Shown: positions 1 to 64,000 of the stretch, piece by piece
Numbering within the stretch: the first letter of the stretch is position 1
Layout: every line of letters starts with the position of its first letter
NCBI GenBank assembly: GCA_015178975.1
Contig: WHVD01000111.1
Span: forward strand, 65,001-129,000
DNA: 64,000 nucleotides
From: Hysterangium stoloniferum
Lineage: Eukaryota; Basidiomycota; Agaricomycetes; Hysterangiales; Hysterangiaceae
Direction: 5' to 3'
Position numbers and translations under genes: made by a program
Notes under the pieces: model-generated
Told to the model about the DNA's origin: nothing
The model's database searches: none
The model's input: only the letters and a program-made list of their open reading frames with translations

Positions 1-184
1 ATCAAAAGTTTAACCAGACAATACGAGTTATTTTGACGTGGGCGTAAACGGAGTTTGATCCTCACGAAAACATATGTCAGCTTTGGGGCCGAGGGTTTCC
101 GAAGTGGTGACTTGAACAGTAACTTGAATCGTTGATAAGTGGCGATAACCTCGGGACTGATAGGGTTGCGACATGGTCGTAACA
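1..184. mobile_element. End of an LTR (same family as the solo LTR at 47484-48205)
   Basis: This stretch closely matches the last 185 bp of the solo LTR at 48021-48205, in the same orientation, and ends in the same CGTAACA terminus. The rest of the LTR lies left of the window, so its target duplication cannot be tested. Immediately after it begins the repeat also found at 27859, so this LTR was inserted at or near the left end of that repeat. It is a fossil LTR of unassigned superfamily; the neighbouring internal region is not visible. Confidence 0.8.
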
Positions 185-1267
185 GAGAATAGGGGCTGGA
201 GGCTGGAAGCTGAATATATGTGCAGTAACTTGGCAGAGACTTGATATAAGAGCTTCGGATTCTTGTATGCTTATTTGTAACTATTAATAGTTATTTAACA
301 AGGTGTTAAATAATTTATTAATAGAGAAAATAATATGTATTGGATTATCTGAGTGCTTGTACTTGATTAATTCAATAAACTTAGGGCTGGGCCTTGAGTA
401 ATCTAGTATTGGCAGGGATTTCAGTAAGGATACTTATTAGGTTTATTATGTAATTAATAAGCCTAAAGGGTAGCTGTGAGGCTGGGGGAACTTAGATGAT
501 TAGCTAAGTTCAAGAGTTGCTGACAAAGATTCAAGATGCTGCAAGTGTAGGTGCTTGCAGTGAGTGTATCAGACTAAGGCTATTATTGTCCTTAGGATGA
601 TGAGGTAAGCTTCTGTGCTGTACTGTAAAATATGTGTGAGATAGATGATTTTATTGGAAACTTGGCCCTCCTTATATACATTTTGATAACTAAATGATTA
701 GCTAATTATTTAGTTTATGGGGTCACTAGTTAGATCATAATGACCTCATATTCTACTCATTATTTACCCTTTATGATTCCCCTCTCTGAGACAAGGGTTC
801 TAACCTCTTGCTTGAACATGAAGGTTCAAGGCCGCGGTCCCGGGATGGAAGAAAACGATGAGTCGGCAGAATCAATTAATGACTCGGTAGTCACATCCGT
901 GACTTGTGTGACATCCCGACACTGGAGGCTTATCTAATACGTCATGTGACTAGTGTTACAGTCACTCGTGTGACTCTATGAGCCGGATTAGGTAATGTGT
1001 CATGTGACGCCCAAATGCACACATACAAGCAAGGCAATGTGCCGGGCAGTAAATAAAATAGAAATAATTAATTAAAAATTATAATAATTTAATTAAGCAA
1101 TAATAGCATAATATGTGTCCATATATGCTATTATTTATGCAAAGTTAAAAGGAATAAGGCCTATTTTTCACAATAAATATAGTAAAAATACAATAAAAAT
1201 TCGAGAAAATATTAAATAATTCAAAGAAAATTAAGAGAACATTATGAGATAATGCTGATACCTCACA
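185..1267. repeat. Long dispersed repeat, copy 1 (LTR-like)
   Basis: About 1.08 kb that is repeated in direct orientation at 27859-28868 with many small differences. The shared block starts at GAGAATAGGGG and ends at CCTCACA in both copies. It is AT-rich, holds a TATA-like stretch (CCTTATATACA near 670), and no long reading frame. The TG...CA-like ends seen in copy 2 would suit an LTR, but no target duplication was found around copy 2, so the LTR reading is an inference. An LTR of another family abuts its left end. Confidence 0.75.
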
Positions 1268-1417
1268 CTAGCCCATATCAGCAGATACCAAGATACCCTC
1301 CCAGCACATTTTCTATTCAGTGTCTTCACTATGATCAATGCTTTCACACTGATGGAGTTTGTACATAATTTTTTCCCTCATTAAGCCATGTTGTATTCTT
1401 CCTATCCACAAATGTTA

Positions 1418-1671
1418 GATATAGTGACTCTCACAAAGTATCCAATGTTTTGTAGTTTCAGCTTATATACCTTATACCTCAGTAGATAAATAATAAAAAT
1501 TACCAAAATATTTGTTAATATGCTCTAACATGTATAGTTTGATATGACATAAGCATATTATGTGATCTCCATATATGGTAACAATATGAATATTTTAATA
1601 GAGAAGGTTCATTGGATATCTTTTGTTGCTAACAAGTTAGGTAGAAAATTACTTGTATTTAGCACTCGGTA
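1418..1671. mobile_element. Tc1/mariner-like terminal remnant
   Basis: The segment starts at a TA followed by AGTGACTCTCACAAAGTAT, and a diverged second version of the same end follows at 1670 (TACAGTGACTCAAAAAAC). Flanking sequences also resemble each other (1430-1600 against 1680-1860). This looks like two Tc1-type ends lying in tandem or nested. There is no coding potential in this piece. The assignment rests on the neighbouring transposase relic. Confidence 0.45.
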
Positions 1672-2345
1672 CAGTGACTCAAAAAACCCTTCATATGTTT
1701 TGTACTTATATCCCTGATACCTCAAAGAATAAAAATACAAAAATATCAAGAATATTTGTGAATATACTCTATTATATCTTGATTATGGAAGTATGGTGCC
1801 ATTACATAAGCTCCAAGTATGGAAATATTACAAATATTTATATACAAGAGACTCATGGGAAGGGTTTTTTTGCTAACCACTCTGACCCACAAAACTACTC
1901 ATATTCAGTACTTGGTATAGCCACCCTTTGCCTTCAACACAGCTGCAACCCTCCTAGGGATACTCTCAATCAAATTCTGACACCTCTGTATCAATCTCAT
2001 TCCACTCCTCCTCCATCCTCTCCCACAACTCTAATATCCCTTAGCCTCCTCCACAAGTGTTCAATGGGGTTGAGGTCTGGAGACTGCTGGTCATAGGAGG
2101 ACATTGAAATCATTATCTTGAAACCAAGTCTGGGCCTTCTTGCAGGTGTGTTCAAGGTCATGATCTTGCTGAAAGATGACCTCACCCATATACATATTTT
2201 CCATAATAGATGAGGCTGGCTTGAAGGTCCCCTCTATAATTTTGAGATGAAGGTCCCTATCCATCCTCTCATCTATCTTGAAAGAATACCCAGGTCCTTC
2301 TCACAGCATGTAGCCCCAATATATTATCTTTTGATTATCCAATGA
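1672..2345 (-). pseudogene. Tc1/mariner transposase relic
   Basis: Read on the minus strand from about 2340 to 1905 the sequence encodes pieces of a Tc1-type DDE transposase. The block around the second catalytic Asp is seen as QQDHDLEHTCKKAQTWFQDN, followed in another frame by the hallmark QQSPDLNPIEHLWRRLRD, which carries the last catalytic region, and a C-terminus ending GGYTKY. At least two frame changes or stops separate these blocks and the N-terminal DNA-binding half is missing, so it is dead. A CAGTGACTC-type terminal repeat next to a TA at 1670 probably marks the 3' end of the element. In life the protein would cut and paste its element at TA sites. Confidence 0.8.
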
Positions 2346-2641
2346 TGGGGGTGTGACATTGGATGTTTATTCCGAAGTAATACATATGTATTTAGAGGTG
2401 CCAATGATATACATGTGCATGGAATGGACTATCTAAAGGTATCTATTTTTAAAAGTATTAGTGTTTCAAACTACTAATTTTTTTTATTGTTTACTCATGT
2501 CTAGAAAGATTCTTTAGTTTGTATTGTATGAGAGAGTTTAAAACTTTTTGAAAGTTTTAAAAACAAAATTATGTTTGAATCACATCCCAGATGTTTAAAT
2601 GACTTTTAGCATATATTAGAATTTTTTATACTTGATAATTT

Positions 2642-3262
2642 TCAGATATCAGAAGATCACAGATCCAACACTCCAGCATATGCCTTGGGGGATGTGAGGA
2701 GAAACCTGGTGAATACTGAATCCTCCATTGGGGATGAATATAAGGATGCAATTGGATATTTCACAGACTTGCTACAGGTGGATCGTGATCCACCTGGGAG
2801 TATTTGGAATCTGTGCCCATGGCCTTTGTTGGAAAAATTGACCTCTCAAGATCTCATCTTTGAATTGGTGAACAATGAGCCTTACTACTTCCTCAATGAC
2901 AGTGTACATGGTATGTGGCAAATCATGACACAAGATGCAGCATCAGCACTACAGTGTCTTCGAGTGTGCAAATATCGTTGAGAGAATCTAGCACACTATC
3001 TCCTCGATAGAGGCATTCCATTCACTACTCGGATCCCTTCTTCTATCCCTTTCAATCCCCCTTATCCCTCAGGCCCACCTCCACCTGGCATTCATAGTAT
3101 TGGACTTGGGTGTTGTGACATGTAATACAAACCCGATGCAGTAGATTACATGGTGTACCGACAACAGCAAGACATGTTCTTCCATCACCCTTGTGTGTAC
3201 ATGCTGTTCTCAGAGGTGGTATCGTATGGTGTCTTGCAATGCAGAGTATATCTCTTTTTCTT
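2642..3262 (+). pseudogene. Decayed Agaricomycete gene of unknown function
   Basis: An open stretch at 2685-2981 (98 aa) continues past a stop into further readable sequence up to about 3260. The later part has a pattern (GIHSIGLG... then DYMVYRQQQDMFFHHP) that I recall from uncharacterised multicopy Agaricomycete proteins with a G-L-G-Y-R...DY..Y...R..F signature. Two or more stops interrupt the reading, so I treat it as a pseudogene. The function of that family is not known to me. It lies between a Tc1 relic and a minisatellite, a setting typical of dead sequence. Confidence 0.4.
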
Positions 3263-3308
3263 TTACTACTTATACCTATCCGCTGGTGAGGTGGGGGTCC
3301 ACATTTTT

Positions 3309-3440
3309 CGTAGAAGACTCCAACGTTTTCGTACGAGACTCCCACACCTTTTGTAGCAGACTCCCATGTTTCTGTAGAAGACTCCAACAATTTTGTAGAA
3401 GACTCCACAGTTTTCGTAGAAAGGTCCACCTTAGCCGGAA
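3309..3440. repeat. 21-bp minisatellite (about six units)
   Basis: Six imperfect tandem units of about 21 bp with the core GTAGAAGACTCCAACNTTTTC. A related scrap (GGACTCTTCTACAAAAAAGG) reappears near 4123. On the minus strand the array is open and would encode a short Ser/Glu/Thr-rich repeat, but there is no other sign of a gene. Confidence 0.75.
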
Positions 3441-3450
3441 AGAAGGCTGG

Positions 3451-3930
3451 TGTCACGAATCAGATTTTACTCAATAAAGTCGAATAAACAATCGAAGAAT
3501 ATTCAACAATATTGAATAAAGATGCCTCATTCGATGAAGTATTAATTCATCCTGTTGATAAAGCATGAGGCAAAGATAGGACACAAGAGGCTCACGAATA
3601 AATAAGTCAAAGAAGGACTCAGAAAAGTTCGATGATTATGCAATACAGTAATAATATAATATAATACAGGTTTTCTGACTGACTTCCTTCATTCCTATCA
3701 TTGCCCTTATATACTATATATCATTTACCTATGATGATAATATGATATCAAAGTGAAATCATCAATGACATCAACCTGAGACAAGTTGAAGATATTCGAG
3801 ATTGTCGAAGATATTGTCGAAGAATAGTTGAATCGGAAGTCGAGTCGGAAATTGAGTCGGAATGTCGAAGGAATGTCAAAGAAATATTAAATTGAATATT
3901 ATCGAAATTTGAGTTTGTACGTTTGTGACA
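3451..3930. mobile_element. Solo LTR, 480 bp, TSD GCTGG
   Basis: The element begins TGTCACGAAT and ends TTTGTGACA, giving perfect 6-bp inverted ends (TGTCAC/GTGACA). It is flanked by the 5-bp direct repeat GCTGG at 3446-3450 and 3931-3935. It holds repeated TCGAAGA-type words and no coding frame. These are the hallmarks of a solo LTR left by LTR-LTR recombination. The intact target duplication suggests modest age. The family is not identified. Confidence 0.9.
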
Positions 3931-4065
3931 GCTGGCAGTTTAGTGAGGGCAGAGACGTCTGGCCATTTAGACGTGGCAGCCCCCACATACATCCACAATA
4001 CCAACATAGGCACACAACTTTAACCGCCTGTCTCTTTTTTTTACCCCGCAAAAATATTACGACTT

Positions 4066-4192
4066 AGTGAAATAAAAAAAATAAAAAATAAAAAATAAAA
4101 ATAAAAACCCTTTGGACTCTTTGGACTCTTCTACAAAAAAGGTGGACCCTCCACCTCAGGGGAGAATGGGGTAAAAAGTAGTAGTAGTAGTA
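4066..4192. repeat. Simple repeats: (AAAAAT)n and (GTA)5
   Basis: A run of A-rich AAATAAAAAT words at about 4069-4107 and five GTA triplets at 4178-4192. Nothing else is visible between the solo LTR and the GC-rich block that follows. Confidence 0.8.
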
Positions 4193-4221
4193 AAAAAAAA
4201 AAGTATGCATTACCACTGTTC

Positions 4222-5302
4222 TTATTTCTTACATCCGTCACCCTCGTCTTCCCAGACGCGGACGCCAATAGACCCCTTCTCCCCAACTACCTTCATTCTC
4301 CCACCCACTCTCCCACTCTCCCACCTGCATTTCTTCCTCACAGGCCCTCCAACCACAGTAACCTCAGCCTCGCGTTTCCCACCCCCTGTCGCTGACACAA
4401 CCACACGTTTCTTGTCAACCTCTTGGTCTCGGCCTTGATCTATATCCCAGGCAGGATCCAATCCATGGTCATCACCGTCCCCGCGTAAATTCTACTTGTA
4501 CTTGTCCTTATGCTTTAGCAGCGCAATGGGATAATGCCCCGCCACAAGCCCAGGCTGTGAATGATTCAAGGAAAGCAACCATGACCGGGGATCCCCTGGT
4601 GGAGCGCATCCCGAGGAATATACTATAAAACAGGAAAGAAGAGTAGTCGGCATTAAGACTTGAAACGAAAATAAAAAAATAAAACAATGTGACAGAGGTA
4701 CACGTACCCATGCATGCACATCCTCAACATCTCCTGAGCCCCCGTCTTTCCACCACTCTCATCACCATCATGCCACTCCCACCCCAACATCACCTCCTCG
4801 CGTCCCTCAACCCAAATATGCCCAGCGAGTCACCCGCGTTCCGTTCAGCTAAGGACCCGTTTTCGGCGTAAAACTTTGCACGTTGACGATAGACCACATC
4901 GGACGCGCGGCCGTGGCTGCCGTGCGACTCGAACCATCGAGGCAACTCGAGATCATCCTACTGTTCTTCCCCAACCCCGCCGTTCTCCTCCAGCTGCTGA
5001 TCAGACCCATAACCAGAACCGGAACCGCCAGAACACAAAATAGGCCACATAATCGCATTAGTATTCGAGCTTCTCATCGGCATCGTAGACCTTGTCACAT
5101 TGACCAAACTCCTCCCTCTCCTCGTTATCGATTCATCGTCATCATCCGCCTTTCACATCACCACCATCACGAGCATCCTTATCCAATTCCGCATCCGCCT
5201 CCAAACCGGGCCCCGGCGACGGCGACCTCGATCCACTTCCGTCCCCTGACACCCAACGAAATCGCCATATGGTCCCGTTTTAATATAGGATCAATAGCCT
5301 AG
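4222..5302 (-). other. GC-rich coding-like block, gene structure unresolved
   Basis: This block is clearly richer in GC than its surroundings and has open stretches on both strands. On the minus strand there is a well-formed candidate intron (about 4623-4707; GTACGTG donor, TTTTATAG acceptor), after which a frame runs with only one stop through a charged tail ending at 4222. Upstream, 4849-5058 encodes a short hydrophobic segment. On the plus strand 4883-5302 is also open (139 aa). I recognise no domain and cannot choose a strand with confidence. It may be a host gene or a fragment of one. Confidence 0.25.
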
Positions 5303-5439
5303 TGCGCGACGGAATGACAACCCCGGACGATAGTACGTTTTAGGTTGTTCTGTGAGTCGGATTCATGCTGTGATGCCTGTCACAACCTACCAGATCCAGT
5401 CAACAGGTAGCGATCCCATGTACATCAAGAGTCCTCATA

Positions 5440-7045
5440 TATCATTTCATATATTAGTCACAAACTACTTGAAACCGCACAATTTTCGCCTCACCTTCCC
5501 CAGCTTCAATCTCAGGGTGCCAGAAGCAAAATTCGCTCACGTACAGGGGTCACCGCTCTCCATGTCTTCCGTCTGTGCCCCGACTCCTTGCAAACCATTA
5601 TACTTCATGCGTGATGCGTTTCCAGACAAATTTCAAACCGCCATTGCCCGTGCCATTCCTCACATTGTCATTCTTTTCAAACATTCTCATCTCCCCGGTA
5701 GATATAATGCAGTACCGGTACAGGCCAAGCTTTCAGAATGTCCTCAGGCCTCTCTAAATAGGGTTCCAAGTCAGCTGACAATCGATCATAGCCGAGTTCT
5801 GACCTGCCATTTCAGATCCCATTCCCGACATTCTTGCAACTTTGAACGACTCGGACCCCCTTGTTACATCAAATGGTGTTCCAGCTCTCGCCAAGCTTTT
5901 AGAGCAATGTGCCGAATCCAGTTGTCATTTAACCACAGCCCAATTTCGCCCCGCCATTACCAGTGCCATTCCCAACATTCTTGCTCTTTTAAAGCACTGG
6001 CACCAGTCGGATCGATTCAACAGAGTATCAGCCCTAGAGAAGCTTTCAGAGCAAGGTCCAGTGCCTTTAAATCGGATCGGATGCATGCTGACCTTTCACA
6101 TAGCCCAATTTCCCTCCGCCATTTTTGATCCCATTCCCGAGATTGCTGTACTTTTGAACGAATCTAGGTCATCTATACCATCAAATGCCGTCTTGGCCCT
6201 CGAAAAGCTTTCAGGAACAAGGTCAGGTGCCCTCATATGCACCGGAACTCCTTTGACATTTGCTCACAGCCCAATTTCCGCCTGCTATTTCGAACCCCAT
6301 TCCTCATATTCTTCCACTTTTCAAGGTCACTCATGACTTTCGTTGTTCTCCGCCCTGGCCAAATTTCAGAGCAACGTGCGGTCGATCAAAATAGGATCGT
6401 AATCTAACTCACATTGAGTACACTTCAATTTCACCCTGCCATTTCGAGTACCATTCCCGACATTGTTACACTTATAAAGCACTCTGACTTCTCCCTGCTT
6501 TCAAATACCACATCTGCCCTCGTCAAGCTTTCAGAACAATGTCCGTTCCATCATAATGTGATAGGAATCCGACTCACATTTCACTCCAGCCCAACTTCCA
6601 GCTCCTGTGGCCCCTGCCATTCCTCATATTATTGCACTTTTCAAAGAGACTGACGACTTTATTCCTTCAAACCCAATATACGCCCTCCCCAAGCTTTCAG
6701 AACAAGGTGCTTTCCATACCAATCAGATGGGAACCCAGCTGACATTTCACCCAGCCCAATTTCAACTTGCCATTGTGCATCATATACCCGACATTGTCAT
6801 ACTTTTGCTACACTCCGGCACTGCCCTCAATTAGATGCTAAATTAGCACTCGAGCTTTCAGAACGTGGTATGGTGCCTGTAATGCGATGGGAACACACCT
6901 GATATTTCATCACAGCTCAATTTTCGCCTCCATTTCTCGTGTCATTCCTGACACTGTGGCACTTTTGAAGCACACTGACGCCACTTGCCCATCAAGTGGA
7001 GTATCCCCTCTCGCCAAGCTTTCAGCACACCCTTTGAGCAAGGAA
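5440..7045 (+). pseudogene. Decayed HEAT/ARM-like repeat gene, about nine 160-bp units
   Basis: The plus strand carries about nine imperfect DNA units of roughly 150-165 bp, starting near 5631, 5800, 5941, 6107, 6271, 6425, 6591, 6757 and 6919. Each encodes a two-helix pattern: an F.PAI...IP.IVALLKHSD helix followed by SNAVSALAKLSEQ and a linker ending LTFH.AQF. This amphipathic pair, about 52 residues long, fits a HEAT/ARM-type solenoid. Units sit in different frames with several stops, so the gene is not translatable as one piece; the longest open pieces are 5352-6128 and 5842-6336. HEAT solenoids bind proteins; the specific partner is unknown. Coding-like sequence may continue to about 7320. 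Confidence 0.6.
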
Positions 7046-7049
7046 CGAT

Positions 7050-7595
7050 GACAAGTGGAGAAGCATAAAATCCAAGTGGACGATGGGATCAGAGTCATGG
7101 CCTTATAGGTCATCATGTCGCCTCTCGCAGTCGAGAGGAGGATAGTGGTCGGAGTAGTCACAACGAAAGCGATGATCGCCATCTCCGTGTTCATCACAGG
7201 TCCCATACCAATCATGGTGAACAAAATCAAGACCATGAACAGCATCAAGTCCCCGACAGGCTACAGCTACCCCCACCAGAAACTGGAAATACTCTATTTC
7301 TTCGCAATTTTCCATTTATCCCAAACTGAACAGCAGTTACAGATACTCTATGCTTTTTCCGAGTTCTCTTATTTCTTTTCACACAAACTACTCACCATAT
7401 TATTCTTCACATTTCACTTCTTTCCCCCTTTGCGATATCTGAGCATCACTGTCGATCCAGAATCTGCGTGTTCACGCGTTCTGCCTTTCCAACTTTCTCG
7501 AACAAAGAAGATGCCGATAAGGCTATCCAACACGCTGGTTTACTGCAAACAGAAACAGGTCGCATTAACGTGTATGATTTACTCTGAACAAACAA
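7050..7595. other. Region without a supported gene
   Basis: Open stretches exist on both strands (7115-7612 plus, 6910-7248 minus). The plus frame could be a tail of the preceding HEAT-like array, but no repeat unit is visible. It ends at the helicase C-terminal part encoded on the other strand. Confidence 0.3.
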
Positions 7596-9552
7596 TTACC
7601 CACCCTTATTGACAGCGCATCTCTCCCAAAAATGCAATAGAACACGAAATACGTTGTGAATCCACTGTCCCTCTTCCACACTCATCAGCCATGCAAAATA
7701 CCGATAACGTTCATCCCCATCTTCCTCAAACCCAATAGGCCCATCCACATCCTCTGGTGAAAATTCCGCCCATACTCCATCCTTCAGTTCCATACATTCA
7801 GCCGTGTATGTCAGCCAAAACATTGGAACAACCAAATCTTCATAACGGCAACTCCTCCTCGCCTGAACCTCTGGGTCTGGATCCCATTTGTGCATCTTCT
7901 GCCCCCACGACATCGGACACCCTAACCAAATACACAGTCCCCGAGGAAACCTAAAATCTTTCTTGATGTCAATTACCTTTCCACAGTAGTTCTTCATTGT
8001 GCATTTCGCTGCTGCGTGGTCCCGGATCAACTCATTCCCCATCAACAAATGAATCATACAGCACTTCCTCATCTTTTCCAGTTCTCCCTTCAACCGTGCC
8101 TCTTCATCCATTTTGAAATCACCAACGCCTTGAGTTTTAGCCCTTTGATTCGCAATTGAACCGCTAGACCAACCCATCCCGCTCACGATTGACCGTCCGC
8201 TTTTTATAGCACTCGACCTGCCTGAAGGCCCAGAGTAGCCCCGGCTCCGTTTCACAGCTCGACCACTACTTTCCAAATCTTCACATGGTCTCTTGTACCC
8301 ACCACTTAAACCACCCGATGACCTTCGACTGCCCAATGAGTCACAACGAACCAATCCAGGTGGTCCCATTGATCCATTAGATATTACCCGTGACTCCCAC
8401 CTGCCATCCCGACGGATCGCTCTAATACACATTCATCAGTACTTAGCAATTCTCAAAACAACCATTTTACATACTGCGGATCCACTCGACATCCTCCCAA
8501 AGCTCCTTTCCCCTGAGTCCCAGTCACCATTTCAGATCTCGATGCTTCAGATAATATCCTTTCTCTCCCATTCACATTACACCTTGAAATCATCGGTTCT
8601 GCAGTCATTGATCCAAATCTACTTCACATTTAATATAAAATCGTTTAATACATATAGAACACTGACCTTGAGACCCTCTCCGAGCCAGGTGAGTCAGTAT
8701 AAGTATACATAACTTCGCCATCTTTAGAAGTCCCACACCCGCTGAAACTCTCTTCAATAACATCCAAAAATCTGAAATAACCACGAGTACCTTGACAATC
8801 CTTCTGAACCAACCATCACATTCCCTCGCGAGCTATTATCTCGCCAATATTCACCCCGCTCGTCTTCCAAATCCCACCCATCACCCCTTCTAACAATCTG
8901 TCAGAATCTAAACTGAAACAACAAATCAGTTCACATACTCTACTATTCCCACATCTCCTTCCGGAACACTAGTAACTGTGAAGTCCCTGTTCGTACAAAG
9001 TCAAAAGTCTACCCAACAAGTACTCAGTGTTCCCACTTACTGCTTCGACTCCCGTCTCGCTACTTTCCTTGCCGCACAAAGATCACAAAATGATGCTAAT
9101 GAACTGCACGTCACTGGTCTCTCATCGTTGTACGCTGTTAATGGAGCCCATCGACACGTTCTTTCCTCCCAGACCGCCATTCTCAACACATTGATCCCCC
9201 GTATATCTTCAGCCTCCTTGACAAACCTAATACTCGGTTCCTCCGTCACATACAAATACGCCACACCCCGTGATCCATCTCTGTTAACCCGGCCTATGTT
9301 TTGAATTAGAGTCATCGCGTCGTACGGTGCCCCAACGTTCATCACCATGTTCAACTCTGCCAGGTAAATCCCAGTACCGCACCCAGTCGTTGCAACCATC
9401 ACTTTGTGCTCACCCGTGACCCAATTCTCGAACACCTTGTCTTTTTCCCGAGTAGTCAGCTCACCGTGGTAGTGCGGAACTGCCACTGCCCTCGCAAGAA
9501 TCTCCACACTTTGCTTCGAGGTTCCAATAACAAGGCAACGTGTTAGGGACAA
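7596..9552 (-). pseudogene. RecQ-like helicase, C-terminal half (copy 1, left piece)
   Basis: Minus-strand exon 9552-9037 encodes the second RecA-like domain of an SF2/RecQ helicase: LVIGTSKQSVEILARAV (motif IV), YHGELTTREKD, the VMVATTGCGTGI stretch (motif V) and MTLIQNIGRVNRDG (motif VI, Q..GR..R). It is followed by a Cys-containing tail (SFCDLCAARK). Plausible short introns lead to a 278-aa C-terminal exon (8432-7596) that is Ser/Arg/Gly-rich at first and then has Cys/Trp motifs. No first RecA domain is present upstream; instead the strand flips at about 9551. Full-length relatives with a zinc-finger N-terminus are the fungal telomere-linked helicases. Here the gene is a fragment. Confidence 0.75.
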
Positions 9553-11000
9553 GGGTATACAAGCAAGGGTTCATGCGCTGATGAAGTCACTCTTACTCTG
9601 CGAGTATCTGGCAGGGAAGCAGACCCATTTTGACTGTCCTCTAACCTCGTTCCTGGTTGTTTTCAACTGGAATTATACTGGATCGTTTAAGCAGCCGAAC
9701 GTGATTACGCAAAGTTTTGCAGCTATTCGTTTCATTGGGAGATGTACAGCTGGGTTTGAATGCATTATTGGAGAAGAGGACAATACGACGAGGACAGGAC
9801 TGTATGGGATACTAGATGCGATGAAGCCGAGATTGTTTGCAGGGAACCGGTCAGCAATGGGGAATCTGTATGGATTGTGGGGTATTATCGGAGCAGCTGC
9901 ATATGATCCTACAGTGATACCCTCATTTGCATTTACAGATCCCGAGAGGCGTCAGTTTATCTTTCGAAACATTTGTAGATGAGTGGATGCTCTGACAGAA
10001 ATGATTCGAGAATTGATGGACACTCTGAAGAGGGAGATCACGGAATTGGGTGCCTTTGCTGGATCTCCATCTTCTCTTCCTGATGTATTTCATGATGATA
10101 CAGCTAACATTAGTCCGGGTTATTCATTCATAATGGAGGAGAAGAACAAGTTTACGATAACTCGGGAGATGCTTATGGATCGGATTCTCAAGAGTGATAA
10201 TTCACAAGTGAGAAAGACATTTGGCGAGGCAGTGGATGGGCAGTCGGTGTGGAATCGGACGGGATGTGATGGATTCCTACAGAGGTGTCAAAAGATCTTG
10301 GAAGATTTGCTGGTGGTTGTTCATTTCACGCATGGGCAGCCAAGTCGTGGAGAAGAGTTGCTTTCGACTACAATCGTCAATATGCCAAACTCACCGAGAA
10401 CGATCGTGGCTTTTGACGGAATGATTATGACGGCAATACGGGCTGACAAGACGGCAGGTATCTCGGGGCGGGGTAAGGTGAAGCCACACTGGATGCCATT
10501 GGAACTTGGGCCGATGTTTGTTTGGTATCTTCTAGTATTGCGGCCTCTTCAGATTATGGTCGCAGAGGAATTCCTAGGGGAAGATATTGCATCACTTTAT
10601 CGTTGCTACTTGTGGACGGGACCTACAGGGAAATGGAGGACAGACTACTTCACACTGTTGATTCGACGATATACTTCAAAAGCTATGGGAACGGAGAATG
10701 CGATGACGTTGAGTAGCTCTCGGCAGGTGTTGTGCGGGCTTTTCTTTCACCATTGCAATGCAGAATTTTGGGAAAGTGATGTGAAGAGCGATGAGGAGCT
10801 GATGATTGAGAGGATTGGTGATATGCAGGCTGGGCATACATCTGCAATAGCGAGAAATCATTATGCGGTAGAATTGCCTCATTTTCAGGAGCTGAAGGAA
10901 AGAGTTTTTAGAGCGGTGTTTGTTGTAAGTATCTGTTTGTTAACGATTGCTATTATTTTGTTAATATTTGAATGACAGTACACTCTAGGTGTATTCTCCC
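9553..11000 (+). pseudogene. RecQ-like helicase, middle region (copy 1, inverted piece)
   Basis: This plus-strand block matches about 50200-48760 of the second helicase copy (minus strand). Frames 9581-9982 (133 aa) and 9983-10975 (330 aa), separated by one stop, encode conserved blocks such as HFTHGQPSRGEELLSTTIVN, RADKTAGISGRGKVKPHW, VLRPLQIMVAEE and MTLSSSRQVLCGLF. An intron (10925-10978, GTAAGT...GACAG) is conserved in position in the other copy. Homology stops near 11000, before the helicase motor domain. Its reading frame in the VLRPLQIMVAEE part is better kept than in the other copy. The piece is oriented head to head with the C-terminal half at 7596-9552. Confidence 0.8.
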
Positions 11001-11496
11001 CCGAGGTGGACCATCCACTTTTCACCTATTGTTTGTTCTATCCCTCTATCTTACTCACTGTGCACCCTCTGTACCTCTCCTTGGATTACTGTTTAACTTG
11101 TTGGGATTTTACTGCAAAGGTGAGTGCACTACATTTCACTATCTCATTAAATACCTTCTATTCTATCATCCTTCTTGTTGCAACTTACTTTCCCATATGT
11201 TACATGGTTTCCATACCCTCATGTATGTCCCATTGAGCTGCTATGCCTCTCTCTATTGAGACTTGTATAAAAACCCTAAACCCTATCACATTCATTCCAA
11301 GAGTAGGGAATAAATATATATGAACTCCATTTATTCTGATGATTACCTGTATCCAATCTCCATTGTTGAAAGCTGGCAGGCCTTGCTGCTTTTGAAGTCT
11401 CAAACATTTCATATTCAAGTAATCCAATGGCTTCTTTGTCAACTTCTATGGCAGGGAATAGTGGTACCTGGCTATACTGTATATACCATGAGTGCT
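11001..11496. other. No supported gene
   Basis: AT-rich sequence with short overlapping open frames on both strands and no recognisable domain. A short CCCTAAACCCTA run at about 11274-11286 is discussed among the rejected items. Confidence 0.4.
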
Positions 11497-11912
11497 TCAA
11501 TAAGAATGTGAAAGAGCAGATGCATTGAGGCGAGTAAACTCTTGAATGTGTGGAGAGGCAACGCAACCCCCAACCCATGCGGAGTCCACGGAGTTGCTTA
11601 TTCTTTTTTCAAGTCGAAAGCTGGTTTGTCCTTCGACGGGGTTTCCGTGGAGGCCTTGGCTGTTTGACCCTTTGAAGAGTTTGCTTTGGCCAGCAGACAT
11701 TCCAGGACTTGATGACCAGGTTTCCCGCACAAGAGACAGAGGTTATTGTCCATATGATGTTGTCTTTCCTGTGGGATCAATTTGCCATCGGGTCCGAGTT
11801 TGCCTGAGAGGTCGGGTTTTCCGGCTTGCTTGCTGGACTGTTGACCCTTGTTATTGTCCTTGTTGTTATTGTTGTTGTTGTTGTTTGAAGACTTTTTATT
11901 GTTCTTACCCAA
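11497..11912 (-). mobile_element. LTR retrotransposon gag relic with zinc knuckle
   Basis: The minus-strand frame 11912-11598 starts with an Asn/Lys run and then has NNLCLLCGKPGHQVLEC, a CCHC zinc knuckle (C-X2-C-X4-H-X4-C) preceded by LIPQERQHHM, which is typical of the gag C-terminus of Ty3/gypsy-type elements. A short overlapping frame extends it to 11497. No protease, reverse transcriptase or LTR is visible beside it. It is a fossil fragment. Confidence 0.65.
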
Positions 11913-11958
11913 GCTTGTGATTTATCCATCTGTTTCCCGTGTGGAACATCTCAATTGG

Positions 11959-12604
11959 TCACTTTCTATGCTTTCCATGATCTAAAGTTGGAGAATTTAT
12001 ATCATGGTGTTTATCCCCACCTAGCACTACAGTTGCCCAGTGAACAGATAACTTGTTGAGGGCTTCATATTCAGAATGTGTAAACTGATGTGACCATTCA
12101 CCATCAGGCCATCCATCCCAGTCTTGAACTTTTTTATTCTCCATTGGTCTGATAGATGATTGTGGAGCCTTGAGATGGTTTTTAGACATGAAGTTGGGAG
12201 ATGGTGATAATTGCTCTAATTTTGGTAAAGGAACTGAGGGAGTAGCAATGGTAATGCTAGGCTTTGATGGCTTGGAAGTAACATCATCAGAAATAGTGTG
12301 AGGTGGGGCTTGGGAATTGAATATAGATGGAGTGATGTGATTTGGATTTAAAAAATAACCAAAAGGATTTCCTATCAATAATGAATTAATTATTCTGTAT
12401 TAAATAATTGAGTATAGCTTGTACCTTCCAGGTCATAAGCAGGTAACATCCTAGGTGGATAAGGTCCTTGATGGTATAGTCCAGCAACTACATATATAAT
12501 TTAGTAAAACATAGAAATGATTAAAGGAAACTTGGCATACCTTTTCTAGGGGTAGATATTGTTGGTTCACAGTCTTTGATATTGACAATATCAGGCCTGG
12601 AATG
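11959..12604 (-). CDS. Small spliced gene of unknown function
   Basis: Three exons read in one consistent frame on the minus strand: about 12604-12541, 12487-12425 and 12371-11959. The introns 12488-12540 and 12372-12424 are both 53 nt, with GTATGC...TGTAG and GTACAA...GATAG ends, and both fall in phase 1, which random sequence would rarely give. The product is Pro/Ser/Thr-rich and then has an acidic, Trp-rich C-terminus (VQDWDGWPDGEW, LSVHWATVVLGGDKHH). A further upstream exon is likely, since a TTCATTCCAG acceptor precedes 12604. I recognise no family. It could be an accessory frame of a mobile element, because the flanks are relics. Confidence 0.45.
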
Positions 12605-13339
12605 AAATCCAAATAACTTGTGAAAATAATGGAACAGAAACTATATAAATAGTATATAAGAATTAATTCAAAAGGTATTATAATACTATACCATTAGAGA
12701 AATAAGAGAGATAGTTCCTAGACAAGAGGAATGGCTGAATAAATTTCAAAAAGTCTAATAAGCAGTGTAAGTGATCCAGTAAGCCAAGACTTCCAAAGTA
12801 TACATTCACAGGGATCCAAAGTGTCCACAGATGATGCTTCTTGACTGATATGATATTCCACCAGCAGAGAAGGAAAAGAGATGGCTATCTAAGAGAATGG
12901 ATAGTATCTTTCCAAAGCAAGAGATTCCCAAAACTCTTACAGAAGTGTAGAATAACTGGAAAGAAACAATGCTCTATAACACTGGATGAATAGAGAAGCT
13001 GATCAGAGTGTCACCAAAAGATATAGTGTGATTTGGCTCAAGAATTGGAGAGGTTGACTGTCGAGGCTCGAAAAGTTTTCAAACTCCGACATTGAATCTC
13101 ACTGTGGGGGTGCCGCGCACTGCTGTGAGGGGTGCCGCGAATATACATTTTGGCTTCAAACTAAAACATAGCTATATTTTGAATGGTGATACTCAAAAAA
13201 CCATTTTAAATGATATATGCTCTTCAAAAAAGGACTATTTACAATTTTAAACATCCAAACCCAGTCTTAAAGTAAATTAACAGGGCCCCAATGAACAGAT
13301 TGATATATTATGAAGGACATAGACAAAACTATGTCTATT
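12605..13339. other. No supported gene
   Basis: AT-rich, no long frame on either strand. It may contain the upstream exon(s) and promoter of the minus-strand gene that ends at 12604. Two GGGGGTGCCGCG / GGGGTGCCGCG words occur at about 13105-13139. Confidence 0.4.
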
Positions 13340-13440
13340 TTATGCTAGGTAAATGTGTCTTTGAAGGCATTTTGAGGTGTTCGCGGCAGTCGCGGCAGTC
13401 GCGACACCTGCGCGGCACTTTCCCATGGCCCTGGTCACGT
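13340..13440. repeat. 100-bp block shared with both arms of the inverted duplication
   Basis: From TTTTATGC to CTTTCCCATGGCCC this block matches 58317-58412 and, inverted, about 59460-59565. It contains an AGGTGT...ACACCT inverted pair around short GCGGCAGTC repeats. Here it lies just upstream of the FunK1 start codon. Confidence 0.75.
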
Positions 13441-13466
13441 GTGTCACACTATTGTTTCCTTCATCG

Positions 13467-15753
13467 ATGTCAGTGACCCCGCCTAGAGATTCACCTGCTA
13501 TCGAGGCCTTGACAACTGCCCTCCAAAGTACCCCTCTTAACCAAGGAGCGGGATCTCATGAATCCTATGACACCGAAACTCAGCGGATTCACTACTATGG
13601 GTATCTCGCTGATGATACGAAGCACACCGCCCAGATCGAATTCGATACATTCGTATGGCTTGTGTGGAGTGCCAAGCTTGACAATCTCGAAGCATCAGCG
13701 GAACGTATTTTCCGAGAAAAGAAGTTTCAACCTCTGTTGGAAAGCTATTGTGACGAAGTCTCGGAAGAAACAGACCGTTATCATCCTTTTGTACAGCTCG
13801 CCAACCACATTCTTGCTCTTGACAACCATTCCTCCCTGGCATTCGTTCGCAACGACCGCTCATGTCTTTGGGGTTCGTATGCACAGCGCAAGCCAGACGT
13901 TTTGTTCATTTTCCGTGAGGCATTGCGTTTGGGAGAACGCCATAATGAGGATAACTTGTCGAAGGCTGGGCCTAGCAAAGGAGACGAATTCCATTGGGGT
14001 GACCCTTTGGACTTTTGGGAGTTCAAACTCAAATTGAAAAAGTACCCTGGACCCCAAGAAGCATTGATGGCGGGTAAGTGTCTTTTGACCACGACAATTC
14101 CTTGGGTCACACTTTAATGCAGCCGCACCGAAACCGTTCAAAAAGCCGCTAACCAGCGAGAACCGCGTTAAAACTCAATCGCAAGAGGCACTCAGGCGTA
14201 GTTCCAGAAACGCGACAGCCTCAAAAACGAAGGAGAGTTCAGATAAGTTACTGAGCGCTCCAGTTACAAAAAAACGTTCTTCCCCCGGTAATACGGAACA
14301 AGTTGAAAAGAAATTTAGAACCGAGGAACCGCCGGAAGAACCATATCTTCAATCCGCCAGCTATGCACTGGAGATGTTTTCTCATGGGAACCTGCGTAAC
14401 CATGTCCTTGGTGCTGTGGTCACGGACTTTTCCATTGAAATTTTGTACTATGACCGTTCCGTGACAGTGAAGTCAACACCATTCTATTTTGTGGAGAACC
14501 CAAGGAGGTTTGTTGCACTCCTGGTAGCATATGCGGGGCTCAGCGACCGCCAACGCGGCCTGGAGACGAAAATCACTCCGAAGTTCCTAACGCCTGGCAT
14601 TAGGGGCAACCGAGAGGCAAGGCAACCTTTGATCGATTTTTTTGCTGGTCAAATCCTGGAAATCCCAGGATTCAAAATAAAGTTCAAACTGCAAGAGACG
14701 ATTTTCCGTCAACATGCCTTAATCGGCCGTGGTACCTGCGTTCTGCGAGCTGTACCGTCCAAGCCGTTACCCGGGCAAAATAATTTGGTTCATAAGGTTG
14801 TTATCGTCAAGTTGGGGTGGCTGAGTGTATCCAGGGCACCAGAAGCCAAAATCATTGACAGTGCCATTCGGGCTGCATCCACTTCGGCGCATCAATGGGT
14901 TAAGAAGCACCTGCCGGAAGTTTTACACTCTCATGTCTATCCTCCAGATAAAGATGGACCTCACGTTAAGCTGATTGAACATTTAAATGACCCGAAATAC
15001 GACAAGCGAGAGCTGAGACTGATCGTCCAGGGGGAACTTTTTCCTATCACGCGTTTAACCAAGGCAGAGGATGTAAAAAGGGTGTTTTTAGATATTCTTG
15101 AATGTGAGTTTTATTCTGTGGAATCGTTTGTATTGTCACTTGACATGGTTTTAGGCCATGAATGGCTTTATACCGAGGCAAAAATCCTCCACCGTGACAT
15201 CAGCCTCGGAAACCTGATGTATCGAACCGTGAACGGCCAACACTGCGGAGTTTTGAATGATTTTGACCTCGCCTCGTATGTAGTTCCAGGGCATATGGAG
15301 CCGACATCCAATCAACGGACTGGCACTAAACCATTCATGGCGATTGATTTACTTAGACAATCGCCCCCTCCCCGTCATTTATACCGTCATGATCTCGAGT
15401 CGTTTTTCTACGTCTTGCTCTTTTTCGTTTCTAGGTATCTCGATGGTGCCGAGATCGAGGACCCACCACTGCAGTTATGGCTGACTAAAGGAGATGATAG
15501 GTTGGGGGAGGCGAAAGGGTCTTTTCTTTTCTTTGGCGCAATTAATCCCACCGAAAACTTCGCCAAATTGAGGTTCCTACTTTTGGGGATGAAGAGTGTT
15601 CTTGCCGATGGTATCGATGCTCGCCGTAGACATGAGTTCCAAGCAGAGCTCACGAAGGCTCAAGGGCTCAATCCTCCGCTGTTTGATGATGAGACGTTAG
15701 GCGGCCACGTTTCTTTTGCAAAGTTCAAAGGTCTTTTCGCCCTCGCACCATGA
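13467..15753 (+). CDS. FunK1-type fungal protein kinase
   Basis: Three exons (13467-14073, 14123-15103, 15155-15753) give a 728-aa protein. Introns are 49 nt (GTAAGT...TGCAG) and 51 nt (GTGAGT...TTTTAG). The kinase half has a SYALEMFSHGN entry block, the catalytic loop ILHRDISLGNLMYR (HRD, with Asn for metal binding), an NDFDLASY segment in the DFG position, GTKPFMAIDLL in the activation/APE region and RHDLESFFYVL. These match the Agaricomycete FunK1 family, presumed Ser/Thr kinases of unsettled role. The middle linker (about residues 203-275) is basic and Ser/Lys-rich. The start at 13467 (MSVTPPRD) is preferred over 13377, which lies in a repeat block. No disabling change is visible, so it may be functional. 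Confidence 0.88.
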
Positions 15754-15785
15754 GTTGCTTAGTGAGCAATTTTTTTTTCTGGTGC

Positions 15786-16056
15786 ATGGCTGACTAAAGG
15801 AGATGATAGGTTGGGGAGGGAGAGGGTGTCTTTTTTTTTGACCGGCGCAATTAATCCCACGGAAGACTTTGGCAGCCTCAACTTATTGCTTTCGGGGATG
15901 CAGGACACCCTGAGCGAAGGTTTTCGTGCCCGCCAAAAAAACGAGTTTAAAAAGAAGCAAGCAAAAGCTCGTGGCTCCACTGCCCCATTGTTCGATGAAG
16001 AGACGTTGGGTGGTCATATTAGTTTCGCAAAGTTCAAAGCCCTCTTTGCATTTTAG
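15786..16056 (+). pseudogene. Duplicated, diverged C-terminal end of the FunK1 gene
   Basis: Directly after the kinase stop, the sequence again encodes its last 88 or so residues: WLTKGDDRLG, FFLTGAINPTEDF, LLLSGMQDTLSEG, a Lys/Arg-rich helix and PLFDEETLGGHISFAKFKAL, then a stop at 16054. It matches 15477-15753 at DNA level with clear divergence but no frame disruption from 15811 onward. It has no promoter or catalytic part. It may be a tandem partial duplication, or an alternative last exon. Confidence 0.75.
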
Positions 16057-16640
16057 TTTAGTAAGTTGTTCAGCGGACCGTTGCATTTATATTTCTCTGA
16101 TGCACGCTATTTCTCCGTTTTCTTTTATACCTGTGCATGTTGTCTACTTCATACCAGTAGCAATATTATACCTTCCAACACACCCTCCATCCACTTTCTT
16201 CACTGCGATTCATACCTTCTGATTGAGTATAGTATGTCTTTGCCCTCGTTAAACCATGTTGAATGCCATTGTTAAGCGTCTTAACTCATCTGAAATAATT
16301 TTCCTGGATGATTGAGCTCCATGATCCGGTGTAGTAGAAACATAATATGCTAGCTTTTGAGTAGGGCTCCACAGCGATACACTCAATAAGTTGACATTAT
16401 ATAACATTTTTTGTCAACCTTGTTTGGGATTGTTCACAATTATGAGGCTCAAATTCTCGATATCCGGAAAGTCTTCCTTGGAATGTTTAATATTTTTTTC
16501 CCGGAAGTGCGCATATATTCTAGACAATTCTTCCGGGAATTATTTGCCAAATTGAAGTGTAAACTTCGGCATCTGTCATTGGCGTCATTGAATTGAGAAC
16601 TATCCGTCATAGAATTCAGCAATGAATGAACCTGATAAGA
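16057..16640. other. No supported gene
   Basis: AT-rich flank between the kinase tail copy and the copia relic. Only short unrelated frames are present. Confidence 0.4.
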
Positions 16641-17171
16641 TCTTCAGGTTTTAAGTTGCAGGAATACGAGGATACGCTCCTCTGTGTGTTGGCCAATATC
16701 ACAACAACAAAACTTGAGGAGCGTGTATCTGAGTCCGAGTCACTTTCTATGTCACACTTGCGCTGTTTGATTAGCTGCAATGGTGTGGCTGAGCACTTTA
16801 ATAGGATACTGGAAGAAGGGTCCACTTTAATTTTGACTGAATCCCACCTTCCTCCCTCTTTTTGGGGACATGCTGTTCTTGCAATTACTTATGCACGCAA
16901 TCGCTCTCCTACTACTGCTCTCAAGCACTCTGCTTTCCATGGCAGAAAACCAGATGTGTCAATCTTAGAGTATTTGGATCCACTGCCTATGTACATGTGC
17001 AGAAGGATCAACGTATTGGACTTGGCTCTCACACACAAAAGTGTGTCTTCATTGGATATCCTTTAGATTATAAGGGTTGGTTATTATACAATCCACTGAC
17101 TAAAAAGATTATAGTCAGTAATAATGCTGTTTGTGATGAGAGAGTTTTGCCAGGACTATCTAAACAGACTA

Positions 17172-17417
17172 TATTGTAAAAGGTCACAACTTGTAGATGC
17201 AGTGCCACTCAGGAAACTCCTGAGTGCGAGTAGACTGACTCTGTTGTTTTACTACTGTACATTCTGTAGTTATTTTATACTACTGAGTCCTATTGTTCTA
17301 TGAGTGGCACAATGGAATCTAATAATAGGTTCGATCAGTAGTTGTTCCCTTTGTTGTTTCAAGTCGCTATTGTTCTTCTGGGATAATTCAACTGGTATTG
17401 TCCCTTTTATTACAACA
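17172..17417 (-). repeat. 3' LTR of the copia element (246 bp)
   Basis: On the minus strand it begins TGTTGTAATAAAAGGG and ends CCTTTTACAATA. It matches the right LTR almost base for base. The minus-strand purine run GAGGGGGAG beside it is the likely polypurine tract. Confidence 0.92.
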
Positions 17418-20400
17418 CTCCCCCTCAGTTGAATTATCATTTAATCCTAACCGTATTGTTAGAATGTTATGTTGTTCTCGTGGTAAGGACTTTGTGAAGA
17501 TATCGGCTAAATTGTCCTTGGTGTTTACTTCGTTTACACTGATCGTTCCATCAGTGATCCTTTCACGGATGTAATGATATTTGATATCAATATGTTTTGT
17601 TCTCTTGTGATAAACATTGTTTGAGGCAATTGATCGAGCTCCAAGTGAATCACTGAAAAGGTTAATAGGAAGGTCGATTTCAAAGAAGAGTTGTTGAAGC
17701 AAAGATATGATCCATTGTGCATGTTTGGAGCATTCTGTGAGGGCCATGTATTCTGCTTCGGTTGAAGATAATGCAACAGTTTGTTGTCTTTGTGTGGCCC
17801 ATGCTATTGCTCCCCCTGAGAGAATGAAAGTATATCCTGTTGTTGATCGGCAATTGTCCTTGTCTCCCGCCCAATCTGAATCGCTGTATCCAATCAGTTC
17901 TGTGGAATTATTCCTTCCGTAAGTCAATTTCCATTGTTGTGTTGTTGCAAGATACCGTAGGGTATGCTGAGCGGCATTTAAGTGAGCGGATGTGGGATTG
18001 GAACCGTATTGTGAGAGTCGATTGACTGCATAGCATATATCCAGCCTTGTTCCCAGCATGGCATACATGAGTGATCCGACGAGTTGTTGACAGCTTGTCC
18101 TAACTGTGTGATCTGAGTTGGGTTCTGTATTTGCTATTAGAGTAGTCCCTGCAGGGAAGGGGGTGTATGCAGGGCGACAGTTCTTCATATTAAAACGATC
18201 AATTATTCGTTGAATATAATGAGTTTGATCTATTGTTATGGTCTTCTTAGAGCAATTGCGAGTGATGTGGAGTCCTAGAAAGTATTCGATTTCCCCTAAA
18301 TCGGTGTATTTGTACTTGGAACCAATAAAGCTTTTGACATCTTGTATGTTTTTCAAGGTCCTGAAGATTGCCATGTCGTCTACATATACTAGGATTATTG
18401 TGAATTGTCCCCCTTCTTCGTGATCTTTGAAAAAGATTGAGACATCACCAGAGATCAATTTAATGCAGCCCATGCTTGCCAGGGTGTTCTGTAAATGTTC
18501 ATGCCATTGCCGCCCCACTTGTTTCAGACCATAGATAGCTTTCATCAGTCGGCAGACCAAATGCTCCTTCCCGGGGATCGTGAACCCTTGTGGTTGATCC
18601 ATGTAGATTTCCTCATTCAGATTTCCATTTAGGTAAGCAGATTTGATGTCAATTTGATGTATGTCCCAGTTATATACTGCCACCAATGATAACAAAAGTC
18701 GCAGGGAGTCTAAGCGGGCGACCAGGGCAAATTTTTCTTCATAGTCGACTCCTTCCATTTGTGTGAATCTCTTTGCAACAAGTCGTGCTTTGTATCGTGC
18801 GATTTCACCCTGTGTGTTCTGTTTTGTCGTGAAAACCCACTTATTTCGCACAGTGGTACGGCCCTGTGGCAACTCAACCAGTTCCCAAGTTCTATTTTCT
18901 GCTAGGGATGCAATTTCATCCTCCATCACTTGCTTCCATAGGTATGCTTCAGGGGTCTGCATGGCATAATTGTAGGTAGTGGGATCACCAGTTGGAGTAA
19001 TACTTGCAGCGGCTATGAATGCTTCAGAGGAATTGTTCCATATACATGGAATCTGGGGGCGCAGCCCTCCTTGTATGCGCTCTTGATCAGGATGCACATT
19101 CATGGGATCATTCCTTCGTATTCCACGGGTTGACCAGATGGATCTGCAAAGTGGAGGTAAGTCTTCTGTCGTGAGCTCAGGAGAAGGTGTATGTGGTTGT
19201 GGTGGTATGGATGTATACTCAGTTGCAGATGGAGAAACATGTTCCTCATCATCGCTGTCAGGCAAGATGAGGTCTACAAGTTCAGTGCTTTGTGGTGTAT
19301 CCAGGTTGGTTGGTTGAGACATGGAGGGGTGGAGGGGAAAAAGACTTTCATCAAAGATAACATCTGTGGAAGTGAGGAGTTTTTGTGTCTTGGGATCCCA
19401 CAGTTGATATCCCTTTGTAGTAGGCTCGTATCCTGTGAAAATAAGTTTCTCGGAGGTGGCTTCAAGCTTGGTTCTAGGCGTCGTGATATGCCTATATGCA
19501 AGGCATCCAAAAACTCGAAGGTATGAGAGATCAGGGGCCTCTCCAAAGAGTCGTTCATGTGGGGAAAGGTAGTCATTTGCTCGTGAAGGTGCTCTATTTC
19601 TGACATGTGTAGCAGTAGCTATGGCACATTCCCAGAAGGTGTTTGGCATCCCAGCTGACTTCAACATTGCCCTTGCGGCACCTGCAATAGTTCGGTTTGC
19701 TCTCTCAGCTACCCCATTCTGCTGGGGGGTGTATGGTGCAGTGAGCTCATGTTTTATACCTTTCTCATCTGTGAATGTTTTGAAGTCCTTAGATAAGAAT
19801 TCCCCACCACGGTCAGAGCGAATGGCTTTTATCTCTGCTTGGAATTGAGTTAAGATATACACAGCAAAATACTTAAATTTTTGTATTGCTTGATCCTTAG
19901 TTTGTAGAAAGAAAATCCATTTGAAGCGTGTATAGTCATCTATAATAATAAAATGATAGAAGCTTCCCTGTATTGACCGAGTTTGCATTGGTCCTGCAAG
20001 ATCCATGTGGACTAGTTCAAAGGGGTTTGTTCTCCTTGTATGTGTAGTCTTAAAGGTCCTTCTCGTGGATTTTCCAAGTAAGCAGCCTTCGCATGTAGAG
20101 AGCCTGTGTGGAGAAGTGGAATCTATGTGATCACTGAGCTTCTGAAGAGTTGTCCAGGAGAGGTGTCCCAACCGGGCATGGAGAGTCTCAATCGGGATTT
20201 TCTTCTGGATTGAGTGAACTGTAGGCTTCGAGGAACGGAGTGTGATCCAGTATTGTTGTCCAATTAAAATCCCTTTTGCGCATGGAGCAGAATTCTTGCT
20301 GAGAGTAACAGTGTTTGTGAAAAAGGTGGTAGAGACCCTCTTTTCTCCTAGTTTCCGTATTGAAATGAACCTCCCATTAATGTTGGGCGAGTGTAGGACA

Positions 20401-20705
20401 TTTGTTAATGTAATTTGTTTTTCAATCCCTTCGATTTGTGTAGTGGCTGCAACTGTGCCAATTCCAATGTAGGAGATTCGTGTGGTCCCATCTGCCAGGC
20501 GAATGTTTTCTGGTCTTGGCAGAGCTCGGTATTCTGAGAAGTCCGAGATTTCGTGAGTGATGTGATCTGAGCATCCTGAATCTAACATCCATTTGGTTTC
20601 ACGCGCAATGTAAAAGATAATGGCCTCGTTTGAGATTGACTTAACCATTACATTGGTACTGCTAGGAGGTGGGGTATATGCTACCTCTTGTATTGATGCG
20701 CTCAC
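17388..20705 (-). CDS. Copia pol polyprotein (fossil element part)
   Basis: This 1105-aa frame carries, in order, an aspartic protease block (WMLDSGCSDHIT, about residue 35), the GAG-pre-integrase motif (HARLGHLSWTTLQKL), an integrase zinc region and catalytic core (HMDLAGPMQT, SDRGGEFLS, YTPQQNGVAERANR), reverse transcriptase (NKWVFTTKQN, DIKSAYLNGNLNEEIYM, the LVYVDDMAIF active site) and RNase H (GYSDSDWAGDKDN, STEAEYMAL, FTKSLPREQH). This order, integrase before RT, defines Ty1/copia. In such elements the protein is matured by its own protease inside virus-like particles. Confidence 0.95.
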   Translation of the reverse strand: MSASIQEVAYTPPPSSTNVMVKSISNEAIIFYIARETKWMLDSGCSDHITHEISDFSEYRALPRPENIRLADGTTRISYIGIGTVAATTQIEGIEKQITLTNVLHSPNINGRFISIRKLGEKRVSTTFFTNTVTLSKNSAPCAKGILIGQQYWITLRSSKPTVHSIQKKIPIETLHARLGHLSWTTLQKLSDHIDSTSPHRLSTCEGCLLGKSTRRTFKTTHTRRTNPFELVHMDLAGPMQTRSIQGSFYHFIIIDDYTRFKWIFFLQTKDQAIQKFKYFAVYILTQFQAEIKAIRSDRGGEFLSKDFKTFTDEKGIKHELTAPYTPQQNGVAERANRTIAGAARAMLKSAGMPNTFWECAIATATHVRNRAPSRANDYLSPHERLFGEAPDLSYLRVFGCLAYRHITTPRTKLEATSEKLIFTGYEPTTKGYQLWDPKTQKLLTSTDVIFDESLFPLHPSMSQPTNLDTPQSTELVDLILPDSDDEEHVSPSATEYTSIPPQPHTPSPELTTEDLPPLCRSIWSTRGIRRNDPMNVHPDQERIQGGLRPQIPCIWNNSSEAFIAAASITPTGDPTTYNYAMQTPEAYLWKQVMEDEIASLAENRTWELVELPQGRTTVRNKWVFTTKQNTQGEIARYKARLVAKRFTQMEGVDYEEKFALVARLDSLRLLLSLVAVYNWDIHQIDIKSAYLNGNLNEEIYMDQPQGFTIPGKEHLVCRLMKAIYGLKQVGRQWHEHLQNTLASMGCIKLISGDVSIFFKDHEEGGQFTIILVYVDDMAIFRTLKNIQDVKSFIGSKYKYTDLGEIEYFLGLHITRNCSKKTITIDQTHYIQRIIDRFNMKNCRPAYTPFPAGTTLIANTEPNSDHTVRTSCQQLVGSLMYAMLGTRLDICYAVNRLSQYGSNPTSAHLNAAQHTLRYLATTQQWKLTYGRNNSTELIGYSDSDWAGDKDNCRSTTGYTFILSGGAIAWATQRQQTVALSSTEAEYMALTECSKHAQWIISLLQQLFFEIDLPINLFSDSLGARSIASNNVYHKRTKHIDIKYHYIRERITDGTISVNEVNTKDNLADIFTKSLPREQHNILTIRLGLNDNSTEGECCNKRDNTS

Positions 20706-20744
20706 AGTTGGTGTATCTTTCTCTTTCCCATCCTTCCCTACTTT

Positions 20745-21638
20745 TCATTGCTTTCTCTCGCTCTGTGCCTCCTCCTTTGAAAGGCCACGCTGTTTGCATT
20801 GGCAGTCTCTCTCCCAATGCCCTGGGGCGCCGCAGAAGTTACATGTATTGTTAGTCTTCCTTTTCCCTTGTTTCATGGCATTAACTGAAGTTGTTCCTTG
20901 TCGTAGTTCTTCAGATAGAATGTGGGCACGCATATTCGCAGAAGTGAGTGTCTTGTAGTCACTCACGTTCGCTAGAATAGTTTGCTGGATTATTTCATAT
21001 GTGGGGGGCAGGGCACGAAGGATAAGGAGTGCATGGAGGCTATCCGCAATGGGCATTCCAGCTGTTTCGATACAGGAGCGGTATTCAGACATCTCGTCTA
21101 TCTGTTGCGTGAATGGGAGATCAGTTGTAATAGATGTATTGAAGTATTTGGTGATGTCGACCCAAAGATTGAGTCCTGTGCGAGTGCCGTAAGTTTCTTG
21201 TAGTCTTTTCCAGTTGTCTGCAAGGCTCTCATCATCTTTGATAGATTGCCTGATCATTGGCTTGATTGCGAGTTGTATCAAACCTAGTCCTTCGTCGTTT
21301 CGACTGTCCCATTTGTTAATGGCCTGTGTTTCTTCACTCGTAGGGGTCTCAGGTGTTTTTGGTGTTGGGTGAGTCTCATTTCCCTCAGCAATGCGTAATA
21401 TGTGTGTGAGGCGAAATGCACTTCGTACAGAATATGACCAATCTTCCCAATTCGTTCCATTGAATTTTTCAATTGAAGTTAGAAGTCTGGAAGCTGTTGA
21501 TGACATGTTCTGATTTTCGCAAGATGGGTGTGTGTGTGCTGTAGGTATTGTCAGGTAGGAATAGTATTTTATAAGTGCGTTAGGCAGCGGGGCCCATAAC
21601 CTATTGTAAAAGGTCACAACTTGTAGACGCAGTGCCAC
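20745..21638 (-). CDS. Copia gag (fossil element part)
   Basis: A 297-aa frame beginning inside the 5' LTR side. It has a typical copia gag (UBN2-like) pattern with FNGTNWEDWSYSVRSAF, a W..L...Y block (NWKRLQETYG) and a C-terminal CCHC zinc knuckle, CNFCGAPGHWERDC. The likely start is the Met at about residue 45 (MSSTASRLLTS), since the first part overlaps the LTR and primer-binding site. Gag forms the particle shell. Confidence 0.9.
   Translation of the reverse strand: MALRLQVVTFYNRLWAPLPNALIKYYSYLTIPTAHTHPSCENQNMSSTASRLLTSIEKFNGTNWEDWSYSVRSAFRLTHILRIAEGNETHPTPKTPETPTSEETQAINKWDSRNDEGLGLIQLAIKPMIRQSIKDDESLADNWKRLQETYGTRTGLNLWVDITKYFNTSITTDLPFTQQIDEMSEYRSCIETAGMPIADSLHALLILRALPPTYEIIQQTILANVSDYKTLTSANMRAHILSEELRQGTTSVNAMKQGKRKTNNTCNFCGAPGHWERDCQCKQRGLSKEEAQSERKQ
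21589..21601 (-). other. Primer-binding site of the copia element
   Basis: Minus-strand GGTTATGGGCCCC starts directly after the 5' LTR end (CAATA). It equals the half-tRNA primer site known from Drosophila copia, where a cleaved initiator tRNA-Met primes reverse transcription. Confidence 0.8.
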
Positions 21639-21861
21639 TCAGGAAACTCCTGAGTGCGAGTAGAGGAGTGCGAGTAGATTGACTCTGTTGTTTTACTACT
21701 GTACATTCTGTAGTTATTTTATACTACTGAGTCCTATTGTTCTATGAGTGGCACAATGGAATCTAATAATAGGTTCGATCAGTAGTTGTTCCCTTTGTTG
21801 TTTCAAGTTGCTATTGTTCTTCTGGGATAATTCAACTGGTATTGTCCCTTTTATTACAACA
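21602..21861 (-). repeat. 5' LTR of the copia element (260 bp)
   Basis: Same as the left LTR except for a 14-bp tandem duplication (GAGTGCGAGTAGAG-type, near 21650-21675) and few substitutions. Ends with TTATTACAACA on the plus strand, followed by the GACTA duplication. Confidence 0.92.
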
Positions 21862-22059
21862 GACTACACCATCACTATCACCACCATCTATTCCTAAGGT
21901 TTTTCCTGATACCCAACAATTCATTGATATGTTTATTCCTGGCCCCTCTGGGTCTACTCAGGTGGGAGCTTATCCTAATCAGGTGGGAGATGATCAGGGT
22001 AATGCTTTGGCTCCTGATTCAGGCTCTAGCTCTGATTCTGCTTCTGAGCATTTACCAAG

Positions 22060-22497
22060 TGTGAAGAGTGGTATAAGTTCTGACCGTTCTATATACAAAG
22101 AAATGAGTAGAATGGGAGGAAAAACAATTTGAGAAGGATGATTTGAGAAGGATGATCCGAGTGGAGGCCTCGACTGTTACAGTTTGAGGCCAGAAGTGTT
22201 AGATAGTTCAGATCCTGCTACCTATGTGGTAGCTGACACGTTACCCTGATCACTGCTCATAGTAGATCTAGTTTATGTCTTACGAGTGGTGGTTCTTGGG
22301 TAAAAGTGTGTCTGAGTTCTAATTGGTGCCGAGTGCACCCACAAGTATACACAATGCTTCGAACTAATGAAATGATGGAATATTCGAAGAATATAAAAGA
22401 TAGATAAATATGAATAGAATGTGTAAAATATAAATAAAATAAAAGGAGTGTTTTACCACAATGAAACTGTGATAAAAGCATACTCCTCACACCAAGT
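22060..22497. repeat. About 420-bp dispersed repeat, copy 1
   Basis: Matches 29135-29543 in direct orientation, from GTTCTGACCGTTCTATAT to GCATACTCCTCACAC. Its left part reads as copia linker sequence; its right part (from about 22305) is AT-rich with a TAAATAAAATAAAAGG stretch. Flanks on the right differ between copies, so the boundary is real. Confidence 0.75.
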
Positions 22498-22830
22498 CCT
22501 CCCCCTCAACCACATCGAAATTCACCCAGAAACAGAGTTCCTCCTAAGTGTTACCCTACTAACATCCACAACTATAGAGAATCTACTCCTGTAGTTGAGT
22601 CCAGTGATGAAGCAGAGGATTCTGTACCAGCTTCTCCTCAACTAGTTGAGTCTGAGGAGGAAGCTCTAGGTGCCAGTGAAGAAGATCTTTATATCTCTGT
22701 AGATGAGGCCTTTTGAGTTTGCTTACAAGGCTAGTGCCCATGATAATGCACCTACATAGAACTCTCAAAGAGGCCTTGCAAAGTCCTGATGCAGACAGGT
22801 GGTATGATGCTGCATTCTTAAATTATTAAG

Positions 22831-23344
22831 TTCTGGTGTAGGGTATAATAAGTAGTAATTGATGTTATACTTGTAGTAAAGTAGTGAGTGCTTATTAGAG
22901 TGCTATTAGTGGCCCCTCTCCTTATCCATTTCTCTTTGGATATCCCACTGCTTGGAGGATAAACAAAAACTTTAAAATTATTTACTCAATCAAGTATATA
23001 TATTTATATTGTTTGGCAAAGAATTGAAATTCCATAAAATCCAGTCCATCAGGTGTCACTCTGGAGAACAGGGAAGTATTAATTAATATATATCTTGTAT
23101 CAGATAAAAGTTGGTCAAACAATCATCTGTAGATTATCCTTTTGGAATAAGTTTCACAACATGGATTGGTAGGCTAGATAGTTCTGGTTATGTTTCTGAA
23201 TCAAATCAAGTTAAATTATGTAACTATTTTGCAGAGTCACACAGATATTGTAAGTGCACATCAGCCCTCCAGCTCTCCACATTAGCCCTCCTACTGCTTG
23301 ACCCCTTACCATGCAATGAAGTCTATTCTAAGGCTACATTGTAG
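22831..23344. other. No supported gene
   Basis: AT-rich sequence between the copia relic and the Plavaka relic, with only a short plus frame (23111-23344). It may hold the unseen end of either element. Confidence 0.4.
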
Positions 23345-26300
23345 ACTGACAAACTCCTAGTTACCACAGCATAAGAATGTGTCTGCATCAACCATATCAT
23401 TCAAGTAGTACATCCTGTCAGGTCCACCAAATGTTGGAATCATGTGGCATGCCTGCACCACATACTTGAGGAAAATTATACTTCTTCCCTTCTCCTCAAA
23501 TACCTGGCAGTTCTTCCAGTATGTTTTTGGTTTCCACTTAGCTTCCTTTAGCCACTGGACAAGTGCCATATCCACTGTCTGTCCTGACCGTAGGATACAG
23601 GAGAATACAAACAGCAAACGATCATAGCTCACTGGGTTTGTGTTGATAAGGATGCAGTCATATCGAGGGTGGCCATGAAAGGATGGATTGCAGCATGCAA
23701 TATATTTCTCAACCTTCCAGTCCTCAAGAGATGTGTAGTGAACATGGACACATTTGTAGGGAATAATCTGTAATGTTGTTGAACTAAGTCTAAAAAAATG
23801 AATCAAATATTTACCTTGTATCCTGTTGAAATGATTTCACTTGGACCAAGATATTGTCTAATAACATTGGAGATATCCTCTGTAAGAGTGTGAAGGATGG
23901 GATTATCAGGAAACATTGTAGACAGCTTTGATGTCATTAGGCAATGCTGAGGACCCCCAAGCCTCCAGTGATTGTTGTCTATTGGTGCTGTCAGCTCCTT
24001 GCTGGTGTTATTTTCTTCATGGTTGTCATCATACACGGCCTTCAGCTCTTTAAGCTCATTGTTATAGGTTTCAACATCCATTGCAATATAGGCTAGTTGT
24101 GAGAGGTATGGCAAAATATGCTCAGGAAATATAGTCTGGATAAGCCCATACTATATTCCCATTATTATTTCTTCTTTCTCTCTATTCTATTATACACTTA
24201 TATTAGTTCGACAACCTATGTATGCGGTACATTGACCCTTGTGGGTGCATACATGCCAGACTCATGTATTCTAGCTCCCGTAATTAGAACTTAGACACTT
24301 TTCTCCCATAACTACGACGTACCCAGACACATAGTTAGTGTCCTGTAAGTTGTGATTGGGGTATCATCTCGACCATTACAGACAGGCTTCAACCATCCAT
24401 GCAATCAGAGTTTCGAACTGTACCAGTCGAAACTCCATCTATATATCAATCTGTGTGGACTACATCTGTGCTACTCTACCATTCGACTCTCTTGTTACTC
24501 TTTTCTACACTCGAGCAGTCATTTGGAATCGCACTTAACAGTTGATTCCCTTTATTCATTTTAGCTTTCTACTTTACTTAGATAGCTACTTAACTCAATT
24601 GTATTGAACTAAATAGTTGATACCTGTTTGGCCTGTATTAGACTTAGACAGTCAATACACCTACATATCGTACTTAAACGGTCGATATTCTTCATATATA
24701 GAATGGTTAGAAATTCCACCACCCTTCACACTAGTGCCTCCTTGTTTGCATCAATGGTTTTAATTAGATGTTCAACAGGAGTAATCTACTGTAATACACA
24801 CCTGTTTCTCCACATTCTTGTTGTAGTTACTGTAGTTTGAAAGTATGCAGCTTGGGATTCTTGCTGAAATCCTTCTCCTGTTTGTGCTGTGTAGTTGATA
24901 GTTGATGCCTTGTGTGTGATGTCATGATAAAGATGTGATGGTGCATGTTGTTTTGGGAAGTGGAAGTCTTTTCCATACTCAGCACTCACTACCTGTAAAA
25001 TAACATGTTGTTGGAAAACTATTTTATGAACTGAGAAAAACATGTACTTCACAGCATGTCCCATATTCATCCAAAGCAACTTGGATTCTGTCCAATTGCA
25101 GTGAGGTGATCATATGCAAGCCTGCAAACATTCGAAATGTTGCCAAGGCACGGATACAGTGAACAAAGGATGACTTGGGTGGAAACAATGGGACAATGCA
25201 AGGGACTGTTGTCTGTAACATTATCAGAATAAAAATACCTGATAGGAGTAAGCCTACCTTCAAAATATCCCAAAATGTGTTGCCATCAGAAAAGTCTAAT
25301 GTAATAACATTCTGAACATTCTTCAAGCCAGGCCAACTGGGAATCTGGGACATGCTACATGCCAAAGCCAGTTGGGTGAATTGGTTGAATGAAATTGAAC
25401 CTACAATTCTGAATATTTCCCTCCTTGTTTCACGTTACCTAACACTTCCACCATTTTTGGAAAGAGATGTTTTCCCTATTTTCCCAAATTATCTGAGTGA
25501 AGAGTGTCATAGGAAACTGCAGAGTATGGATCTGAGTTGGCAATTGTCCAAAAGGCATTCTGAATCACTATTTATAACAATTTGAAATCCAATAATTCAG
25601 AAATTACCCACATGTACTATATGAAGACCATTATCCCAGAGAATTTCTTCTCCTTTTTTTTTGCTCTTTGCCATTCTTGCCTGGTTTATAATGTCTAACA
25701 TCGATTGTGTTGTGGGAAAGGGAAACATCTTTGTTAGCCTGGTGAGTTCATCTTTATGAACAAGGCATCAGGGACAAGGATGAAGAGCCAAAGCACCCTG
25801 TGTAGCACAGGTCCATGCTGCTTCTTCACCATCAACAGATTGGATAGTGATACTAGTTGTAAGAACCCGCTGAACAGAATCAGAACAAGTGACAGCTTCC
25901 CCATACAATGAAGGATGTTGCAGTGGTTGGAGGGCAATCCTCAGTACCTTGTGATAGATTGATTACTTGAGAAATGCAAATGCAGTTTTCTGTGCTTCTT
26001 TCTGAGATTTTGGGTCATATGGGTCCTCAACCTGTGATAATTGAACACAATAAGAATGTAGTCAATCCACATTACCAACCATATGACTCACCACAGGCAT
26101 CATAAGAAATAATACTGCACCTCGATTCCCAGAGCCATTTCTAATATCTCCTGGAAGAAATCCAGCCTGAAGCAGTGCTGGATGTAGTTTGACAGCTGTT
26201 GAGACCTTTCCCTTGTCAAGCCAGATATGCAAGGAGAGAAAGCAGTGGGGAAGGTCTGGATTATGTTGCAGTGCATTCTAAAGAAGAGAAATAAGCTTGA

Positions 26301-27400
26301 TCTCCACACCAAATTCTAACACTGAATTTACCTGAATGTTCCACCAGCTCTCTCCTGAATCAATATCATCATACAACTGAGTGACTATATTATCATCATG
26401 CAGGTATTTCTTGACTGGATACCAGATCAGATGCTTGGTGAATGTTGCATCTGTGACAAGGCTGAGGATCCACTGCCATGGGGCACAATAATAGAAATCA
26501 AAAGTGTATTCCTTGCCATCATACACCTCTGAAACACTGGATTTCTTAAACTGAGAGAAACATGGGCAACAGGGCCACAGCAAGAGAATGATTAGGAATA
26601 GTGGACTTACTTCGGGAACCCAGTTTCTTGCAGCTTCCAAGCCAGGTTTGTAGTCATCAAGGCTAGAAAAAGTCACCTTTCCATGTCCTGGATCAACCCA
26701 AGACCCAGTAACTCCCTTCAACATTCTTTTTGTGAACGCAGCAGAGAGCCCAGCATCAACATTAAGTTGTGCAAACTCAAAATCAGCCCGAGTTCAGAAT
26801 GGGGTCCAAGGCTGCCCATTTGATGTTGGCATACATGCAGTAAAGCTTCACCAGTGGAAGGTGTTGGCATCATGGTAAATGAAATCATCAGGAAGGCCTG
26901 AGTGGGGATGATGCACAACCCTGATGTATGGTCCTGAGGATATCCACTGCTCTGTGCTGTTAGAATAGTGGGGTTCAGGTTCATGTATGGAAGGTGATTC
27001 AGATCCAAAGTCATTCAATTCTTCAGACTCAAATGACATAGCACTCCTGAAGGCAGCTGGAACTGTGTGAATGTAATTCTATAAAAGAGATAAGTGAGCA
27101 GCATACAAAGCTTAGAGTGCAAGGATGGTTCTGAAACAAGCACATCAGGGTCCTGTGTAAGTTCACTAGCTGGCAGTTAATAAAATAGATATCAGTCAAC
27201 ATTTACCAAGTAGGAAATTCCTGCTTACCTTGGTGTGATTGTGATTTAAATTTCTCAGCAGCAGAAAAATCTTCCATTTTGCACTTGCAGCTGTGGACAT
27301 GATTTGAAAATCCTTTGGTGTTATTATAGGAGCTGCAGTAGGTGCACCAAAATGATCTTGCATCAATGGAGTGTGAGTTATGATTTGGAGGATCTTCCAT
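23345..27400 (-). pseudogene. Plavaka-type (KDZ/CACTA-like) transposase relic
   Basis: Exons can be followed on the minus strand over 4 kb. In order: an N-terminal C2H2-like segment (FWCTYCSSYNNTKGFSNHVH), GPYIRVVHHPHSG, a PWTPF.TRADFEFAQL block, the PWQWILSLVTDATFTKHLIW and GESWWNIQ blocks, WLDKGKVSTAV, LPGDIRNGSGNRGA, a FWTIANSDPYSAVSYDTLHSD block, HFPKQHAPSHLYHDI and the C-terminal NPSFHGHPRYDCILINT. These are landmarks of the Plavaka family of basidiomycete DNA transposons. Many introns keep GT..AG ends. In-frame stops occur (for example after DANTFHW and after QPWTPF), so the gene is dead. No terminal inverted repeats were found by eye. One intron is enlarged by inserted DNA (24115-24785). 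Confidence 0.85.
24115..24785. other. Inserted non-coding DNA inside a transposase intron
   Basis: Between the exon ending ARMWRNR-like sequence at about 24795 and the next at about 24100 lie about 670 bp instead of the usual 50-60. The block has a different feel, with repeated GTCGAAA/ACAGTCGATA words (24420-24700). No target duplication or terminal repeat could be defined. It may be an LTR or MITE. Confidence 0.4.
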
Positions 27401-27858
27401 CAGGAGTGTTGTGTAATGGGATTACGATGAGGTGATAATATCACTGTTCTAAAACACGGAAAGTATTGACTCTGAAGTTTCAAACTTAAACCTTCAGACT
27501 CAACCAAGCTTAGAGACTGTAGATGGTCGAGGATGATAGCAGAGGACAACATACAGAGGGTGGTGTGGCTTTGGGCACAGGGTTTCAGTAGTTATTAGCT
27601 TTTAATTTTTTGTCAAAGTTTACGGTTCTATTAAGAGGCTGTAATGTATTCAGGGGTTTCTCTTAGATAGCTCAATATATGCTATAGTGTCACAGAGCTT
27701 CAACAATAAAACAAGCAAAGGTCCAGTAATTTAAATACTGATAGATTAATGAGCTGCGCTATTAAGCTTAAACAATTCAAATCAATGCTTATTTTGATTA
27801 TTGAAAGGTTCAATAGAACAATATATGACTCTTTTAGCAAATAAAAGAACTATTCCTT
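27401..27858. other. Upstream flank of the Plavaka relic
   Basis: No frame of note. This would be the promoter side of the minus-strand transposase gene. It ends where the 1-kb dispersed repeat begins. Confidence 0.4.
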
Positions 27859-28868
27859 GAGAATAGGGGCTAGAAGCTGAGTATATGTGCAGTACCTTAG
27901 CAGAGACTTGATATAAAGCTTCGGATTCTTGTATGCTTATTTATAACTATTAATAGGTATTTAACAACGTGTTAAATAATTTATTAATAGAGAAAATAAT
28001 TTGTATTGGATTATCTGAGTGCTTGTACTTGATTAATTCAATAAACTTAGGGCTGGGCCTTGAATAATCTAGTATTGGCAGGGAATTTCAGTAAGGATAC
28101 TTAGATACTTATTAGGTTTATTATGTAATTAATAAGCCTAAAGGGTAGCTGTGAGGCTGGGAGAACTTAGATGATTAGCTAAGTTCAAGAGTGCTGACAA
28201 AGATTCAAGATTCTGCAAGTGTAGGTGCTTGCAGTTAGTGTATCAGACTAAGGCTATTATTTTCCTTAGGATGATTAGATAAGCTTCTGAGCTGTGCAGT
28301 AGAATGTGTGTGTGATAAGATGATTTTATTGGAAACTTGGCCCTCCTTATATGCATTTTGATAACTAAATATTTAACCATTTATTTATTTTATGAGGTCA
28401 TTATTTAGGTCATAATGACCTCATATTCTACTTATTTCTTACCGTTTATTTACCATGTAATTCCCCTCTCTGAGACAAGGGTTCCAATCTAACATGAAGG
28501 TTGAAGGCTGCAGTCCCGGGATGGAAGCATTTGATGAGTCAGTGGAATCAAATTATGACTCGAGTAAGTCGTTACAGTCACATTTGTGACTTGTGTGATA
28601 TCCCGACACTGGAGGCTTATCTAATAGGTCACGTGACTCCAAAAATGCGCACATTGAAGCAAAACAATGTGCCGAAAAGCAATAACTAAGTAAATAAAAT
28701 ATAATAGCATTATATGAGCTCATATATGCTATTATTATGCAAAGTTAAAAGGAATTAGGCCTTATATTTCACAATAAAAATATAATAAAAATACAATGAA
28801 TTTGAGAAAATATTAAATAATTCAGAGAAAATTAAGAGAACTTTATGAGATAAAGCTGATACCTCACA
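27859..28868. repeat. Long dispersed repeat, copy 2 (LTR-like)
   Basis: Direct copy of 185-1267, somewhat shorter, sharing start GAGAATAGGGG and end CCTCACA. With the preceding T the ends read TG...CA. The flanking pentamers (TTCCT left, GAAGC right) do not match, so there is no target duplication. It may be an old LTR or one end of a composite element. Confidence 0.75.
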
Positions 28869-29134
28869 GAAGCTTAGATATGGTGGGAAAATATCACAAT
28901 CTGTCCAGTTTGCTCCCTTCCACTATGATTATATCTCTCCAAATGGAATGAACAAGGCAACATTTTTCAATCCAGCCATAACCACACAAAATACATACCG
29001 AGACTATGTGAGTGTGAGTGCCAACCTTGCGGCAGCAGATTATCCCACACAGGAGAAAGATGGCAGTGTTGCAAATGTGTATGTAATCACCAAGATGACC
29101 AATAATATTTTTACAGCTGTCTTGCTAGTGTCTT
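28869..29134 (+). other. Short open fragment of unknown origin
   Basis: The plus strand is open from about 28880 to 29154, including GKISQSVQFAPFHYDYISPN and a Thr/Ala-rich continuation. I do not recognise it. It is trapped between two repeat copies and probably is a piece of an older gene. Confidence 0.25.
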
Positions 29135-29543
29135 TTACCTGTGAAAAGTGGTAGAAGTTCTGACTGTTCTATATATGAAGAAATGAGTAGAATGGGAAGA
29201 AGGATGATTCGAGTGGAGGCCTCGACTGCTCTAGTTCGAGGCCTGAAGTGTTTGATAGCTCAGATAATGCTACCTATGTGGTAGCTGACATGTTACCCTG
29301 ATCACCGCTCGCTGTAGACCTAGTTTATGTCTTACAAGTGGTGGTGCTTGGGTAAAAATGTCTGAGTTTCATTTGGTGCTGAGTGCACCCACAAGTATAC
29401 ACAAAGCTTCGAACTAATGAAATGGTGCAATATTCAAAGAATATAAAGGATAGAAAACTATGAATAGAATGTGTAAAATATAAATAAAATAAAAGGAGTG
29501 TTTTACCACAATAAAACTGTGATAAAAGCATACTCCTCACACT
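29135..29543. repeat. About 420-bp dispersed repeat, copy 2
   Basis: Direct copy of 22060-22497. It lies only about 270 bp after the end of the 1-kb repeat copy 2, while copy 1 of the two repeats are far apart. Confidence 0.75.
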
Positions 29544-32500
29544 CCCCCACATCACCATATTCCACCTCAAGCTCCTCCTTTTCTACCACCACTCATTCTC
29601 ATTTGGGCCAGTTGAGCAGTAGTTCCATCAGCGGAACAGTTGCTGGTCCAAGTCACAGTTGTTGCTCAGCTCCCATTATTAGTAGGTTGACCCATGCACA
29701 GAATGTCTCAAACCAATGTAAGGAGTATTGTATTTTATAGCTCTTCATATTGACACATTTTCATTTGTAGGAATAATAACCACAGATCTGCATCTGCAGT
29801 TGACATTGTTCTTGGTGTTCCAGCATCACAGAGTAGCTTGACTGAAAAGGATGAAAATGAAGCACGTCTCTATATCTATTATGACTGTCTCAAATATTTA
29901 TATTAGTTGATTTTAGATTACAAACCAGCTTCTCATAAGCAATGGGTTGATCGCCGATCCACAACATTTGGACCCACCTGGTAAAAAGCTCAGACAGAGG
30001 TTTCCAGTGACAGTGTGCAAAGCGGGACACTTGCCCCCTCACCTTTGCAATTCATGCCACCTTTTATTGATGTGGATGAAGGACTAAAATGGAAATGAAG
30101 ACCACCCAGAAGGTGGGCTGTATCTGTTCCAGTGTTGCCTGACATTTTAAGGTCTGGATCTCTGAGTGTAGAAGAGCCTCTCCCGAAAAAGAGGAAATTG
30201 ACTATAAAGGATGGGGATGAAAACAAGACATCTGCCACCAATGGTATCTCCACAGAGAAATCAATAGCTACGGTGACTCCTCCTGGAGATGAGGCAAGTG
30301 GAACAGAGAACCCACTTCAGGGAAGGTCAACCTGTAAACCTGGTCTAAGACCAGGTTTGCTGTCAACTGCAGTAGACACCTCTTAGCACAGAGTATCTTT
30401 CACAATGCATTCTGGGAGAAATCGTGCTGACAACTCTTGGCCCAGATCACAATACTTTTCTGGCTAGAACATCGCTGTTGGAACAGACATCTATCTCTGA
30501 ACAACATAATTCAACTCCCTCTGCCCATAATCCTTCATCATCTCCATCTCCTATTCTACCTTCAGCTGTGAGGAACAGTCCACCCACTCTTAAATCACAT
30601 TCATCTATAAGTGGATCAACCAGAAACCTTCCATCCACTTCCTCCTTGATCTCTTCTATCAGTCAAACTGGATGAAAATCACAAAGAGGTTCAACTGCAG
30701 TGGTGAAACTTACTGCCACACCATCACAATGAGAAATGCCAGCCCCCACACCTAATGCAACAATAAACCATGTTAGTACTCAGAAAAGTAATGTGAGGGT
30801 TACATTATCAAAGACTAACCCAACTAACAACACATCACGCTGATGCTGTACACAACCCTCCCCCCCCCTTCCAGCAAAGAAAAAAATTCAATACTACAGA
30901 TCAGGCAAAATGGTGAGTATCGTTTGAGTCGACCATTCATTCCTATCACCTATTGTTCAAAACTACAGGGGAACCAATCAACCAGGCAAAAATAATGAAG
31001 TGAGTATCTCTTTTGTCTTATTATGGCTCCATGCTTCTAATATACCTCAACTAAATAGATGGCTCAAACACCCGGGTCCTTTCCCACTACTCCATGGATT
31101 GTTTAGATTACATGACAGGTGGAATCCACAGTCGAAGCAAACTTGGGAGTGTATGATGTCATGTCGTGCGTTCTTAGGCCTCTCGGCATGGATGGTTGGT
31201 TTAGGGTGGTTACACATTCATGTGACAGGCATTCCAGGAGTGGTGGGTAGGATGAGGATAGGAAATGTAAAGTATTCTTTGCCCATCTTTTATTCATTCT
31301 ATTCATTTTGTTGCAGCACTCTGATGCAACCAATGCATCATGAAATCTTTCAGCCCCACTGGAACAGAAGACACAGTTTCAAATCCGGCTACTATAGCAT
31401 CCACATTGACCATGCCTACCATCCTTGCCAGCATACGTGCAGGAAATAACATAGGGCCTTCTACCGATGATTTTAAGAGCAGCAGCCTAGTGTCTTGCTC
31501 TTTAACATACGAGAACCGATATCCAAGGAACGAACTTCTACCAGTGGTCATAAAGCAGTGCACATTGTGCATCCCACTGTGGAAGTTATCCAAACACCAC
31601 CGTGTTCTCAATGCCAACGCTGCGTTCTCAATGCCAATGCCGCATTCTCTATCACCCCAATATAAGAGTGCAAGAAGTGTCCTTGACAATGTAGCAGCCT
31701 GATTGCCGATCGATCCTCTTCCAGCACAATATGCCAAGTTGGCTAGACTTGGTCCCCCAATGACCACTAGAGCTGGTCACTTCATTTGGATAGGTTTAGT
31801 TTGGGATGCTGGACTTTTTCTTTTGTAATTGCCTCTGCCATTCCACAAGTCTCCAACATTTCAGGTTAGTCACTACATTGCAAAATAAGCCATTGGTCTG
31901 ATTACTTATTATCTAAGAAATTTCTCATTGTTGTGGTGCAAGCTATTGGATGTATAAGGTTAGGCATTCTTTCCTTCACCTTTCATCTCAATCTTGCCCC
32001 ACTCATTAAACAATATTTATTTCTCAAAGGTATGTTGTTCTTGTGATCTGTGGACTTTTCAAATATTGATGTGAGCTATCAAGAACTTGGACATAATGGG
32101 ACTTCTCCGCAAAATATAATAACTTAGCCTCCTCGGCGAAAATAGGGCAGAGGAAGAAATGGTGGGTATGTGGAGCTCAGATGGACACAGTAGGATGCAG
32201 AATATACCAGAAAAAAATATGTATTATAGCAGAAATAATAAATAAATGGCAATGTAAAACATCTACAGTATGAAACAGACTATCTCAGACATATTTTGTG
32301 AATGGTAGCAATTGGCCTATAACTCAGTGGGACAAGCCAACCCTTGAGTCAGTTCACTTGTGATCTCCTCAGGAATATTAGAGTGGTACCAATCAACTAG
32401 AAACTCTTCACATCTTGTCTATTAGTTCGGGAAGGTAATGGGTGCTTTGGTAATGTTATTGTACAATTGCTTAGTAATTTAATAAAGCATTTCTTGCTCA

Positions 32501-32560
32501 AGTTTACCGTGTGCCAGTGCATTCTTGCCCCTTCAGTGTGTCAACCCCCCAATGCCCTCA
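29544..32560 (+). other. Ser/Pro/Thr-rich open fragments, no gene model
   Basis: Several plus-strand open stretches (29498-29740, 30132-30386, 30424-30675, 31340-31702) are rich in Ser, Thr and Pro. The one at 30132 includes a basic PLPKKRKLT patch that would suit a nuclear localisation signal. They could be the disordered 5' exons of the gene at 32570-34248, but no consistent splice chain was found and stops are frequent. Minus-strand frames here look like shadows. Confidence 0.25.
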
Positions 32561-32569
32561 ACACATATC

Positions 32570-34248
32570 CCACTCTTCCAGCTTCCTCACAATGAGGTGG
32601 AGGATTTCACAGCCCAGCTGGGATTCTCAGATTCAGATAACAGTGTATCTAGTCCTATTCATTGCTGCTCATATTTATTCTCATCCACTAATTTTTATTT
32701 TTAGGTTTCTTTCCATGACCACAGAAGTAAACAGGCCCAAATCAATGAACTTGAATGTGGAGTCAGTGAATTGAAGAGGCAGCTAGCTGCAGCAATCCAT
32801 GTAGCTGCCATCTCCATGAACAATTGCAGCAAGAGCACCACCATCAACACTAGTGCTACCACCACTGTTTCTGTCAATGGTGTCACAACCCAGGGCAAGG
32901 ACAAGCTTACTGACAGAATCTGCCAGCTTGCTGGAAAATTCACAATATTGTATGTCCTTTGGATTGGAAATATTGAGGAACTCTTCAAGACCACTGTGGA
33001 TCCAAAATATCAGCTGGCACACAGATTAAACAGTGTAGAGGGCAAACAACAAGGGGATTACCTTGATTTGTTGAAGATTCTCCCACCTGACTACTGATGT
33101 GACCGCAGTTGGATTACAAACTCGTATTTCCAAACTCAAGTAAGTCTTTTTTATTTTTATTTTATTTATTTTCATTAATTTTATCTAGTTTAATGAGGGG
33201 ATGAGCCAGGCCCATTCAGATGCTGTTGCCCGTGTCCGTCATATCTGTGGCCCTTGTCTTTTCAACATATCTGATGTTGCTGATTTTGCAAGACATGACT
33301 GGCGAGAAATCCACTGCCATGAACTTATTGGGTGGGTGCAGACAGACAGTGGGGAAATATATTACAAGCCATTTGCACCGATTCTCCACCACAATTACCA
33401 TGGTAAAGTTGACATCTACAAACTATTCCTCAATCCAGTCCTCATCCAGGTGAGTAACTCATGTTAGATATATCAAATTCCAACTTGTTAATGCTATATA
33501 TAGGTTTACAAGTCAATTGTGCATGGCCAGGGCTCACTAGACCAACCAAACCATCTTAGAGGGGTCAAGGAGAATAGATGGGGTATATCCGAAATCACCC
33601 CAGGAGCTATTGCCATGACTGGAATATGTGTAAGGGGTGCTCTTTTAAGTGCATATTATTTAATAATTTTTATTTGTTTTACAGGCCCGTTTTGCCCTCT
33701 CACATGATTCCCAATTTCAATGCCAAGGTTCAGCAACATGTATTGATTATGAGGTAAATTTTCAAACATATTTGGAATTCCTATTGGTTGATAACAGTAT
33801 TGTCAAAAGCATATTTAGCTTCTGGAACCAAGAGCTTTATAGCAGGGCCACTACAAGTACTACATTCACGTCACAAAAGCCAAAACGTTCTGTGAAGGCA
33901 GTTCTGGCTGAACTCAAATCTGCAAGCTTACATCCCATGCCCTTGTCAATGGCCATTGCAGCCCCATTCAGCACACCCCCTCTCCCTAGCATCAATCCCC
34001 CTGTGAGTCCACCAATCCCCTCTGAACCCCATCCCCATCATGCCCCAACATCAGAGACACCAGGCATTATTGATGACCCTCCCCTTGCTCATTGTTCAGA
34101 GTCTCACGTGTCAGGGGCTTCATGTGCAGAAAATTTCCCAAGCACTGAGGAAGCAGTGGCAGTTGCAGGTAGGAAGGAGGGGAAGGAGAAACCTCAACTG
34201 AGGCCTAAGGCCATCAGGATGACCAGGAGGACAAAGGCAGGTAATTGA
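32570..34248 (+). pseudogene. Basidiomycete gene of unknown function (DUF6698-like pattern)
   Basis: A chain of plus-strand exons can be read with introns 32645-32704, about 33135-33189, 33450-33503 and 33630-33684 (54-60 nt), the last two in matching phase. Features in order: an acidic start (NEVEDFTAQLGFSDSDNS), a short coiled-coil-like helix (INELECGVSELKRQLAAA), a block with SQAHSDAVARVRHIC, LFLNPVLIQVYKSIVHG, ITPGAIAMTGICARFALSHD, and a Pro/Ser-rich tail ending in a basic RRTKAG. The arrangement recalls DUF6698-type proteins, which are multiplied in Agaricomycetes and have no known role. One in-frame TGA lies just before the GMSQAHSD exon, so it may be a young pseudogene; a missed intron is the alternative. 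Confidence 0.5.
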
Positions 34249-35576
34249 TCACATTGTCATTGCTCAGCAATGGGATGAGGATCAGTTAAAATTTGACTAA
34301 TAAAATCCATCTTTTATTGCTTAAATAACTTTTGAGACACTTGAGCTTTACTTGTATCGGTCAAATTTTATTTGCCCAAGTTCTTTAGCGATCATAGATC
34401 ACTTGCCTCAATTTCACATTGATGTGACCATCTCTCTATTTTTCCCTTGTCTCTTTTTCTTCCTCTCCTGTCTCACAGGATGCTTGCAGCATCTGTGACT
34501 GTTCTTTTTATTTAGGTTGCAATTGATATTACCTTTAAATTTTATATTAAATTTTATTCATTTAGAAACACACAGGGTCTGTCCCAAATCTCCAAGGGCA
34601 AGGTACAATTCTATATATTATTCAAATTATCACTTTCCAAACAATGACCCAGGTATTCTTCTCAGTGCTTGCCTTGATTTGTATGTTGGTGGGTATGATC
34701 ATCAGTTGAATAAGGTCCCTTCAAAACTTCAGCAGTAAGATCTTCTTACTTATACCAGAATAATTGCATGATGACACTTCACTAGATCTGGCCCACTTTG
34801 CTATCTGGTTGAATTTACTGGTCATTTTCATCACAATGAATGTCAGTCCACCCAACTGCAAGCACTCAATCTTGCTGATCATTCCAATAGGGGTGCCATT
34901 GCTCATTCTGCCTCCAATATTACCGCTGCTAAGGTTGACCCTGTTCCAGTAGTGGGCAGCAGCTAGAATCCCACAGCCTTTCAATGATCAGGTTGTAGGT
35001 GTTATGCAAATGGTAGGCCCATTGCTACAAGACATTGATACTCCGCAAATAATGACTTCTGCAGGTATACACTTATGGGTAAGAAAGTCATGGGTTACAA
35101 AATATTGATGGATGCTCACAATTTTACAAGCAGTGCTATGGATGCCCTACCAGATAATCTCTCTCCTCCTCTTGTACAAGAGCTGACAGTCCTTTAGCTT
35201 ATCATATATATCATCACTCCCCCCTGATCACCCTCCACCCTATCGTCTGACGTTGCTCTAAGTTATACCCATGACACCACCACTCCCCAATCCACAAGTT
35301 GATAAGGCCTTACCTGTCATCTGTAATGTGGAAATCAGACACTGACCCCAAGCACATCCTCGACAGGTTTAGGATGGCAGACTGTAATCCCTGCAGTACT
35401 CCTCTGCCACCTGGCACCATCCACAAGAGAGGATCGTAATTTCATGGCCAACAAACCGTATCACGAATTGCTTAGCTCTATCATGTACGTGCAAATTGAA
35501 TGCAGCCTGATTTGTCATATATGGTATCAACACTCAAAGTTCACATCAAACCCAGGGCCCATAACCAAGAACAAAT
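34249..35576. other. No supported gene
   Basis: AT-rich with short frames on both strands (34517-34738, 34764-34952, 34721-34984 minus). No domain recognised. Confidence 0.4.
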
Positions 35577-35621
35577 ATAATATCTCAGTCGATTCTCACC
35601 GTGTGTCGACTGAGATATTAT
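35577..35621. repeat. Perfect 16-bp inverted repeat (hairpin)
   Basis: ATAATATCTCAGTCGA at 35577-35592 is the exact reverse complement of 35606-35621, with a 13-nt loop. It lies about 15 bp before the readable edge of the copia relic. It does not have a T-tract or other terminator signs. Confidence 0.9.
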
Positions 35622-35635
35622 TAAAGATGAAAGGG

Positions 35636-38600
35636 TGACTGTTGACTGTTTCCTCAAAGACCAAGATACCATCCCCGAACCAAGAAAAATCACATATCCA
35701 CCTGTAGATCATCTATCTTCATTATCTCCTGCAAAGTCTGCATCCGAGCCATGTAAACAAAGGGCTTGTTCTCCCAATCAAAGCTCAAAATCGCGAGTAG
35801 TATATAGGTATTGCAGGATACACTTAGCTAAGTTCCAATTCATTCTCGCAGGATTTGATGAATACCAAGATAATTTGTTAACAGAATATGCGATATCTGG
35901 ATGTGATACTGTAGCTGCGAATATCAAACTTCCAATAAGTTTGCAATAAGGCAATTATGCAACTTCATTTTGTTCTTCTTTAGTATTTCGGCGAATAATA
36001 GAGGCAAAATTGATTCCAAGTGATATGGGAGTTCGTATGGGCTTGGAATTTTGTATGTTAAACTTCTTTGCTATATTTTTGATATATTCATTCTGCATTA
36101 TGAACACTGACTTGGAATCAGTGTCCTGACAAATACTTGTTCCCAATATCCAGTGAGCCTCTCCTTTGCTTCGTGAAACGCCTTTTCGAGATGTAAAAGT
36201 CACTTTTCATCACCTACAGCTGTTGCGTCATCCACCCAAAATGCAACTACAGCCCAACTTCCATTGTCCCATGTTTTGAAGAATGTAGCGCTGTCAAAAT
36301 CAGAACAGAACCAGGTAAGTTCCTTAACCATGAAATCATATAAAGTTTTTCTCCACTCATTGCCTCCTTGTTTTGTGCTACATATATAAAGCTTTCAATA
36401 ACGGCAATACCAGGTGCTCCTTTCCGGGTTCTTCAACCCCTCTGGCTGTTGAACCCAAATTCTTTCTTTCATTGTCCCATGTAAGTATGCCAATTTAACA
36501 TCGAATTGCCGGATGACTGAATTTGTTATTCCTCCCAGCACTAGTAAAATTCAGAATGTTTCCCATTTCATAACTGGTGTGTACATTTCATTAAAATGTA
36601 ATCCAGGAATTTGACTAAACCCTTTTACAATGATCTGTACTGTTCTTTTTACTAGTTTGCCATTTTTGTATGATCCACGACACATCATTCCGGTTTTTAA
36701 AACATGTGTCCCTGGTGGTTCTTCAGGTGCACCAAATATGTTATGTTCTACCATGTTCTTCCACTCCGGTTGTCTGGCTTCTTCCCAAGCTAATCCTTCA
36801 TCTCCTGGCATATTCAATGCCTCCTCTATCATTGGATTGCCCAAAGTCGAGAAAGTTCCTTTTCTTCGACTGACAATGCACTCCAAATTCCTTCCCATAA
36901 TTTCCAGATCTTGATATTCCATGGGGATAGTCAGGTACATCCAATACTAATTGAGATTCTTTCATTAGCTTAGTTTCTTCTGTTTATTCGATAGGTCGAG
37001 GATGAGGTGGGATACAGATTGTGAGTCTAGGTTGAGGCTCACTCCCGGGTTGAATTGGAGGTACGCTAATTATATCCCTAAATTGACCTTCATCTCCATA
37101 TGGCACTGGCAATGGCAATGTCATCACATCTTCATGGAATATCGCATCTCGTACCTTTTTGATCCTTCTCATTCCAGGAAACCACACTAAATACCTGGAA
37201 GAATACGGTTCATAACCCACTAAATAACCCAATTTTGAACGTAAGTCCCACTTTTGGTGTTTTTGTTTGGGAATTGCCATGCTAACTGGACTTCCAAATA
37301 TACGCAAATGTGATAAATCCGGTTTTTCTCCAGTTATTCATTTGAGTGGCATGTGTCCATTGTTTCATGCAATGGACTACAATTTCTCAAATATGCCATT
37401 GTTTTCACCACAATTGACCACAAAAATTTGGGAAGTTTTGATGCATATAATAAGCTTCGAGCACCTTCTGCTATTTTCATCACATATAACATAGTTCTTG
37501 CCCCTTCAGTAACAGTGTGTATTCCTCTTTCTGCAACACCATTCTGCTGTGGTGTATATGGTACCAAGGTAAATAATGCTATTCCTTTTGATAACAGATA
37601 ACTTCTAAATTCTGAATTTATTAGCTCAGTTCCATTCTCCGTCATAACTCCCTGGACTCTTGTACTGAATAGCATCTCCAGTTGGGTTACATATTCCTTT
37701 ATTTTGCACACTGCTTCCAATTTGCTTCCTAACATTTTGATCCATATAGCACAGGAAAAATAATTGGCAATGATAATGAAATAACACTTTTTTTCGAAAC
37801 TGACCATTTCCATAGGTCCTGCAAGAATAAACTGAGATAATCAGTATTCGTGATGGCATGTCCGGCCTCCAACAGTTTGAGCCTAATGGAATCCATCTGG
37901 GCCTTATATTCGATGATACCATCCCGTCATAATGCATGCAAACAAGCTCTGAAAGGAGGATAGTCACATATCATTGAATACACAACGTTTTATGGAAAAG
38001 TCCTCATATTTTTAAGTGAGACTATTTCCCCTGGCTCTGACTACATGTTTTAGGAGCTTATATTTCATTAATCCAAAACTTCATCTTTAAGACTTGTATA
38101 CTCTTTTAAAATATGCACAAATGTCATGGTTGAACAAAATTATTTGGGATGTCACCTAATCTTTGGGATAAATGCATTCTCTAGTATCTCCATGACTTTT
38201 AAAATATCCACAAACATCATGGTTAAACAAAATTATTTGGGATGTCACCTAATCTTTGGGATAAGATGCATTCTCTTGTATATTATGCAAAGTTTCAAAT
38301 ATAGTTCATATAATTTAAATTTATTTGGTTTAGAAAGTTAACCAGAACTATCTGGCCAACCAATCCATGTTGTGGAATTTATCCCAACAGGATAATCTAT
38401 ATATGTTTGTTTGATTAACTTTTGTCAGATACAAGATAAATATTAATATTTCCTTATTCTCCAGAATGTCATCTGATAGACTAAATTTGATTAAATATTA
38501 ATTTTACAACAAACAATATAAATATATATACTTTAGTGGATAAATAACTTTTAAAGTTTTGGGTTATCCTCCAAAGTAGCATCACTCAACTATTGACCAA

Positions 38601-38850
38601 TTGTGTCCTGTAGGTCATCTTCAAAGTTCCCCATGTGTTAATTGGATTACTATCCACCATTATAGCCACCCTGGGCTCGTCTTCAATGTGCAGCATTATT
38701 TCACTATAGGCCCTCTTCTTACAAAGTTCCCAGGCCTCCTCAATCTCAAGCTCCTTCGTAGGAACCTTCAAATCTGCATGTACAGGATCCACCAGTTCCC
38801 CAGTTATGACTTTCCATTGGTCCAATGACTTGAGCATGAGATTCACTAAC
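35636..38850 (-). mobile_element. Ty1/copia relic (gag, integrase, RT, RNase H parts)
   Basis: On the minus strand from right to left: a gag piece (38846-38586; LKSLDQWKVITGEL, AYSEIMLHIEDE, INTWGTLKMTY), an integrase core and end (37813-37334; MTENGTELINSEF, YTPQQNGVAERGIH), the FGSPVSMAIPKQK / LGYLVGYEP block (37307-36984), an RT start (36940-36551; EARQPEWKNMVEHNIF), a later RT piece (36203-35955) and RNase H sequence to 35636. The order is that of Ty1/copia. It is broken many times, has no LTR visible, and is old. The same family left a piece at 53040-53650. Confidence 0.85.
38104..38290. repeat. Two tandem copies of a 93-bp unit
   Basis: The units start at 38104 and 38197 (TTTTAAAATATNCACAAA...) and are about 90 percent alike. 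They lie inside the copia relic between its gag and integrase parts and are non-coding. Confidence 0.85.
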
Positions 38851-39301
38851 TATACTACGCGTATATAATAATAGTATATTCAAGAGGAGATTGAACATTT
38901 ATGACCCTTATTGGGTCTTCTCGAGACATTCTGTCTCACCTTTTTCATATGAGGGCTTGCTTCTTCAAGACTCATTTTCCTAACAATTATATTCATTACT
39001 GCTCCTCTATATCATGGTACCCAACCCACCCCAGTACTGCACACTTTCAATGCCCCCACCCCACCATCACCCACTCTTCCCTAGATAGCCGTGTAATTAA
39101 ATATTAAGTATTGGAGTAGCCAAGCCTGACACTACTATGAAAATGGAACATATCTATCTATCTATCATATTTATATAGAGCTCAGGTAGATCAGTCAAAA
39201 GTGACAATAGAATGAAGTCACTGGTGCAGATAATTGTCTTATTAAGTGGAGAAATTGTTGGTAGTTATATAGATTACGGACAGACATAGTCATAGAGGTC
39301 T
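38851..39301. other. No supported gene
   Basis: AT-rich spacer between the gag piece of the copia relic and the solo LTR. A short (CTAT)n run occurs near 39152-39166. Confidence 0.4.
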
Positions 39302-39306
39302 TATAG

Positions 39307-40133
39307 TGTTACGACCGGACAATCCTGCCGGACTCCGGGCACTAACCCATACGCCCCCAAGCGCTACAAGCACCAATTGTCTTTTTATAGGATTTCCCAC
39401 CCAGACTCCGTTACGTCAAGACTCGTTAAGTTCGACCTCATTATGACACATATCAGTCACCAGACTTCCCCCAGACTCCGTCTCTGTCTATGTCCGTCTT
39501 CATCCCACGCATCAGTCACTGGATCCCGCTTAGAATCCCGTCACTGCTCTAATTGAGCCCCGTTCCCATTTTAGTCAAATGACCTGTCACAATTTAGGAC
39601 TCTGCTCCCGCTCCATTTCCCATTATGGGTTATGCTTTGTCACGATTCGGACTCCGCTCCGTTCCGTCCCATTCCTAACACCAAACTTGGTGTTTACTAT
39701 TCCCGTTTTATGTTTTGTTAGTTTCGTTTCATCATTACTGGATTTGGTATGTCATGCACTCCACGGTCTATATAAACTGGCAGATGTTGTACATACAATC
39801 CAGTCAGAAAATTAGCTTAGATTCCCCCCAGTAATCTAATAACATTTTCCGCTCTAAAACCTTGCTTGATTCACATCGCTCACGCTAGTCAGAGCCCACG
39901 GGCTCTGGCACATCTATCTCTCTCAACCAACACGACTCACAACCCACGACCTGTGACCCACGACTTCCGACCTACGACCCACGAACCCCACCCGGACTCC
40001 CCGGGATTCCCATCCGCCTGTTCGAAATTGGACAACACGATCTAGCGAGGGTGCAGCCTATAAGCTGAAGCCAAGTCCTACCGGATAACCCGCAGGTTTC
40101 TCCGGAAACCCGGCCTGTGTGTGTATCCTAACA
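39307..40133. mobile_element. Solo LTR, 827 bp, TSD TATAG
   Basis: Begins TGTTACGACC and ends TATCCTAACA, flanked by TATAG at 39302-39306 and 40134-40138. A good TATA box (TCTATATAAACTGG, about 39767) lies in the second half, which suggests plus-strand orientation. There is no coding content and no internal region next to it. A 35-bp stretch near its right end, inverted, matches the left part of the LTR at 47484-48205, so the two families are related and lie in opposite orientation. The clean target duplication argues for modest age. Confidence 0.9.
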
Positions 40134-40419
40134 TATAGCCTAGTTGTAATATTGTACCATTGTGATTATGTAAGTAATAACTATTTGTCGGTCATGTGTT
40201 CGATTTGTGTTTTGAGTAAATTAATTAAATATCATTTGCTCTGTGTATCTCTTGGACATGTAATTCATCCGCTACACTGAGAGCTAGTAATCAAAGATTT
40301 AACTAGAGCTAGAACAAACAATAAGAGAGGGAGGGGGAGTTGTGTGGTTCTGTCAGTTTGAACCACTCCACCCTTTTTGTATTTTTATTTAGTTACATGA
40401 TCTGCTTTGATAAAATCAG

Positions 40420-40700
40420 GCCTGACCAGCCATTCAGTAAATCAACTAGGCCTGGTCAGCTTCACATGACCTGTCCAAGCCTGAATGAGCCTGGATGGCA
40501 AGTCTCACGCCTGATTAGCCATTCAACAAATCAGGTAGCCTGTTTAGTTTCACATGACCTGTTCAGGCCTAAGCAGGTCACCTGACCAGCCTGGACAGGC
40601 CTGGTCCAAGTCTTCAACAAATTCAGGCCTGATTTGTCAGTCAGCAATCTGAATGTCTGACTGACCTGCTCAGGCCTGCTTAGGTCTGAGTGGATCTTTT
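40420..40700. repeat. Tandem and scattered AGGCCTG-rich repeats
   Basis: Two roughly 100-bp units (starting near 40428 and 40510: CCTGACCAGCCATTCA, CCTGATTAGCCATTCA) are followed by more CAGGCCTG and GACCTG words up to 40700. AGGCCT palindromes occur about seven times. Non-coding. Confidence 0.75.
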
Positions 40701-42560
40701 CTATTTTTGTGACAAAGGTTTATAGGCTGTATATGTCACGAAATTATGGCTATATTCAGTATGATGTGAGCTGCTAGCTGTATGACAAGATTGCAGTGGC
40801 TGAACTGACATTCATATGAACATCAGACGATCTACAGTATGTGGTGGAAGGTTTATGTGCACCTAACCAGTCTGTAAAAATAAAGCCCATTGTTGGAAAT
40901 CATTTTTTTCATTTTCTTTCCAATTTTCTACTCACTCCATCCTCCTCCTGATCATGCTTCTCTACTGATCATGCCCTCAGACCCCTTTTCGGAAAAATCC
41001 GAAAATCCTAATCAGACCTGACAGCTGGTATATTGATCTATGCATACAAAGATCAAGTTCTTTAGATGAATACAGTGTTCCAACTGTATCAGGTCTAGTT
41101 TCTTTTTGAATTTTGAATTTTGAATTTAAGTTTGAGATTAGCACTAGTGCCAAGGGGATACATCAGCCCCACACTGGCCATTTTGGGTAAGCCAGCCAGT
41201 CGAGCTCTTTTGTTCTGAAACATAAAAATATTGATATATCTAATTTTAGTAGTATAATGAAAAGAACCCGTACACTGGTCAGGTCACCCCCAGTGTAGAT
41301 CCATATCTCCACTGTACTCAATGCTATTAAATACATGAAACACATTACTGCAGTAACCATAATTTGGCAGTTTTAAATAAAATTAGGGAATTTACTAGTA
41401 CATATGCCAAAATCATCCACCCTTCACATCCATCCACAGTTTCTCCCTCTTAATTCCTGCCCACTAGCTCCAGTTTTAGCATGGCACTCCAATTGACTTC
41501 CCATGGTCATCTTTTAAAAAACCTCTGACATCCTCCAGAACTCCAAGGCCTGCCAGCTAATTATATCCAAAATATATCTTTCCCATTCCTCCTTTGATAC
41601 TCCCAGCTGTAATGTACATCATCAACCATCTCTTTCACCGTCACTGTCCTGCACTGACTGGACATTCTGAATCCGAGATCAACATTCCTCACACTCGCTA
41701 CTACTCATTCATGCACCATATCCATCCATCACCCCAACCTTTGCTGCCAACACTAGGTCCCTTGTATTACCCAGTCATGAATCACATGTTCTGGACATGC
41801 TGGGAAGCAGGCCATTCTACCATCAGAAAAGAAATCATTCACTTGGTGCAATCTCAACTTATTTCCAAGAACAATGCTTGTAAGCTTTGAGACAAAGGAG
41901 AAATCGTTTCGTTCGCCAGACGTTTACTGTTAACGTTAAAATCAAAACGTGAAGTAGTGTTTGGAATGGAGACAGAATCCGTAGCTGGGCATATGTATCT
42001 AGAGTATACTTTTCCAGCTCACCGCAAGTATTTGCAGGTGGGTGCTCCATTGGAATGGATCCTGCATGAGGTTGCTTCTCTGACCATGGCCTCAGATGAT
42101 TTCAGAATAGCAAAAATTCTTTCAAAGCACTCATCGAATGGTGGAATTACTCACCGCAAATCAGGTGACCTTGTTGGATGATTACTATTCATACAGGCGT
42201 TCCATGTGGGCCTTGTTAAAAAATGTGTGAACAATCGAATCAGTCCGTTAGTGATCCAACTCGATTTACAAAAGTATGTCAAACCGTAATTCTGAACCGG
42301 TGCAGGAACTGAGCTCCCATAGACAGCATGTACACCATCCTCATTGATTCCGTTTTAAAATATTTGCTTTGATTTTCAAGATGTCAACGTCTCATCTATT
42401 AGATGTCAGGCAGTTTGGGAAATAATGACAACAAACGTATTCTATATCGATAACAAGGCCACCACATTATTCATCACTTGCCCAGTGTGGCCGTCTTTTC
42501 ACAAGTATTTGAGGTGCCGCACCTTGAGTTCCAGAAGGAAGTCTCGTGTAGTTCTTTGCA
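40701..42560. other. No supported gene
   Basis: Only short frames (41594-41890 and 41957-42181 plus), neither with a recognisable domain. The second (GMETESVAGHMYLEYTF, APLEWILHEVASL) is coherent enough to be a gene fragment, but I cannot name it. Confidence 0.35.
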
Positions 42561-42567
42561 GGCTTAG

Positions 42568-45071
42568 TCACCAGATCCTGTCATCAACAGCATGTGGAAT
42601 CCAGAATAACCGGTCCCAAATCCGACTCTTGATGTCCCCCTGAATCTGCTCTACCATCTCCTTTTCCCCATGTTGGCAAATTTCCTTCCACTTCAAATAG
42701 TACATGCAATTCCGGTAGTTTTGTGTTTTCGGAGGAGTCTTGTGTCCATATGGTGGGAACAAGTAATCGACAGCCCGATCCCAGTCATCCTTTGTAGCGA
42801 CCTTATATGCACATTCATTCCAGATAACGGATAGATCCCGATGGCGGTAAACATCTTCTCCAGCATTCAGCCACTCATCCCGAGTTAGTTTCAGATATGA
42901 TGGATTGAGAGCACCATGGCGTGTAGGAGCTCTATTGGCCAAGTCCATAAGAAACTGTCGCCATAGAAAAGTGATGCATTCGTCTGCATTCTGGAAGCTA
43001 TCAGGTTCGTTATTACCATTTTCCTCATCCATATCTGAACCGCTGTCCACTGGACAATCTGGGATTCTTATCCCCCTTTCTGAGAGATTGAAGATAGTCT
43101 CCTGGACCCCATCCCCGTCGTCAGGTATGTAGGTCGGTGTTAGCTTTGTTTTATTGGTGACAATATGAGTAGATGGAAGTACACCAGGTGGGAGGACCCC
43201 AGTTTTGTTGAATCGAAAATGAATTTCCTCTTGGGATGCCTTGAAAAAAGCTTGAAATGCAGCCGCAGTCAGACTATATGGATTCCAAGGTGTCAACTCT
43301 ACTTCCTCCTCACCATCCTCCTCCTCCTCCTCCTCTTCTTCTTCAGCTTGGAGTCGATATCGACCGCGGGGAGTAAACATAAGAGTAAGATGGTCCAGTT
43401 GATTGTCAACTTCTGTTAAGGGTAAAATCGCTTCCATCAGTTTTCTATCTGCACTCCCATCATCCGGTTGTGAATGAAGCCCATTTATTAGCCACAAACA
43501 AGCAGCAGTAAGGAGAAGAGCTTCAGGCTTAGTACAAAGCTCAGAAGGTCCCTCTGCCTGCATCCTGATAACATGTGCCATGGCCACTAAGCGATAAGAT
43601 CTAAACCCCCTACAGATTCATTAGAAACCCTAATATATTTAGATGAAATAAATAAAATTACCACCATACTTCCCGTCGGAATGCCAGTAAAGAATCCCTA
43701 ATGACCTCGGTGTTTAATTCCTGTAGAACCATGGTCGCATGCATGGCTGGAACCCTAACTTCTACACGACCGTTTGAGCTATTCATTTCACCAGCCATGT
43801 TGTAGGTACCCAATAGTCCTTCAATGAATCTTGGAGGTTGTGTCGCACCCATGACTTCTTTCATCATTATTGTTTTTCCATGGTGTGTACCCTCAGGATT
43901 GTAGGTAAGCGCTTTATCTGTCGTATACAGTTGGAAATAAGCCGCCTGAAATGCACCTTGCCCTTGTACTCCCGGTTCTATACGACAACCAGAAACCGAA
44001 GGGAGGTGGCTGACAATGTCACGACTGTATTTAGAACTCCCCAGTGTTGTTATCCGACTCGCATGATCTTCAGGGATTTGAAGAATTTCCTTGATCATGT
44101 GAAAATGGGAGAGTGTAGACCACTGGAGACAATCTTTTTGTTCACTGCTAAATTCAATGCCAACATCTATCCACCACTGGCCCTCTCTCCATTCTTCATC
44201 CAATATATAAGGTGGGAGGTTGGCTTCTATCAGGAACTCCTTTAGAGCCATTTCTGCAGATACCAAATCTAGAGAATGTTGCGTGCTATGCTTGATACCC
44301 CACACAGTGTGCATAAAGAAGATGTCATGTCCCCATTCAATTTCATTCAACTCGAGTTGATTACAAATCTTGTCACCGATCGTGCCGACTATGTATTGGG
44401 GGAGCATTTTCGATTGGTAGGACAAATATCCAGAATACTTGCATGCACGAAACATTTCAGTGTTATAAGTGCTAGGCCAGTCAGAAGAGTGTTGAGGAAG
44501 AGAATCTTCTATAGCGGGGCGAAGACCTTTTTGATAAAAGATGACCTTCTCTTCCTTTGTCATCTTTGGACTTTGACGGCCAGGAGTTGCAAGATGGGGG
44601 AAGAAGATATGGAACATATGTCGTGTTCCCCATGAACCGAAATGGAGATTAGGGATTTTGTGATAATCGATAGATCTCATCTTCTGTGAAGAATAGTTAG
44701 TTAGGATGGTTAATGAATCAAATACCACTTACATTGCCATCCGGTATCGGATACTTGAGGTGAATGCTTGTTGACAGTGACTCCATGGGATTGCTGACTG
44801 GATAGACTGTTATGGACGACTGAACAATAATGTTTTGGGTAATTCCAATCAGAGAGTCGTAGTCACGATTTGCAATGATGCCGTGATCCAGAGTTAGGGG
44901 GTTGCATATCGGATCCACCACTGCAAGCTCCCCACTCATAGTATCTTCTCCAGTTAGAATGAACTTGATAAAATCAACATCTCCCTCATTTTGATAGCCC
45001 ATTGCGCGGAGGATAAATTCCTCAAGGGTGTAGGTTCGCGTGGGAAGTGAAAGGTAAAGATCACGATTCAT
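42568..45071 (-). CDS. Intact three-exon orphan gene (800 aa)
   Basis: Exons 45071-44733, 44683-43662 and 43609-42568 join in frame through introns of 49 nt (GTAAGT...TTCACAG) and 52 nt (GTAATT...CTGTAG), giving exactly 801 codons with the stop. No disabling change is visible. The product starts MNRDLYLSLPTRTYTLEEF, has a central region with a Trp-rich EEWREGQWWIDVGIEFSS block, AFQAAYFQLYTTDKALTYNP, HHGKTIMMKEVMG and RVEVRVPAMHATMVLQEL, then an acidic run of nine Glu (about residue 540) and a Trp-rich C-terminus. There is no signal peptide or membrane segment. I recall similar uncharacterised proteins in Agaricomycetes but no function. It could be a host gene or an element-borne gene; a decayed helicase lies upstream on the same strand. 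Confidence 0.8.
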
Positions 45072-46739
45072 TCTTATTGTGGTTTGTTAAAATAAAAACA
45101 AGCTCAAAAGGGAGATAGTGCAATGTCAAGTAACAGATTGGGCAAGTATTGGAATGTGGGATACAGTACTGTCAGGGGACAATCTCAAGTTTTCTAAATT
45201 CATCCCTGACCTTCCTTAATATAGTCTCATAAGTCAAGGATAAGAGTACCTTGTTTTTTATCACATTTTCAAACTCAGCTGCACCTTTAGTTAGTCACTC
45301 GCTAGCCGAGGGTTCCTTAGACTTTTCTCTTCGGATTCCCTCTGCTAGGTAAGTAATAATGTACATTGTATGTATATAATAGATAGGTATAAAACTTACT
45401 TCGGATTCCCTCTGCTAGTACCCCAACTCAGTCATAGTGCGAGTCAGTGTGGTCTGGAGAGTCGCCCTTACAAGTACTCGGAAATTCAATAGTCGGTTGT
45501 AAGATTCCTCTCACCAACTCCAACAAAAAGAGCAATGAACGAACAAAACTAACCACCCAATAGCCCCACCATACATGCTACATTCTAAGTGTATCCAAGA
45601 AATTATTGACAATCAGGTATATATTTTTTTTCATATTATTGGATTACCGTGCTGACCAGTTTGAAGGATTAACACAAGGCAAGCAAATGAAGCACGAGGC
45701 AGGGCACAAAAGAATATGTATAGGGAAATGATGCCCTTCTGGCATTTTACATAAATTGCATTAGAGCATTATATTTCGGCAGAGGTAAGTGCAGGTAGAA
45801 ATTGACTTAGAAGTTAGGCTGAAAAGGCAGGATATGAATGCTGGTATCCATGCCATTAAGATCACCCATGGTTTGGAATTGCCAATACTGTGGGAATAGT
45901 GCTTCCGAATGAATCAAATTATATTCTTGAAGATTCAAAAGAATACGACATTATGGCATTTAAATAATAATGATAAATCTCACCGAATCACGACTTTACT
46001 GTAGTTATTCCTATATGGGCTTTAGAACAAAGAATGTTAATATAGAAAATAAATAGATTAGAACATACCAATATAAGCTACCACTTACAGTACCTTTAGT
46101 GGAACTATACTGGAAGAAATTACTAAATATATGGATACATCCAGAGGTCTTTCGCTGTCATTGACAATTAAAAGTAGCTGGGGTCTTACAGCGGAGCCTG
46201 TCAACCTTGTGTGATTTCACACCTGATGTGATCGGATCAGATATAGTATAACTCTGTTTTCATCACCATTGTTTAGTCACACATTGCTTGGTCACACCAC
46301 GTGTCAGTCATCATCTCAGAATTTCCTTCTTACAACACAACCCTCCACACCCCATTCTCCAAGTTACTGGGGTCCCATATCATTACTCAATCTGTATACT
46401 CTGCCGTCATCATTTCCTCTCTTACGTTTGAACCCTTTCCATTTTAATTTTCCCAGTTTAAACCCTTACCGTTGAATTTTCCATAGATCCATGCTCATCC
46501 GAGCTCTGGACATCAGCAATGACTGCTTTATGTATGTTTATCCCTCATTACTCTCTATCGCCCTCTTTTCCCCTTCTATTTCACACATTCCTGCCATATT
46601 TTTCTGAGTTTGCCATTGCCCAATTTGCTGCCTGATCTTCTCCAAACCTCTCTTCCATATCTCTCTCTCATGCCTAGTCTGACTGCTGCTACAGTGTTTA
46701 TTGACCTCTATTATAATCCTATTTTCCCTGGTGCTCCCT
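45072..46739. other. Intergenic region upstream of the orphan gene
   Basis: Contains the promoter side of the minus-strand orphan gene. A 20-bp word CTTCGGATTCCCTCTGCTAG occurs twice, at 45329-45348 and 45399-45418. Otherwise AT-rich, without a supportable gene; short plus frames at 46269-46475 and 46610-46822 show no domain. Confidence 0.5.
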
Positions 46740-46752
46740 GGAACTTTCCCCG

Positions 46753-47045
46753 ATGGAAAGACATTTCAAATGTCCAACATGGACCTTCTCAAAGGATGAT
46801 CAACTTCTTCCCAAAGGGATAAACCGACAGCAGTCTGACAGCATCCAATCCTACTTCCATCAATACAAAATCCTTGACACAAACAAAAACAAGGCCAAGT
46901 TCTCTTCTAGTGACAATAAAAAGAAGGTGGTAGTTATGGGTCAAACATTTTGGAATGATTATGTCAACACAAAATGGGTAACATGGCAGCTTCATGACAA
47001 AATCATCAGGGCATTCACCACATGTGGCATTCATCCTCTCACTTA
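46753..47045 (+). other. Open fragment of unknown origin
   Basis: A plus-strand frame (CPTWTFSKDDQLLPKGINRQ, KVVVMGQTFWNDYVNTKWVT) that ends where helicase sequence on the opposite strand begins near 47046. A second overlapping frame continues it upstream. I do not recognise it. The abrupt change marks the truncation point of helicase copy 2. Confidence 0.25.
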
Positions 47046-47483
47046 TCGCAAAGTGCATTTTCCCTCTTCCAATCACCAATCTTTTTCAGCGCATGCTCTG
47101 TCACTTGCTCACTGTTCCTGAAGTAACACACACACAGATCGATGTGTTTCAACACAGTGGGTGCCTGAATAACATGCCATGACCCAATGTTCATCTCCTG
47201 TTGTAACAGTGGAATAATATGAGGTGGTAGAGTCGCTGACAGGATAGCAACTGGAACTCCTATACCATAAAGGTCTCGAAGGTACGGCAATTTCTCCCTA
47301 TAGTTTGCCGCTGCCATGATAAGATGGCCCCTCTTCAATGTAGATATACATCAATCATCCGAGTGCACACATATGCTTGGCATATCCAAGGAATTCCCCA
47401 GTAATTGCTTCCTCAGCTGAGATGAAAACAACTGAAGTGAATGGCCTCGGGTTGTCCTTCGACCAAACTCCATAGGTCACACC

Positions 47484-48205
47484 TGTTAAGAACTGAAAAC
47501 TAACTTATGTCGGTGGCCGACAGGGACCGATCGGAAGGACTTGGCTTCAGCTTATGTGCTGCGCCCTCGCAAATATCTGTAGGATGTCCTTAAATTTCGG
47601 GCGGGCAAAGACTAATCCTAGTGAGTACCTTTCGGCGTGATACCGATCGGAATCGAAGGACAAGTCGAGCATCGGGCCTAGGGGTTGGGGCCGGGAGTGG
47701 GCGAGCGCACGCGAAGGTGGATGGGGGGATTCTTAGTATGAGACTGATACAGGCGTATGAGGGTATTCTGAGTCGATATTCTGATTGCCTAGTAACTACA
47801 ACTACAGCGGGTTCATATACAAGTAACAGGCATCTGGAAAATACTAATGGGGAGAAGGGTGGAACACGGTATTAACAATAAGCTTGACTAGGAACGGGAA
47901 GTTTATGATTAGTTTGGAGGCCGATGATAACTGAGAGCGGGATTACGATAAAAGGAAATAGTTCAAGGACTACAAATATAGATAGACATATGCGAAACAT
48001 AAGATTGAACGGATCAACATAATAAAGGGGACGTATCAAAGTTTGACCAGACAATACAAGTTGTTTTGACGTGGGCGTAAACGGAGTTTGATCTTCGCGA
48101 AAACATTCGTCAGCTTCGGGGCCGATGGTTTCCGAGAGGATGACTTGAAACATTGACAAGTGGCGATAACCTCGGGACCGATAGGGTTGCGACACAGTCG
48201 TAACA
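47484..48205. mobile_element. Solo LTR, 722 bp, TSD ACACC, inside the helicase gene
   Basis: Begins TGTTAAGAAC and ends GTCGTAACA, flanked by ACACC at 47479-47483 and 48206-48210. Helicase coding sequence resumes on both sides. The last 185 bp match window positions 1-184. No internal region remains, so it arose by LTR-LTR recombination. It contains no coding frame. Confidence 0.92.
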
Positions 48206-48766
48206 ACACCTGCCTCCTGACATCTCCGTTCGCAGTCTGCCTAAAGCTACCAATGGTACAACCACAATCACCGACTTTCCAGACCAGAATGTTTTTGCTG
48301 GCAGCATCCAAAGTAATGTCTTGCCACCCCCAGTTGGGAAAACAACAATTAGATTTGACCGCCGAGCTTTCACTCGGTTCAATCCTTCCTCTTGTTCAGC
48401 AGACCTAAACCGACTCCATTTTCCTTGCGAGTACGAATCCAGATGCGTCTGTATCTCACAGTCCAGATGGTCATGCGAGGGGACCATGAACGCTCCATCC
48501 CTCCTCAGACCCTCAACGATTGCGCTGTTGACTTCGCAAACCGTCTCCCGCATCACCATCGTGAGCCTTGTCTCAACTCCCTTGAGTTTGTTGCTGAACT
48601 TGGTCTTCATATTGTCCAAGCCATCTGAAATAGCTGAGTGTAAAATCTCTCCAGTATCATCTGCCAAACCGAGCCTTCCATCCACGTCAATTTTCCGAGA
48701 CTTGACTTCTTTCCTCATCTCCACTGGAACAGAGAGCCTCCAAAACAGATTCACCCCGAGAGTATA

Positions 48767-48820
48767 CTGTCATCCAAATATCAACAAAATAATAGCAATC
48801 ATTAACAAACAGATACTTAC
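48767..48820 (-). other. Conserved intron in helicase copy 2
   Basis: 54 nt with GTAAGTATCT donor and GACAG acceptor. The same intron, same length, is present in copy 1 at 10925-10978. Conservation of ends in both copies supports the gene model. Confidence 0.75.
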
Positions 48821-51800
48821 AACAAACAATGCTCTAAAAACTTGTTCCTTCAGCTCCTGAAAATGAGGCAATTCTACCGCATAATGATTTCTCGCTATTG
48901 CAGATGTATGCCCAGCTTGCATATCACCAATCCTCTCAATCATCAGCTCCTCATCGCTCTTCACATCACTTTCCTGAAATTCGGCATTGCAATGGTGAAA
49001 GAAAAGCCCGCACAACACCTGCCGAGAGCTACTCAACGTCATTGCATTCTCCGTCCCCATAGCTTCTGAAGTATATCATCGAATCAACAGTGTGAAGTAG
49101 TCTGTTCTCCATTTCCCTGTAGGTCCCGTCCACAAGTAGCAACGATAAAGTGATGCAATATCTTCCCCTAGGAATTGCTCTGCGACCATAATCTGAAGAG
49201 GCCGCAATACTAGAAGATACCAAACGAACATCGGCCCCAAGTTCTAATGGCATCCAGTGTGGTTTCACCTTACCCCGCCCCGAGATACCTGCTGTCTTGT
49301 CAGCCCGTATTGCCGTCATAATCATTTGGTCAAAAGCCAGGATCATTCTCAGTGAGTTTGGCATATTGACAATTGTAGTCGAAAGTAACACTTCTCCACG
49401 ACTTGGCTGCCCATGTGTGAAATGAACAACGACCAACAAATCTTCCAAGATCTTTTGACACCTCTGTAGGAATCCATCACATCCCGTCCGATTCCACACC
49501 CACTGCCCATCCACTGCCTTGCCAAATGTCTTTCTCACTTGTGAATTATCACACTTGAGAATCCGATCCATAAGCATCTCCTGAGTTATCGTAAAGTTGT
49601 TCTTCTCCTCTGTTATGAATGAATAGCCTGGACTAATGTTAGCTGTATTATCATGAAATACATCAGGAAGAGAGGATGGAGATCCAGCAAAGGCACCCAA
49701 TTCCGTGATCTCCCTCTTCAGAGTCTCCATCAATACTCGAATCATTTCCGTCAGAGCATCCACTGATCCATGAATGTTTCGAAAGATAAACTGACGCCTC
49801 TCAGGGTCCGTAAATGCAAATGAGGGTATCACTGTAGGATCATATGCAGCTGCTCCGATAATCCCCCACAATGCATACAGATTCCCCATTGCTGATGGCT
49901 TCCCTGCAAACAATCTCAGCTTGATCGCATCTAGTATCCCATACAGTCCTGTCGTTGTCGTATTGTGCTCTTCCCCAATGATGCATTCAAACCCAGCTGT
50001 ACATCTCGCAATGAAACGAATAGCTGCAAAACTTTGCGTAATCACGTTCGGCTGCTTAAATGATCCGGTATAATCCCAGTTGAAAACAACCAGGAATGAG
50101 GTTAAAGGACAGTCAAAATGGGTCTGCTTCCCTGCCAGATACTCACAGAGTAAGAGCGACTTCATCAGCGCATGAAGCCTTGCTTGTATACCCTTGTCCC
50201 CAATATTGCCTCGGCAGTCTCTCAGGTCAACCCAGAAATTCTTGAACATTATCCTTTGCTCTGTGCTCAACGGCAACTCAAATATTCCACTATGAGATGA
50301 GAGACTGTGACAAATCATGAGCAAAAATGATGCCATCACACTTGCATATCGCCAGTATGTCTCTTCCATCCGCACCCCATCAAAGCTCTGGCTAGTGGGT
50401 ATACTTCAAAATATATCAGCAAAAGGTAAATTATTCAAGAAAGAATCCACTTACCCATCAAAACACATCAACCACTGATGTACTTGAATAGGAAGTGTTG
50501 TAATCATCTTTCCTGCGTGTCCAAGATAAAAACCTAGGGCCGCCAGGATCCATAACTCTTCGCCCTTCGCTGTCTTCAAATCCCCCATAGGCTGCACTTT
50601 CTCTGCATCCAAGTCTTGCACAAACTCTAACCACCTGACTTTGTGCAGCCATGGTAGAATTTCTCTAGCCGCTGTCGAAACGGGGATAGGTCGCAGAGGC
50701 TCAGCCTTCAGGCTATTCTTCCAAAGCTCTAATGTACATCTCCCATCTGTTTGTGTATGCCATCTGCTAGTAACCGCCAATAATCTTGCAAAATTCGAAC
50801 ATAGCTGCCATCCGATCAAATCCGCTATACAGTATGCCCTTGCCTTTGTGCTCGCCTCGGTAATGTGCCTTGAGTGACTTCTCGTTACTAACAATGTGTT
50901 TACATGTTCTGCACTGGTAACAATCCAGGATAATATCTATGCCGTAATATGGTTTGACTGGATTTTGTGGCCAAACCGCTTTCATGTCATCCACTGACCC
51001 AATAAGATTAAATTCCACAGCTAATTCATCCCCAAAGTTCTTTGGTGTACCTTTGATCTTGTGGTATTTTTCACGGTGATCGATAGCAATTCTAGGAAAT
51101 ATAGCACGACGGCAGTCTGTACGAATCAGGAGCCGGCCTCTCATATTGATCATGAATCTGGATGCCGTCAATTGATCATTGGTATAAATCTCAGAGACAT
51201 GCTGTGCGACCAGAGCTTCTACCTGAGATGAAGATTGTATAGAATCCTCAGGAGATGAATCCGGAATAAGCACTTTGATTTGTACTGAAGTATCCTTGGA
51301 AGAGGACTGAAGCTGTTTTTGATATCAGACCACCTGCTACAATTCAGCTGAGACATTCTAAGCCTCTCTAGCAATTTTAAATCACTTACCAGATGTTTTA
51401 AGTCATACAACGTCCTCGATGTTGACCCCTCACCAGAAAGTGAACATTGTTTCCTTCCTTCATCACTACTCACATATCTTGGCCACTTCTTTCCATCCAG
51501 ATGTACCATAAAAGATTGCTCGCCATTGTCACCATCATTGCTGTGAGTTGCCGATGATTCTAGAGTAGCTGTAGTGATATCTTCATTTATTAGATGCTTC
51601 AAATCACCTGAGGGATTACATATCAGCATCTGGTTAGACAATTGTGGAGCATTCTTTCCTTGATCACTGCCCGAAGCTCTAGGCCCTTTCTTTCCCCGTA
51701 TACTTGCTAAACAAGACAGCTCATTGTCATCTCGTAAATATCATGTCAGCAAATATATAAATATAAATCAATTGTAAACCTACCTGATGTTCCACACCAA

Positions 51801-52190
51801 TATAATCGCCATCTTCAGAATCCGAAGAAAACTCAACGCTCATGAAACGAAATACAGAACCGTCACTAGAATCACTGCAGCTGCTAAAAGAGGCAACATC
51901 GTCACTAGCATTGATCTCCACCCCTATGTTAGAACTGCTTTTGCCTTGTTCATCACAAAAATCAGAATTAATGGGAGTGTCATCCCAGGCATTACCGTCA
52001 TTGAGACCTGCAGCACTAGAGATAAGATTGTCCATGGAAAATGTCTCAATATCATCACTCGGAAAATAACCACCATTCCTATCCATCATGTAATAGCCTC
52101 GTTTGCCTCTAATAAACGTTACATTGTAAAAAAAAAACAAAGAACAAAAAAAAAATAATATACATACTTTGTCATTGTTCTGATCGCACG

Positions 52191-52540
52191 ACGGAGATAA
52201 AATTAACCGTGATGATCAGGTAAATATTCCGAATCACTAGTCAGAGTTCTCCTCTAATAAAGGAAGAACATGACTAGAGATCAAAATCGGAATAGGAGAT
52301 AAGATGGAGGAAGACGACCAACAGGTGTTGGACCTGTTGCAAGTGAAACATGCCCTTATAAACCAATTTCACATTCGGCCGCTCCAAGAGAGAAATGAAG
52401 CCGCCTGACAGGACGGACTGAAAATAAAAGACAAAAATGGAATCATAATCAGTACTTGTATTCATAGCAAAGAATTCGAAGGATTGAGTAAATTACAAAA
52501 ACTGAGAATCTCCAACTCCACACACAAGTTCTGGCGACTA
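52191..52540. other. Possible promoter and first exon of helicase copy 2
   Basis: A GTATGT donor at about 52170 and a TTTATTAG acceptor near 52105 suggest that a short first exon lies here (reading ...RTMTK at the splice). No other feature seen. Confidence 0.3.
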
Positions 52541-52544
52541 TTAA

Positions 52545-52850
52545 TCAACTTTTTGAATGGCGACCGAGAGGTTTTTGAATGGTGATAGACGATATTGAAT
52601 GGCGAAGACATTTTTCTAACAGCGACGAAGCTGTTTTTGAACAGCGATCAAGTTTTTAAATGGTGACCAAGAGGATTTTGGTGAGAAAGAAGAGGATTTG
52701 AAATGCCGAAGATCTTTTCAAACAACGATGAGACATTTTTGAAAGGTGATAAAGACATTTTTGGACAGCGATCACGTTTATGAATGAAGATCAAGACATT
52801 TTTGAATGGCAATCAAGTTTTTAAACGGCCATGAAGAGGTTTTTATTAGG
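52545..52850. repeat. Degenerate minisatellite, about 30-bp unit
   Basis: Ten or so imperfect units built on TTTTTGAATGGCGATCAAGAC, varying in length from about 22 to 33 bp. It lies at the edge of the copia remnant. Non-coding. Confidence 0.7.
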
Positions 52851-53660
52851 AATTATTGGCAGTCTCAATATACGGGGCAAAGCACATTAATATATAATGT
52901 TAACTACATGACCTTTATATACTAGGACATCGTCAATAAGATTGAATCACTACATCACTTGCATCATAAGTCTCATCATATGCTGCATCATATGTGCGGC
53001 TCCACTGGTTCCAACGCTTGGACCTTCAATACTCGTAACTCAATACTCCTCCTCGAGTATTGAAGTGTCAATACCTAGTCGATGCATATGATAAGAGTGA
53101 ATCGAAAGGTGATAACGATTTCATCAAGATATCCGCAATCATCTCCTTCGTGTGCCTATAGATGAGTTGGATCGTTCCGTTTTCGATTAAGTGTCAAATA
53201 AAATGATATTTGACTTGGATATGTTTTATTCTTTGTAGTGTGCGTCGATTAAGAGCAAATGCGATCGTCCCTTGGTTATCCTCGAAAATTATTGTCGGCT
53301 CTTCGTAAATAATATCCAATTCCTCCAAAAAAATGTCTCGTCCACATAACTTCGCGTGCTGCCTCGGATAAAGCGATGTATTCAGCTTCCGTCGAAGACA
53401 GCGCTACCGTCGACTGTTTCCTCAAAGACCAAGATACGGCCCCTGATCCAATGAATACGACGTATCCTTCAGTCGACTTCCTGTCTTCTGTATCACCAGT
53501 GAAATTGGCGTCCGAGTATGCGTGCAAGCAAAGTGTTTCTCCTCCCAAATGGAGCTCACAGTCTCGAGTGGTGAATAAGTATTGTAGAACTCGTTTCGCT
53601 AAGTCCCTTCTGTACCCATTCTTCCTCTTCGCTGCCTTCATCAGAACGTGGTCTGCTGAC
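52851..53660 (-). mobile_element. Ty1/copia 3' remnant (RNase H and probable LTR piece)
   Basis: The minus-strand frame 53641-53276 is copia RNase H (HAYSDANFTGDTEDRKSTEGY, SWSLRKQSTVALSSTEAEYI) and the following sequence down to about 53045 continues the domain. A purine tract (GAGGAGGAG, minus strand) near 53045 is a likely polypurine tract, so 52851-53040 may be part of the 3' LTR. Same family as the relic at 35636-38850. Broken and partial. Confidence 0.8.
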
Positions 53661-54207
53661 AGACCAGGCGCAGCGTTTGCGATCCACGCCGCGCGTTCTG
53701 CCTCGAGTCATCTTCGTCTTCTTGCATCATAAGTACCGATTGTGGTGTGACGGATGTGTTATCTTGTACGGGTGTCCGTTGGCCTTCCCCCTCATCAGGT
53801 ATGTGATTCATCGTCCTGTGTGATATGCTCGAAGTAAAACTCTTGATTTTCTTCTTCCAATTCGTCACCCATCACCACCCAATACACCCAGCACCAGGCC
53901 TTCCAACCCGCTCACCCTTTCTTCCCATTTCTTCCCCTTTCTTCCACCTCTATGATGAAGAATGGCCTAATTGCGATATGGACCGCGTGAATAACAATCA
54001 CATCTGATTTGACAACCTCCGTGCCCATAAGCCCAATTCGACTTCGACCAACTGCAGGTGTAGGCATAGACCATCCCTTTGTGGCTGGAGGAACCTCAAC
54101 GAAGACAGATAGATGCTTGGACGGTTTAATCGGAGTCGTAGCTCGATATGAAGAGACAGACTCGGAACAATCGCCTGGGACAGCATAAGATTGAACACGC
54201 TTAAGTG
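53661..54207 (-). other. Open minus-strand fragment, unknown
   Basis: Minus frame 54280-53912 (122 aa) has a coherent look (SVSSYRATTPIKPSKHLSVF, GWSMPTPAVGRSRIGLMGTE) but no recognised domain. It overlaps the palindrome that follows. Could be a piece of a DNA transposon or a captured gene. Confidence 0.3.
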
Positions 54208-54584
54208 TTGGCGATGCAAGCTTCTGGGTTGCATTTGTAAGGCGTGACAGAGCCTTCGGTGCGCAGTGTGAAAGGATCAAGGCTTGACATTACATTCAGA
54301 GCAGACACCGTGTGTTTGGTTTGGACAGGTGTCTTGACGATGTAAACCGGGGCGGTGTCGGCGGAACATCTAGAATGGAGTCCTGAAAGGCAGTCTCGGG
54401 TAGGTTTCTGCAAGGAAGTCATTCAAGAATTGAGTGGATTCTTGCGGCTGAGCAGGTCGCAAGGGCGGTGGGGGTGGCAGTTGTCAAAACCAAACACATG
54501 GTGTCTGCTCCAAATATCTCTCACATTGCTCACTGAGGGGTCTGTCACGCCTCGCAAATGCAAACCGGAAGTTTGTATCACCAG
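54208..54584. repeat. Imperfect palindrome, arms about 110-125 bp
   Basis: The reverse complement of 54208-54335 resembles 54475-54584 over most of its length, with best agreement at CTCTGTCACGCC...CAAATGCAA and ACCAAACACA.GGTGTCTGCTC. The arms share roughly three quarters of their bases, the loop is about 140 bp. Both arms, read outward, encode a similar TEGSVTPxKCxPExCI peptide, so the palindrome arose from inverted copies of one sequence. MITE-like or a rearrangement scar. Confidence 0.65.
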
Positions 54585-54908
54585 TAGTGGACCGACCGTT
54601 ATGTAGCAGTTGAAGTTGGTGGGCTCAGCTGGAGAACGAGATAGGTAATATGCACAAGAATGTCAGAAGAGGCTCGTTAAGTGACGAAGCAAAAGAGAAC
54701 AAGTAAGGTGGCTGATGTAGACGAAGACATGAAACGCATTGTTTACTCGGTGTCATCATTCACCTGTATCGAGGATGTCCAAAACCTATCAGAAGGAACG
54801 GATAGGGTATTATTATTATGAGTTTGTTCCCAGAGTATTAAAGGATTGCCAGATGCCTTTACAAGCCTGGGAAGCACGAAAAAAGGAATTTGACACTATA
54901 CCTAGTCA
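54585..54908. other. No supported gene
   Basis: A short plus frame (54739-54990) runs into the copia LTR end. No domain seen. Confidence 0.35.
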
Positions 54909-54968
54909 CTTAACAAAAGCGAGTAGAACCACCCGGCTAGCTGGGTTTAATAACGCAACCAAAACCAC
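54909..54968 (+). mobile_element. Copia LTR end fragment at the left edge of the inverted duplication
   Basis: The sequence AGTAGAACCACCCGGCTAG and the following 35 bp match, inverted, the left end of the LTR at 62313-62753. The last few bases of the LTR are missing. It is followed by TATGGTCTAACTCC, a reduced version of the primer-binding-like sequence beside the other LTR. Only about 55 bp remain. Confidence 0.65.
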
Positions 54969-55234
54969 ATATGGTCTAACTCCTATCTAACTCAAAAGGA
55001 GATTGATCGTTCTGGGAGACTCCTAACCGGCGATCTTTATCCTTGCAACGATCTCCTAGTCAACCATCAACCAAAACACTTCTTCATATGACCACAAGAG
55101 GGACAACCCTTGAAGGCGAGAGGAGGCAACAGGTTGTAGCTGAAGGTAGGTGGGACATTTTCAAGTGTGGATGGCATTGTAAATAGTTTTCGTTCGCTCA
55201 ATTCCCGCTCACAGACAAAGAGACGAACGCTACG

Positions 55235-57770
55235 ATGGCCGCCGCAATTAAAGGCTTTGAAAACTACATTAAATACTTGGCCACTGGGAAATTGGATGGA
55301 TATCTCGACTCGACCCGACGTGAAGACAAACTTACAGACCTCGAGGTGAAGCTACCCCTTAACCCAATTCTTCTCCTTCATGATCTCGGCAACCACCCAG
55401 ACAAGGATCGGATTGAAAAATTGTTCGTCCGTAACACAGTGTTCGTAGCGTTTAGACAATTTTACAGACAATAAATCCTAATCTTCCTCTTTCCAGCCAT
55501 CTATTTGGCGTCTCTGGTTCGGGTAAAACACGTCTTGCACTTGAGGGTCTTTGCTTGAATTGGGGCCTTTATATTTCGTGCATACGCACACGAGGTTCAG
55601 CATCTGGCTCCAAGGACTTTGAGGTAGCGACGGAAGAAATGTTGCCAACTTTAGGCACTTTGCCATCTTTAAGCCCTTGGTATGGAGATACAGACCGTGT
55701 CTCTGCAATGTTGTTGTGTGCACGCATCTTCATCCTGAAGCAATTTTTGCAACACATTCCTGTTAACACAGATGCCACATTAGCTCGGCGGCGATGGGTT
55801 CTTGCTCAAGTTTTGCCACCCCGTTTGGACTTTTGGGGTGACGATCTCTTCGTCAGAGTGCTCCGGACCCTCCAGCGTGCCGACATGCAGATCATGCGTG
55901 ACATTATCGCCTCCACCCTAAGTGAGCTCAAAACTAAGAGGAAAGATTTGTTTCCAGATGGACGCGACACATCTCTATTTGTCGTGATCGACGAGGTACA
56001 GGTGGCTGCCGACAATCTGAAGGCGTACTCCAACACAGGGACTGATATGCACCCCATTCTTCGTAAAATGTATAGATTCTTTCGTGACACTAGATTCTTC
56101 ACTGGGTTTATTCTCTCAGGAACTGGTCTGTCGATGAACATGGTGGATGATGTCGGTACTGCTTCTGCAAAATATGGTTTGGGGGTCTTCACTGATATTG
56201 GGCGTTTCACGAAAGATGGTTCTTCTCAATTGGACTATATTTGCCGGCACCTCACTCTTTCTGACAATGACTCAGATCGACAATTGTTGGAACGCATGGT
56301 GTACTGGTTTTCTGGCCGGTATGTCTATCATTTGACGCTATGAGATTCCCTTTTATCATTTATATTGTAGCCACCGCCTGACAGCTAGCCTTATTGAGCT
56401 GTTTATCTGCTTGGAAAACGTCCCACGCCACCGTGTTCTCACCTCGTTTGTTGAACACTTGACTGGATTTAAAATCACTGACGCAATCGAACTGGAGGGT
56501 GGTGAACCCCCTATTTCCCCTGAGCTGTCCGTGTTGATCTCAAATCATCAACCAATTAATGAATTGGACCGCATTTTCAACGAAAAGAATAGTCAGTGTA
56601 ATATCTCTTTTACTAATGCAAGGACCAACTGCATATTTAATAGGAGAGGAATTGATACAATGCCTAGTTGAAATTCTTAGGCAATGGACTTTGGGGAGTG
56701 AACCTACAGCCATCACCAACAAAAACCATATGCATGACATGATTGCGTGGGGCCTAGGTGTTTTGGACAAGACGATGAACCCTTGGAAATTCAAGGCTTA
56801 TAAGAACTATCCTGTATCCATTTCTGAACCATTGGTAATTCTCTCCCTCAGATCGTTTTTCCAAAAGTACAGTCACACGATGATGGAGACATGGATGGCC
56901 AGTGCATTTCACAGTGCTCATAACGCCTCGTCACTTGGATATATATTTGAAGAGGCGATCCTTCTCATGCTCATGGATACTTTTGGGGGGGAGTACAAAC
57001 CCCTCTCACATGCCTTCCACTGTAGCGAGTCATTAGGGTCGAGGAAGGTTACCTTAGTCACGCTGAAGCGTGGGGCTGATGACACAATGCAATGCTACCC
57101 AGTATCATGGAAGACAGGCAATTCTGATCGCTTGGGTCTCAAGGCTAGTTCCCCTGAAAACATTCTCGCTTTCTTGCACAATCCAGATGGAAAGCCTTTT
57201 CTTCTTCCAAACACTCACATGGGCCCTGATGTGTTGTGTACCCTTCAAGACAAGGAGACGAAGGAGCTGATTATTCTTGCAGTTCAAGCAAAAGTTTTGC
57301 CAACCCTCAATTCTCAGAAATGGCGAGATGCCATCATTTCTGTTACACCCAAATTCTTTTACACGCTGGAGGTAGGTATCAAACCTTGTAAACTCTATTG
57401 CACTCAACCTATATTCTGATGTTTATAGAAGGGAGGGAAACCAGATCGATATGCACAAGTGCCCTACCCAAATCTCATAGATGATCTGACAGCGAGTTTG
57501 GAGATGGTTCTCGGGCCAGCAGTATACACGCCAATAGCTGACATTTATCGCAGTAAACTCCACAGTAGCATCCAAGCTCAGCAGCAATCTGTTTCACACT
57601 CAACGCGACAGACCCCCAGATTCCTTCGCATCATTGCAACCCCTGACAATGAACAGCAGAAAAATCTGAAAGGGGAATGGAAGGGTGATGTAGCTGTTTT
57701 GCGGTGGGATGTTGGAACATTATATGAGTTCAATGGGCGAATTACTGAAGGCCATAGTGCTCCATTCTAG
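55235..57770 (+). CDS. Crinkler-RHS-like P-loop NTPase with C-terminal PD-(D/E)XK-like region
   Basis: Five exons (55235-55440, 55497-56318, 56371-56591, 56623-57371, 57429-57770) give 779 aa. The introns are 56, 52, 31 and 57 nt and all join in phase. Walker A is GVSGSGKT (residues 73-80) and Walker B is LFVVIDEVQ (229-237), followed by a sensor-like ILSGTG. Near the C-terminus a FEEAILLML helix, GPDVLCTL (D619) and IILAVQAKV (Q638-A-K640) fit the E...D...(E/Q)xK pattern of a PD-(D/E)XK nuclease fold. NTPase plus nuclease is the core of Crinkler-RHS-type proteins, which are proposed nuclear-acting effectors or conflict proteins in eukaryotes. The Met at 55235 is the first in a frame that leads cleanly into exon 2. 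The family call is by motif only; the 31-nt intron is unusually short. Confidence 0.65.
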
Positions 57771-58103
57771 TCAAAGTAACTCACAAAAGAAAGTTAAAAC
57801 TACGCAGTGAATGTCAACCTTTTTGATCAAAGTGACTTGGAACGTTTAGATAAGAGTTTCCTTGTTGCTTAATTTGTGTTGTTCCCTTGTTATCCTATAG
57901 AAGTGTATGTTATTTCGATTACCGAATACATGTGCAAGTAACTCTATTGATATGAGGATATACTTTTAAGAGACAAATCACCGCCAATATACTCACATGA
58001 TGCATGAAAAGTGAACACACATGTGGGAATCAGTTATGTATTATTAGGGTTTCCCTGTTTTTTTTTTCTACTTTGGACTTGGGTTATTATATATAGTAGT
58101 TTT
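57771..58103. other. 3' flank of the NTPase-nuclease gene
   Basis: AT-rich, non-coding, and conserved in the other arm (59590-59886), including a GGGAAACCCTAATAATACATAACTGAT-type stretch in reverse. Probably the 3' UTR and terminator region. Confidence 0.55.
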
Positions 58104-58315
58104 TGTTGGAAATCAAGACCCTAATAGTGTATAATGGACTAAAGTACAGTCAAATACTATACTATCTACTGCTTATATATCTTTGGCAGAACAATGAAAG
58201 GGTGAGAACAATAAGCAGTGGAACAAAGAAAGGGGTAAGTGACACAACTCCTTTGTTGTCCCAAAAATAGATTTGATCTTCGGAATATGTTGTTCATGAT
58301 GTACACATTCCAACA
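58104..58315. mobile_element. Solo LTR, 212 bp, TSD GTTTT, only in the left arm
   Basis: Begins TGTTGGAAATC and ends CACATTCCAACA, with perfect 8-bp inverted ends (TGTTGGAA/TTCCAACA), flanked by GTTTT at 58099-58103 and 58316-58320. The right arm has the uninterrupted site (reverse complement reads AGTAATTTTATGCC). Small copia-type LTR, non-coding. Confidence 0.92.
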
Positions 58316-58513
58316 GTTTTATGCCAGTTAAATGTGCATTTGAGGGCATTTTGAGGTGTTCACAGCAGTCGTGACACCTGCGTGTCACTTTCCCGTGGCC
58401 CACCGAGAAGTATGGCCTGCATTATTTTGGGAAACTTAAATCTGACATACTTTAGCATAAAAACATCAAAATACTTAAATTATGGTTTGGCGATGCTGCC
58501 TTCAAGTATCTGA

Positions 58514-59364
58514 ACTCTCAACTCCTCACAATTTAGAGAAAATCACAGCCTTCAAAGGCAAGGAGTTCAAGTCTGCCAGTGCAGAATAGTTAAACTTGTA
58601 TATACATTTGACACTTGATTGGATGTTTTGCGTGTTCAATATCCTACAATTGTGAGGAGCCAGTGTGTGATTTAGCCTCTTTTGATCATGTGGAGAACAG
58701 AGGGAGTTTATATTTGCTGAGCAGTTGGAACAAAGAAGAGTTTAACTCAATTGTGGACCATCTAACAGATTCCATATCATTTTGTAATTCCATCAAATTC
58801 AGGGATGTGAATGGGATTTTAAATTGATTGATTTCACACATGTTCTATGTGATGTTAAATCCTGCAACCACATCCAGGAGTTTTGTGGATTTTTAATTGG
58901 ATCATCCTCTGACAAGTCACAGGAAAGATAAAGGGATACAGAATCCCACTGCACTATACAAAATTGAAGGAGTTTATATTATTGATGCTTAAAGATCCTA
59001 TGTACACCTGATCACCCTCAACCTACCTTTTGGATCCTTAACCAATTTTAAATCTTATAAGGATCCAATAAAGATTATCGGAGTTTATACAAAATAAGGC
59101 TCTACTGCGGATCCTAAAATCTTTTGGAGAGAGGAGGTTTTCCCAGTGCACATTCCAACAGTACTGTCCTGGCATTTTTAGACCTCCAGCCTGCAGTGAT
59201 GGCCAAAAATGACAAGATATAACCGTTGGGTGTATAACAGACTACAACAAGATGTTTATCTCTGTATTATTGTCAAGCATATACATAAGAACTCACCGGT
59301 TTCTGGGATTCTATATGCTGGTCTATATGCCTCGAATCAGTCATATCACAAAGCATAACGTCGG
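58514..59364. other. Central spacer of the inverted duplication
   Basis: About 850 bp unique to the centre. A short plus frame (58615-58827) shows no domain. GTGCACATTCCAACA at about 59148-59162 resembles the end of the small LTR at 58315, so part of the spacer may be a decayed copy of that family. Confidence 0.5.
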
Positions 59365-59886
59365 ATACTTGAAGTGCAACATCGCCAAACCATAATTTAA
59401 GTAGTTCGATGTTTTGACACTAAAGTATGTCAGATTTAAGTTTCCCAAAATAATGCGGCCCATACTTCTCGGTGGGCCATGGGAAAGTGACATGCAGGTG
59501 TTGTGACTGCCGTGAACACCTCAAAATGCCCTCAAATATGTATTTAAATGGCATAAAATTACTATATATAATAGCTCAAGTCCAAAGTAGAAAAAAAAAA
59601 CAGGGAAACCCTAATAATACATAACTGATCCCACATGTGTGTTCACTTTTTATGCATCATGTGAGTATATTGGCAGTGACTTGTCTCTTCCAAGTATATC
59701 CTTATATCAATGGAGTTACTTGCACATGTATTTGGTAATCGAAACAACATATACTTGTATAGGATAACAAGGGAACAACACAAATTAAGCAACAAGGAAA
59801 CTCTTATCTAAAGGTTCAAAATCACTTTGATCAAAAAAGTTGACATTCACTGCGTAGTTTTAACTTTCTTTTGTGAGTTACTTTGA

Positions 59887-62041
59887 CTAGAATGGAGCAC
59901 TATGGCCTTCAGTATTTCGCCCATTGAACTCATATAATGTTCCAACATCCCACTGCAAAACAGCTACATCACCCTTCCATTCCCCTTTCAAAAATTTCTG
60001 CTGTTCATTGTCAGGGGTTGCAATGATGCGAAGGAATCTGGGGGTCTGTCGCATTGAGTGTGAAGCAGATTGCTGCTGAGCTTGGATGCTACTGTGGAGT
60101 TTACTGCGATAAATGTCAGCTATTGGCGTGTATACTGCTGGCCCGAGAACCATCTCCAAACTCGCTGTCAGATCATCTACAAGATTTGGGTAGGGCACTT
60201 GTGCATATCGATCTGGTTTCCCTCCCTTCTATAAACATCAGAGTATAAAATGAGTGCAATAGGGCTTACAAGGTTTGATACCTACCTCCAGCGTGCAAAA
60301 TAATTTGGGTGTAACAGAAATGATGGCATCTCATCATTTCTCAGCATTGAAGGTTGGTGAAACTTTTGCTTGAACTGCAAGAATAATCAGCTCCTTCGTC
60401 TCCTTGTCTTGAAGGGTACACAATATGTCGGGCCCATGTGAATGTCTGGAAGAAGAAAGGGCTTTCCATCTGGATTATGCAAGAAAGCGAGAATGTTTTC
60501 AGGGGAACTAGCCTTGAGACCCAAGTGATCAGAATTGCCTGTCTTCCATGATACTGGGTAGCATTGCATTGTGTCATCAGCCCCACGCTTCAGCGTGATT
60601 AAGGTAACCTTCCTCGACCCTAATGACTCGCTACAGTGGAAGGCATGTGAGAGGGGTTTGTACTCCCCCCCCAAAAGTATCCATGAGCATGAGAAGGATC
60701 GCCTCTTCAAATATATATCCAAGTGACGAGGCGTTATGAGCACTGTGAAATGCACTGGCCATCCATGTCTCCATCATCGTGTGACTGTACTTTTGGAAAA
60801 ACGATCTGAGGGAGAGAATTACCAATGGTTCAGAAATGGATACAGGATAGTTCTTATAAGTCTTGAATTTCCAAGGGTTCATCGTCTTGTCCAAAACACC
60901 TAGGCCCCACGCAATCATGTCATGCATATGGTTTTTGTTGGTGATGGCTGTAGGTTCACTCCCCAAAGTCCATTGCCTAAGAATTTCAACTAGGCATTGT
61001 ATCAATTCCTCTCCTATTAAATATGCAGTTGGTCCTTGCATTAGTAAAAGAGATATTACACTGACTATTCTTTTCGTTGAAAATGCGGTCCAATTCATTA
61101 ATTGGTTGATGATTTGAGATCAACACAGACAGCTCAGGGGAAATGGGGGTTTCACCATCCTCAAGTTCGATTGCGTCAGTGATTTTAAATCCAGTCAAGT
61201 GTTCAACAAACAAGAATGGGGTGCATATCAGTCCCTGTGTTGGTGTACTCCTTCAGATGGTCGACAGCCACCTGTACCTCATCGATCACGACAAATAGAG
61301 ATGTGTCACGTCCATCTGGAAACAAATCTTTCCTCTTAGTTTTGAGCTCACTTAGGGTGGAGGCGATAATGTCACGCATGATCTGCATGTCAGCAGGCTG
61401 GAGGGCCCGGAGCACTCTGATGAAGAGATTGTCACCCCAAAAGTCCAAATGGGGTGGCAAAACCTGAGCAAGAACCCATCGCCGCCAAGCTAACGTGGCA
61501 TCCGTGTTAACAGGAATGTGTTGCACAAATTGCTTCAGGATGAAGATGCGTGAACACAACAACATTGCAGAGACACGGTCTGTAGCTACATCACAAGGGC
61601 TTAAAGATGGCAAAGTGCCTACAGTTGGCAACATTTCTTCTGTCACTACCTCAAAGCCCTTGGAGCCAGATGTTGAACCTCATGTGCTTATGCATGAAAT
61701 ATAAAGGCCCCAATTCAAGCAAAGACCCTCAAGTGCAAGGTGTGTTTTACCCGAACCAGAGATGCCAAATAGATGGCTGGAAAGAGGAAGATTAGGATTT
61801 ATTGTCTGTAAAATTGTCTAAATGTTACAAACACTGTGTTACGGATGAACAATCTTTCAATCCGATCCTTGTCTGGGTGGTTGCCGAGATCATGAAGGAG
61901 AAGACTTGGGTTAAGGGGCAGCTTTACCTCGAGGTCTGTAAGTTTGTCTTCACATCGGGTCGAGTCAAGATATCCATCCAATTTCCCAGTGGCCAAGTAT
62001 TTAATGTAGTTTTCAAAGCCTTTAATTGCGGCGGCCATCAT
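59887..62041 (-). pseudogene. Broken second copy of the NTPase-nuclease gene
   Basis: The minus strand carries the same gene as 55235-57770, with the same start region, Walker A (GISGSGKT), Walker B (LFVVIDEVQ) and last exon (PYPNLVDDLTASLEMV). Most exons are about 95 percent like the left copy. It is shorter than the intact copy and broken in several places, so it is treated here as a fossil and the breaks are not detailed. It shows that the pair has been free to decay on one side. Confidence 0.8.
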
Positions 62042-62289
62042 AGCGTTCGTCTCTTTGTCTGTGAGCGGGAATTGAGCGAACGAAAACTATTTACAATGCC
62101 ATCCACACTTGAAAATGTCCCACCTACCTTCAGCTACAACCTGTTGCCTCCTCTCGTCTTCAAGGGATGTCCCTCTTGTGGTCATGTGAAGAAGTGTTTT
62201 GGTTGATGATTGACTAGGAGATTGTTGCAAGGAGAAAGATGGCCGGTTAGGAGTCTCCCAGAACGATCAATCTCCTTTTTAGTTAGATA

Positions 62290-62310
62290 GGAGTCAAAGC
62301 TCTAACACCA
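62290..62310 (-). other. tRNA primer-binding-like sequence beside a copia LTR
   Basis: On the minus strand, two bases after the LTR end (CAACA), the sequence TGGTGTTAGAGCTTTGACTC begins with the TGG needed to pair with a tRNA CCA end. It resembles the copia sites of the TGGTATCAGAGC type. It faces the NTPase-nuclease gene rather than the copia pol. Confidence 0.55.
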
Positions 62311-62312
62311 TA

Positions 62313-62753
62313 TGTTGTAAGTGGTTTTCGTTACATTATTAAACCCAGCCAGGTGGTTCTGCTTAAAAGACTGTAACAAGACAGTTACACTCAGTCGTGC
62401 ACAGATAGTATGCAAATGTCTGATTAATTACCTGTAACGAGACAGTTACACTGTGTTGCATAAGTACAAGTAGTTAAGCAAGAAACCATTAACTCACCTC
62501 AGTCGTGCGCAGATAGTATGCACACATCTGAGGTGATGTGTACCTAGCTCCAAGACTAAATACGAAATGTAGTCTTTTCATGTACAAATAAGTAAATCAA
62601 TAATCATGTTGTTGAAAATGTTATATGAAACAAGGTTAGTGTGATGAGACATTAAACAAAAAGGAGTCGGACAAAAATATATAACAATTGTGTCATTTCA
62701 GGACAATCGGAAACAAAGGGTTGATAGACTGTGTTGCACTTGAATTTCCAACA
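62313..62753 (-). mobile_element. Copia LTR, 441 bp
   Basis: On the plus strand it runs from TGTTGTAAGTGG to AATTTCCAACA (TGTTG...CAACA ends). The run of G (minus strand, 62754-62760) next to it is the polypurine tract of the copia element to the right, making it that element's 3' LTR. The other side carries a primer-binding-like sequence. It contains paired TCAGTCGTGC.CAGATAGTATGCA repeats (about 62391 and 62500). Confidence 0.85.
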
Positions 62754-64000
62754 CCCCCCCTCAAGGTGAACACAGTCCTAGTTCAGCAGCACAATGTTTG
62801 ACCTTTGGTGAGGGCAATGCTTTGGTTAGGGTGTCAGCAACCATGCCGGCTGTGGGGCAATAGATAAGGCGTAGTTTACCATTTTCGATGACCCAACAAA
62901 TGAAGTGAAAACCAGATGTCAATGTGTTTCGTGTGAGCGTGATATTGATGATCTTTTGCAAGTGCAATAGCAGATTGGTTATCAGAAAAGAGAGTCGGTG
63001 GACCAGAGATAGGTGTGAAAAGTTGCCCAATAAGAGTACGGAGCCATAATGCCTCTTTTGCAGCATGTGTTGCAGCAACATACTCACTCTCTGTTGTTGA
63101 AAGTGAAACAACTCCTTGACACTTTGAAGACCATGATACGGCTCCACCATCAATGAGGAAGGCATATCCTGATATCGCTCGTCGATCTTCACCCATACTT
63201 CCATCCACATCTGCAAAACCAGTCAGCACTTTCTCAGCTCCCCCATATGTCAATTTCAGATGCTTTGAGCCTAACAGATAACGATAGATGCGTGGAACAG
63301 CATCCCAGTGTGTTGGTCCAGGGTTGCTTGAAAATCGTGATACGGTGGTTACAGCATAAGAGATGTCAGGATGTGTGCCAAGAGAGGCATACATCAGTGA
63401 GCCTACCACTTCACAATAAGGGACATGACACATTATTGCATACTCTTCACCAGTTGAGGGGGCTTGCCCAGAATGGAGGTGAACATTCAGCTCCATTGGA
63501 GTGGATACAGGCTTAAGTTCTGTGAAACCAAAATGACGTAGAATAGAGTCAATGTAGGATGCTTGGGATAGGGAGATAGTATGTGTGTCTCGATTTCTTG
63601 TGACCTCAATGCCTAGAAACCAATGGAGTTCACCCAAATCAGTAATCTCAACGTACTTGCTAATTTGCGACTTGAGGGAAATAACATGATCAAGGGATTT
63701 TGCAGCTATAGTGCAATCGTCCACATGTACCACCACAATTGTGTGTTCGCCTGAGTCTCCACATCAAAAGAATATGGCTTAGTCAACATTGCACTGTACA
63801 AAGTTTAGTTTGTCGACTAGAGTTTCGACTAGCCCTGATACCAACGTCTCCCACTTTGTTTTAGACCATACAGTGTTTTATGTAATCAACAGACCTTTTT
63901 GGGGTGTTTGGACGATTTGAAGCCTGGTGGTTGATGCATGTAGAGGACCTCATCTTCAGTGAGGGTACCATTCAGGTAAGCACCTTTGATGTTGATCTGA
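62754..64000 (-). mobile_element. Ty1/copia element, 3' half (RT and RNase H), cut by the window end
   Basis: Minus-strand frames 63736-62876 and 63216-62761 carry the RT end (VVHVDDCTIAAKS, LGELHWFLGIEVTRN, SYAVTTVSRFSSNPG) and RNase H (GFADVDGSMGEDRRAISGY, VVSLSTTESEYVAATHAAK, TKHIDIWF, ADTLTKALPSPKVKH). Further RT sequence (LYMHQPPGFKSS-like) runs to the window edge. The visible part has a few breaks. The 5' part lies outside the window, so completeness cannot be judged. Confidence 0.9.

What the first reader, a model, noticed from the sequence alone, without database searches (positions are those of the whole stretch)
54925..62370. Large inverted duplication carrying two NTPase-nuclease genes tail to tail
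Two arms of about 3.6 and 3.0 kb face each other around an 850-bp spacer. Each carries the same multi-exon gene with its 5' leader and 3' flank. One copy is intact, the other broken. Tail-to-tail transcripts over such arms would share long complementary 3' regions, which in fungi could feed RNA silencing. This is direct from the sequence; the silencing idea is inference.
Basis: partly seen in the sequence, partly recalled or inferred. Interest (0 to 1): 0.85.

Follow-up and report, generated by a model that had tools for sequence, protein, structure and literature searches.

The report
Decaying mirror-image duplicate of fungal gene
A fungal chromosome carries a mirror-image double copy of one gene from a roughly thirty-copy, Crinkler-like family, one copy still readable and the other broken and split by a jumping gene; it looks like ordinary gene-family turnover, although it could in principle make double-stranded RNA.

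Summary
The inverted duplication is real. By blastn the arms in the window are 54922-58513 (+) and 62363-59361 (-), around an 847-bp spacer. They are larger than reported: a ~5.3-kb copia retrotransposon splits arm B and runs off the window; beyond it homology resumes, so arm A spans 54602-58513. The arms differ by 4.9% (K2P) and carry private insertions and deletions, unlike a 99.97% palindrome in the same assembly, so an artefact is unlikely. The gene is one of about 30 dispersed copies. Copy A has a six-exon, 801-aa open model with Walker motifs and a D...QxK motif; copy B has a stop, a lost splice donor, a 381-bp deletion and 1-nt indels. A copy on contig C201 shares A's left flank beyond the point where B stops, so B is probably the derived arm; clustered shared sites suggest gene conversion between arms. 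The silencing idea contains a slip: the two mRNAs have the same sense; only read-through across the spacer gives a hairpin. RNAi genes exist, but CpG decay is not raised in A, which speaks against silencing of A. Best reading: ordinary family turnover; an siRNA locus is possible but untested.

The parts
54602..58513 (+). Arm A of the inverted duplication, full extent (3,912 bp, including a 213-bp insertion private to A)
   Evidence: blastn against window arm B and contig sequence beyond the window
59361..62363 (-). Arm B, inner part; the outer ~0.3 kb lies beyond the window at C15:132633-132929, behind a copia element
58514..59360 (.). Spacer (847 bp); 58646-59148 is a high-copy genomic repeat, in several places found as a close head-to-head inverted pair
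   Evidence: (40 of 575 candidates scored)
55088..57770 (+). Copy A gene: exons 55088-55145, 55215-55449, 55497-56318, 56371-56591, 56644-57371, 57429-57770; 801 aa; GVSGSGKT at residue 102, VVIDE at 260, GPDVL at 639, VQAK at 659
   Evidence: spliced open frame, all five introns GT..AG; motif positions; key residues invariant in 5 of 5 aligned copies
59887..62185 (-). Copy B, pseudogene of the same gene: stop in exon 3, lost intron-2 donor, ~381-bp deletion, 1-nt indels in exon 5
   Evidence: alignment of 19 family rows; ends read from the sequence
58104..58316 (.). 213-bp insertion in arm A with TGTTGGAA...TTCCAACA ends, flanked by GTTTT on both sides; absent from arm B (solo-LTR-like or MITE-like)
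   Evidence: nine genomic matches at 88-93%; flanks and the uninterrupted site in B; copy on C441
62364..64000 (-). Part of a ~5.3-kb copia LTR element inserted in arm B; LTR 62364-62754; the element continues past the window
   Evidence: RVT_2 match, LTR pair of 391 bp at 96.7%, uninterrupted site in A and C201
53862..54601 (.). Left flank of arm A, shared with paralog C201:613207-617328 but not with arm B
54872..54896 (.). 25 bp present in A, absent from B and from C201
   Evidence: alignment breaks

Best explanation
An inverted segmental duplication within a dispersed, recombining gene family that codes for a Crinkler-like NTPase with a possible nuclease domain, in a fungus-like genome. A segment of ~3.9 kb (54602-58513) was copied in inverted orientation next to itself. 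The arms then exchanged sequence in places by gene conversion. Copy B decayed (stop, deletion, CpG-type changes) and its outer end was split by a copia element; arm A took a 213-bp insertion in its 3' flank. Copy A probably still encodes a protein; B is a pseudogene that needs no function of its own. Shown: arms, insertions with uninterrupted sites in the other arm, lesions, family size, clustering of shared sites. Inferred: conversion as the cause of the clustering, B as the derived arm, expression of A, biochemical role.
For: Arms and boundaries. 30 of 46 matches to 55000-56500 in the own genome are 1 kb or longer, counting A, B and both C88 arms (40 of 45 candidates scored). C201 shares A's outer flank to 53862, B does not. 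A-C201 K2P 3.3%, A-B 4.9%, yet 52 of 131 informative sites group A with B, in clusters: 48 runs against 63.7 expected in 10,000 shuffles, p = 0.0019. B lesions. Coding changes private to one copy, polarised by the other copies: A 11, B 33 with 2 stops, C201 15 with 1 stop. CpG-type C-to-T among private changes over the whole alignment: A 1 of 23, B 13 of 48, C201 11 of 70 (A against B Fisher p = 0.027, chosen after looking).
Against: Selection on the family looks weak: dN/dS between A and open copies is 0.58-0.69, and two broken copies give the same range (A-L023 0.63, A-L026 0.62), so constraint does not show that A is functional. A's first exon and last ~17 residues differ from relatives. 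Over the whole alignment C201, not B, has the most private changes (70 against 48). A-C201 being closer than A-B overall leaves the order of the two duplications unsettled. No read data to prove the assembly.
Confidence: 0.8

Rival explanations
1. The locus is a natural long-hairpin siRNA source: read-through from A, or read-out from the copia LTR through B, crosses the spacer and gives an RNA that folds on itself; Dicer cuts it and the small RNAs act on the whole gene family.
For: 2,161 of 3,912 arm-A positions and 1,612 of 2,406 coding positions lie in perfect A/B matches of 21 nt or more; 17 of 17 fetched loci of 7.8-10 kb that hold another copy share 63 to 862 of these 21-mers, and the two C554 loci share 6 each. 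Piwi, RdRP and Dicer-dimer families are present. The copia element lies upstream of B on the same strand. Precedent: 21-nt small RNAs from Crinkler genes in Phytophthora (PMC3804510, PMC3522703, passages seen); the soybean CHS inverted-repeat locus (PMC3804491, abstract in the search listing).
Against: The mRNAs as such are same-sense. No transcript or small-RNA data. A keeps CpG (o/e 0.656, against 0.475 in B and a median of 0.504 for 3-kb stretches of the window) and has 1 of 23 CpG-type private changes, not expected if a hairpin drove methylation of both arms. An unrelated 3.9-kb stretch of the window also shared 21-mers with 3 of 25 loci (53, 49 and 141). PMC3804510 concludes that the Crinkler small RNAs likely depend on RdRP.
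Confidence: 0.12
2. Assembly artefact: a palindromic or chimeric read joined two copies tail to tail.
For: The same assembly holds such a case: C88 has inverted copies at 99.97% over at least 7.4 kb, starting at the contig end.
Against: Arms here differ by 4.9% with private insertions, each with an uninterrupted site in the other arm, and a spacer without internal inverted repeat in the self-blast.
Confidence: 0.04
3. Two independent insertions of a mobile gene unit that happened to land in opposite orientation.
For: The family is dispersed over many contigs.
Against: Both arms share leader and 3' flank out to 54602 and 58513, outside the stretch that most other copies share with the window (about 55130 to 58000). 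The 58317-58513 block was found full length only in the two arms (40 of 164 candidates scored). No target duplication at the arm ends was seen by eye.
Confidence: 0.06

Closest known systems
Crinkler / CR (Crinkler-RHS) proteins with NTPase + REase architecture
   Same: P-loop NTPase region followed by a D...QxK nuclease-like motif; multi-copy family with many broken copies (Crinkler architecture as reviewed in PMC5289972, passages seen; many pseudogenes in P. infestans)
   Different: No LxLFLAK motif seen in the 801-aa model (by eye); no profile match; organism and secretion unknown
Soybean I locus (CHS inverted repeat, siRNA source; PMC3804491, abstract in search listing only)
   Same: Inverted copies of a gene-family member that could match other members in trans
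   Different: There siRNAs and target effects are reported; here neither RNA nor effect is known
Phytophthora Crinkler-derived 21-nt small RNAs (PMC3804510, PMC3522703, passages seen)
   Same: A gene family of the same general kind yields small RNAs, also from pseudogenes
   Different: Oomycetes; the authors think these siRNAs likely depend on RdRP, though they name intramolecular pairing as one possibility

Membership tests
Crinkler / CR NTPase-REase proteins | P-loop NTPase with Walker A and B | tested here: met
   GVSGSGK and VVIDE invariant in 5 of 5 aligned copies; motif names are recalled. Profile support is weak: AAA_16 in 3 of 5 members, best E 0.008; 15.1 bits against a cut-off of 32.6 for the exon-3 frame; none for the full A protein
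Crinkler / CR NTPase-REase proteins | C-terminal REase (PD-(D/E)XK) nuclease | tested here: inconclusive
   D641, Q660 and K662 invariant in 5 of 5, but no Pfam, NCBIfam or PDB sequence support and the exon-5 model had mean pLDDT 34.9; the reading as PD-(D/E)XK is recalled, not matched
Crinkler / CR NTPase-REase proteins | N-terminal header with LxLFLAK (oomycete type) | tested here: not met
   No such motif in the 801-aa model, by eye; CR proteins elsewhere are said to have other, unrelated N-termini
Crinkler / CR NTPase-REase proteins | Secretion or transfer into a host | not tested
   No prediction run; organism unnamed
Long-hairpin siRNA locus | Inverted arms able to form long dsRNA | tested here: met
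Long-hairpin siRNA locus | RNAi genes in the genome | tested here: met
   Piwi, RdRP and Dicer-dimer matches over cut-off
Long-hairpin siRNA locus | Transcript across the spacer and small RNAs from the arms | not testable with these tools
   no RNA data
Long-hairpin siRNA locus | Silencing marks on the open copy (CpG decay as a proxy) | tested here: not met
   A 1 of 23 CpG-type private changes, B 13 of 48, C201 11 of 70; CpG o/e A 0.656, B 0.475, window 3-kb median 0.504

The most novel reading that the evidence does not exclude
The broken arm has become a regulator: an LTR-driven or read-through RNA across the spacer folds into a kilobase hairpin whose small RNAs damp a ~30-copy Crinkler-like family in a fungus, and gene conversion keeps parts of the stem matched.
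Probability: 0.1. Interest if true: 0.7.

Novelty: new member of a known kind. Interest (0 to 1): 0.3.

Why it matters
If ordinary, it is a clear example, with relative dates for its steps, of how a large Crinkler-like family spreads, converts and dies by local inverted duplication and transposon insertion. If the arms make small RNAs, it would be a natural long-hairpin locus in a fungus; a re-analysis of fungal hairpin RNAs says that whether long-hairpin RNAi occurs naturally in organisms still needs exploring (PMC9757828, passages seen).

Tried and rejected
Rejected: artefact (arms 4.9% apart, private insertions); complementary mRNAs (same sense); a frameshift in A near 56591-56644 (it fits a 52-nt GT..AG intron). 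Led nowhere: Pfam, NCBIfam and PDB sequence searches for the protein; AlphaFold2 on two single exons (mean pLDDT 34.9 and 40.7), so no fold search was run. The organism could not be named; short introns, copia elements and a Pkinase_fungal match suggest a fungus, and 'mushroom-forming' would be recall only. Literature searches; none of the titles listed there (1 to 15 per search, of up to 896 papers found) describes this locus. A second tail-to-tail pair of the family at C554 (arms 99.4%, ~13 kb apart) was not followed further.

Full report
Observation. A self-comparison of the window finds a large inverted duplication at the stated place: arm A 54922-58513 and arm B 62363-59361, 89-96% identical by block, spacer 847 bp. 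B lacks ~381 bp that A has (56062-56442), and A has 213 bp that B lacks (58104-58316).

The arms are longer than reported. The window is C15:65001-129000 of a 111-Mb, 554-contig genome. The 10 kb beyond the window show that a copia element (LTRs of 391 bp, 96.7% identical) sits inside arm B. Behind it the match to arm A resumes and runs to A 54602. Arm A and the C201 paralog carry the site without the element, so the element came after the duplication. The 213-bp insertion likewise has an uninterrupted site in B.

Probably not an artefact. The arms differ by K2P 4.9% over 2,985 sites. In contrast, C88 in the same assembly has an inverted repeat at 99.97% over at least 7.4 kb.

The gene. Copy A has six exons, five GT..AG introns and an 801-aa frame. 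GVSGSGK, VVIDE and the residues D641, Q660, K662 are invariant in 5 of 5 aligned copies. Database support is absent or weak, so 'NTPase' rests on clear motifs and 'nuclease' is provisional. The comparison with Crinkler proteins is by architecture and recall, with PMC5289972 (passages); Zhang et al. 2016, the main source, is not held.

The family. 30 of 46 matches to the 5' half are at least 1 kb. Of 19 aligned rows (two of them the two arms of C88), 8 have no internal stop over exons 2-6 when A's exon limits are used; 6 of these 8 also have GT at the four donors listed, the two C88 rows dropping out. dN/dS is 0.42-1.02 over the 17 pairs computed, so constraint is weak and does not separate open from broken copies.

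History. C201 shares A's left flank to 53862; B stops at 54602. Over 54923-58046, 79 sites group A with C201 and 52 group A with B, in clusters (48 runs, 63.7 expected, p = 0.0019), with A/B-identical runs of 265 and 188 bp between 56531 and 56983. Gene conversion between the arms explains this best. In coding columns B carries more private changes (33) than A (11) or C201 (15); over the whole alignment C201 has most (70; B 48, A 23).

Silencing. Tail-to-tail inverted copies give same-sense mRNAs; a hairpin needs read-through. If made, it would have long perfect stems: 2,161 of 3,912 positions lie in matches of 21 nt or more, and 17 of 17 fetched loci of 7.8-10 kb with another copy share such 21-mers. 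As a control, an unrelated 3.9-kb stretch of the window shared 21-mers with 3 of 25 loci (L016 53, L021 49, L027 141), presumably through repeats; for L027 that is more than its 87 with the arms. RNAi genes are present; there are two DNA methylase matches. CpG-type changes are few in A (1 of 23) and more frequent in B (13 of 48) and C201 (11 of 70). B's CpG o/e of 0.475 is near the window's 3-kb median of 0.504, and A's 0.656 is above it. Two Fisher tests were made after looking at the data (p = 0.027 and 0.041), so they are weak.

Verdict. A real, decaying inverted duplicate in a large gene family; silencing remains an open possibility that is cheap to test.

Noticed in passing
G000 C554:201287-204565 and 217545-220958 (L029, L030): A second tail-to-tail inverted pair of the same family, 99.4% identical over 2.9 kb with ~13 kb between.
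   Followed up: partly
G000 C88:1-7364 and 74500-81863 (L020, L019): A 99.97% inverted repeat beginning at the contig end, which looks like an assembly palindrome; the second arm may extend beyond the stretch fetched.
   Followed up: partly
window 58646-59148: High-copy repeat in the spacer; elsewhere (e.g. C10, L031) it forms close head-to-head inverted pairs, like a foldback element.
   Followed up: partly
window 9533-10992 and 50211-48753: Another inverted repeat pair, 1.46 kb at 94.4%, about 38 kb apart; each overlaps a long open frame without a Pfam match at E 0.001.
   Followed up: no
window 17388-21638 (-): Copia element with gag and pol domains in two long open frames.
   Followed up: no
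window 14089-15753 (+): Fungal-type protein kinase (Pkinase_fungal, E 5e-49).
   Followed up: no
window 58317-58401: An ~85-bp stretch at the inner arm end recurs at 83-89% in many places of the genome and once more in the window near 13338-13431.
   Followed up: no
window 55088-55145: Copy A's first exon and upstream leader differ from those of most other aligned copies, while L015 shows a similar stretch; the leader may have been exchanged.
   Followed up: no
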